From IMG/VR virus record IMGVR_UViG_3300030098_004614, positions 1 through 34,950 of that record: a stretch of DNA of 34,950 bases. The stretch is one strand, 5' to 3'. The notes under the pieces are model-generated. The model was not told the DNA's origin, made no database searches, and saw nothing but the letters and a program-made list of their open reading frames with translations. Shown here one piece after another: positions 1-34,950 of the stretch. The first letter of the stretch is position 1; each line of letters begins with the position of its first letter. The DNA comes from a virus. The translations under genes and the position numbers were made by a program.

Positions 1-1090
1 CTCCTCCCGTCGAACCCGCTAAGTCGAAGGTTCCGCTTGCCGCTTCACCCACCAACACTTGACCTCTTGCGAATGCCGCCCAAGTACCAAACCCCAACAA
101 GGTAGCGGGATTGGTCAAGGAAGTGGCGTTCATGTAGATGGAACCAACCGGATAAGCGGCTTCCACGGGGTTTCCCGAAGAAGCAGCCGTGAGGCGACCG
201 TCGGCGTCCACCGTGATACTGGCGTTGGTGTAAGAACCCGCCGTCACCGCCGTAGCCGCCAGTTCGGAAGAACCAACCGCTCCCGCTATTATACTGTCCG
301 TAGTCACCGCGTCCGTAGCTATCTTGACGGCGGTAACGGATTCGTCGGCCAGTTGAGATGTGGACACTTCACCCGAAGACACGGGTACGGCGTAACCTCG
401 CAACACCACCACGATGTTGGAACTCGCGGGAGGAGACGAAGAAAAGTTTATTTGGTTGTTGTCCGCGTCTATGGTGTAGGCGGCAGTGGGTTCCTGCAAC
501 ACGCCGTCTATGGCTACCTCGTACATGGTGGCGTCGGCAAGCGTGATTCCAGGTGAGAAAGTGAATTGTCCGGTTCCGTCTCCCGTAAACGAATACTTCG
601 TGGGAGCGGTGGAGGATCCCGTCACCGTGGAGCTTATTTGCGTGTCAACGTAGTTCTTGGTGGCGGAGTCGGCTGTTCCCGTGGGTTCCGCGACGTTGGT
701 GATTCGTAAACTCAACGCATCCCAGTTCGTTTCCCCGACGCCCTTCTGAAGGGACAAGTCGTTCCTCTCGCTTATCTCTTCGTTCAGATAACGATTGTGG
801 AGATAGGAGCGGTCAAGGGAGGTTTCCGTCAACACCGAACCATCAACGAAATCAACCAAGTTCGTGTCGGGCGCGCTTATTCTGCGAACCCTGACCTTCT
901 GTCCTGCGGTAGCGCCGCTACCTAAAACCACCTTGGTGGAAGGCGAAGTCGTTATGGTGTAGTCCGTGGTCAGTGTTTTCGTCACACCGTCGATCTCAAC
1001 GACGACGTGGCTGTCTTCGAGATACGGAAAAGAGAACGCGAAGTCCGTCTGCGCCGCAGTAGCCGTGTAATCGACGTAAGTTATAGCCAT
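1..1090 (-). CDS. Tail fibre protein, T7 gp17 N-terminal type (partial)
   Basis: This reads from the ATG at 1090 leftwards and is still open at the window edge after 363 codons, so the C-terminus is missing. The first ~120 residues (MAITYVDYTATAAQ..., then a region with TNLVDFVDGSVL and LHNRYLNEE) match the T7 gp17 N-terminal domain that attaches the fibre to the tail. The middle is a Ser/Thr/Ala-rich repeat-like shaft. Near the edge is a segment with LGFGTWAAFARGQVLVG, a motif common in collar or tip domains of phage fibres. It is the last gene of the structural block, 20 bp after the large internal virion gene, the usual T7 position. The receptor-binding tip lies outside the window. The family call is firm; the receptor is unknown. 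Confidence 0.9.
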   Translation of the reverse strand, partial: MAITYVDYTATAAQTDFAFSFPYLEDSHVVVEIDGVTKTLTTDYTITTSPSTKVVLGSGATAGQKVRVRRISAPDTNLVDFVDGSVLTETSLDRSYLHNRYLNEEISERNDLSLQKGVGETNWDALSLRITNVAEPTGTADSATKNYVDTQISSTVTGSSTAPTKYSFTGDGTGQFTFSPGITLADATMYEVAIDGVLQEPTAAYTIDADNNQINFSSSPPASSNIVVVLRGYAVPVSSGEVSTSQLADESVTAVKIATDAVTTDSIIAGAVGSSELAATAVTAGSYTNASITVDADGRLTAASSGNPVEAAYPVGSIYMNATSLTNPATLLGFGTWAAFARGQVLVGEAASGTFDLAGSTGG

Positions 1091-1110
1091 GATTTATAAG
1101 TTCCGTTTGG

Positions 1111-4100
1111 TTATTGTTGTTGAATGAGTTGCATTACTTCCGAAAAGTCAGCGCCTTGTCGATATTGTTTTCTAGCGCGGGTGACTTGACCATAGTAACT
1201 TTGAAGTTCGGGAAACTCCGAAATGCTTTGTTCCAACGCCTTCGAGCGATACTTCCTCAAGACGCGGTTTATCTCCGTTACTCTCGGACTCGTCAAACCA
1301 GGTTCCGACACCGAAGACATACGTTGGTACTTGCGGGATTTGATCAAACGCTCCAATGCCTGTCGGACGGTACGGCCTCCTATACGGGTCGTTCCTATCA
1401 ATTCCAACCGTCTGTCGTGGGCGGTCTGTCCTTTTTGGTTTTGGTAACCCAACAGGTCGATCAATCCGTTGTGGGTGGAAGAAGGTTGTTGAAAGGCGTA
1501 GTTCAAGGAAGCCAACTCGGTCAGCACGGGATCGTTCTTGACCGCCGAGTGCGCTATCGGGTTGATGGCGGAGAAGAAAGGTACTCCCTCTATTATGGTG
1601 GACTCCCCAAGTAAATTCCTTTTTGGGTCGAGGGAACCGCGTAGTCCTGGGGTTTTATAGGAAACAGCGTCCATGATGGAACGTACTTCACGCGCTGCTT
1701 GATCGCCTGTGCCAAACTGACTTTGAGTAAGAAAACCGCTATAAGGAACCATTGCGGCGGTGAAGTTACGAAGCAATCTCTCTCGTTTGCCTGGTTCGGC
1801 GCTGAAGGCGTCGGCTAACATTTGAACACCCGCAAGATACGACTTGTTCGTTACGTTCCGATAGAAAGTCAGTTGTAAACCGGCGGCAACTTCTTCGAGT
1901 TTGCCTGTGGTGACGTCGTCGGGAGCGTTGGCCACGTGATCCACTAAATCAACGGTAACGCCCAACATGGTTCCCAAAGGGTCCACTCGTTGATAACTCA
2001 ACCATTGATCGCCTATTTTTATGCTGTAAGGCTTCCAACCCGTGGCTTCCAAAACCTTCTTTTGTTTGGGGTCGGCGGGACCGCCGCCCGTAATGTTTTC
2101 TTTATTGTCGGTAGCTAACTCAAGCATCGTGCCTGCCATTACAGCGCTTGTGGTGAGTTTTCCCACCGCCTTGGACTTTCTTAGACTGTCGCCTGAGTTA
2201 ATGTCTTCCAAAATTTGAGAGCGCGTGTCTTTTAAAACCAAGGCGCGGCCGAAATCCAACGCAGTTCCGCCGGTGCGCTCAAAAGCGTACTTCAAGATGT
2301 TCGTGGGAGTCCTGATGAAAGGCATGATGAAACTAAGACCTGGTACAGTTTGAACAAACTTTTGAAGCGCTTGACCGTATTTCCCTAAATCGTTGGTGAA
2401 CGTCTTGTACTTTGCTTCGTCCAACGCTTCTTGGGCGTAAACTTCCAAACCGGAAGCTTCCTCGTTCCAGTTCTCTTCCTTGTATTTGGCGACGAACTCT
2501 TCTTTTTCCAAACCTTCGAGACCTTCGTCCTTCGCTTTTTGCATGGCGTCCCGAAGAATGGATTCCTCGGACAAATGCCTTCCGCTTTCGGTGACCACGG
2601 AGTCAAGACGTTCCTCGACGAATCTAGCGATGTCGTAAGCGTCCTTCATTCCGTGGGTTTCGATGGCTTCGACCGCAGCCCTCAAGCGGACACCTTTGCG
2701 GTAATTAAGTTGTTTGAAGAATTCATCCGTACTCATCAACAACCGAGTCGGTAATCTAAAGAAAGTACCGAGACCGTCTATGGTGGCGCTGCGCTTCGAT
2801 CCCTCTTCTCCCGCCAAAGCGCCTATACCTCTCATTCTGCGAACGTTTTCCGCGTTTATGGCGTCCCGCATCGTAGCGTCTTCGGTGAAGGCGCGAGCGT
2901 CCGAATCAAGAAAGTTTTCGTTTCGTTTGAGAGCGCGTACACCAAGACCAAACGCTTCCTTTACGCTTTGCCACTCGAACAGGTTAGCCAAAGCGTGTTT
3001 AGCCACCGTCATGTTCCCCGTCAAAACGCCACCAACCGTGGTTTCGAAAGCGCCCGTTATGGTGGTTATGCTGTTACCTATGGCATTCACCACCTGTGTG
3101 CGTGGACCGCTCAAAATGGAGTTGATCCAGTATTCCTTGATCATCGCCAACATCTTGTTGCCTTGAACCCCCTTAGCTAACTTGAACACTCGTCCGGCGG
3201 AAGCCGCGAAGTCTTCGGGGTCAACCGCTTCGTTCAACGCCTTCATCAACTTGTCGACGTTCATCTCGCCGCCTTGGCGAAGATACTGGTTGCGAAGTCC
3301 TTCGTTCTTCATTTCCTCCGCGCCTATGCCTATCTTCTTGGGTTCCAAGTCCACGCGGCGTCCCGAATAAGGAGCGCGTCGTCCACCGAGACCCAAAGCT
3401 TGTTCACGTCCGAGAGCGGAGTAATAAGCTTCGAACTCGATCATTTCCTGCAAAGTGTTCTTTAGTTCCGCCAACGCCACGTCGGGATTAGCTTCCCCCT
3501 CCTTGGCCTTCTTCAAGGCTTCGTTCTGCTTCCACGCCTTGTGCGAGAGACTTTGTCCGATATCTTTCAGTACTTGAGCGGCAAGCCGTACTTCACGCGC
3601 TTTATCGACCGTCGTGCCGACGTTCTTCCAACTATTCGCCACTTCGGGAGAAAGGGTGGACATTACGTCGTGCGCCTCTTGGTTCTGTTCAGCCAAGGAC
3701 TTCGGACCAGGATCGGGGTAGTTTTTCTCCACTTGCTGCCGCGCCCAACTAACCAAACCCTGTATTTTGCTGGTGCTGTCGAGTTGACCTAGGTTCAGAA
3801 TGCGTCCTCTGGGTGGTTCGGGTCCGTCGTAAGCGCGGGGATCCACGATACCTTCCATGTCAGGCGCGTCCCCTGACTCGCGGATGGAATAAAGCTTTCG
3901 CTTCGCTATATCGTCCGCTTTAATCTTTCCTCTTCCCTCTGAAACAATGTCCATCCCGCTTTTCAAGGTCTTTTCAAGCAGCGTTCCATCAACGTCTTTT
4001 CCTAAGATTTTAGAGACGAGTTGAACAAAGGTGTCCCACAGCGTCTTTCTCTTTCCCTTTAACTTGATTTCCGCAAGAGCGTTCTGAAAGCTTCTGTCAC

Positions 4101-6243
4101 TCATGGCGTGTGCCACGAACTCGTCAATGTCTGTTAAAGCATATTCCCAGTCGGGACTCTCCCCCAAAACACGCCGTGCGTCACCGAAGGCGGAATAAAG
4201 TTCTTTGTATGGTCCCTTCGTATTCGCCAAACTCCGACCAGTCAGATTCTTTTTGATCTTCAACGCCGTGGCAGCGTGTATCATTTCGTGAAGTAATGTT
4301 TCTTCGTTATCACCGCCTTTGACCAATGTTATCGAGTCTTTTACTTCGTCATAAAAACCTCGGATGCCTCTAAAATTCTTCGATTTTATGTTCTCCTTAA
4401 CGGAGACCATGCGGTCACCGACGTCGCGCATTGCCTTGTTTAACTGTGATGCCATTTTGCGGATTAATTCGGAAGAACCGTTTTCCGCCAAAGAGTCGAG
4501 TGTCTTCCCTACCGTCGAACCTGTTTCAATTAAACCTTTGGTATGCGTGTCCAGAGGCGTTAGTTCCGCGTCGCTACGTCCTTTAATGGAGGCCATCTCA
4601 TCCCTGAAAGTGGCGTTCGTAAGCTTGGTAGCCGCTGACTTCAAACCAGGAGACAAGTCCTCGAAGTTTCTATAGATTTCAGGATTGGTGAGAAATTCAT
4701 TAACGGCTTGAGCGGGATGATCGAAACCCAACCAATCGTCTTTTGCCAACGCTCTGAGAAAGTTACGCATGGGCGGCTTGAATTCACCGAGAGCAGCCAT
4801 GACGTCTTCATGGTCAGCTTCTTCGTCCAACACGCGGAACCATTCATCTATGACGTCCTTTCTGACTCTACCTGAATCCATGAGGTCAGGCGCTTCAGGA
4901 CGAATCGAAGCCAGTACCCTGCCGTCGTCGCCTAAAATCTCCCCTTTTAAAGCGGGGGTTTCTTGAAGGATGGATTTAAATTGACGCGAAGACGGGTCAA
5001 TCATCCACTCCCCGCTAATGGTTTTATAAACATCATCCAGCTTAGAAACAGTATCTTTTTGAAGTAGTTTATTTACCACGTCATCCACTATTCCCTTAAT
5101 TTCATTAAGACGTTTTTTTGCCAAGCCAGGGTTAGGGTTGTTCGGGCCGAGTAATGCGTCTGCATCTAAAGACTCTTCTCGGGCAAGGCGACGGAACAAA
5201 GACTCTCCAAGTTCCGCTTTGAACTTATCGTCAATGGTCTTCGGCTTGCCTTGTTGACCTATACGGAATTCATTAAGACGACCAACTGGCTTCCCGTTTG
5301 GTTTCCCTAAATATAATTTTTCCGTTATTTCCTCTGCTATCCATTTTGGTTCTACGCTTAACTGCCTCCCTCTTTTCCACGAGGTTACTTTGTACCCTTG
5401 CGACAAATCGGCAATCGTCTCGTCAAACAAGGCAAGCGCGTCTTCGTCCATCTGTTGCATCTGTTTAAGCTGTGGATGACCCACTGGATAACCTAAGTCG
5501 GTTTCAACTTCACCATCATAAGCTTTTCGTAAGCTACTCTGTAGGTTGGAGTTAGACCCGACATCGAAAACGTCTAGTAATTCCGGTCCTCTAGCACCAT
5601 GTACCGACGCCATGTCGCCTAAAATCTCCCGTATGGCGGCGTAGGTGGCGTCGGGGTCGTTGGTGTCCGCCTTTGCCTTGTGTCCCGCTCTCATCGCTTT
5701 GATGGAAGTGAACAACATACCAAACACCGCTTCCATACCCAATCCTTCGAGGACGTTCTTCAAACGCCCTTCGAGTTCTCCTTCGTCCGCGTCGTGGGCG
5801 AGGTACTCGGTGATCGGGTTCTGAAGTTCAGGGACGCTTCGTATCAAATTGGAAAGACGTTCCTCCTGTCCGTTGAACACGGAGAAGTCCGTCAAACCAC
5901 CGGCTATGACTCCTTTGCGGATATTACCACCCGCCAACGCTTTTTGAGTGAGGGATCCGCCCTTTGCCGCCATCCCCGCTTTACCCAACGCTCCGAAGAT
6001 GGGACCGAATCCCGCTCCGAACTGAAACACGCCTTCGACTAAACCACCCGCCATAGTCTTAGACCTGCCAAGAAAACGGGTGTCCCAATCGGGAAGTGAG
6101 TCAAAGGTGACGAAGTCCGCTAAATTGTAGACGCCTTGAACTGCTCCCTCTACGCCACGAAAAGGCGCGGCAAGCATGTCGGTAAACCAGTTATCGTCTT
6201 CTTCCTGCTGCGGAAGCTGATTCGGTAATTGTTGATTAGGCAT
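1111..6243 (-). CDS. Large internal virion protein (gp16 position) with HExxH motif
   Basis: This 1710-residue protein lies directly before the tail fibre gene, where T7 has gp16, the ejected core protein that crosses the cell envelope. Its length is larger than T7 gp16 (about 1318 aa). No lytic transglycosylase signature is apparent at the N-terminus. Around residues 650-656 there is TLLHEMIHAATALK, an HExxH zinc-metallopeptidase motif. The N-terminal ~100 residues are Gly/Ala-rich and could include a membrane-interacting stretch (AGMAAKGG region). The C-terminal part has long helical segments and a hydrophobic region (VVNAIGNSITTITGAFETTVGG, about residues 1048-1070). Role in ejection is inferred from position and size; peptidase activity is inferred from the motif only. 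The start ATG is 5 bp after the preceding gene's stop. Confidence 0.85.
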   Translation of the reverse strand: MPNQQLPNQLPQQEEDDNWFTDMLAAPFRGVEGAVQGVYNLADFVTFDSLPDWDTRFLGRSKTMAGGLVEGVFQFGAGFGPIFGALGKAGMAAKGGSLTQKALAGGNIRKGVIAGGLTDFSVFNGQEERLSNLIRSVPELQNPITEYLAHDADEGELEGRLKNVLEGLGMEAVFGMLFTSIKAMRAGHKAKADTNDPDATYAAIREILGDMASVHGARGPELLDVFDVGSNSNLQSSLRKAYDGEVETDLGYPVGHPQLKQMQQMDEDALALFDETIADLSQGYKVTSWKRGRQLSVEPKWIAEEITEKLYLGKPNGKPVGRLNEFRIGQQGKPKTIDDKFKAELGESLFRRLAREESLDADALLGPNNPNPGLAKKRLNEIKGIVDDVVNKLLQKDTVSKLDDVYKTISGEWMIDPSSRQFKSILQETPALKGEILGDDGRVLASIRPEAPDLMDSGRVRKDVIDEWFRVLDEEADHEDVMAALGEFKPPMRNFLRALAKDDWLGFDHPAQAVNEFLTNPEIYRNFEDLSPGLKSAATKLTNATFRDEMASIKGRSDAELTPLDTHTKGLIETGSTVGKTLDSLAENGSSELIRKMASQLNKAMRDVGDRMVSVKENIKSKNFRGIRGFYDEVKDSITLVKGGDNEETLLHEMIHAATALKIKKNLTGRSLANTKGPYKELYSAFGDARRVLGESPDWEYALTDIDEFVAHAMSDRSFQNALAEIKLKGKRKTLWDTFVQLVSKILGKDVDGTLLEKTLKSGMDIVSEGRGKIKADDIAKRKLYSIRESGDAPDMEGIVDPRAYDGPEPPRGRILNLGQLDSTSKIQGLVSWARQQVEKNYPDPGPKSLAEQNQEAHDVMSTLSPEVANSWKNVGTTVDKAREVRLAAQVLKDIGQSLSHKAWKQNEALKKAKEGEANPDVALAELKNTLQEMIEFEAYYSALGREQALGLGGRRAPYSGRRVDLEPKKIGIGAEEMKNEGLRNQYLRQGGEMNVDKLMKALNEAVDPEDFAASAGRVFKLAKGVQGNKMLAMIKEYWINSILSGPRTQVVNAIGNSITTITGAFETTVGGVLTGNMTVAKHALANLFEWQSVKEAFGLGVRALKRNENFLDSDARAFTEDATMRDAINAENVRRMRGIGALAGEEGSKRSATIDGLGTFFRLPTRLLMSTDEFFKQLNYRKGVRLRAAVEAIETHGMKDAYDIARFVEERLDSVVTESGRHLSEESILRDAMQKAKDEGLEGLEKEEFVAKYKEENWNEEASGLEVYAQEALDEAKYKTFTNDLGKYGQALQKFVQTVPGLSFIMPFIRTPTNILKYAFERTGGTALDFGRALVLKDTRSQILEDINSGDSLRKSKAVGKLTTSAVMAGTMLELATDNKENITGGGPADPKQKKVLEATGWKPYSIKIGDQWLSYQRVDPLGTMLGVTVDLVDHVANAPDDVTTGKLEEVAAGLQLTFYRNVTNKSYLAGVQMLADAFSAEPGKRERLLRNFTAAMVPYSGFLTQSQFGTGDQAAREVRSIMDAVSYKTPGLRGSLDPKRNLLGESTIIEGVPFFSAINPIAHSAVKNDPVLTELASLNYAFQQPSSTHNGLIDLLGYQNQKGQTAHDRRLELIGTTRIGGRTVRQALERLIKSRKYQRMSSVSEPGLTSPRVTEINRVLRKYRSKALEQSISEFPELQSYYGQVTRARKQYRQGADFSEVMQLIQQQ

Positions 6244-6248
6244 GTTTG

Positions 6249-8393
6249 TTAATTAGTTTTTTGGATGTAACCAAATTCTTGGTAAAGTTTGCGTTGTCGG
6301 CGAACCGCCAATTCCACGGAATCGTCGTCTGTTCCGCGCCCCAATAGTTTTAATATGTCCGTAATGGCTTTCTTGTTTGTGGAGGGATCCTTTACGTAAG
6401 CCAAAGGAAGTAACATGGCGCTACGAAAAGAGTAGGTAGAAGCTTCAAAAGTAAATCCATCAGAAGTAAGTAAACGAGTTCCTGTTAGTCCGGCACTTGC
6501 CGCATCATCAATCGCTTCAGACATTTTTCCTAGAGTGAAAGGAAGGAGTTTTGTATACTCTCTTCCCGCGTTTAACCTTTCCGTTGGGGTATATGGCTGT
6601 GTTCTAGAGGGGGAAAGCCCACGCACAGCGGGGAAGGTCACGGAAGAACCAGGTTTGGCAATCTCGGCGTAATGTTTCATCACCGCCGGTTGGTTAAGCT
6701 TCAAATAATCTAAAGCCTTCGTTCGCTCCTCTGCCGCCGCGTTTGCGTTCCTTAGAAGATTAAAAGCCTGTTCTATTTTAACTGTTTTTTGTTTAGGCGA
6801 GTCAGCTATAAACCAAGGAGCGGAAGGAGCCTCCGTCTCTACCTCGGATTTCGCCGGTGGATCTTCCTTCTTCTCTCTCTTCTCTCTGTCTTCGAGAAGC
6901 TTTTCTCCTGCGTTTTGTATTTTAACGGAAAACTTTTCTATTTCCTCCGTGTAGAATTCATTCAAGCGTTGCGCCTGAAGTTGACGGGACATATTTGGAT
7001 TATCCGCCAGTATCTGTTTGGCTTTGTTGTTGAGTTTCCCCTCCATTTCGGTTTGGAACCGACTTCTCAAAGCTATTACTTCAGGCTCTAAATACTGTTC
7101 TTGTTCCGTAAGAGCGAAATCTCCCGTGGCAAGGGTGGCGGTAACCGCTCCATTAATATCCCTGAAAGCGGTCCTGTATGCTTGGGTCTCGTTTCTCAGT
7201 TCATTGAAGGCGATGTCTTCTCGGTCGTAGTCACTGGCCAACGCCACGTCCAAGGCTTTACTGGCTTCTCCTACGAACCTGTCATCGTCGTCATCTCTGA
7301 TTCTTTCGTGAAAATATTTACGTAGCGCAGCGTCATCGCTGAAGGTTTGACCGTCCACTTCAGTCGTACCTCTATAAGTGATTTCCGACAAATGTCTTTG
7401 GAATTCACCTAGGATTGACGCTACTTTATCCTTACGATCCCTGTCGGAGGTAAGTCCTTCTTTTTCCGCTATGGATTCGATAACGTCGTAAAGTCCGTCC
7501 ACCTCTTGAGCGTAAGTAGCGAACTTGGCGTTTCCTATCTTTAAGTTGTCCTCCGCCCATTCAACGAATTGATTCGCTTTAATCTCATCCATAAAAGCGA
7601 GGCTTTTAGCGATGCCCTTGATGGTGGCTAATTGAATTTCGGGGGAAAAAGTATTCAAGTCTTCATAGGCTTCTTTTATAGCCAACGCATCCAACTCCCC
7701 TGAAGCGCTCTCCCAATTAATGTCCTTCCACAACCTATACATTTTGTTACCGCTTTCACGCGCCACGTTTATTTTCGCTTCCCTCGACTTCTGGGCGTCG
7801 TAGCTGAGAACGTATTTCTGAACGGTAGGATTAATCGCTTCTTGGAATCCTTCGGCAATCAACGGATTATCCAACCCGCCGTATTCCTCTCCGAAATCTT
7901 TCCTAACTAAATCAATAATGTCCGCAGTCCCTCCTGGTAGATCATCGTCCCCTTCTTCGGGATTGTTCAAGCGATCTGATATGGCGCGTTCGAAGTCGTC
8001 GTGAAGAGCCGCTCCCAAGGCGCGTTTCTTTCGCCGCCAATTCAAAGGTGAACCCAGGAACGGAATGTTTCCTCTACGGACTTCCTTGTCGAGCGCTTCC
8101 TCGGTTTGGTTTAGTTTGGCTTTTACTTCTTCAGGAGAAAGTCTAGCCACCTCTTCCTTGTACATGGCAAGTTCCGTTTCCTGTCCCGCCGCATAGTTCT
8201 GCAAAGCCGGATTGATCTTGGAGAGACCTTCGGCCAGTTCGGTCAACTTGGACTTACCCGCTTGTTGAACCTGAACGTTATACTGACCGCCGCTTCTGAT
8301 GGCGGCTTGCAAGACACGCGCGTCGGGAAGGTCTCCCGTCTGCACTCGTCCGCCTCGTTGGCGTTGAAGAAGTTGTTGTAAGGTGGAAGCCAT
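6249..8393 (-). CDS. Internal virion protein, gp15 position
   Basis: This 714-residue, highly charged and helical protein lies between the gp14-like and gp16-like genes, the place of T7 gp15 (about 747 aa), a core protein ejected into the host periplasm. It begins MASTLQQLLQRQRGG and has many Glu/Lys-rich helices and one acidic, Lys/Glu-rich low-complexity linker (EKREKKEDPPAKSEVETEAPSA) at about residue 510-530. No enzymatic motif was recognised. Primary sequence similarity to T7 itself is not obvious by eye, so the call rests on length, composition and gene order. It ends 5 bp before the next gene, fitting a single late transcript. Confidence 0.75.
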   Translation of the reverse strand: MASTLQQLLQRQRGGRVQTGDLPDARVLQAAIRSGGQYNVQVQQAGKSKLTELAEGLSKINPALQNYAAGQETELAMYKEEVARLSPEEVKAKLNQTEEALDKEVRRGNIPFLGSPLNWRRKKRALGAALHDDFERAISDRLNNPEEGDDDLPGGTADIIDLVRKDFGEEYGGLDNPLIAEGFQEAINPTVQKYVLSYDAQKSREAKINVARESGNKMYRLWKDINWESASGELDALAIKEAYEDLNTFSPEIQLATIKGIAKSLAFMDEIKANQFVEWAEDNLKIGNAKFATYAQEVDGLYDVIESIAEKEGLTSDRDRKDKVASILGEFQRHLSEITYRGTTEVDGQTFSDDAALRKYFHERIRDDDDDRFVGEASKALDVALASDYDREDIAFNELRNETQAYRTAFRDINGAVTATLATGDFALTEQEQYLEPEVIALRSRFQTEMEGKLNNKAKQILADNPNMSRQLQAQRLNEFYTEEIEKFSVKIQNAGEKLLEDREKREKKEDPPAKSEVETEAPSAPWFIADSPKQKTVKIEQAFNLLRNANAAAEERTKALDYLKLNQPAVMKHYAEIAKPGSSVTFPAVRGLSPSRTQPYTPTERLNAGREYTKLLPFTLGKMSEAIDDAASAGLTGTRLLTSDGFTFEASTYSFRSAMLLPLAYVKDPSTNKKAITDILKLLGRGTDDDSVELAVRRQRKLYQEFGYIQKTN

Positions 8394-8401
8394 TATTTAA
8401 G

Positions 8402-8941
8402 TTATTTAGCGTCTCGCATTCTCTTGATTTCCATGCCCGTGCGGTAACCTCCCGCTGCGGAAGAAGCCGCGTCCAACACACCAGTCAGGAAGTTAGGTCT
8501 GTTGATCGGGCGGTTTATGTCTATCAAATTCTGTTGGGTGCGGTATCCCGCGTCCGAAAGAGCGAGACCCGTGTTTACGTCTTGGAACTCCTGTTGACGG
8601 AGAGTGGCGGTACGGTAGTCCGCTTCCTGCCGCATATAGTCGTCCATAAGGGCGTTTACGGACATACCCGCTACTCCTGCCTCACCTGCGGAGGTAGACG
8701 CGCGAGAGATAGCTTCTCGGCTCTTTAAAGCTATGTCCGCCAATTCTCGGTTGGTAGCCTCTTGTTCCTGCGCTTGCCTCATGCGGATCGACGTCTGCTC
8801 CTGGAGGAACCTTCGACGCTCCGCTTCCGAAGCTTGCGCTTGATAACGCCTTTGCTGTCTCGCCTCCTGCCTCTGTCCCGCAAATCCCGCAACGGAAGAT
8901 CCGAGACTTAAAGCCGTCATGGCCTCTACGATTCCACACAT
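8402..8941 (-). CDS. Internal virion protein, gp14-like
   Basis: A 179-residue protein starting MCGIVEAMTALSLGSSVAGFAGQRQEARQQ. A short hydrophobic N-terminal stretch is followed by a long Gln/Arg/Glu-rich coiled-coil-like helix and a Gly/Ala-rich C-terminus, the typical plan of gp14-type internal core proteins of T7-like phages (T7 gp14 is 196 aa and inserts in the outer membrane at ejection). It lies between gp13-like and gp15-like genes with spacings of 4 and 8 bp. Assignment by architecture and gene order. Confidence 0.8.
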   Translation of the reverse strand: MCGIVEAMTALSLGSSVAGFAGQRQEARQQRRYQAQASEAERRRFLQEQTSIRMRQAQEQEATNRELADIALKSREAISRASTSAGEAGVAGMSVNALMDDYMRQEADYRTATLRQQEFQDVNTGLALSDAGYRTQQNLIDINRPINRPNFLTGVLDAASSAAGGYRTGMEIKRMRDAK

Positions 8942-8945
8942 AATT

Positions 8946-9407
8946 TTAATCTACTTTTGGTAACATGAATTCAAGGTAACCCTTCGGCTGTTCTCGAAGA
9001 AACTCCGCTCCCAACCATTTAAGCCACCTCATTGAAAGTTTGTTTGAAGTACTGACCACGTTGATGACACATCTGTAGTTACCCATCAACTCATCCACCC
9101 ACTCCTTCGAGTTGCGAACGAACGTACTCTTTATGGTACGCATACGCTCCGTTCCCAATAACCACACGCACCCTATGGTGGGAACGTGAGTGGCGCATAC
9201 GCCGAACATGGCGATTACGTCCTTTTCCTTGGTCTCTAACGTAAATACCTTCGCGGATTCCTTGAAGCTCTGGTTCAAAGCTTCCCACGGATGGTGGTTC
9301 AACCCGATGATCTCCAACATATCAGCCACTCTCATCTCCCTGTAAAGAGGAAAGACGTCCGCAATGCGAGCGGGACGCACCCTGCAATCCGTATACTCCC
9401 TAACCAC
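8946..9407 (-). CDS. gp13-like internal protein (DUF2833 / acetyltransferase-like fold)
   Basis: A 153-residue protein that begins with a GTG codon overlapping the end of the gp12-type gene (8 bp overlap). The sequence VRPARIADVFPLYREMRVADMLEI at the N-terminus, MFGVCATHVPTIGCVWLLGTERM in the middle and STSNKLSMRWLKWLGAEF near the end fit the gp13 family of T7-like phages, whose fold resembles GNAT acetyltransferases. T7 gp13 (138 aa) is needed for virion morphogenesis. No acetyl-transfer activity is implied. An alternative downstream start (MRVADMLEI) would lose the conserved N-terminus. Confidence 0.8.
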   Translation of the reverse strand: MVREYTDCRVRPARIADVFPLYREMRVADMLEIIGLNHHPWEALNQSFKESAKVFTLETKEKDVIAMFGVCATHVPTIGCVWLLGTERMRTIKSTFVRNSKEWVDELMGNYRCVINVVSTSNKLSMRWLKWLGAEFLREQPKGYLEFMLPKVD

Positions 9408-11940
9408 CGTATCTTTTGCTTCTCGGATTGACGAAGCTTTCGAACTCCGCAGCCAGTATCTTCATAGGCAAGGCGGACGAAGTGGTGATCTTGACGGTCG
9501 CCTCGTCGTGCTTGGCGTGTATCGGAAAGCGAAAGGATCCGCTGTCCAACACCAAGGAACCGACCGTGCTGTCCGCTCCCAAATTCGAAGGGTTGAAAGC
9601 GTAGGAATAGGTGTCCCTGTAAAGAGGAGTCACCTCGATTGTAAAGTGTCCGGTGTCGGCGTAGTCCACCGCTCCGTTCTTCAAAGTCTGATAAGTGAAG
9701 TCACTGGCGGACTTTCCTCCGCGCTCCGTAGGTTGCTTCAAAGTCTGCGTGGAGAACTCGTATTCCGTGTCGTATTCGAATCCCAACCAGTAGTCGTCCC
9801 TCGAAATGTAACCTTTTTCCACGCTCCAAGCGGAAGCAGAGGAAATACTCGAATCAGCAACCCAATAACTCGCCCACGAACCACCTACTCCAGGTTCGGT
9901 AGCTGAAGCTGAAGTGTTTGCCGCTATACATCTGTACACGGTTCCTCCGTGACTAACGAAACTAGCTATATCCGATAACGTGCAACTGGTGGCCGATACC
10001 CTCGTAGTGGGATACCTGGCGCCATTCTTCGTGTAGACGACCGCTCCGTCAGGATCGTAAGGAAGACCCGTGATGGTAGTCTTGGAGGTGGCGTAACTGT
10101 CGCTCAACGACGCTCCGTCCAGCCTTCTGTCCAAATGTATGGCGTAACTCTTTCCGGTGTCCGTCAAACCTACTTCCATTGGAACCTTTTCCAAGTAAGT
10201 GCCTCCGCTGTCCTTGGTCACCATGTACAAGTCGCTGCCCATGAAACCGACTCCCACGACGTCCGTCGCGAACTCGAACCGACTCCACGCCGATTGAATC
10301 TTCTCCTTGTTCTGCCAAAAGTATTTGTAGACGTACAGGTGCTTCAAGTTCGAGGAAGTGGTTGTCACTATGACGTCTTCCGACGGAGTACCCACTATCT
10401 GACGCAGGGAAGCAGACAAATAACGAGGTGTCTGAGCGGTGATCTCCGAAGCGTCGAACACGTCCGTGTCCTTGTCTATGAAGAACTCGTAGATTCCGTC
10501 GTATCCTCCCCGCTGAAACGGAAAGTAAACGTAGTTGGAAAGAGCGAGAGGCGTGACGTTCTCGTTGACGTCGTATTCGGTGATCGGTGAAACGTTGACC
10601 GTCCTCGGAGTCAACAAGTCCGTGCCTCTCAAAACAAATTGAGACTTGGGAGCGAACAACACTAGCTTCTCCTGAAAGGGAACAGCGTGTTTCAAGATGC
10701 TTACCTTGGTGTGCGCTACACCCACGTCTATGGGGTCGCCATCCAACAAACTAAGTACCGTGGTCCTGAAGAAATTGAAGTAACTGTCGGATTCACTGAA
10801 CACCACCGCTCCGTCCGCCAGTAATCCCAAGCGGTTCTTGAAGAAGAATATATCGTTGATGGTGGAACCGACGAAAGAAGGATTGCCGTTGGTGTCGGCG
10901 TCCCCCGCCACCCTGTTGGTCCAAGCAGTCGTGGCGGACGTCTCTCCCGACAACTCCACCGTATATGAAGTGATGACTCCTGATCCGTCCATATGCGGTT
11001 TCATGGTCACTGGCATGGTCGTGTTGTCCAAGGTGGTGGTCACCCCGTACCCAATGTCCTCAACCCACGAACCTTCGCCGAAGGAAGCTCCGTCCTTGGT
11101 GGCGAACTTCACGTAGTAGTCGTCTTGCGTCAGTTCCACGTCTCCGCGTACCTTGACCCTAAAGTCATTGTAACACTTCGTGGGTAGATCGGTGATTGCG
11201 TCCACTTCCTTGAACACAAGACCAAGACCGGTGTTAGCCAACCCATCCGAAACGGCGATTGTCATACCGGAAGTCTTGGCAATCTTAATTACCGAACCGT
11301 TCCGCGTGAAAGTGTATCCTGAAACAGTACCCATCGCCGTGACGATTTCAGCGGCTATATGCTCGCTATCAGCTTCGTCTCCGCCTCCGCTCGACGCTCC
11401 GCTTGTGACTGTCTTGTCCGCTCCATCCAAGGTGACCGTGTATTTCTTTTCGTAGTCCCCTTGCTTGACGAACACTACGGCTTCCTCCGCCAATGCTGCT
11501 GAAGTAGTACCCGCCATAGCAACCGTCTTGGTCTTGTTCACCAAGAAAGTGTAATCGGCTACCGTCAACGCTCTGATGTCTTGCAACGGATTGGTAGTCG
11601 ATAAATAGGTGACTGCCGCCGACGTGACCGTAGCGGGTATTCCCGCTCCCGTGGCCACGTTGAAAATACTTACGCTTACCGTGGATCCTCCTCCGTCGTC
11701 AAACACGGCTACGTGTTGATTGGAGGTGTCTCTGTCAACGTAGTGTACCTTTGCGTCGTCGTTGATCGCCGTAGCTTTTATCTCCGCTATCAGGCGGGAG
11801 TTAGGACGCTTCGTAAGTCCGTCCACAACCGTCGAATAACCGTTCTTCTGCGCTTCCGCTTGACCTGGATACCTGAGATTGTCGGGTTGTTGCGAAACCC
11901 CTTGGACAAGGTTCGGTACGCTCGTCGTTATAAGAGGCAT
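9400..11940 (-). CDS. Tail tubular protein B (gp12-like)
   Basis: An 846-residue tail nozzle protein. The opening MPLITTSVPNLVQGVSQQPDNLRYPGQAEAQKNGYSTVVDGLTKRP is the family's characteristic N-terminus (the VSQQP and GL..RP motifs). T7 gp12 is 794 aa, so length agrees. It forms the hexameric nozzle at the tip of the short tail and binds tail fibres. A Ser/Thr-rich insert of about 45 residues near residue 640-690 (FVSHGGTVYRCIAANTSASATEPGVGGSW) resembles small carbohydrate-binding or surface modules found in other phage tail proteins; this is an inference. It sits 4 bp after the gp11-like gene. Confidence 0.95.
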   Translation of the reverse strand: MPLITTSVPNLVQGVSQQPDNLRYPGQAEAQKNGYSTVVDGLTKRPNSRLIAEIKATAINDDAKVHYVDRDTSNQHVAVFDDGGGSTVSVSIFNVATGAGIPATVTSAAVTYLSTTNPLQDIRALTVADYTFLVNKTKTVAMAGTTSAALAEEAVVFVKQGDYEKKYTVTLDGADKTVTSGASSGGGDEADSEHIAAEIVTAMGTVSGYTFTRNGSVIKIAKTSGMTIAVSDGLANTGLGLVFKEVDAITDLPTKCYNDFRVKVRGDVELTQDDYYVKFATKDGASFGEGSWVEDIGYGVTTTLDNTTMPVTMKPHMDGSGVITSYTVELSGETSATTAWTNRVAGDADTNGNPSFVGSTINDIFFFKNRLGLLADGAVVFSESDSYFNFFRTTVLSLLDGDPIDVGVAHTKVSILKHAVPFQEKLVLFAPKSQFVLRGTDLLTPRTVNVSPITEYDVNENVTPLALSNYVYFPFQRGGYDGIYEFFIDKDTDVFDASEITAQTPRYLSASLRQIVGTPSEDVIVTTTSSNLKHLYVYKYFWQNKEKIQSAWSRFEFATDVVGVGFMGSDLYMVTKDSGGTYLEKVPMEVGLTDTGKSYAIHLDRRLDGASLSDSYATSKTTITGLPYDPDGAVVYTKNGARYPTTRVSATSCTLSDIASFVSHGGTVYRCIAANTSASATEPGVGGSWASYWVADSSISSASAWSVEKGYISRDDYWLGFEYDTEYEFSTQTLKQPTERGGKSASDFTYQTLKNGAVDYADTGHFTIEVTPLYRDTYSYAFNPSNLGADSTVGSLVLDSGSFRFPIHAKHDEATVKITTSSALPMKILAAEFESFVNPRSKRYGG

Positions 11941-11944
11941 AAAG

Positions 11945-12526
11945 TTACCTGTCTATGACGCGGTATACGTCGTAATTACCAAATATGGTTCTGTCGGCGC
12001 TTTCGCTGTCAGCGTCCACCGCCGCAGCTTTCGCCTCTATTTCGTCTCGTAAAGTGAATCCCGTGATCTCCTGACTACCCATGAAACGGGAAGCGAAGAT
12101 TCGGGCGGCTTTCAAGGTAACGTAGTTCCTGAACTGTTCGGGAATCTCCGTGAAATCCAAAAGAAAGGTGACCGTCAACTCCAAGTCTTCCGTGAAGACG
12201 TCCGTGTGTTCCTTGCGGTCGTATAACTGACTGCCTCGCTGTACCAAGTCCAAGTCCGTGTGCTTGTCAGCGGCGGCGTCCACCTTCAATACGTTGTCCG
12301 CCAAGGTGATCTTGCCGTCAGCGTCCTTGGTGAAAGGATACTTGTGTTCCGTGTTGAAGTGCCAACCAATGGCTTGAACCGCCTTGTTCACCTCGTCCAA
12401 GACGTTCTCCGCAGTAACGACGGAAACGGGACGACTGCTTCCTCCCAACGTGTTGACAGGTGATTCGCCTATGACGCCCAACATCACGTTGACCGCTTCA
12501 AGCTTGGTGGTTCTAGCTAAACTCAT
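11945..12526 (-). CDS. Tail tubular protein A (gp11-like)
   Basis: A 193-residue tail adaptor. LEAVNVMLGVIGESPVNTLGG near the N-terminus, the AIGWHFNTEHKYPF segment and the RNYVTLKAARIFASRFMGS helix are diagnostic for the T7 gp11 family (T7 gp11 is 196 aa), which links portal and nozzle as a dodecameric ring. It is separated from the capsid gene by a 137-bp intergenic region and runs directly into the gp12-like gene (4 bp). Confidence 0.95.
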   Translation of the reverse strand: MSLARTTKLEAVNVMLGVIGESPVNTLGGSSRPVSVVTAENVLDEVNKAVQAIGWHFNTEHKYPFTKDADGKITLADNVLKVDAAADKHTDLDLVQRGSQLYDRKEHTDVFTEDLELTVTFLLDFTEIPEQFRNYVTLKAARIFASRFMGSQEITGFTLRDEIEAKAAAVDADSESADRTIFGNYDVYRVIDR

Positions 12527-12663
12527 AAGTCTAAAAAATAGTTTTATAAAATTCCTCGCAGACGGAGGTTGAACGGAACAGGAAAAGGAAACGACACCTA
12601 AAAAACCTGTCCGAACAACCCCCGCCTAGCGAGAAAAATTAATGATGAGATAGTCCGGTAACG
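12527..12663 (-). other. Capsid-gp11 intergenic region with inverted repeat
   Basis: This 137-bp gap is the place where T7 carries its main class III terminator. The minus strand contains a T-run (TTTTTT) preceded by GGACAGG, and CCTGTTCC lies 23 bases further on, giving a bulged stem of seven pairs with a long loop. No compact GC-rich hairpin ending in a T-run is visible, so a classical terminator is uncertain. The plus strand of the same segment contains ACGACACCTA, the early-gene leader element, here in the opposite orientation to the genes. Confidence 0.35.
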
Positions 12664-13719
12664 TTATGCCACTAGTTCAAGCGCGCACTCGCCACGGAGA
12701 ATACCGTGACCCATTGCGTACTTGGCGACGAACAACGTACCTTGGCGCTCGATCTGATACTCGGACTCGGTAGCCAAGTCGAGTAGTTTGACCGTGCCTA
12801 CTGCACTAGGATGAGCGACGATACCAACAGTATTGCGGAAGTCGCCGTTGTATCCCGAACCACTACCGCCGAACACGTCGTTGGAGGCTGCTCCGTCGCC
12901 AGTGGCGGTGGAAGACAGATCCGCAGACGGGATGTTCGTGGACTTGTAGATGTCGATGCCCGCAACTTGCGGAACAGTTCCACCTGCAAGAGAACCCGAA
13001 CCTCCGACGTCTTTGTTGGCGGCGGACGAAGTGATGGCCAAGGCGTTGTTGCCTCCGGTGATCAACTTGTAATAGTCCTCCGGTCCAAGAACGCAGAAGC
13101 GTCCGTCACTGGGAACGTCGTTGTTGTCGAGCTTCGCGGCGGCGGTGTACAACGCGGCAACAAGATCAGCACCCGTGAAGGCTCCTTTGGTTCCCGCAGA
13201 GTCGGGAGCGCTGAGATTGTTGTTCGGTACGTCCACTTGAGCGCCTACGTTGCCACCGGTAACACCTGGTGTGCTTTCGCGGGCTGCTGCCACGAACACC
13301 TTGCATACGGCGATGTCGAAACGCTTCGCCAAGGCGCGACCTAACTCGGAAGAGTAGACGCTGCGAATGTCGTAGTGATTCTTGACGTCGTCGATGCTAC
13401 TGAGGAAAGAAGAAGCGAGAAGAACGTCGTCGATGGTGATGACTTTCTCGTTTTTCTTCGGGTCGCTCAAGTAGCTGTTTCCGGCGTCAGCGATGTTAGC
13501 GCCAGGAGTGTGGTAGGAAGCGGTGGCGATTCCCGTGACAGGGAACTGCGCGCTCTTACCGCTCTCTATGGTGCGGATAGTGTGCAACGGTTTGAAAATG
13601 TTGTTGCTTTCAAACGTTGTGAGGATTTCGCCGGCAAATTTCTTCAGGAAGAGAGCGTTAGCGTCTCCCGCTGAATTAACCTGACCGACTCTTGATGGAG
13701 TGGTGTCTCCGTTAGCCAT
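12664..13719 (-). CDS. Major capsid protein (gp10-like)
   Basis: A 351-residue protein starting MANGDTTPSRVGQVNSAGDANALFLKKFAGEILTTFE, the N-terminal pattern of T7-like major capsid proteins (T7 gp10A 345 aa), with the family segments GKSAQFPVTG and ITIDDVLLASSFLSSIDDVKNHYD. It would assemble on the scaffold protein as an HK97-fold shell. A very strong ribosome-binding site, AAGGAGG, lies 6 bp before the ATG, fitting the most abundant virion protein. It follows a 144-bp gap that probably holds a late promoter. No evident frameshift form such as T7 gp10B was identified. Confidence 0.95.
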   Translation of the reverse strand: MANGDTTPSRVGQVNSAGDANALFLKKFAGEILTTFESNNIFKPLHTIRTIESGKSAQFPVTGIATASYHTPGANIADAGNSYLSDPKKNEKVITIDDVLLASSFLSSIDDVKNHYDIRSVYSSELGRALAKRFDIAVCKVFVAAARESTPGVTGGNVGAQVDVPNNNLSAPDSAGTKGAFTGADLVAALYTAAAKLDNNDVPSDGRFCVLGPEDYYKLITGGNNALAITSSAANKDVGGSGSLAGGTVPQVAGIDIYKSTNIPSADLSSTATGDGAASNDVFGGSGSGYNGDFRNTVGIVAHPSAVGTVKLLDLATESEYQIERQGTLFVAKYAMGHGILRGECALELVA

Positions 13720-13863
13720 GATGGCCTCCTTGTGGTTAAGGTGTTATAGATTTAGGTTGTTAGACCGCTTCTCAAGCGTTTCACGGGTGTTCTCGTCGGT
13801 TGTCTAGCGCACTAGGCCGTCGGACTGGTGTCCATGAATTCACTTAATAAAGTGGAAAGTGGT
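13720..13863 (-). promoter_or_regulatory. Capsid gene leader (144 bp)
   Basis: This is the largest gap in the virion block. It contains the strong AAGGAGG ribosome-binding site for the capsid gene and two small inverted repeats: CACTT-AATA-AAGTG at 13841-13854 and CGCTT-CTC-AAGCG around 13769-13781. A phage-RNA-polymerase promoter is expected here by analogy with T7 phi10, but no promoter consensus could be derived by eye. The hairpins may be RNA-processing or stabilising elements. Confidence 0.35.
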
Positions 13864-14112
13864 TTATTCGGTTGGGTCGTTCCCCATAGGGAGAGCGTAC
13901 CAACCTTCGGGAAGAGTCACCTTGTTTCTACTTCTCTCCCAACCGCCCTCAGGCGTGGGGAAGTAGACGTGACCCTCCACGTCGTCGCCCAATCGAACGA
14001 CGTCGTGACTGTCGAGAGCGCCGTCAACGAAGACGACTCTGGCGCTTTTGCACCCGCTTGCGAATATCAGACTGCAAGCGCTCGCGAATATGAGAAGGTA
14101 TTTCATGCGCAT
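13864..14112 (-). CDS. Small lipoprotein, possible outer-membrane lysis (spanin-type) protein
   Basis: An 82-residue protein with a lipoprotein signal: MRMKYLLIFASACSLIFASGC, with the lipobox ending at Cys21. A second ATG (residue 3) is an equally possible start. The mature part is about 60 residues, with VYFPTPEGGWERSRNKVTLPEGWYALP at the end. Short phage lipoproteins ending in a PEGWYALP-like motif are, to my recollection, common beside holin genes, but this is not verified. It overlaps the 57-residue ORF upstream by 89 bp in another frame, an arrangement reminiscent of Rz/Rz1 spanins. Role in outer-membrane disruption is inferred from location and lipobox. Confidence 0.7.
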   Translation of the reverse strand: MRMKYLLIFASACSLIFASGCKSARVVFVDGALDSHDVVRLGDDVEGHVYFPTPEGGWERSRNKVTLPEGWYALPMGNDPTE

Positions 14113-14197
14113 CTTCAGCTACTACTTTTTTATCTAGTTCGGAGCGGAATAATCCCGTGATCCAATCAAGGAGCGCTTTGATTATTCCTCCCCACAT
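14024..14197 (-). CDS. Small amphipathic ORF overlapping lipoprotein gene
   Basis: A 57-codon ORF from the ATG at 14197, immediately after the stop of the hydrophobic protein gene (its TAA is at 14198-14200), to the TGA at 14024. The protein begins MWGGIIKALLDWITGLF, a short hydrophobic or amphipathic helix, followed by a charged, Arg/Lys-rich tail (HIRERLQSDIRKRVQKRQ). It overlaps the lipoprotein ORF by 89 bp. It could be an inner-membrane partner of that lipoprotein, although it is much shorter than ordinary i-spanins and its N-terminal helix is only about 15 residues. Function not assigned. Confidence 0.6.
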   Translation of the reverse strand: MWGGIIKALLDWITGLFRSELDKKVVAEDAHEIPSHIRERLQSDIRKRVQKRQSRLR

Positions 14198-14383
14198 TTA
14201 TTTGTCTCCCTTGTCCTTGGCCTTGCCGACGTTTATCGCCAACAAATCAACAAGCTTGTACAGCTTCTTTACGATGCCGTCGTCCTTGGGCGTAGGAGTA
14301 AGAGCGGCTACTGCCGACGCAGTGGCTATCAAGCCAGTAAGCACGGCTACGATGCCTTCCCAGTTTTCTTGTACGTATTGCAT
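14198..14383 (-). CDS. Small membrane protein, holin candidate
   Basis: A 61-residue protein with one hydrophobic segment (IVAVLTGLIATASAVAAL, residues 11-28), an ALTPTPKDD turn and a basic tail (VGKAKDKGDK). This composition is common for small phage proteins encoded beside spanin-type genes and annotated as holins. Position between scaffold and lipoprotein genes supports a lysis role. It lacks a second clear transmembrane helix, so it would be a single-span (class III-like) holin if correct. Confidence 0.6.
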   Translation of the reverse strand: MQYVQENWEGIVAVLTGLIATASAVAALTPTPKDDGIVKKLYKLVDLLAINVGKAKDKGDK

Positions 14384-14398
14384 AACGTTAATAGTTCC

Positions 14399-15181
14399 TT
14401 ATAGGTTGCTGACCGCCAGTCTGCGGTCGATCATTGCGTGATAAGCTTTGTCGCCCTCCTTGTAACGAGGATCCATCATTGCGCGGCGAACCTCCTGCAT
14501 GGATTGAAAAGGCACGGAACCCGTACCTGAAGTCTCTCCCTTCAGAAGTTGCTTTGGTCCCGTTCCGCCGACCTCCGCACGATAACGAGCGTGAAGACCT
14601 TTGACGGCGAACTTCGCTTGTTCCACCGTTCCCGTGGTGACCGCTTGGTTGAAAGCGTCCATCTCCTCGTCGGTCAAAGCGGTTCCCGCCCATTCCGTCA
14701 TGGCGTCGTAATCGCTTCCTGCCTCGCCTTTGATTGCGTTTGCTTGGTTCTCTTGAAGAGCCGCTTGTCCGGCTGCGAAAGAGTCCACCAATTCCTTGGA
14801 TAACCCAAGCTTTGAAAGTGATTCGTAGGTGTCGTCCGTAAGTTCTCCTTTCTCGAAGAACTCCTTGGACGCTTCGGTAACGATACCCGCGGCTTCGGAA
14901 GGTTCGACTTCAGACTCAGGTGTGTCGCCTTCCTCTTTGTTCCCCATCTTCTTTTCAAGTTCGGAGTAGGCTTTCGCCATGTCCTCCGCCGTCTTGAACT
15001 TTTCAGGAAGCCACTCAGGACGCTCCTGTTCCCCTTCAGGCGTTTCTTCAACTGGGTCAGTTGTCTCGGCGTCCTCATCAGGAGCGTCCTGAGTACCTTC
15101 CTCGCTTTTAACTTCTTCTTCTTCAGGTTCTATTTCACCTGGTGTCTTTTCGTTTATCTCGACTCTATGTAATTCCGCCAT
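14399..15181 (-). CDS. Capsid assembly scaffolding protein (gp9-like)
   Basis: A 260-residue, strongly acidic N-terminal half (many Glu/Asp between residues 9 and 100) followed by a helical C-terminal part with a basic end (EVRRAMMDPRYKEGDKAYHAMIDRRLAV). This is the typical plan of T7-like scaffold proteins, in which the C-terminal helices bind the capsid protein. It lies between portal-side genes and the capsid gene as gp9 does in T7 (307 aa). Upstream of the ATG are AAAGGAAAC and an AACGAC stretch. Confidence 0.9.
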   Translation of the reverse strand: MAELHRVEINEKTPGEIEPEEEEVKSEEGTQDAPDEDAETTDPVEETPEGEQERPEWLPEKFKTAEDMAKAYSELEKKMGNKEEGDTPESEVEPSEAAGIVTEASKEFFEKGELTDDTYESLSKLGLSKELVDSFAAGQAALQENQANAIKGEAGSDYDAMTEWAGTALTDEEMDAFNQAVTTGTVEQAKFAVKGLHARYRAEVGGTGPKQLLKGETSGTGSVPFQSMQEVRRAMMDPRYKEGDKAYHAMIDRRLAVSNL

Positions 15182-15227
15182 GTCGTTTTGTTTCCTTTGA
15201 GGTTTCGTTTATTGTTCCTGTGAAAAA

Positions 15228-15572
15228 TTACTTCTTCTTTTTCTTCTTTTTCTTCTTTTTGATTTGAAGAGCCTTACGTTTCTTCAACGCTTCCGCCAAA
15301 GCTTTTTCCTTCGCCTTCTGTTCCTCTTCGTCTTTCTTCATTTGAGCTTTAACGTGTTTTTCTTCCAACACGTAACCGTGTTCATGTATGTGTTTTAATT
15401 CTTTACGTCGGCGCATTTCAACCGCACGTTGCCGCGCGCCGAGTCGTGGGTCACCAAAATGCGCTTTCCCGTCCAACGCTCCGTCGCCCTTACCATCAAA
15501 ACCTTTGGAAAAAATTCCGTGATTTTTAAAGTGTTTACGTTTCTTGATAGTTAAGTCTTTTCTTTTAGCCAT
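15228..15572 (-). CDS. Lysine-rich protein with poly-Lys C-terminus
   Basis: A 114-residue, extremely basic protein between the portal and scaffold genes. It starts MAKRKDLTIKKRKHFKNHG, has a Lys/Glu/Ala helix in the second half and ends in ten consecutive lysines, encoded by alternating AAG/AAA codons that form a purine-rich simple repeat at 15228-15258. It is not a gene of T7. The composition suggests a DNA-binding virion or packaging-associated protein, or a disordered linker; no domain was recognised. The start ATG is 5 bp after the portal stop. Confidence 0.75.
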   Translation of the reverse strand: MAKRKDLTIKKRKHFKNHGIFSKGFDGKGDGALDGKAHFGDPRLGARQRAVEMRRRKELKHIHEHGYVLEEKHVKAQMKKDEEEQKAKEKALAEALKKRKALQIKKKKKKKKKK

Positions 15573-15577
15573 GAGAT

Positions 15578-17122
15578 TTAAACTTGTTCCGGTGGCGCTT
15601 CTTCAGCCGCCTGTTGTTGTTGAGAAATAGCGTTGATGGCGGGACCACCCAACTTCTCCGCCATCTGTTGCATCTGCATTTGCTGAGTGGTCTGCTGAAC
15701 CTCTTCCTCGGTCTTTATCAAACCTTCGGTCTCTATCCCCAATGCCGTGGCGCGTCTCTTGAAGTAATCCCCTACGTTGACGTATTGGGCGACCGCGTCG
15801 GGACCAACCACTTGGTTCGCTCCCGCAAGGAACATGTCCAAGCGATTCAAGTCATTACCTCTACCCAACGCCTCTACGCCAGTGATCACCGTCGGCTTGA
15901 CGATGTCCTTGGGTATCTTCGGAAGACCACCCTTCTTGGACATCCTCGCCATGAGGCGTTCCACCAAAGGTAGTTGAAGCTCTTGAGATAAAATCGAATA
16001 CAGACCACCCAAAGCCGCTTCAAGTTCCTGAGATAACATACGGATCTCCTCGGCAGTCACTCTCTCCGCGTTGCGGACAACGTCACTGTTCAAAAGAAAA
16101 GCGTAACTCAAGCGTTCCTGTATAGCGGCCATCGTGGTCTGCGCTACCCGAAAGTCATTGAACTTTTGAAGTTGCAGGACACTGACGTCTCCGTCGCTAC
16201 CTTGGACAATCGCTCCGTTCGGCGCTTCCGACAAGGTACGCGCGCGAGTAGTTCCATTTGGGTTGACCATGAACAACACCTTGGCTGCCGCCGCCGATCC
16301 CTCGACGATGGCTTTGGTCAAAGCTTCCAAGGACTTCAGGTCTCCCATGTACTCCTCGACGAAACCTCGACCATAGGACTCTCCGTCTATGCGGGTGTAT
16401 CTCAACGGGATCCAAGGAGACTTCTCTAACGCATACTCGCCGTAGCTTTCCTCGATGTTCATCCCCTTGACGTCTTGATAAACAATGAACTTGTCGTCAC
16501 GCCTACATACAGCCGTGTACAACTCGCAACTGTCTTCCTTGCTTTCCTTGTAAACTTCGTTCCTGACGCTTTCGGGAAGCATCATGGGAGCGACCGTCTC
16601 CTTGGTGGCTATGTGCGTGACGTTCCCCATAGGGTCGCGCTTCACTACGTAGCGGTCAGGACGGAACACTCTCATGCCTCCGTCGTCAGGAAGGTACAAC
16701 AAGGCGTTGCCGCTGATTAACAACTGACGCAACGCCTCGAAGATACCTACACGAAAAGCTTCTACCTCAACTTCCTGGGACACCGCTCTCTCCACTTCGG
16801 ACAAGGCGGACTCCAGTTCAGTTCGGAAATCATCTCCCATCCCCTCCTTCTGTAATTCGTAACGGTCAATGACCAAACGAAAGAAAGGAGCGTTGGGCGG
16901 TAACAAAGCGAGAAGCAACTTGGAAGAGAGATTGTTAACCCCTCTCGCACCAATGCCTTGATAAGGCGTGTAGTACTTGGTGGCGTTGTTGCTTCCGTCC
17001 GGTGGTAGTACGTACGGAATAGTAAGTTCCGACGCTTGTCTGCCTCGGTCTAGGAAAGACCACCTCTGATTCTCTAGCTGAGTGTAGAGATTCTGAGCGG
17101 TTTCAAATTCTTGGTCGTTCAT
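15578..17122 (-). CDS. Portal / head-tail connector protein (gp8-like)
   Basis: A 514-residue portal. The N-terminus has LYTQLENQRWSFLDRGRQASELTIPYVLPPDG and the segment YQGIGARGVNNLSSKLLLALLPPNAPFFRL, both conserved in T7-like head-tail connectors (T7 gp8 is 536 aa). YGRGFVEEYMGDLKSLEALTKAIVEGSAAAAKVLFMVNP is another family block. The C-terminus is Gln-rich (EEEVQQTTQQMQMQQMAEK). It forms the dodecameric ring for DNA packaging and ejection. Confidence 0.95.
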   Translation of the reverse strand: MNDQEFETAQNLYTQLENQRWSFLDRGRQASELTIPYVLPPDGSNNATKYYTPYQGIGARGVNNLSSKLLLALLPPNAPFFRLVIDRYELQKEGMGDDFRTELESALSEVERAVSQEVEVEAFRVGIFEALRQLLISGNALLYLPDDGGMRVFRPDRYVVKRDPMGNVTHIATKETVAPMMLPESVRNEVYKESKEDSCELYTAVCRRDDKFIVYQDVKGMNIEESYGEYALEKSPWIPLRYTRIDGESYGRGFVEEYMGDLKSLEALTKAIVEGSAAAAKVLFMVNPNGTTRARTLSEAPNGAIVQGSDGDVSVLQLQKFNDFRVAQTTMAAIQERLSYAFLLNSDVVRNAERVTAEEIRMLSQELEAALGGLYSILSQELQLPLVERLMARMSKKGGLPKIPKDIVKPTVITGVEALGRGNDLNRLDMFLAGANQVVGPDAVAQYVNVGDYFKRRATALGIETEGLIKTEEEVQQTTQQMQMQQMAEKLGGPAINAISQQQQAAEEAPPEQV

Positions 17123-17124
17123 TA

Positions 17125-17367
17125 TTATTGTTCAGGGGGTTCGGGATTCCATTCGTCTTCCGCCAATTCAGTTAAAATCTGTGAATGCGTTAAGGTTGTC
17201 TTGCCGTAAAGAAATCTGGGTTTGCTACCCTCGTATTTAACGAAGGTCTTGGACTCGTCGTTGTTCCAACGGAGTGTGTCTGCGTTTGTTTGAAGCACCT
17301 TGGAAAAGTCTATCGAACTTGCCTCACTTGCGGTTAGGATCACCCATTTGCGATTTAAATAACTCAT
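17125..17367 (-). CDS. Hypothetical small protein before portal
   Basis: An 80-residue protein starting MSYLNRKWVILTASEASSIDFSKV. The ATG at 17367 comes directly after the TAG of the LamG-like gene (TAGC-ATG), which suggests translational coupling; a GTG six codons upstream is possible but would overlap that gene. The sequence (DTLRWNNDESKTFVKYEG, FLYGKTTLTHSQILTEL) looks like a small mixed alpha/beta protein with no recognised family. It ends 2 bp before the portal ATG. It may travel with the LamG gene as a unit. Confidence 0.65.
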   Translation of the reverse strand: MSYLNRKWVILTASEASSIDFSKVLQTNADTLRWNNDESKTFVKYEGSKPRFLYGKTTLTHSQILTELAEDEWNPEPPEQ

Positions 17368-17368
17368 G

Positions 17369-18196
17369 CTACCAATCCCCGTCACCGCTGTTGTAAATTG
17401 CAGTTACGTTATCAGCGCCTAAAGCAACGTTATAGATTCTGAAATCATCTAGTTCCATTGCAGGACGTCCATACCCCGAATTCCCAATGTTCAACTGCTC
17501 TCCATTACCTGTGCGCCCGAATCTCATGCCATGCGTAACCGTTGCGGCAGATGAACCGTTTTTATATATCGTCCAATCGCTTCCATCGAAAGTGATCACC
17601 CAATTGACAAAGTTTGAATCAGGAGTGTAAGAGGCTGTGTCCAAATACCAAGGGGATGCTGCGCGATAAGCAGCTCTAGCATACACTTTTCCGCCTCCCC
17701 CATCCCTAAATACAAACTGCAACCACTCATTAGCTTGTCCTGCTGTGCCAATACTGAAAATAGAGTCCCAAAACCCAGACCCATATGCTTCATATTTCAA
17801 CCACATGGAAACAGACCACGCTCCATTTGCGGTGGCATCCGTGGCATGTGCGTTCATTGCATCCGCAACGGCATAAGTGGAGGCATCGCAAATAACTGCG
17901 TCATCCGTTCCATCGAATGATGCCGCGCTTCCGTTTTTACCAGTAACCCATGAAACGCCTCCTGACGCAGTTGCATCAAATCCGCTGTCAGAGGAATCTC
18001 CGATTGCAGTACCCGTGTTCTCGTCGAACTTGTACCAAAGCACCAAGTCATCTTGCCGAGTGACGGTTGGGGTTGCCGCGCCGCCTTGCGCGTCGAACCC
18101 ATGAAGAGTACCGAAAGCAGGCCGCTTCACCTGATTAGGGAGCGCCGTCAGACCGCTTGGCTTTTTCTGCGTCGTCGTTGGAAACGTTAAGGACAT
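17369..18196 (-). CDS. LamG/concanavalin-like jelly-roll protein, putative virion surface protein
   Basis: A 275-residue protein. After a ~45-residue Thr/Pro-rich lead, residues 48-270 have a LamG-type (concanavalin A-like) pattern: LVLWYKFDENTGTAIGDSSDSGFDATASG, NGSAASFDGTDDAVI, WSVSMWLKY, FVNWVITFDGSDWTIYKNGS and MELDDFRIYNVALGADNVTAIYN. These are the hallmarks of carbohydrate-binding LamG_3 domains in surface and tail proteins. It sits between the gp7.3-like region and the portal, where T7 has no counterpart. Role is inferred as capsid decoration or host-surface binding. Codon use (more GCA and AAT-type codons) looks slightly different from neighbours, which may mean recent acquisition. 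Confidence 0.8.
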   Translation of the reverse strand: MSLTFPTTTQKKPSGLTALPNQVKRPAFGTLHGFDAQGGAATPTVTRQDDLVLWYKFDENTGTAIGDSSDSGFDATASGGVSWVTGKNGSAASFDGTDDAVICDASTYAVADAMNAHATDATANGAWSVSMWLKYEAYGSGFWDSIFSIGTAGQANEWLQFVFRDGGGGKVYARAAYRAASPWYLDTASYTPDSNFVNWVITFDGSDWTIYKNGSSAATVTHGMRFGRTGNGEQLNIGNSGYGRPAMELDDFRIYNVALGADNVTAIYNSGDGDW

Positions 18197-18202
18197 AACG
18201 GT

Positions 18203-18523
18203 TTACAGACTTGGTGAAGTACCGGTTGCGTAAACGGAATAAGTTCCGTCGGTACGCGCTGACAGGTTGCCTCTTATTTGTTCGTAGTGTCCGTGGTCGT
18301 CCCGTATGGTAACGTCGCCGTCGGCGGTGACTGCTTCGCTGTGGATTTTTCTCCACCCACCGCCGATGTAAGCTTCAACGTCCACAGTCCCGCCTGTCGT
18401 TACCGAGGAAGACGAAATGGTGAACGTCCATCCTTTCATCCGTTCAACGGTGAAAGACGACCCCGCTCCTGCGGCGGTTACGCCGTCGAGAAGTGTGATC
18501 TTTTGGAGTGATATTAATGACAT
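18203..18523 (-). CDS. Hypothetical beta-rich structural protein
   Basis: A 106-residue protein: MSLISLQKITLLDGVTAAGAGSSFTVERMKGWTFTISSSS..., rich in beta-forming and Gly/Thr residues, ending VYATGTSPSL. Such small proteins beside LamG or tail genes are often virion components (decoration or head fibre), but no family was recognised. It lies 6 bp before the LamG-like gene and is probably expressed with it. The ATG is preceded by an A-rich stretch without a clear Shine-Dalgarno. Confidence 0.65.
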   Translation of the reverse strand: MSLISLQKITLLDGVTAAGAGSSFTVERMKGWTFTISSSSVTTGGTVDVEAYIGGGWRKIHSEAVTADGDVTIRDDHGHYEQIRGNLSARTDGTYSVYATGTSPSL

Positions 18524-18545
18524 GATTTTTTAGTTCCGTTTTTAG

Positions 18546-18755
18546 TTAGTTAGGTAAATTGACACCGCTTCCTCCGCTGTAACCGCCCAAGGTAGGACGA
18601 CGCACTGTGAGTTGACGACTTCCCCTGCGTTTGGAAGATCCTTTTGACCGCTTCGCTCCTGCGGGTCTAACGACCGCAGCCGTCGTCGTAGGAGGCGGCG
18701 GAGGCGCGGGAGGAGGTGGTGGTGGCGGTGGTGCGCTTGGTCGTCCAAAACACAT
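18546..18755 (-). CDS. gp7.3-like tail assembly / host-range protein
   Basis: A 69-residue protein with a proline-rich start (MCFGRPSAP followed by two runs of eight and five prolines), a Thr/Ala linker, a basic patch (KRSKGSSKRRGSRQ) and the ending LTVRRPTLGGYSGGSGVNLPN. The end resembles that of T7 gp7.3 (basic segment, then SLSVARSSGGGINI), a small virion protein needed for tail assembly and adsorption. Position just before the portal region also agrees. AAGGA lies seven bases before the ATG. Similarity is by eye and short, so the call is moderately sure. Confidence 0.7.
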   Translation of the reverse strand: MCFGRPSAPPPPPPPPAPPPPPTTTAAVVRPAGAKRSKGSSKRRGSRQLTVRRPTLGGYSGGSGVNLPN

Positions 18756-18757
18756 GA

Positions 18758-18967
18758 TTAATCCTTGGTTGATGCTAAGATGGTTTCGTTCTGTTCGTCG
18801 TGAACTTTCTTGAGGAAGTCCACCACGTTACGTTGACCTGCCTTGAACCATATTTCCCTGTCACTCCACGATAAATCGGGGAATCTTTTGGGATACAATT
18901 CATCAAGTTTTTTGATTAAACTGCTGCTCAAATCGGGTACGTTTCGTATAGGTTCAGTAGATTTCAT
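18758..18967 (-). CDS. Hypothetical 69-aa protein
   Basis: A short charged protein (MKSTEPIRNVPDLSSSLIKKLDELYPKRFPDLSWSDREIWFKAGQRNVVDFLKKVHDEQ...). It is mostly helical with a conserved-looking aromatic core (YPKRFPDLSWSDREIWF). Proteins of this kind occur in the same location in marine T7-like phages as far as I recall, but no function is known. It ends 2 bp before the gp7.3-like ATG and would share its transcript. Confidence 0.7.
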   Translation of the reverse strand: MKSTEPIRNVPDLSSSLIKKLDELYPKRFPDLSWSDREIWFKAGQRNVVDFLKKVHDEQNETILASTKD

Positions 18968-18982
18968 GGGTTAAATACGTAT

Positions 18983-19354
18983 TTATTTAAATTTATTTTT
19001 AAATGGTAAGTTGTCGAGTTCTTTAGGTAGAATCCCTTTATCTATGCCGTTCTTAGTCCATATCCAAGCAGAGGCATTCCAAAGAATAGCGCCTAAGTGA
19101 TCTTCTTTTTCATCTCCTTCGGCGGCGGCGAGCAGGTGTCTCATCATGGAATCGAACAACCTACCCAACGGCATTCCCTTCAGCCAGTTGTTGTCACCGT
19201 AGGCGACGGCTCCTGCTTCGAAACGTCTCGCAAGGTGACGAAGGGCTTGCGGGGGGATAAGGTGGTATCGTCCTCGTCCAACGTCCCCGTCACGCTGTGA
19301 ACCAGTTTCGAATACTTTCTTTTGTCCGCTGCTTGGTAAGTTTCCGGCATCCAT
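18983..19354 (-). CDS. dATP/dGTP pyrophosphohydrolase-like protein (MazG-related, N-terminal domain type)
   Basis: The ORF is open from 19417, but the ATG at 19354 (MDAGNLPSSGQKK) has an AAGGAG element upstream and is the preferred start, giving 123 residues. The segment GSQRDGDVGRGRYHLIPPQALRHLARRFEAGAVAYGDNNWLKGMPLGRLFDSMMRHLLAAAEGDEKEDHLGAILWNASAW matches the phage dATP/dGTP diphosphohydrolase N-terminal family: GRY.LIP, FEAG..YGD.NW.KG, RHL, EDHL. Members hydrolyse purine dNTPs in phages with altered DNA or regulate dNTP pools; here no PurZ or modified-base genes are seen, so pool control is inferred. It overlaps the exonuclease gene by about 175 bp in another frame. Confidence 0.75.
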   Translation of the reverse strand: MDAGNLPSSGQKKVFETGSQRDGDVGRGRYHLIPPQALRHLARRFEAGAVAYGDNNWLKGMPLGRLFDSMMRHLLAAAEGDEKEDHLGAILWNASAWIWTKNGIDKGILPKELDNLPFKNKFK

Positions 19355-20097
19355 AGGTAAGTCAACTCCTTGTGTTTTAAATTGTATTCGTTCTTTCTCA
19401 GTAGTCTCGCCATCCAAGCGTTCATCAACGCCTCGCTTTCGGGAAGACCGGCTTTCTCATATGCCTTTACGACGGAGTCCCACGTGTACCCTTCTTTATC
19501 TAGATACGTGCGCGCGCGTGTGATGCCTATTCCTGGTACTCCTTTGTAACCGTCGGTATGATCTCCTGAAATAGCTTGAACCAAGTGATGTTGGTCAGCT
19601 TCCTCAACGGTCGGATGGTGGTACTCGTCTTTATTGAAGTCGTACCAATGTCCAGGTACTCCGTGGAAATCCTTGTCAATCGACACTATGATTCGGTGGT
19701 CAAGGCGGTTAGGTCGTTCGGTGGCAAGTATACTTAACACGTCGTCGGCCTCTAGGTTTTGCCAACACTCCGTTTGATAGGTTTGTTGAATCCATTCCCT
19801 GACGGGTTTCAGTCCGATTGGTTTGAAAGTCTCCCTCCGGTTTGCTTTGTACAATGGGTTCAGCTTCCGCCTGAAATTCGTTCTGTCAGACAACGCCATG
19901 ATGACGTCGTCGGCTTCCAAATGTTCTTTGAAGGTGTCCACCCGTTCCTGTATATGCGCCCTCGCTCTCGCTATATCGGCGTGTACCGTCCACAGGTCTT
20001 CCTCCCACTGGACGTTCTTCTGTCCGACGAACGCTCCTTGGTAAGCAAGGACGTCTCCGTCTATTAATATTACTGTTCGTTTCTTTTTGTCGTTCAT
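19180..20097 (-). CDS. 5'-3' exonuclease (gp6-like)
   Basis: A 305-residue protein from the ATG at 20097 (the longer open frame overlaps the upstream gene and its first 18 codons are unlikely). It has the 5'-3' exonuclease / FEN-like pattern: VILIDGDVLAYQGAF with the first metal-binding Asp, LEADDVIMALS, RRKLNPLYKANRR, LEADDVLSILA, VSIDKDFHGVPG and the H3TH region AISGDHTDGYKGVPGIG. T7 gp6 is 300 aa and degrades host DNA and removes RNA primers. The last ~55 residues share DNA with the start of the nucleotide pyrophosphohydrolase gene and look less family-like (ending KQEPSPTVTTTG). Confidence 0.9.
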   Translation of the reverse strand: MNDKKKRTVILIDGDVLAYQGAFVGQKNVQWEEDLWTVHADIARARAHIQERVDTFKEHLEADDVIMALSDRTNFRRKLNPLYKANRRETFKPIGLKPVREWIQQTYQTECWQNLEADDVLSILATERPNRLDHRIIVSIDKDFHGVPGHWYDFNKDEYHHPTVEEADQHHLVQAISGDHTDGYKGVPGIGITRARTYLDKEGYTWDSVVKAYEKAGLPESEALMNAWMARLLRKNEYNLKHKELTYLWMPETYQAADKRKYSKLVHSVTGTLDEDDTTLSPRKPFVTLRDVSKQEPSPTVTTTG

Positions 20098-20111
20098 TTT
20101 ATTTGTTCTTT

Positions 20112-20540
20112 CTATACTTTGGTTTGATAAACGTTCCACGCCTCTTTCCATACTTCGTATTGGGCGGATGACTTTTCAGTGGGGCGGAAGTGTACGGTAA
20201 TACCTTTGAGGTGTTCCAACGGGATGTGATACCAAGTCTTGTCTAAAACCGCGTAAGCAGCCAAAACGTCAGCGTCTTCCGTTGATAGTTTTCTTTTTGA
20301 TCCACCACCGTCTGCCTTACCTACCGTCATGTGATAGGTGTTGTTTTTCCCCTTCTGTTTATGAGAAGTGCCTTTGACTTGTACTTTTATTAGGACACCG
20401 TGTTGGTTCTCCACCACCAAATCATACGGAAGGTAGTCGCCAACCGCTTGCAATACGTTCAATCCCCGACTCAATGCCTCGGAAGTAAACAACGCTTCAT
20501 ACGTCGCTCCTTTTCTCTTCGCTCCCTTGTTTCCGTTCAC
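20112..20540 (-). CDS. PD-(D/E)XK endonuclease (PDDEXK_5 / Holliday junction resolvase-like)
   Basis: A 142-residue protein starting at the GTG at 20540, chosen because AAAGGAGG lies directly before it; the longer open frame lacks a good ribosome-binding site. The pattern E15 (GATYEALFTSEAL), GDYLPYD40L and VQ54VK56G fits the PD-(D/E)XK family that uses a QxK variant, as in the I-Ssp6803I-type nucleases. It lies between DNA polymerase and exonuclease genes, so a role in recombination, branch resolution or host DNA breakdown is plausible. A solo homing role is possible, but no intron or disrupted gene is visible next to it. Confidence 0.75.
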   Translation of the reverse strand: MNGNKGAKRKGATYEALFTSEALSRGLNVLQAVGDYLPYDLVVENQHGVLIKVQVKGTSHKQKGKNNTYHMTVGKADGGGSKRKLSTEDADVLAAYAVLDKTWYHIPLEHLKGITVHFRPTEKSSAQYEVWKEAWNVYQTKV

Positions 20541-20688
20541 TTTCCTCCTTTGGTTTTTGTTGTTCTCGTTGCGCCGCTTCTCTCCAATCCCAAGGAACGG
20601 TAACATCCTCGGTGTCGTACATCCTCGCAAGCTCCAAACACGTTAGTTCCTCGACGTTTGTTTTGTCCTTCAATGAGTCTCCGCCCAT
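20497..20688 (-). CDS. Hypothetical small charged protein
   Basis: A 63-residue ORF from the ATG at 20688, overlapping the end of the polymerase gene by 19 bp and the start of the nuclease gene by 44 bp. Sequence: MGGDSLKDKTNVEELTCLELARMYDTEDVTVPWDWREAA, then a Gln/Lys/Glu-rich tail. The VTVPWDWREAAQ part looks protein-like and the tight overlaps suggest translational coupling. No family recognised. Confidence 0.55.
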   Translation of the reverse strand: MGGDSLKDKTNVEELTCLELARMYDTEDVTVPWDWREAAQREQQKPKEESERKQGSEEKRSDV

Positions 20689-22541
20689 GACGACCCCACT
20701 TTGTACTCACCGTCCAAAGGACACTTCATCCCCAAGTATTCGCCGGCTTGATAGATTGAATCCACGGCTAACTTTCCGTATATCTCCACGCCTTCCCACT
20801 GCACTTCCGCTTGGAACTCGTCGTGGACGTTGGCGACGAACGCCCATTCCTTGCCGTGTTTCCATCCTATGCGTAGCAAACACTGGGTGGTAAGCACCAA
20901 AGCGTTTTTCATGGCCACCGCTCCCGCTGACTGAAGCAACGTGTTGAGGGCGGCGTGTTCGGAACGAATGGGAAGCAAACGTCCATCCAATCCTATGAGA
21001 TGTCCGGCGGCTTTTGCTTTGGTCTCCACCGCAGACTTCAAGCGAGCGAGAGCGGGTATCTGATCAAGGAACCTTTTCTTCAGGGCGGCTCCGTCCTTGG
21101 CGGATCCTCCGACGATGTCACCTATCTTCGCGTCTCCTGCTCCATACAGGAAAGCGTAGATAAAAGTCTTTGCTTGGTCTCTTGTTTCAAGACCCGCAGC
21201 TTCTTGGTTTATAGTGTGAACGTCTCCGTCCACTATGAAATCACCGTATTCGCCACCGTCCCATAGGGCGAGGTAGTGAGCGAGGCATCGTAGTTCAAGT
21301 CCACTTGCATCCACTCCCACTAGTTCGTAGTCGTCTTGAGGAACAAACAACGCTCTACACCTCTCTCCGTAGGGAGCGCGGGTAGCGGGTACTTGCGCCA
21401 AGTTGGGACCGCTGTGAGTACACCGACCAGTGACCGCTCCGTTGGTGTTTACCTTGCCGTGTATGCGTCCGTCCTTGGCTACCTTTATCCACGCTTCCTT
21501 GCCTTCCGCCAATTGACCGAGGCGTTTGGATACCATGAGATACTCGCAAAGCACCTTCGCTTCGGGGAACTTCATGGACTTCAACACTGCTTCGTCTATC
21601 TTCGGACGACCGTCGGGAGTGAACTGTTCGGGTAGCCACTCGTACTTCTCGAACAATCGCTTGGCTATCTGATCTCTACTACCTGGATTAAAGGGTATGT
21701 ACTTCTTCTTGTTACCCGTCTTGACGGCGTCGTTGGCTAGAGATTGTTTTAATCCCGCTTCCTTCAACACTGCCTTCAGCTTGGCTTTGGTCTCTCCCTC
21801 AAACGTTTGGCCGTTATATTCGACCGACCAACCCGAAGGCGTCTTCATCTCCTCCACCACAGGAGGAAACAACTCCTGTAGTTCGTCCCTTATCTCCGCT
21901 CTTCTGAGCGTAAGGTCTTCGGCTAAATCAAGAGCGGCTTCCTCGTCGAAACCAAACCCTCTGATTTCCTGTTGTCTGATTACGCGAGCGAAGCTGTGTT
22001 CGATCTTTATCATCTCTTGCGAAGGCTTCTTTTCCGCTAGATGAGAGAACAACTTGTGGGTGACGAGAACGTCACGCTCGCAATAGTTCTTCATGGCGTC
22101 ACAGTATTCCTCGAACGCTTCTTCTTCTTCTTCCCCGAAGGATCCCTTGGCGAAGTTCATGCGTTCACCCCAAGCTTTCAAGGAGTGGCTTCCCCATAAC
22201 TCACGCGGCATCTTCTTGTTCTGCATATCGAGAGCGCGTATGTCGGGAAAGACACAACGAGACAGTAGCAAGGTATCCATTACCTTCCCCTTCGGTCTCC
22301 AACCAAACACCTTGGTCAACGCGGGTACGTCGAAACCTATTATGTTGTGACCTATGATTATCCCTGCCTTGTCAAGCATGTGGAGTCCCTCGGTAATACC
22401 GTCGCCTGAAAAGGTGATGACCCGACCCAAGGTGGGATTGTAAATACTGATGCAGTGAATCTTGTCCAGTCCGTTCAAGTTAGTGAAGTTCTCTACTGGA
22501 TTGGTCTCCACGTCGAAAAACAAAACGTCTTTATTCCTCAT
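20670..22541 (-). CDS. DNA polymerase, family A (gp5-like)
   Basis: A 623-residue replicative polymerase with proofreading domain. Exo motifs: FFD10VE12TNP, IIGHNIIGFDVPAL and YCERDV. Polymerase motifs: A at VGVDASGLELRCLAHYL, B at DQAKTFIYAFLYGAG and C at NVHDEFQ (about residue 572). The TGRCTHSGPNLAQVPA segment is the family's template/DNA-binding block. T7 gp5 is 704 aa; this one is shorter and may lack the large thioredoxin-binding insert, although the region around residues 280-310 was not examined in detail. Works with the primase-helicase and SSB encoded just upstream. Confidence 0.97.
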   Translation of the reverse strand: MRNKDVLFFDVETNPVENFTNLNGLDKIHCISIYNPTLGRVITFSGDGITEGLHMLDKAGIIIGHNIIGFDVPALTKVFGWRPKGKVMDTLLLSRCVFPDIRALDMQNKKMPRELWGSHSLKAWGERMNFAKGSFGEEEEEAFEEYCDAMKNYCERDVLVTHKLFSHLAEKKPSQEMIKIEHSFARVIRQQEIRGFGFDEEAALDLAEDLTLRRAEIRDELQELFPPVVEEMKTPSGWSVEYNGQTFEGETKAKLKAVLKEAGLKQSLANDAVKTGNKKKYIPFNPGSRDQIAKRLFEKYEWLPEQFTPDGRPKIDEAVLKSMKFPEAKVLCEYLMVSKRLGQLAEGKEAWIKVAKDGRIHGKVNTNGAVTGRCTHSGPNLAQVPATRAPYGERCRALFVPQDDYELVGVDASGLELRCLAHYLALWDGGEYGDFIVDGDVHTINQEAAGLETRDQAKTFIYAFLYGAGDAKIGDIVGGSAKDGAALKKRFLDQIPALARLKSAVETKAKAAGHLIGLDGRLLPIRSEHAALNTLLQSAGAVAMKNALVLTTQCLLRIGWKHGKEWAFVANVHDEFQAEVQWEGVEIYGKLAVDSIYQAGEYLGMKCPLDGEYKVGSSWAETH

Positions 22542-22677
22542 CCTGCACCTCCTTCGGGAAGCACACCGGACACACCCAAGCGTTGTCGTTGTATTCCTTT
22601 ATCTCGAAACCGCCGCAATCATCGCAATTGGGGGGAGGATATATCTCGTCATCCGATAGATCGTATTCGTTAGTCAT
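22531..22677 (-). CDS. Zinc-ribbon miniprotein
   Basis: A 48-residue ORF from the ATG at 22677 to the TAA at 22531, overlapping the polymerase start by 11 bp. It has an acidic start (MTNEYDLSDDEIYPPP), then C18DDC21GG and, 15 residues later, C36PVC39, i.e. two CxxC pairs typical of a zinc ribbon. The upstream DNA has AAAGGAAACG and an AAACGAC stretch just before the ATG. Function unknown; overlap with the polymerase start suggests coupled translation. Confidence 0.7.
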   Translation of the reverse strand: MTNEYDLSDDEIYPPPNCDDCGGFEIKEYNDNAWVCPVCFPKEVQDEE

Positions 22678-22682
22678 GTCGT

Positions 22683-23168
22683 TTATATCGTTTCCTTTAG
22701 TTTACTTTGAGGAACAACGTAGGTGTCGCCCCTCCCTAAATCCTTCAGCCACCAATCTTGGGTAGCTTCCTCCGCGTCTATCATTCCTCGGTAGACGTAG
22801 ATGGGGAACGTTCCTGTCATCAAAGCGTATCCGTCGATGTATCGGGACTTCTTCCAACTACTGATCAACAAACAACCGTCCTCCTTCTTGGTTGCTTTAA
22901 CGTCCAAACAAAGACCGCCCCAAATGACGTCGCCTCTGTCGTCCACGGTCTTCCTAGCTTTTATGAAAGTGTCAGGATACAGATTGAACGCCTTGCAGAA
23001 CGCCACCTCTCCACCGAACCCTTGAACGTCCAGTGACACGGAGTCCTCGTCACTAAGCTTCCTGTCCTTCAAGTTCTTGTTCCTGTTCTCCTCGTTGCGT
23101 AGCTTCGCCACCGTTTTCACCAAACGTTGTTCGACGTCGTTGAGGGCTGTCTCTTGTCCTATGATCAC
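22683..23168 (-). CDS. PD-(D/E)XK nuclease-like protein
   Basis: A 161-residue protein starting with GTG at 23168 (no earlier in-frame start fits because the lysozyme gene ends at 23172). It has a nuclease-like pattern: GGE54VAFCKAFNLYP, D80 in RGDVIWGG, and D89VK91ATK followed by a beta strand (GCLLISSWKK). The order E...GD...DxK fits the PD-(D/E)XK superfamily. Similar proteins are common in marine podoviruses and roles in branched-DNA processing or host DNA degradation are likely. It lies in the replication block. The exact family is not named. Confidence 0.65.
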   Translation of the reverse strand: MIIGQETALNDVEQRLVKTVAKLRNEENRNKNLKDRKLSDEDSVSLDVQGFGGEVAFCKAFNLYPDTFIKARKTVDDRGDVIWGGLCLDVKATKKEDGCLLISSWKKSRYIDGYALMTGTFPIYVYRGMIDAEEATQDWWLKDLGRGDTYVVPQSKLKETI

Positions 23169-23171
23169 AAT

Positions 23172-23597
23172 CTAGTTGAATAAGTGTTTCGAAACCTTTT
23201 GCCAGTACTTGACTGTTTCCTGTTTCTTGTAACCATGAGGACCGCCGTTATGGATGCGCGCCAAGTGTTCCCAAGTAGCGTCCTTGGAAGCGTACTTCTT
23301 CCAGTACGACAGTATGACTTTTTCGGCGTAGCTAGGGATAACGCACATCGACCAAGTTCCTTCCCTCAGTTGAAGGGTTTCCCTCGCCGCGTCCAACCAG
23401 TAGTCGTAAGTGATTTGGTAAGGACCAATCGAACGTCCGTTGTCTCCCACGGCATAATTGGGATGTCTTGTGCCTCCTGTCTCCACCTTTTTCATGGCGT
23501 CTAATAAATCACGATACCTCCTGACGTCAAAAAGGCGGCGGGTCGTTATCGTTGGCAGTGTTAATATCATTCGGAAAAACAGTGCTATCTTTTTCAT
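23172..23597 (-). CDS. Endolysin, invertebrate-type (destabilase/i-type) lysozyme
   Basis: A 141-residue protein from the ATG at 23597, which is preceded by GGGAGGTTAC; the start overlaps the primase-helicase gene by 71 bp. The N-terminal ~20 residues (MKKIALFFRMILTLPTITT) look like a signal or signal-anchor. The domain has LLDAMKKVE39TGG, VGD52NGRSIGPYQITYDYWLDA, and LARIHNGGPHGYKKQETVKYWQKV, the signature of i-type lysozymes (DxGxSxGPxQI...YW.D and R.HNGGP.G). Glu39 and Asp52 match the catalytic pair. The cysteines that stabilise animal i-type lysozymes are absent. It would cleave peptidoglycan at lysis. It takes a place close to that of the T7 gp3.5 amidase, but is a different enzyme. Confidence 0.85.
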   Translation of the reverse strand: MKKIALFFRMILTLPTITTRRLFDVRRYRDLLDAMKKVETGGTRHPNYAVGDNGRSIGPYQITYDYWLDAARETLQLREGTWSMCVIPSYAEKVILSYWKKYASKDATWEHLARIHNGGPHGYKKQETVKYWQKVSKHLFN

Positions 23598-25131
23598 GTA
23601 ACCTCCCTGTCTTGTTATCAAAATATAAAGTCCCCGCCAGTCCGGTCTCTCCGCTGAATCTATTCTTCAGTACCCGAAGGCGCGTTTGGTTGGCGTCTTC
23701 CACCGCTTGTTGGTTGCGTTCCATGCCAAGCACGATGTCCGATAACTGAGCGATGGCTGCTGAACCACGAAGATGAGCGAGCGAAGTGACCGCTCCCTCT
23801 TCGTGACCCGCTCCATGTGGACGCTTCAAATGAGACACCAAGATCATTCCGCAGTTAGTCTCCTCGACCAAGGAGCGTAGTCGGGTCATGGTGTTGTCGA
23901 TGAGGCGTCGTTCGTCATCACCCTCGAACCCACTGACCACGATGCTTAGATGGTCTAGGAAGATCCAGTCACATCCCATTCCCTTGCATAGATACCTGAC
24001 CTTCGCCAACAGGTTGTCGGAATCACAGCTTCCCCAATGGTCGTAGGTGTAGAAGTTACCGTTGCCTATCGTCTCCTTGAAAGGTTCCTCCAACTTGTCG
24101 TAATCAATCTTTTGTTCGAGGTGCAGAGGACGACTGAGGTGGATGCCTAAAATACCTAGAGCGGTGCGTCTGACACTTTCTTCCAACGCTATGTATCCGA
24201 CGGTCTCCCCGCTCTTCAACAGATTGTAACAAACCTCACGACACAACAGGCTCTTGCCAATACCGCTACCCGCGCAGATGGTTACCAGTTCTCCTCGCCT
24301 GAGACCGTGGGTCTTCTCGTTCAAGTCATTGTAAGGATAAGGCTTGGAGTCCTCGTTCTTCTCCTCGGTGATCTTCTCCCATAGTTCATCCGCAGTAACG
24401 ATACCGTCAGGTCTGTAGGAACGAGCGTTCCAAACGGCCTGCACCAGTTCCCTCGAACGGTTCGCAGTCAACATGTCATTGGGATCCTTCAAAGGAATCT
24501 CAGCTATCTTCGCTCTTCCTGGCGCTAACATCGCCGCGCATTCCGCAGCCGCGTTTCTTCCGGCGTCGTCCATGTCGAACATGAACACCACTTCATCGTA
24601 TCGCTCCAACCAATCGAGGGAGTGGGCGACGTACTTCTTTCCACTCGCCGCTCCGTGGGGAACCGATACCACAGGCCACTTGTTCTCGAACGCTTGGGAG
24701 ACGGACAAAGCATCTACCTCACCTTCGGTCACCACCACCCGTCTGCCTCCGTCCTTCCATATATGTTGTCCGTAAAGACCGACCAATTCCCCTCTGACCT
24801 TGAAGCTTTTGTCGGGGAACCGTAGCTTCTGTCCCACTAAGTTACCGTTTTGAGCGCGGTAGTTGGCTATCTGTACCGAGGTGTCGTCACATCTTCCGAC
24901 GTGATAACCCCACTTTTGGCAAGTCTCCCGCGTGAGACCCCTCCTAGCCAATGCCTGAACCCTACCTTGCACGAAACTTCCGTTCACTTGGCGGGTTTGT
25001 TTTTGCTGTCCGTGTTGTCCTCCAATGAAAGAGCCGCAAGAAAAGCACTTTGAGCTTCCGTCTTGGTTAATGGATCGAGCGTCACTCGACCCGCACTTGG
25101 GACACGGTAAGTGTGTTGATTGGAAAGCCAT
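23527..25131 (-). CDS. DNA primase-helicase (gp4-like)
   Basis: A 534-residue bifunctional replicase subunit. N-terminal zinc-binding domain (CPKC at 10-13, CFSC at 29-32), primase core with Toprim motifs VVVTEGEVDALS (residues 132-143) and VVFMFDMDDAGRNAA (181-195), and RecA-like helicase with Walker A GSGIGKS (288-294), Walker B DWIFLDHLSIVVSG and the sensor GMILVSHLKRP. T7 gp4 is 566 aa. The C-terminal end is acidic with a terminal Phe (NDNDPPPF), like the T7 tail that binds the polymerase. The gene overlaps endonuclease I at its start (148 bp) and the lysozyme at its end. Confidence 0.97.
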   Translation of the reverse strand: MAFQSTHLPCPKCGSSDARSINQDGSSKCFSCGSFIGGQHGQQKQTRQVNGSFVQGRVQALARRGLTRETCQKWGYHVGRCDDTSVQIANYRAQNGNLVGQKLRFPDKSFKVRGELVGLYGQHIWKDGGRRVVVTEGEVDALSVSQAFENKWPVVSVPHGAASGKKYVAHSLDWLERYDEVVFMFDMDDAGRNAAAECAAMLAPGRAKIAEIPLKDPNDMLTANRSRELVQAVWNARSYRPDGIVTADELWEKITEEKNEDSKPYPYNDLNEKTHGLRRGELVTICAGSGIGKSLLCREVCYNLLKSGETVGYIALEESVRRTALGILGIHLSRPLHLEQKIDYDKLEEPFKETIGNGNFYTYDHWGSCDSDNLLAKVRYLCKGMGCDWIFLDHLSIVVSGFEGDDERRLIDNTMTRLRSLVEETNCGMILVSHLKRPHGAGHEEGAVTSLAHLRGSAAIAQLSDIVLGMERNQQAVEDANQTRLRVLKNRFSGETGLAGTLYFDNKTGRLHEKDSTVFPNDINTANDNDPPPF

Positions 25132-25517
25132 GATGAGGGGATTACTTTGTTACTCCATTTAATGTTTTTCTTGTCGCACCACATTCCGTAGGTGGTCTTG
25201 CTTCCTTTGCGGATCTTGTTGTTGGCGTTCTGAAAGACCATTCTTATCTCCAGTTCAGGGTGTTGTTCCTTCACCAACAGATGTTTTTTTCTGTCTTCGG
25301 GAACCCACACTCCCTTCGCCTCTATTATGATACCGTTAGGTAAGATGAAGTCAGGCGTGTATGTTCCTTTCTTCATGTACTCGATCACCAAGGTTTCGTA
25401 GGAGAAGCCGCAACCCAAGGTGTTAAGTTGGGTTGCGAGCTTCGCCTCGAACATGGAACGAAACCTAGAAATCGGCGATGAGTTCGTCTTCCGCTGCTTT
25501 CGTTTCTTTCTTGGCAT
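24984..25517 (-). CDS. Endonuclease I, Holliday junction resolvase (gp3-like)
   Basis: A 177-residue protein. The ATG at 25517 is chosen because FRSMFEAKLATQL aligns with T7 gp3 FRSGLEDKVSKQL and GGAAGAA precedes the start; a shorter start at 25454 is possible. The active site is complete: E24, D56 (YTPDFILPNG), E66 and K68 (IIEAKG), followed by DRKKHLLVKEQHPELEIRMVFQNANNKIRKGSKTTYGMWC. T7 gp3 is 149 aa; this one has an extra C-terminal tail that overlaps the primase-helicase gene. It resolves branched DNA and helps break down host DNA. The first 53 bp overlap the SSB gene. Confidence 0.95.
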   Translation of the reverse strand: MPRKKRKQRKTNSSPISRFRSMFEAKLATQLNTLGCGFSYETLVIEYMKKGTYTPDFILPNGIIIEAKGVWVPEDRKKHLLVKEQHPELEIRMVFQNANNKIRKGSKTTYGMWCDKKNIKWSNKVIPSSWLSNQHTYRVPSAGRVTLDPLTKTEAQSAFLAALSLEDNTDSKNKPAK

Positions 25518-26136
25518 CCGTTTCTTCCGGTTGATCAAGTTCACCGTCGAAGGTTTCCCCGCCGTGGACGTATCCGCCTTCCACAGCAGTGAAACCGTAG
25601 CTGTCTCCCGACCGTTCGCTTGGGTTGAACGCTTGCAGGTCAATAATCTGCACGGCGCTGAGTTCAAGGGTCATCCCGAACCCACCTACCGCCGGAACGT
25701 TCCAAAACTTAGGACGCACCGCCACCTTCACCTTGGAACCACCACCAACGACAACGTCTTTCGGGTGCGGTTTTCCTTGGGAATCGAAGAGACCGACGGT
25801 TAATTCGTGAACAGTGCCGTCACGACTTACGACCTTGGCCTTTAGCTTGGTCTTGATTTCCCAACCACCTTCTTCGTTGTCTTTGTTATCCACTATAGGA
25901 GAACTAGGCGCTTTCTTAACCGGCTTGCCTCCGTTCTTGGCTACTTCTTGTTCGTAAGCAGCGTCGTAAAACGGTTTAAGTTGTTTCTTGAAAGCGTCCG
26001 CTTCCTTCTTCGTTACGATAACGCCGATCTTGTATTCGCCGTCTTCGTTGAACATTGTGTTCGGGTTGTTGACCCAAGGGTATCTTGCGATTCCTGCGGG
26101 AGTTACGAGGGTTGGTCGTTTAGTCTTTGTAGCCAT
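25465..26136 (-). CDS. Single-stranded DNA-binding protein (gp2.5-like)
   Basis: A 223-residue protein. ARYPWVNNPNTMFNEDGEYKIGVIVTKKEAD at the N-terminus, a Gly-rich VVGGGSKVKVAVRP block and an acidic C-terminus ending DELIADF are diagnostic for T7 gp2.5-type SSB: an OB-fold core and an acidic tail with terminal aromatic that contacts polymerase and helicase. T7 gp2.5 is 232 aa. It lies between RNA polymerase and endonuclease I as in T7-like genomes of this type. Confidence 0.93.
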   Translation of the reverse strand: MATKTKRPTLVTPAGIARYPWVNNPNTMFNEDGEYKIGVIVTKKEADAFKKQLKPFYDAAYEQEVAKNGGKPVKKAPSSPIVDNKDNEEGGWEIKTKLKAKVVSRDGTVHELTVGLFDSQGKPHPKDVVVGGGSKVKVAVRPKFWNVPAVGGFGMTLELSAVQIIDLQAFNPSERSGDSYGFTAVEGGYVHGGETFDGELDQPEETDAKKETKAAEDELIADF

Positions 26137-26163
26137 TTTATCTATGTCCTTTTTTCTGTTTGG

Positions 26164-28581
26164 TTAAGCGAAGAAGTAATCGGAATCCAAGACCGACTCG
26201 GCTTTAAGCGAACCGTATTCAGGGAGTTCCGGTAACTCCTCCTTCGTAGTTTGATCGACCTCTTCCTTGAATTTAAGGAGAAGGTCTTCGTCGAAAATCT
26301 TTGTGTAAGCGTGTCTCAATACAGCGGCCAACTCATCGCATTTGGGGGAGTGCGTACCGTAAGAGTCGTGTATCATCGCAAGGGAATGAACTCCGTAATT
26401 GGTGGCTAGGTTCACCGTCTCATGCAATGCGGAGGCATCGAGGGAGTGTACGAAGTTAGGAGACACGCCGTTGCATTGACGTCTCTTGTCCAAGGATGGT
26501 TCGTCGGACTTCCAAAAAACATGGCTTTGACGCTCGCCTAAAAGGGTCCATATGCTTTGTTGTTTTTGTTGGTTGTACTTTTGTTTGACGGGGAAACCTA
26601 AAGGTGTTGTCCACTTCAGCGAGACGTCTTCTTCCGTCGCCACCCTCGCCACGTCTTGCAACCACTTCATAACCTGCTGCGGACGGGTAAGAACCTCGTT
26701 CATCGAGTTCCATATCAGACGTGAAAGGTAACCCGTCACCTTATAGACCTCTTCCCCGACGAAAGGATCCTTCGCTCCTTTCAACAAACGTCCTTGATAC
26801 CACTCGTCCACGTACGCCCTGCAACTGTATTGAGTTCCTCCGTAAGGCATCACCATCACAGGTCTTTTGGTGGCTTTCCTGTCCACTCCGAAGTCCAACC
26901 ATCCCTTCGCCAAGTGGTCGCCCTTCTTCACGCTTGTCTTCAGCTTTTGATTTACTCGTTCGGCAACGAATGAATACAGGTCGGCGGGAAGGTCGCCGTT
27001 GGAAGACACGTTGGTTGCCAGTCCTCCTACCTCGTCTCTAGATAACAACGACAATATCTGTATGCCGTTGTTGGATGCGTCCATGCTGACGGGAAGGCGC
27101 GTCTTGAAACCCCTTCCACCTACCGCCAACATGTCGCCCCACTCGAAACAAAACGCCAGGAACTGCCACGGTTTGTCGGCTTCCTCCCACCAATCGTTTG
27201 TCTTGGGGTCGGTGTAAACAGCGTGTATCTCCGCACGTTTGTCCGACACCCACTTCACTCGATCATCGAAGGACGCCTTGTCGTAGCCGAAACAGTTAGC
27301 GCCGTGAATTGCCAACCACCTCGCATCTGTTTTCGGTTCCCATATCGTCTCGCTGTTGGCGAACAACAACAGAGAACGAGCGAGATCAGTTCCTTGTGGC
27401 GTTAAATAGTAAGGGACTGGATAGACTCGTCCCCGAAAGTCGCATTGGTGTGGGTAGTAAAAATTTTTGCCACTAAATTTCTTGGCTAAGTGAAGAGTCT
27501 TCAGGGTCTGTAACCGCTGTGATTTCAGACTTAGGTTCAATTCGTAGATGCGTCCGGCTTTTCTTGACCATTCCTTCTTTACGTCGGGGTCGGTGTCCGC
27601 TTCCTTCGGCCAAGGAGGACGCTCGTAATCAGAGCGTCGAGGCATATCGCCTATCTCCCTGTCCGTTTCCCACGCCCACTGCATGATCTTCAGTACCTTG
27701 TCGTTGACCGTCCAAGGTGTCTTTTGTATGTGGTTGACTGCATCCACGACGGGTTGCATCGCATCGAAGTCCACTTCACGGAGGTGGTCCATGTCATAGG
27801 ACTTGATGAACGTTAAAGTAGGAAGAGCCGATGCGTCGTCGGCGTAACCCCCCGACCAAACCGACGTCCAGTCTTTCGGCTCTTCCAAAAGTGGTAACCA
27901 AAGAGGAGAAAGCATTTCCTTCTCCTCGTTGAAGGCGCGTATCCACTCGAACAACTCGTCGGTGGCGGATACGAAACGCTGTGTCTTGTTCTTTTGTGTT
28001 AAAACGTTAATGAAAGCGATGAAGTGCGTGGTCTTCCTTATGGTTTCCAAAACAAAAGAACCTAATCCAACCTTGTCCCTCTTCGACCACGTCTTGAACT
28101 TCTCGATGTTCCCTTTCTTGGCTTCGCCTATCTCATGTCGAAGGAAAGCGTTCCTCTTTCTGTTGTAGCTACGCTTCCCCGCTTTCTTCACGTCCTTGTC
28201 GGCGTAAAGAAATATCTTCGGGTGGTTTTTCTTCAACCACCTATACCTGACCTCGTCCTCCAACACGTTGGCCACCGAAAGAGAACTCTTCACCATAGTT
28301 TTCTTCAAAGATATACTGTCCATCGTCACCTTCAGCGAAAGAAAAGCGATGACTTGTGGTTCTAAATCCCAAATCAGAGGTAACCAAACAGGAACTGCGT
28401 GAGGATTCTTGCGGTGATAAAGAATCGTCTTGCGAAGGTCGTTGATTAGGTCGGGTAAGGCAGCGCGCATCAAACGCTGTCCGTACTGAGTGTCGGTTTC
28501 ACTTCCTCTTGTACGAGCGGACTCGACCTTGGCGCGGTATCGAGCGATACCGGACTCAATCATTTCCTTTTCAATGTCCAT
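26164..28581 (-). CDS. Single-subunit DNA-dependent RNA polymerase (gp1-like)
   Basis: An 805-residue T7-type RNA polymerase (T7 gp1 is 883 aa). Catalytic motifs: SMDASNNGIQILSLLSRD (first Asp, near residue 501), DRKATKRPVMVMPYGG (Lys near 571 and Tyr near 579) and MIHDSYGTHS (Asp near 738). It ends DSDYFFA, like the FAFA end of T7. The open frame extends to a GTG at 28602, but the ATG at 28581 is preferred, since the upstream bases form the leader element CGACACCTCC shared with early genes. It would transcribe the middle and late genes of this phage; the region directly upstream contains a tRNA and an inverted repeat. Confidence 0.96.
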   Translation of the reverse strand: MDIEKEMIESGIARYRAKVESARTRGSETDTQYGQRLMRAALPDLINDLRKTILYHRKNPHAVPVWLPLIWDLEPQVIAFLSLKVTMDSISLKKTMVKSSLSVANVLEDEVRYRWLKKNHPKIFLYADKDVKKAGKRSYNRKRNAFLRHEIGEAKKGNIEKFKTWSKRDKVGLGSFVLETIRKTTHFIAFINVLTQKNKTQRFVSATDELFEWIRAFNEEKEMLSPLWLPLLEEPKDWTSVWSGGYADDASALPTLTFIKSYDMDHLREVDFDAMQPVVDAVNHIQKTPWTVNDKVLKIMQWAWETDREIGDMPRRSDYERPPWPKEADTDPDVKKEWSRKAGRIYELNLSLKSQRLQTLKTLHLAKKFSGKNFYYPHQCDFRGRVYPVPYYLTPQGTDLARSLLLFANSETIWEPKTDARWLAIHGANCFGYDKASFDDRVKWVSDKRAEIHAVYTDPKTNDWWEEADKPWQFLAFCFEWGDMLAVGGRGFKTRLPVSMDASNNGIQILSLLSRDEVGGLATNVSSNGDLPADLYSFVAERVNQKLKTSVKKGDHLAKGWLDFGVDRKATKRPVMVMPYGGTQYSCRAYVDEWYQGRLLKGAKDPFVGEEVYKVTGYLSRLIWNSMNEVLTRPQQVMKWLQDVARVATEEDVSLKWTTPLGFPVKQKYNQQKQQSIWTLLGERQSHVFWKSDEPSLDKRRQCNGVSPNFVHSLDASALHETVNLATNYGVHSLAMIHDSYGTHSPKCDELAAVLRHAYTKIFDEDLLLKFKEEVDQTTKEELPELPEYGSLKAESVLDSDYFFA

Positions 28582-28597
28582 TGGAGGTGTCGTTTTT

Positions 28598-28621
28598 GTC
28601 ACGGTTTTGACACACCGTGAC
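28598..28621 (-). repeat. Inverted repeat upstream of RNA polymerase gene
   Basis: GTCACGG at 28598-28604 and CCGTGAC at 28615-28621 form a perfect 7-bp inverted repeat with a 10-base spacer, 17 bp upstream of the preferred RNA polymerase start. No T-run follows on the minus strand. It could be an operator, or an mRNA hairpin that affects expression of the RNA polymerase. Purely structural evidence. Confidence 0.45.
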
Positions 28622-28725
28622 CGTGTTGGTCTTATAAAAGAAAGACGCGCAGGACTTTAAGTCAAATATATAATTGAAATATTTGAATGATTTAAAGGAG
28701 CGGGCGTAACGGCAGCGGTCACGCT

Positions 28726-28742
28726 TTGGATTTTGAATCCAA
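28726..28742 (-). repeat. Inverted repeat next to tRNA 3' end
   Basis: TTGGATT at 28726-28732 and AATCCAA at 28736-28742 form a perfect 7-bp inverted repeat with a 3-base spacer, 7 bp beyond the 3' end of the tRNA. It could be a weak terminator for the tRNA transcript (no T-run though), or an integrase or excisionase binding site of an attachment region. Confidence 0.45.
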
Positions 28743-28749
28743 TTACTAG

Positions 28750-28834
28750 TGGTGCGGGTGATCGGAGTCGAACCGATACTCCCGAAGGAACGGGTGTTTG
28801 AGACCCGCGCGTCTACCAATTCCGCCACACCCGC
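28750..28834 (-). tRNA. tRNA-Leu (anticodon CAA)
   Basis: A complete cloverleaf on the minus strand: acceptor 5' GCGGGTG pairs with CACCCGC before the encoded ACCA; D-arm GGCGGAATTGGTAGACGC; anticodon stem CGGGT/ACCCG with loop CTCAAAC, giving anticodon CAA (codon UUG); a long class II variable arm (TTCCTTCGGGAGT); T-arm ATCGG-TTCGACT-CCGAT. CCA is encoded. It lies 5 bp after the integrase stop and before the RNA polymerase gene. Such a site between integrase and gp1 is the classical attP place in integrase-carrying T7-like phages, which use tRNA genes as targets. It may serve as functional tRNA, attachment site, or both. Confidence 0.93.
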
Positions 28835-28839
28835 TCTCA

Positions 28840-29889
28840 TTATATTGCCACTTTCGTCACGGGTTTGTCACGTGATTCCTCACCTTGGAGAGCGTCCCGC
28901 GCCTGTTCCAAGTTCTTAGGAGCGAGGTGAGCGTAGCGAAGGGTGGTCTGTATGCTTGAGTGACCCAGGAATTCCTTCACCACACGCAAGTCTATTCCTC
29001 TTTGTATTAATCTAGACGCGCACGTGTGACGGAGGCAGTGAGGAACGAACTGGTCGTCTCCCCCTAACCCGATCAACTCCTTCATGGTGTCCCAAGCATG
29101 ACGGAACTGGTCCTTTCGAAAGATCCAAACACGTAAGTTTTGGGGATCCGTTCCCATCTGTCTCGTGATGGAGTCCATCGCTCGACGGGTCAACGGAATG
29201 GTACGCGCTTGTCCGTTCTTGGTTTCCCACAACCGGACAACTTCTTGTTCGAAGTCCACGTCGCGCCACTCAAGTTTGTGCAGTTCACCGAACCTCATCC
29301 CCGTGTCGATCAACACCTCGATGAAGTCGGCCATCATCGAGCGTTCGATCTCTCGCATCTTGGCAAGCAGTCGGAACTCCTCTTCCGTGGTGACCCATCT
29401 AATCCTGCCTTGAGACTCCTTCTTCCTGTCGATGATAGGCATACGGTCTATGTATCCTCGACGGTAGCAGTGCCTCAGTATCTTGGACAACGCCGCAAGC
29501 TTTCGGTTTATCGTGCCGTTGCTTTTACCGTCCCGCTCCAGTTCCGAAACCAAAGCGTCGATGACGTTTTCGTTGACGTCACGTACGGCTACGCTTGCGC
29601 CGATGCGTTGATAACAATCCTTGGCGTTCCACCAGGAGGTCATCTCCGACTTCGTTCCCTTCCAATGCTTGTCCAAGGTTTCTTCAGCCGCTTGTCTCAA
29701 GTTGATCACAAGTCGGTTCACCTTGGACGCCACCTCTTGGGACACTTCAAGCCCTCGACTGTCCCTGTCGCTGACCACTTGCAGCCAATCGTTAGCCGCT
29801 TCCCAAGTCTTGAAGCTCGGACGCAGTCGCTTGCCGTTGTTCAAGGTGATGTCAGCTTGGAACTTCTTTCCATTCACTCGGATGTTCAT
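28840..29889 (-). CDS. int: Tyrosine-type site-specific integrase
   Basis: A 349-residue integrase. An N-terminal arm-binding-like part (MNIRVNGKKFQADITLNNGKRLRPSFKTWEAANDWL), a core-binding SAM-like domain (about residues 60-150) and the catalytic domain with R199 (DTGMRFGEL), K224 (ETKNGQARTIPL), H284-x-x-R287 (HCLRHTCAS), H310 (EFLGHSS) and nucleophile Y319 (TTLRYAHL). All active-site residues are present. It ends TAATGA, 5 bp before tRNA-Leu. It should catalyse integration at a host tRNA-Leu gene. GGAAACGACAA precedes the ATG. The gene overlaps the upstream winged-helix gene by 38 bp, which points to joint expression. Confidence 0.95.
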   Translation of the reverse strand: MNIRVNGKKFQADITLNNGKRLRPSFKTWEAANDWLQVVSDRDSRGLEVSQEVASKVNRLVINLRQAAEETLDKHWKGTKSEMTSWWNAKDCYQRIGASVAVRDVNENVIDALVSELERDGKSNGTINRKLAALSKILRHCYRRGYIDRMPIIDRKKESQGRIRWVTTEEEFRLLAKMREIERSMMADFIEVLIDTGMRFGELHKLEWRDVDFEQEVVRLWETKNGQARTIPLTRRAMDSITRQMGTDPQNLRVWIFRKDQFRHAWDTMKELIGLGGDDQFVPHCLRHTCASRLIQRGIDLRVVKEFLGHSSIQTTLRYAHLAPKNLEQARDALQGEESRDKPVTKVAI

Positions 29890-30283
29890 TTGTCGTTTCC
29901 TTCCTTTTGTTCTCGGACGCTTTGGATGTTAGCGCGCCTTCTTGTTTTTGTACGTAGGATTTAACAAACCTTTCCACCAGTCTGTCGGACGCCTTCAACG
30001 GCTTCGCCCGTCGGTCGCCGTTCGGAGACACCTCAATCAGTCCGTCGTACACTCCTTGATCGACCGCCTTACGCACCGTTTCATCCGACTTCTTTACCAA
30101 ACGGATGAGATCAGTCACGTAAATGGGAGGTTCTTTCTTGAAGTGGCGGAGAAGAAGCACGTCGACGATCAACCTATGGGTGAGCGACGTCCGTACGTAC
30201 CTTTCCGTACGAGACAGCTTGGTGCGTGTGTGTCTTTCGACCACCGTTTCGAGAAACGGTATGATATTTAATTCATCAAGCAT
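29852..30283 (-). CDS. MarR-like winged-helix DNA-binding protein
   Basis: A 143-residue protein. Residues 25-105 have the winged-helix pattern: HRLIVDVLLLRHFKKEPPIYVTDLIRLVKKSDETVRKAVDQGVYDGLIEVSPNGDRRAKPLKASDRLVERF, with the DRR-K wing motif of MarR-type regulators. The C-terminus is charged and probably disordered (KENKRK, EHPSEWKEVPS). It overlaps the integrase start, so it may regulate or assist integration and excision, or control lysogeny. It is not a classical Xis or CI; no N-terminal HTH_XRE is seen. The ATG is preceded by AAAAAGGAAGACGACAC. Confidence 0.7.
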   Translation of the reverse strand: MLDELNIIPFLETVVERHTRTKLSRTERYVRTSLTHRLIVDVLLLRHFKKEPPIYVTDLIRLVKKSDETVRKAVDQGVYDGLIEVSPNGDRRAKPLKASDRLVERFVKSYVQKQEGALTSKASENKRKETTNEHPSEWKEVPS

Positions 30284-30330
30284 GTGTCGTCTTCCTTTTT
30301 ATTCACACGTATCAAAAGAAAACGTAAGAA

Positions 30331-30534
30331 TCACCCCGAATCTTTTGGGGTATTTTTGTAGGAATCGGAGAAGCGTTCCTTGAAGCGAAACGTTGGTTGA
30401 CCTCCCCTCTTTCTCCAAAAGCGTTCGTAACCGGCGTCCACCATGCGTTTAAGTTCCGTCCACTCGCCGTGAGTGAAACCCGTTACAGCTTCAGTCATTT
30501 GATATTCTTTAGGTATTACTGGTTTATTACTCAT
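30331..30534 (-). CDS. Hypothetical 67-aa protein
   Basis: A short protein (MSNKPVIPKEYQMTEAVTGFTHGEWTELKRMVDAGYERFWRKRGGQPTFRFKERFSDSYKNTPKDSG). It overlaps the methyltransferase end by 8 bp and lies before the winged-helix gene. It has a helical centre (WTELKRMVDAGYERFWRKR) rich in aromatic and basic residues. No family recognised. The DNA at its 3' end forms a small inverted repeat. Confidence 0.65.
   Translation of the reverse strand: MSNKPVIPKEYQMTEAVTGFTHGEWTELKRMVDAGYERFWRKRGGQPTFRFKERFSDSYKNTPKDSG
30333..30357 (+). terminator. Possible rho-independent terminator (plus strand)
   Basis: ACCCC at 30333-30337 pairs with GGGGT at 30347-30351 across a 9-base loop and is followed by A and TTTTT. 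Read on the plus strand this is terminator-like, but no plus-strand gene is known in this region, and on the minus strand there is no T-run. It may limit antisense transcription, or be chance. Confidence 0.3.
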
Positions 30535-32044
30535 TTGTTGGTTCTCCTTGATTCAAGCGGTTATAGAGTGTGGTGAAGGCGAGGACACAGGTATCGACGC
30601 AGACTCCGTTTCCAAGTAGGCGGAGTCTGTCCACTCGATTGGTAATTGGGTCCACCCCACGTAATCCGCCCCAAGCATCAGTTGTTCCACCCAATTCGGA
30701 TTCAGTTTCGGGGAGGTCTGCTTGCACGTACGATTCAGATCCCTTCCGAGGCACTTCTGATTCGACGTCGGCGCCGTCCGCGCTCCCTCCACGTGATCGC
30801 TCGCTTGAGGCGTCGCCCACGACTTCTCCTGCTGCAACATCAACTGGTCGCTTAACGGAACTTGTTTGTTCACTCCCTTCTCCTTGTGTTTTTGAATCGC
30901 TTTCTTCAGACTTTCGGGACTGCCGTAACTCCCCTTGTAGTCCTTCTGTTGAGGCGTCGCCCAGTTGTCCGACTTCTTCGCTTCCGCTACCACTTGAGAG
31001 TCCAACGCTGATGGAATGTTTTCCCCGTTCGGTCCCTTCCTGTCTCCCCTGCATTGAGTCGAACTTTGGTTCCCCGCTCTCGGAGTCTTCCAGTTCTTCT
31101 TCGCTTCCTCCGCCAGTATCTTTCCGCCTGTCCCTTCCTTTCGACTTCCTGGGTTTCCCGCTCTTGGTGTCGGCCAATTCTCCGTCTTCCTCTCCGTCTG
31201 CGCAGGTAAGTCCGACGTCTCCCCCTTGTACGCTCTTCCCTCCGCTCCCTTCCAATCCCTTGCTTGAGGCGTCGCACACGACTCTCGGTTCTTCCCACCA
31301 ATGTTGTCGTTCGTTGGGTCGGGCGGGATAGAGTGCTTGTGTACCACTCTCCCCAAGAGACAGTTGTCGGGTACGTTCTTGCAAGCTTCCGCGCTGCCGT
31401 CCTTCCAATCCCTCGCCGTTGCAGTCGGCCAACTTTGCGAGGATGAAGACTCGTTTGCGGAGGTGAGGTATTCTTCTTCCGTCGCCACCGATAACTTCAG
31501 CCGCGCTGAATGTTCCCCACGAACACGTATAACCTCTTTCTTCCAAGTCTCCGAGGACATGCTTGAGTACCGATTCTCCGTCGGCTGTTTTACTACTGAT
31601 GATTCCCTCGACGTTTTCGAGGAGGACGTAAGCGGGTCGGCAAACGCTAATTCCATCTGCGATGTATGGGTAGATGTGTCTTGGGTCTTCGGTTGCTTGT
31701 CGTTTGCCGGCGCTACTGAAAGGTTGGCAAGGAAATCCTGCGGACATGATGCCAACCCGTCCACGTAAGTCTTCAAATGGAAATCGCTTGACGTCCGTGA
31801 AAACAGGACACGAATCCAGTTGACCCGCTTCCATCTTCGCAACCAAGTTTGCGATTGCGAAGCTTTCGATCTCCACGTGAGCGAGTGTTCGCAACGCTCC
31901 GCCATAGATTCTTTGCAAAGCGATTCCGATTCCGTCGTAGCCACTGCACAAGCTAAGGTACGTGGCAGGAACACCAACGGCGCTTGGTTGTCGTTCGCAG
32001 GTGCTGTCTGTTGTTGTTTCTTTTTCTTTGTTTTCATGGTTCAT
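30527..32044 (-). CDS. DNA (cytosine-5-)-methyltransferase
   Basis: A 505-residue C5-MTase. Motif I is YLSLCSGYDGIGIAL (residues 29-43), motif IV GFPCQPFSSAGKR with catalytic Cys106, motif VI LENVEG (142-147), motif VIII RKRVFILA (196-203) and a late motif X DPITNRVDRLRLLGNGV near the C-terminus. Between residues 205 and about 465 the expected target-recognition region is replaced by a very hydrophilic, Gly/Ser/Glu-rich segment with repeated LADxxxxGLxG or GDASxxGLxG units, which looks disordered. Almost the whole gene is also open in the +1 frame. It probably protects phage DNA from restriction or alters host expression. The 13 bp before the ATG show no Shine-Dalgarno. Confidence 0.93.
   Translation of the reverse strand: MNHENKEKETTTDSTCERQPSAVGVPATYLSLCSGYDGIGIALQRIYGGALRTLAHVEIESFAIANLVAKMEAGQLDSCPVFTDVKRFPFEDLRGRVGIMSAGFPCQPFSSAGKRQATEDPRHIYPYIADGISVCRPAYVLLENVEGIISSKTADGESVLKHVLGDLEERGYTCSWGTFSAAEVIGGDGRRIPHLRKRVFILAKLADCNGEGLEGRQRGSLQERTRQLSLGESGTQALYPARPNERQHWWEEPRVVCDASSKGLEGSGGKSVQGGDVGLTCADGEEDGELADTKSGKPRKSKGRDRRKDTGGGSEEELEDSESGEPKFDSMQGRQEGTERGKHSISVGLSSGSGSEEVGQLGDASTEGLQGELRQSRKSEESDSKTQGEGSEQTSSVKRPVDVAAGEVVGDASSERSRGGSADGADVESEVPRKGSESYVQADLPETESELGGTTDAWGGLRGVDPITNRVDRLRLLGNGVCVDTCVLAFTTLYNRLNQGEPTNE
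30553..32037 (-). CDS. Possible second protein in overlapping frame of the methyltransferase gene
   Basis: A 494-codon ORF on the same strand, starting at an ATG 7 bp after the methyltransferase ATG (ATGAACC-ATG) and ending 26 bp before its stop. The middle and end look protein-like: six spaced W-x-T-P or similar units (SWPTATARDWKDG, CATPQARDWKG, NWPTPRAGN, NWKTPRAGN, NWATPQQKDYKG, SWATPQASDHVEG) and the ending LNPNWVEQLM....GWTQLPIEWTDS. To my recollection, W-x-TP repeats and an NPxWVExLM...WTD motif occur in other phage proteins linked to C5-MTases. The N-terminal 150 residues look less convincing. Low stop-codon density in other frames of this segment argues for caution, so expression is unproven. 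Confidence 0.4.
   Translation of the reverse strand: MKTKKKKQQQTAPANDNQAPLVFLPRTLACAVATTESESLCKESMAERCEHSLTWRSKASQSQTWLRRWKRVNWIRVLFSRTSSDFHLKTYVDGLASCPQDFLANLSVAPANDKQPKTQDTSTHTSQMELAFADPLTSSSKTSRESSVVKQPTENRYSSMSSETWKKEVIRVRGEHSARLKLSVATEEEYLTSANESSSSQSWPTATARDWKDGSAEACKNVPDNCLLGRVVHKHSIPPDPTNDNIGGKNRESCATPQARDWKGAEGRAYKGETSDLPAQTERKTENWPTPRAGNPGSRKEGTGGKILAEEAKKNWKTPRAGNQSSTQCRGDRKGPNGENIPSALDSQVVAEAKKSDNWATPQQKDYKGSYGSPESLKKAIQKHKEKGVNKQVPLSDQLMLQQEKSWATPQASDHVEGARTAPTSNQKCLGRDLNRTCKQTSPKLNPNWVEQLMLGADYVGWTQLPIEWTDSAYLETESASIPVSSPSPHSITA
30805..31440 (-). repeat. Degenerate DNA modules in the methyltransferase variable region
   Basis: A 15-bp sequence, TTGAGGCGTCGCCCA on the plus strand, occurs at 30805-30819 and exactly at 30949-30963, with a one-mismatch copy at 31264-31278. 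Related copies (GGTGTCGGCCA, GGAGTCTTCCA, GCAGTCGGCCA types) lie near 31090, 31170 and 31425. Each encodes GDAS/LADT in the methyltransferase frame and WATPQ/WPTP in the alternative frame. Spacing is irregular, about 75-160 bp. Confidence 0.6.
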
Positions 32045-32056
32045 GGTGATCGTCGT

Positions 32057-32305
32057 TTATTGATTTAGTTCGTTCAAACCAAGTAATACTTCGTTGAGAA
32101 TATCTTCCTCGCAATAATCGCGTTCGTCGTCGGGTCGCTCCTCGATCAAGGTCAGTCGGTCGGACACCAATTCATGGAGCGTTGACCAATCCTTCGTAGG
32201 CAGAACCACGTAACCCAGTTCCTTCGCCGCCTTGAACAAACGTTCCTTGGCGTAAGGGTCGGGCGGACGTGGATTGAAGTCATGCGTGAAGTGTTTAAGA
32301 GGCAT
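32057..32305 (-). CDS. Hypothetical 82-aa acidic protein
   Basis: A protein with MPLKHFTHDFNPRPPDPYAKERLFKAAKELGYVVLPTKDWSTLHELVSDRLTLIEERPDDERDYCEEDILNEVLLGLNELNQ. The acidic C-terminal half is helical; no family recognised. AAAAGGAGG lies 9 bases before the ATG, one of the few early genes here with a good Shine-Dalgarno. The start overlaps the end of the upstream gene by 11 bp. Confidence 0.75.
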   Translation of the reverse strand: MPLKHFTHDFNPRPPDPYAKERLFKAAKELGYVVLPTKDWSTLHELVSDRLTLIEERPDDERDYCEEDILNEVLLGLNELNQ

Positions 32306-32591
32306 CGTTCTGTTCCTCCTTTTCAGCTAATCCCTCCGCAACGCTTTGAAGGATCTTTCCTTCCTTGACGTCTTCCAAGTGCTGTTCGTTTTTAGCCATG
32401 TGCAGGAGTGTCTCGTAAGAAAAACCTAGCATGGCAATCAAAGTGGCAGACACGTAAACGTCTCGCCCTTTCTCGTTTATCTCGCGACTTCTAGCAATTT
32501 CCAGGAGTCGTCCCATATTCTCCGGCTTCAAGTTGCGTTCGATTTCTCGGACGATTATGAGGCCAATCCGTTCTGATAGTGATAGGTTCAT
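32295..32591 (-). CDS. Hypothetical 98-aa helical protein
   Basis: MNLSLSERIGLIIVREIERNLKPENMGRLLEIARSREINEKGRDVYVSATLIAMLGFSYETLLHMAKNEQ, then an acidic tail. Predominantly helical and amphipathic; no motif recognised. The leader element CGACACCT is 6-14 bp before the ATG and there is no Shine-Dalgarno. Probably an early protein acting on host functions, inferred only from location. Confidence 0.75.
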   Translation of the reverse strand: MNLSLSERIGLIIVREIERNLKPENMGRLLEIARSREINEKGRDVYVSATLIAMLGFSYETLLHMAKNEQHLEDVKEGKILQSVAEGLAEKEEQNDAS

Positions 32592-32618
32592 AGGTGTAGG
32601 TGTCGTTTTGTTTGAGGG

Positions 32619-32987
32619 TTATTTATTACCGTTGGCTTTCAAACTAGCTTTGTCCGCCACTACTTGAAGAGCGGTTCCACGTAACTCGCAAGCGTCGTCG
32701 TCAAAGAACTTGTAGTAACCTGCTATCCCTTCCTTACTGATGCAGGGAACTTTATGACAACGTAATTTCACGATGGGTTTTTGAAGGACGTGCGTCCACT
32801 CTTTGCCGTTCCAAAAATCCACCTTGCCGAAACTGTATTCGTCGTAGGAGGTACGGTGTATGTAAACCTTCAAGGTGATGCCGTGAGTCTGCTTATCCGC
32901 TTGCCATAAACTATGGTTGGTGATTTGCAGGAGTTCTATGGCGTCCTGCTTCTTGAAGTAATCGTTTTGTAGAAACTTAGTTTTCAT
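32619..32987 (-). CDS. Hypothetical 122-aa protein
   Basis: MKTKFLQNDYFKKQDAIELLQITNHSLWQADKQTHGITLKVYIHRTSYDEYSFGKVDFWNGKEWTHVLQKP... An alpha/beta-looking protein with many aromatic residues and a Cys pair (CHKVPC); no family recognised. The ATG is preceded by AGGAAACGACACCTACT, i.e. the shared leader element with a distant AGGA. Confidence 0.75.
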   Translation of the reverse strand: MKTKFLQNDYFKKQDAIELLQITNHSLWQADKQTHGITLKVYIHRTSYDEYSFGKVDFWNGKEWTHVLQKPIVKLRCHKVPCISKEGIAGYYKFFDDDACELRGTALQVVADKASLKANGNK

Positions 32988-33018
32988 AGTAGGTGTCGTT
33001 TCCTAGTGTTGATGGTTA

Positions 33019-33231
33019 TTAATCGTGGATGCAACCTTCACGCGCTTCAGCTACTGCCAATCCAGTTTCCTCTTCAGGTTCCTTGTCACAAGAAAACAAG
33101 ACTGCGCCACAGTCCTCACATTCTATGGCAACGTTTTCAGGGTTGTCTTCATCCCCATAAGCTACAGCCACAATATGGTGACCAAAGTGCGCGTGTATTT
33201 TTTCGTAAGCGTAATTTTTAAGCGTTTTCAT
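33019..33231 (-). CDS. Hypothetical 70-aa protein with cysteine motif
   Basis: MKTLKNYAYEKIHAHFGHHIVAVAYGDEDNPENVAIECEDCGAVLFSCDKEPEEETGLAVAEAREGCIHD. The segment CEDCGAVLFSCD has a CxxC and a further Cys, like half a zinc ribbon, and HAHFGHH provides further possible metal ligands. Start context ACGACACCTACC-ATG without Shine-Dalgarno. Function unknown. Confidence 0.75.
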   Translation of the reverse strand: MKTLKNYAYEKIHAHFGHHIVAVAYGDEDNPENVAIECEDCGAVLFSCDKEPEEETGLAVAEAREGCIHD

Positions 33232-33265
33232 GGTAGGTGTCGTTTTTTGGGTGTTGGTAGTTAGA

Positions 33266-33829
33266 TTAAACAGAAGCTTCTTCCAAAGCTATTTCCTCGT
33301 CTGACACGTAATTCTCAACCACGTCCCAACGTCTGCAAAAGGCGCGCAGGTAATCGAATTGATTGTCGGTCAACCAAAATCCGTGGACGTTCTCTTCCTC
33401 TCTGCCTTCAAACCATTCTCTAGTGTGAAGCATGAGGTTTTCAGCGGTCATCTCGTAACCCTTGTCGTCCAACAACGATTGAGGACAATTAGCCTTCAGC
33501 CAAGCCTCGTATTCCGCTTGCAACGATGGTTGGGTGTCGGTCAACGTGGGTGAAGTGAACTTGACGATGTTGTAGTAATCATAACCTCGATCATCCGCCA
33601 AGGAAGCCACGTAACCTTTCAAGGTGTCACGTGACCATCCTGTTGCGTTTTCAATGGCGATTGCATCAGTTCCCCCATCCAAGTTCAACAAAGCCACAAG
33701 AGCGTCGAAACAAGAGTTGTAGTGTGACGTCGGATGCGAGTCCAACAAGTCAACAGCCGTGAACCCTTTGACGACAACGCACGTAGGCGCTTCGCCGTTA
33801 TAAATTATCATTCCGTTTTTATTTGTCAT
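33266..33829 (-). CDS. Hypothetical 187-aa early protein
   Basis: The largest of the early unknown genes. After a ~20-residue beta-rich start, VVVKGFTAVDLLDSHPTSHYNSCFDALVALLNLDGGTDAIAIENATGWSRDTLKGYVASLADDRGYD resembles a helix-turn-helix region (AIENATGWSRDTLKGYVASL), so DNA binding is possible but weakly supported. The C-terminus is acidic and aromatic. Leader ACGACACCTACC-ATG. No close family recognised. Confidence 0.75.
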   Translation of the reverse strand: MTNKNGMIIYNGEAPTCVVVKGFTAVDLLDSHPTSHYNSCFDALVALLNLDGGTDAIAIENATGWSRDTLKGYVASLADDRGYDYYNIVKFTSPTLTDTQPSLQAEYEAWLKANCPQSLLDDKGYEMTAENLMLHTREWFEGREEENVHGFWLTDNQFDYLRAFCRRWDVVENYVSDEEIALEEASV

Positions 33830-33851
33830 GGTAGGTGTCGTTTTTTAGGAG

Positions 33852-34157
33852 TTAAGATAAATCTCCGCTGATGGTTATTGATGATTCGGTGATGCTAACG
33901 CTGACCTTTTCGCAACCTTTGAAGGCGGCGGTCACGTACTTTCCGTTAAGGTCGATTACTGGACGATCTTCACCCCCTGCAATCTTCAACGTCTTTTTTG
34001 CGTAGTCGTTTTTCCAAAGGTATATCGTACCATTTTCGTAGATGTCCTTCACGTAAAGCGTACCTTTGACCCATCCGTATTCAGTCAAGGCTTTACCCTC
34101 TATCCAAATACGCTTGTTGCCTCGGTTGCTTCCAATATTTCTAGATATTATTTTCAT
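33852..34157 (-). CDS. Hypothetical 101-aa beta-rich protein
   Basis: MKIISRNIGSNRGNKRIWIEGKALTEYGWVKGTLYVKDIYENGTIYLWKNDYAKKTLKIAGGEDRPVIDLNGKYVTAAFKGCEKVSVSITESSITISGDLS. A regular alternation of hydrophobic residues suggests an all-beta fold. No family recognised. The leader element ACGACACC lies 3 bp before the ATG. Confidence 0.75.
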   Translation of the reverse strand: MKIISRNIGSNRGNKRIWIEGKALTEYGWVKGTLYVKDIYENGTIYLWKNDYAKKTLKIAGGEDRPVIDLNGKYVTAAFKGCEKVSVSITESSITISGDLS

Positions 34158-34170
34158 AGTGGTGTCGTTT

Positions 34171-34389
34171 TTAGGAGTTAATTTTCTTAATGACCCAAGA
34201 AGGAGAACCTTTGATTCCCTTTGCTATGTCGTTCGGCGTTATGATTCGATCTCGCCAAGAATCGTTCTTGGTAAGAGGAATGGAAGCCGTTTGACAAGTC
34301 GTTCGGAAGTAAGCCAAAGCCAAAGTCACGTTTTTAAACTGCTTCAACGTGTAAGGTTGGCGCGAATAAAAGTTTTCAATGATATACAT
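34171..34389 (-). CDS. Hypothetical 72-aa early protein
   Basis: The first minus-strand gene after the divergent region. The open frame extends to 34434, but the ATG at 34389 (MYIIENFYSRQPYTLKQFKNVTLALAYFRTTCQT...) is preferred because AACGACACC directly touches it, as in the neighbouring genes. The C-terminus (WRDRIITPNDIAKGIKGSPSWVIKKINS) could be a small HTH (TPNDIAKGIKGSPSWVIKKI), but evidence is weak. Confidence 0.7.
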   Translation of the reverse strand: MYIIENFYSRQPYTLKQFKNVTLALAYFRTTCQTASIPLTKNDSWRDRIITPNDIAKGIKGSPSWVIKKINS

Positions 34390-34896
34390 GGTGTCGTTTG
34401 TTGGGAGGTTCATTTTTGAAAGTCCCCCCACCACACGGATTTTTCGTTTTGACGCAAGATTTATTTTTACACCTACGGTGGATTTCGGTTAACGGCTGCC
34501 ACGTAAGATCAAGTTCGGTTATTTCGACCACGTAAGAACCACGTAAAATTCAGCGGCTTCCCTCACGCGCGTGCGCCCAGGTAGGCGCGAGGAAAACCGT
34601 TCGTGATTATCCGGTGAAAAAGCAACCAGTTGCAATCGTTCAAACTGCCTTGAATTTATCCCAACCAAACCCAACCAGTTGCAACCGTTTCCAACCGTTT
34701 GCAATACCTTTCAAAAATCATTCAAAAATCCCAACCTCAGCCTCCCAGGCGATCAATAACACTCGGTCGCACCGGCGCGAAGGATAGACGCGCGAAGCTT
34801 GGAAAAATAGTTGAAAAAAGTTCTCGACTAGAATTCGATTTTTTGATTTTCAGGGGCAGTCTAAAACAAAAATCTCCCGAAAAAGGAAACGAAAAT
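34390..34896. promoter_or_regulatory. Divergent non-coding region with short repeats
   Basis: 507 bp without a convincing gene, between the outward-facing early operon (minus) and a plus-strand gene. It has three copies of CCACGTAA (34499, 34528, 34539), two near-identical 18-bp copies starting CAACCAGTTGCAA (34623-34640 and 34672-34689, one mismatch; the second contains the palindrome GTTGCAAC), a weaker related copy at 34692, and a tandem TTCAAAAATC (34710-34730). The right part is A/T-rich before the plus-strand gene. These are reasonable operator or early-promoter elements; an origin of replication is an alternative. No sigma-70 promoter with both boxes at good spacing was found by eye. 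Confidence 0.6.
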
Positions 34897-34950
34897 ATGA
34901 AAGAAATAAACTGCGAACCTAATTGGCAAGGCATGTTTGACTTTGCGATT
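34897..34950 (+). CDS. Plus-strand early hypothetical protein (partial)
   Basis: An ATG at 34897 follows AAAAAGGAAAC at a suitable distance, and 18 codons (MKEINCEPNWQGMFDFAI) are open to the window edge. Small phage proteins that begin with an NW.GMF pattern are, as far as I recall, common in marine podo- and myoviruses, but without function. This is the only plus-strand gene supported in the window. Confidence 0.7.
   Translation, partial: MKEINCEPNWQGMFDFAI

Follow-up and report, generated by a model that had tools for sequence, protein, structure and literature searches.

Why one strand of a phage genome should stay open in two reading frames along nearly the whole of a DNA methyltransferase gene, and whether the second frame encodes a protein of its own or a part of the same enzyme, is the question raised by a locus in the virus record IMGVR_UViG_3300030098_004614 (34,950 bases, analysed at full length and referred to here as the window). 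To our knowledge, long same-strand overlaps are rare, and the two proteins encoded by one are usually unrelated. In this locus the overlap most likely builds one enzyme from both frames, in a layout that recurs in viruses and several bacterial phyla. The locus very probably encodes a C5-methyltransferase of two polypeptides in overlapping frames, with catalysis on the first (alpha) and target recognition together with motif IX on the second (beta), a reading for which there are no expression, binding or methylation data.

Two open frames on one strand

The alpha frame (30527–32044, minus strand; 505 aa) was assigned as a C5-methyltransferase catalytic subunit with motifs I–VIII and X and without IX, based on matches to PF00145 and phrog_363. 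The beta frame (30553–32037, minus strand; 494 aa) lies in +1, covers 98% of the length of alpha, and is predicted to be a target-recognition/motif IX subunit based on a match to phrog_1008, conservation of the +1 frame, and frame-specific constraint. Across the alpha span there are no stops in frame +1 and 17 in frame +2. The beta frame stayed open in none of 20,000 synonymous-codon shuffles of alpha (mean, 8.3 +1 stops; minimum, 1), while applying the codon usage of the phage to alpha produced a mean of 15.6 +1 stops (minimum, 6; 5,000 runs), and the +1 frame of nine other long phage genes is open for no more than 40–95 codons at a stretch. The initial annotation, made from the sequence alone, had reported the same ORF coordinates, a 494-codon open +1 frame and an ATG 7 nt after the first, all of which are exact, and its judgement that such a run is unlikely by chance is borne out by the shuffles. 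It had also suspected a contribution from composition, and the plus strand at the locus does possess a long frame (253 aa); composition adds to some of the long frames but cannot explain the +1 frame. A further ORF of 67 aa (30331–30534, minus strand) begins within the last alpha codons (overlap 30527–30534), and a family search with it returned no match.

Division of the conserved motifs

The PF00145 match of alpha (E = 3e-26) is confined to residues 29–210, and the phrog_363 match (E = 6e-41) spans residues 27–496. Motifs I, IV (PCQ), VI (ENV), VIII, and X occur in C5-methyltransferase order and, as had been proposed, in a single frame, an assignment supported by PF00145, by an alignment of motifs I–VIII (A1), and by LLGNGV in motif X. 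All motif coordinates are on the minus strand. Invariant positions in A1 include C8, G10, Y11, and G13 of motif I (SLCSGYDGIG, 31925–31954), G78, P80, C81, and P83–S85 of motif IV with the catalytic Cys (GFPCQPFS, 31715–31738), E118, N119, and V120 of motif VI (31610–31618), and H169 and R171–F175 of motif VIII (HLRKRVFI, 31442–31465). Motif X (RLRLLGNGVCVDTC, 30587–30628), recognised from its sequence, overlaps the beta C-terminal tail; RLRLLGNGVVP is kept in frame 0 of homologues, even beyond frame-0 stops. Between these blocks, across the module array of the other frame, alpha is a Gly/Ser/Glu-rich linker. Motif IX was sought in frame 0 and found neither in the window alpha nor in any of 79 viral relatives; it was found in +1.

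The beta translation matches phrog_1008 (labelled DNA methyltransferase; E = 1e-20) and has no Pfam match and no PDB sequence match; the family searches on the two frames return PF00145 and phrog_363 for alpha and phrog_1008 for beta. Three regions of beta stand out, all on the minus strand. A helix at residues 162–192 (the SETWKKEVIRVRGEHSARLK region, 31462–31554), overlapping the alpha motif VIII zone, is conserved in alignments A2 and A3, including S161, W165, R179, and K181, and is modelled with a pLDDT of 84–96 at residues 161–190. An array of six W/C-x-T-P cassettes, supported by beta-frame constraint and by cassette families and their exchange, occupies residues 203–444 (30706–31431). 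A motif-IX-like block (LNPNWVEQLMLGADYVGWT, 30649–30705) is conserved in a 76-sequence alignment, with both frames constrained. The modules and the LNPNWVEQLM ending had both been noticed in the initial annotation and are present; the conserved ending LNPxWVEQLMGxPxGWT resembles motif IX of C5-methyltransferases. The invariance of PNWVEQLM in A2 partly reflects the search pattern, and the alpha-selected loci described below therefore weigh more. AlphaFold models of beta alone, for the window (76-row alignment; pLDDT 54, pTM 0.30) and for the one-module beta of L085 (37 rows; pLDDT 61, pTM 0.28), are of low confidence, and a small-domain fold is not seen in either.

Recurrence of the overlap and its variants

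Searching IMG/VR with beta identified 80 loci in which a beta-frame ORF overlies the alpha ORF in +1; phage C75C1 has the same layout. Because a beta query selects for beta, the search was repeated with alpha only, using A1. Among the loci selected in this way, a +1 beta match was present in 79 of 79 viral and 73 of 80 bacterial loci (152/159; median overlap about 1 kb), the latter from Verrucomicrobia, Rhodobacterales, Phycisphaerae, Bacteroidota, Bacillota, Actinomycetota, and others. The alpha-selected set included six canonical single-chain methyltransferases, which served as negatives and had no +1 beta match. Motif IX of the alpha-selected loci was located in +1 in 104 cases and in frame 0 in three, and was never found in both frames of one locus.

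The boundary of the division varies. In five loci (L118, L119, L131, L160, L219) the beta frame carries IX followed by X (RLKLLGNGVVPQ), and in three from Streptomyces and Actinomadura (L214, L217, L232) IX and X are both in the alpha frame. The LPTP modules of the latter three remain in the overlapping +1 frame, there without motif IX, and these loci may represent an intermediate stage in how the split evolved. The IX–X profile of the split relatives aligns with that of canonical enzymes (L228, L238, L243, L244, L247, L250) with an hhalign probability of 71% (E = 3.9e-5). In seven loci (L021, L023, L027, L030–L033) alpha ends after motif VIII and motif X persists further on in frame 0. In L021, L023, L027, L030, and L031 the alpha frame contains many stops past motif VIII, and motif X sits in a separate small frame-0 ORF. 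In L030 (2995–3324) and L031 (frame-0 ORF 3909–4238) this ORF is equipped with an AGGAG and ATG of its own, which implies an apparent three-piece methyltransferase in these two, as far as their sequences indicate. Recoding of the frame-0 stops was considered for L021, L023, L027, L030, and L031 and rejected, as all three stop codons are used. Separately, a segment 5′ of motif IX is conserved in both frames of L013, L018, L040, and others (alpha, WPARPGExQYEWEEPRVV; beta, GxQDQxKSNTSGKNxxS); a pattern search located it in 97 of 143 loci.

Twin start codons

In the window the two frames begin at ATGaaccATG (32035–32044, minus strand), with the alpha ATG at 32044–32042 and the beta ATG at 32037–32035, 7 nt apart. 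Alpha has a start within 10 nt of a beta ATG in 116 of 126 loci, compared to 0 of 126 for a third-frame control. The most common spacing is ATGTG (n = 80; beta ATG with the alpha GTG 2 nt on), followed by 4 nt (n = 15), 7 nt (n = 9), 10 nt (n = 7), and −5 (n = 5). When 75 ATGTG loci were mapped individually, 55 had an upstream Shine-Dalgarno-like sequence and in 50 alpha lacked any other start upstream; there is no obvious Shine-Dalgarno at the window pair. A single ribosome-binding region probably feeds both frames. In a minority (L052, L065, L120, L164, and Paenibacillus phages) beta starts within alpha.

Frame-specific selection

Substitutions were counted per frame in an OLGenie-style analysis without multiple-hit correction, using 65 locus pairs with each locus used once, though the pairs are not fully independent. 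Selection passes from alpha over motifs I–VIII to beta over the modules, and then to both frames at IX/X. Over motifs I–VIII, omega was 0.25–0.46 for alpha and 0.52–0.97 for beta, while in the module zone it was 0.92–0.99 for alpha and 0.26–0.40 for beta. The final 90 nt before IX were intermediate (alpha, 0.75; beta, 0.55), and in the IX zone both frames were constrained (alpha, 0.30; beta, 0.22). Single-coded flanking genes, as a control, gave 0.25 in the true frame and 0.98 in the +1 frame. Within the alpha-dominated zone, differences silent in alpha and changing beta were depleted relative to those silent in both (about 0.3 vs. 0.5–0.9; control, 0.38 vs. 0.36), so that the N-terminal part of beta is weakly constrained as well. 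Comparison of the window with L009–L012 showed that beta-silent changes in the module zone exceed alpha-silent changes (0.11–0.32 vs. 0.03–0.06).

Several proposals of the initial annotation can be judged against these results. Alpha residues of about 205–465, which it had described as Gly/Ser/Glu-rich and disordered-looking, do resemble filler, in agreement with the near-neutral rates (dNN/dSN about 0.9–1.0). Its suggestion that the locus is overprinted and yields two proteins draws support from the conservation across phyla, from selection specific to each frame, and from the twin starts. Frequent stops in the second frame of homologous loci, or constraint confined to the methyltransferase frame, would have refuted that suggestion; in homologues +1 stops are rare and constraint extends beyond the methyltransferase frame.

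Exchange of cassettes

Across loci, beta possesses 1–8 W-x-T-P modules (six in the window) with lengths of 28–50 aa, and 204 modules were grouped, after splitting, into 21 families. Cassettes shared between loci with alphas <50% identical (n = 239) had a mean identity of 83% in the beta frame, compared to 47% in both the alpha frame and the third frame, where the alphas of the cassette-sharing loci were about 42% identical. The majority (182 of 239) were at different ordinal positions. Some were 93–100% identical where the alphas align at 32–43%, and some were 100% identical at an alpha identity of 38–43%. A cassette family was seldom repeated within one locus when length and coverage filters were applied (2 observed vs. 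8.9 expected, P = 0.006); the unfiltered version of the test, in which some modules were merged, gave P = 0.96 in the opposite direction. The cassettes thus behave as interchangeable target-recognition or specificity units would, but such a role is inferred without specificity data. They are gained, lost, and swapped between phages, such that one enzyme probably methylates several sites, with a specificity for each cassette being inferred.

Alternative explanations

The least credible explanation, to which almost no weight can be given, is that the +1 frame is open through composition or repeat expansion and is untranslated. Other long frames do occur at the locus and the module-zone DNA is repetitive, but none of the codon shuffles stay open, the +1 frame is open in phages of quite different composition, and module-zone constraint is stronger in the beta frame than in alpha. 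Further, the identity of the cassettes in the alpha frame equals that in the third frame and they are conserved in beta only, so repeat expansion, which the initial annotation had offered as its alternative, fails; an untranslated frame is refuted at the level of sequence evolution. A single chain made by programmed frameshifting, in which ribosomes translate I–VIII in frame 0, the modules and IX in +1, and X in frame 0 again, would restore the canonical motif order and could accommodate the frame-0 stops between VIII and X in L021, L023, L027, and L030–L033. It remains very unlikely, although no systematic search for slippery sites was performed, as each chain would need two shifts, the beta start beside that of alpha in 116 of 126 loci would be needless, and motif X of L030 and L031 has its own AGGAG and ATG. 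Somewhat less remote, though still improbable, is that beta is a genuine overprinted protein with a separate job, for example in regulation or in inhibiting host restriction, and has the methyltransferase gene merely as its carrier. It is common for an overprinted gene to have no relation to the gene that contains it, and beta has no Pfam family and no predicted fold on its own. Against a separate job, beta holds the motif IX that alpha is without, IX shifts frame among relatives and is never in both, the split relatives have IX and X in the same frame, in segments that align to those of canonical enzymes, and beta is paired with alpha in nearly all alpha-fetched loci. Beta is most likely the missing part of the same enzyme, supplying target recognition and motif IX, rather than an unrelated protein.

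A different doubt concerns the modules, which could be spacers, or repeated structural elements within one recognition domain, in an enzyme of single specificity. This possibility is real, if not the one favoured: there are no data on DNA recognition by any module, and the modules are short (28–50 aa) and predicted to be disordered in the model of beta alone. Near-intact exchange of cassettes between distant enzymes speaks against it, as do the 1–8 modules per beta that are seldom repeated within a locus.

Proposed mechanism and known systems

Both frames are conserved and under selection, IX and X are divided between them, the starts are twinned, and cassettes are exchanged. It is inferred that both proteins are expressed, form a complex, and methylate DNA, that each cassette confers one specificity, and that the enzyme counters restriction. 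As proposed for the two-polypeptide enzyme, ribosomes would be able to initiate in both frames of a single mRNA at the two starts 7 nt apart. Alpha would fold into the large catalytic domain, with I–VIII and X joined via the near-neutral linker, and beta would provide the small domain, with the row of W-x-T-P cassettes for target recognition plus motif IX, the two assembling into a single active enzyme. Cassette turnover between phages would then probably yield several methylation sites per enzyme, and methylation would most plausibly shield phage DNA against host restriction.

The beta chain of M.EcoHK31I is reportedly encoded within the alpha gene but in another frame, and the second chain likewise lies in an overlapping frame in the window and in 152 of the 159 alpha-selected loci. 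In M.EcoHK31I (YGGCCR; Lee, Kam and Shaw 1995, as described in PMC3404938), alpha has I–VIII and X and beta has IX, the same division as between the large and second chains of the window. The best reading is that the locus is laid out like M.EcoHK31I, though no sequence comparison with that enzyme was made. In the window, unlike in M.EcoHK31I, the overlap covers 98% of alpha, the starts are 7 nt apart, and the 494-aa beta carries six cassettes. The location of target recognition in beta is inferred, whereas in M.EcoHK31I the predicted recognition domain has been placed in alpha and beta has motif IX alone (PMC3404938). M.AquI (CYCGRG) carries its catalytic half and its recognition/IX half on separate chains, split before IX–X (PMC3404938), similar to L118, L119, L131, L219, and the actinophage loci L003 and L004; its beta has IX and X, whereas X remains in the alpha frame of the window. 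The multispecific C5-methyltransferases of Bacillus phages (e.g., M.H2I) have tandem interchangeable recognition domains in one enzyme (PMC8936443). The W-x-T-P modules form tandem arrays, are exchangeable, differ in number between loci, and seldom recur within one; the enzyme would work in this way if the cassettes are specificities, a recognition role that has not been shown. M.H2I-type enzymes are single chains in one frame, whereas in the window the array belongs to beta and catalysis to alpha, two chains with overlapping frames.

Existing annotations hold parts of this arrangement. PHROG 1008 and PHROG 363, matched by beta and alpha, respectively, are annotated as separate methyltransferase families with no frame relation stated. 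In the Paenibacillus larvae phages Redbud (gp51, ‘g50 internal gene’) and Tadhana (54/55), GenBank has an overlapping +1 pair as in the window, but beta begins about 0.2 kb inside alpha, unlike the window, and no function or mechanism is given. L251, L252, and L253 are P. larvae phages for which GenBank annotates the overlapping +1 gene, in one case as ‘g50 internal gene’, without a mechanism. Apart from the two-subunit enzymes, literature searches, which did not cover subscription papers, identified no account of such an arrangement in phages. The principle of two subunits is known; novelty appears to lie in the twin starts, the overlap over the full length, the arrays of cassettes, and the variants in three pieces. 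The balance of evidence tips only modestly towards a widespread class of split methyltransferases with twin starts on one ribosome-binding region, a +1 cassette array, and an alpha that tolerates any linker imposed by the cassettes, in which specificities change by cassette swap and frame 0 passively follows.

Near-full-length gene overlap is a rare kind of overlap that is here recurrent over many phages and bacterial phyla. Selection can be traced while moving between the frames, showing two frames dividing one protein fold, and the locus offers a natural system for twin-start translation. It suggests a source of mix-and-match methylation specificities, and many phage ‘DNA methyltransferase’ annotations cover just half of the enzyme.

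Genomic context

By gene content the virus is a T7-like phage, with a single-subunit RNA polymerase, a T7-type primase-helicase, a family A DNA polymerase, and major capsid, connector, and nozzle proteins. A tyrosine integrase adjoins the methyltransferase gene, and the ORFs at 28840–29889 (minus strand), 26164–28602, 23527–25131, and 20670–22541 comprise this integrase and T7-like replication and transcription genes. As a tyrosine integrase is carried by a T7-like phage, a temperate lifestyle is possible and the phage of the window may be temperate.
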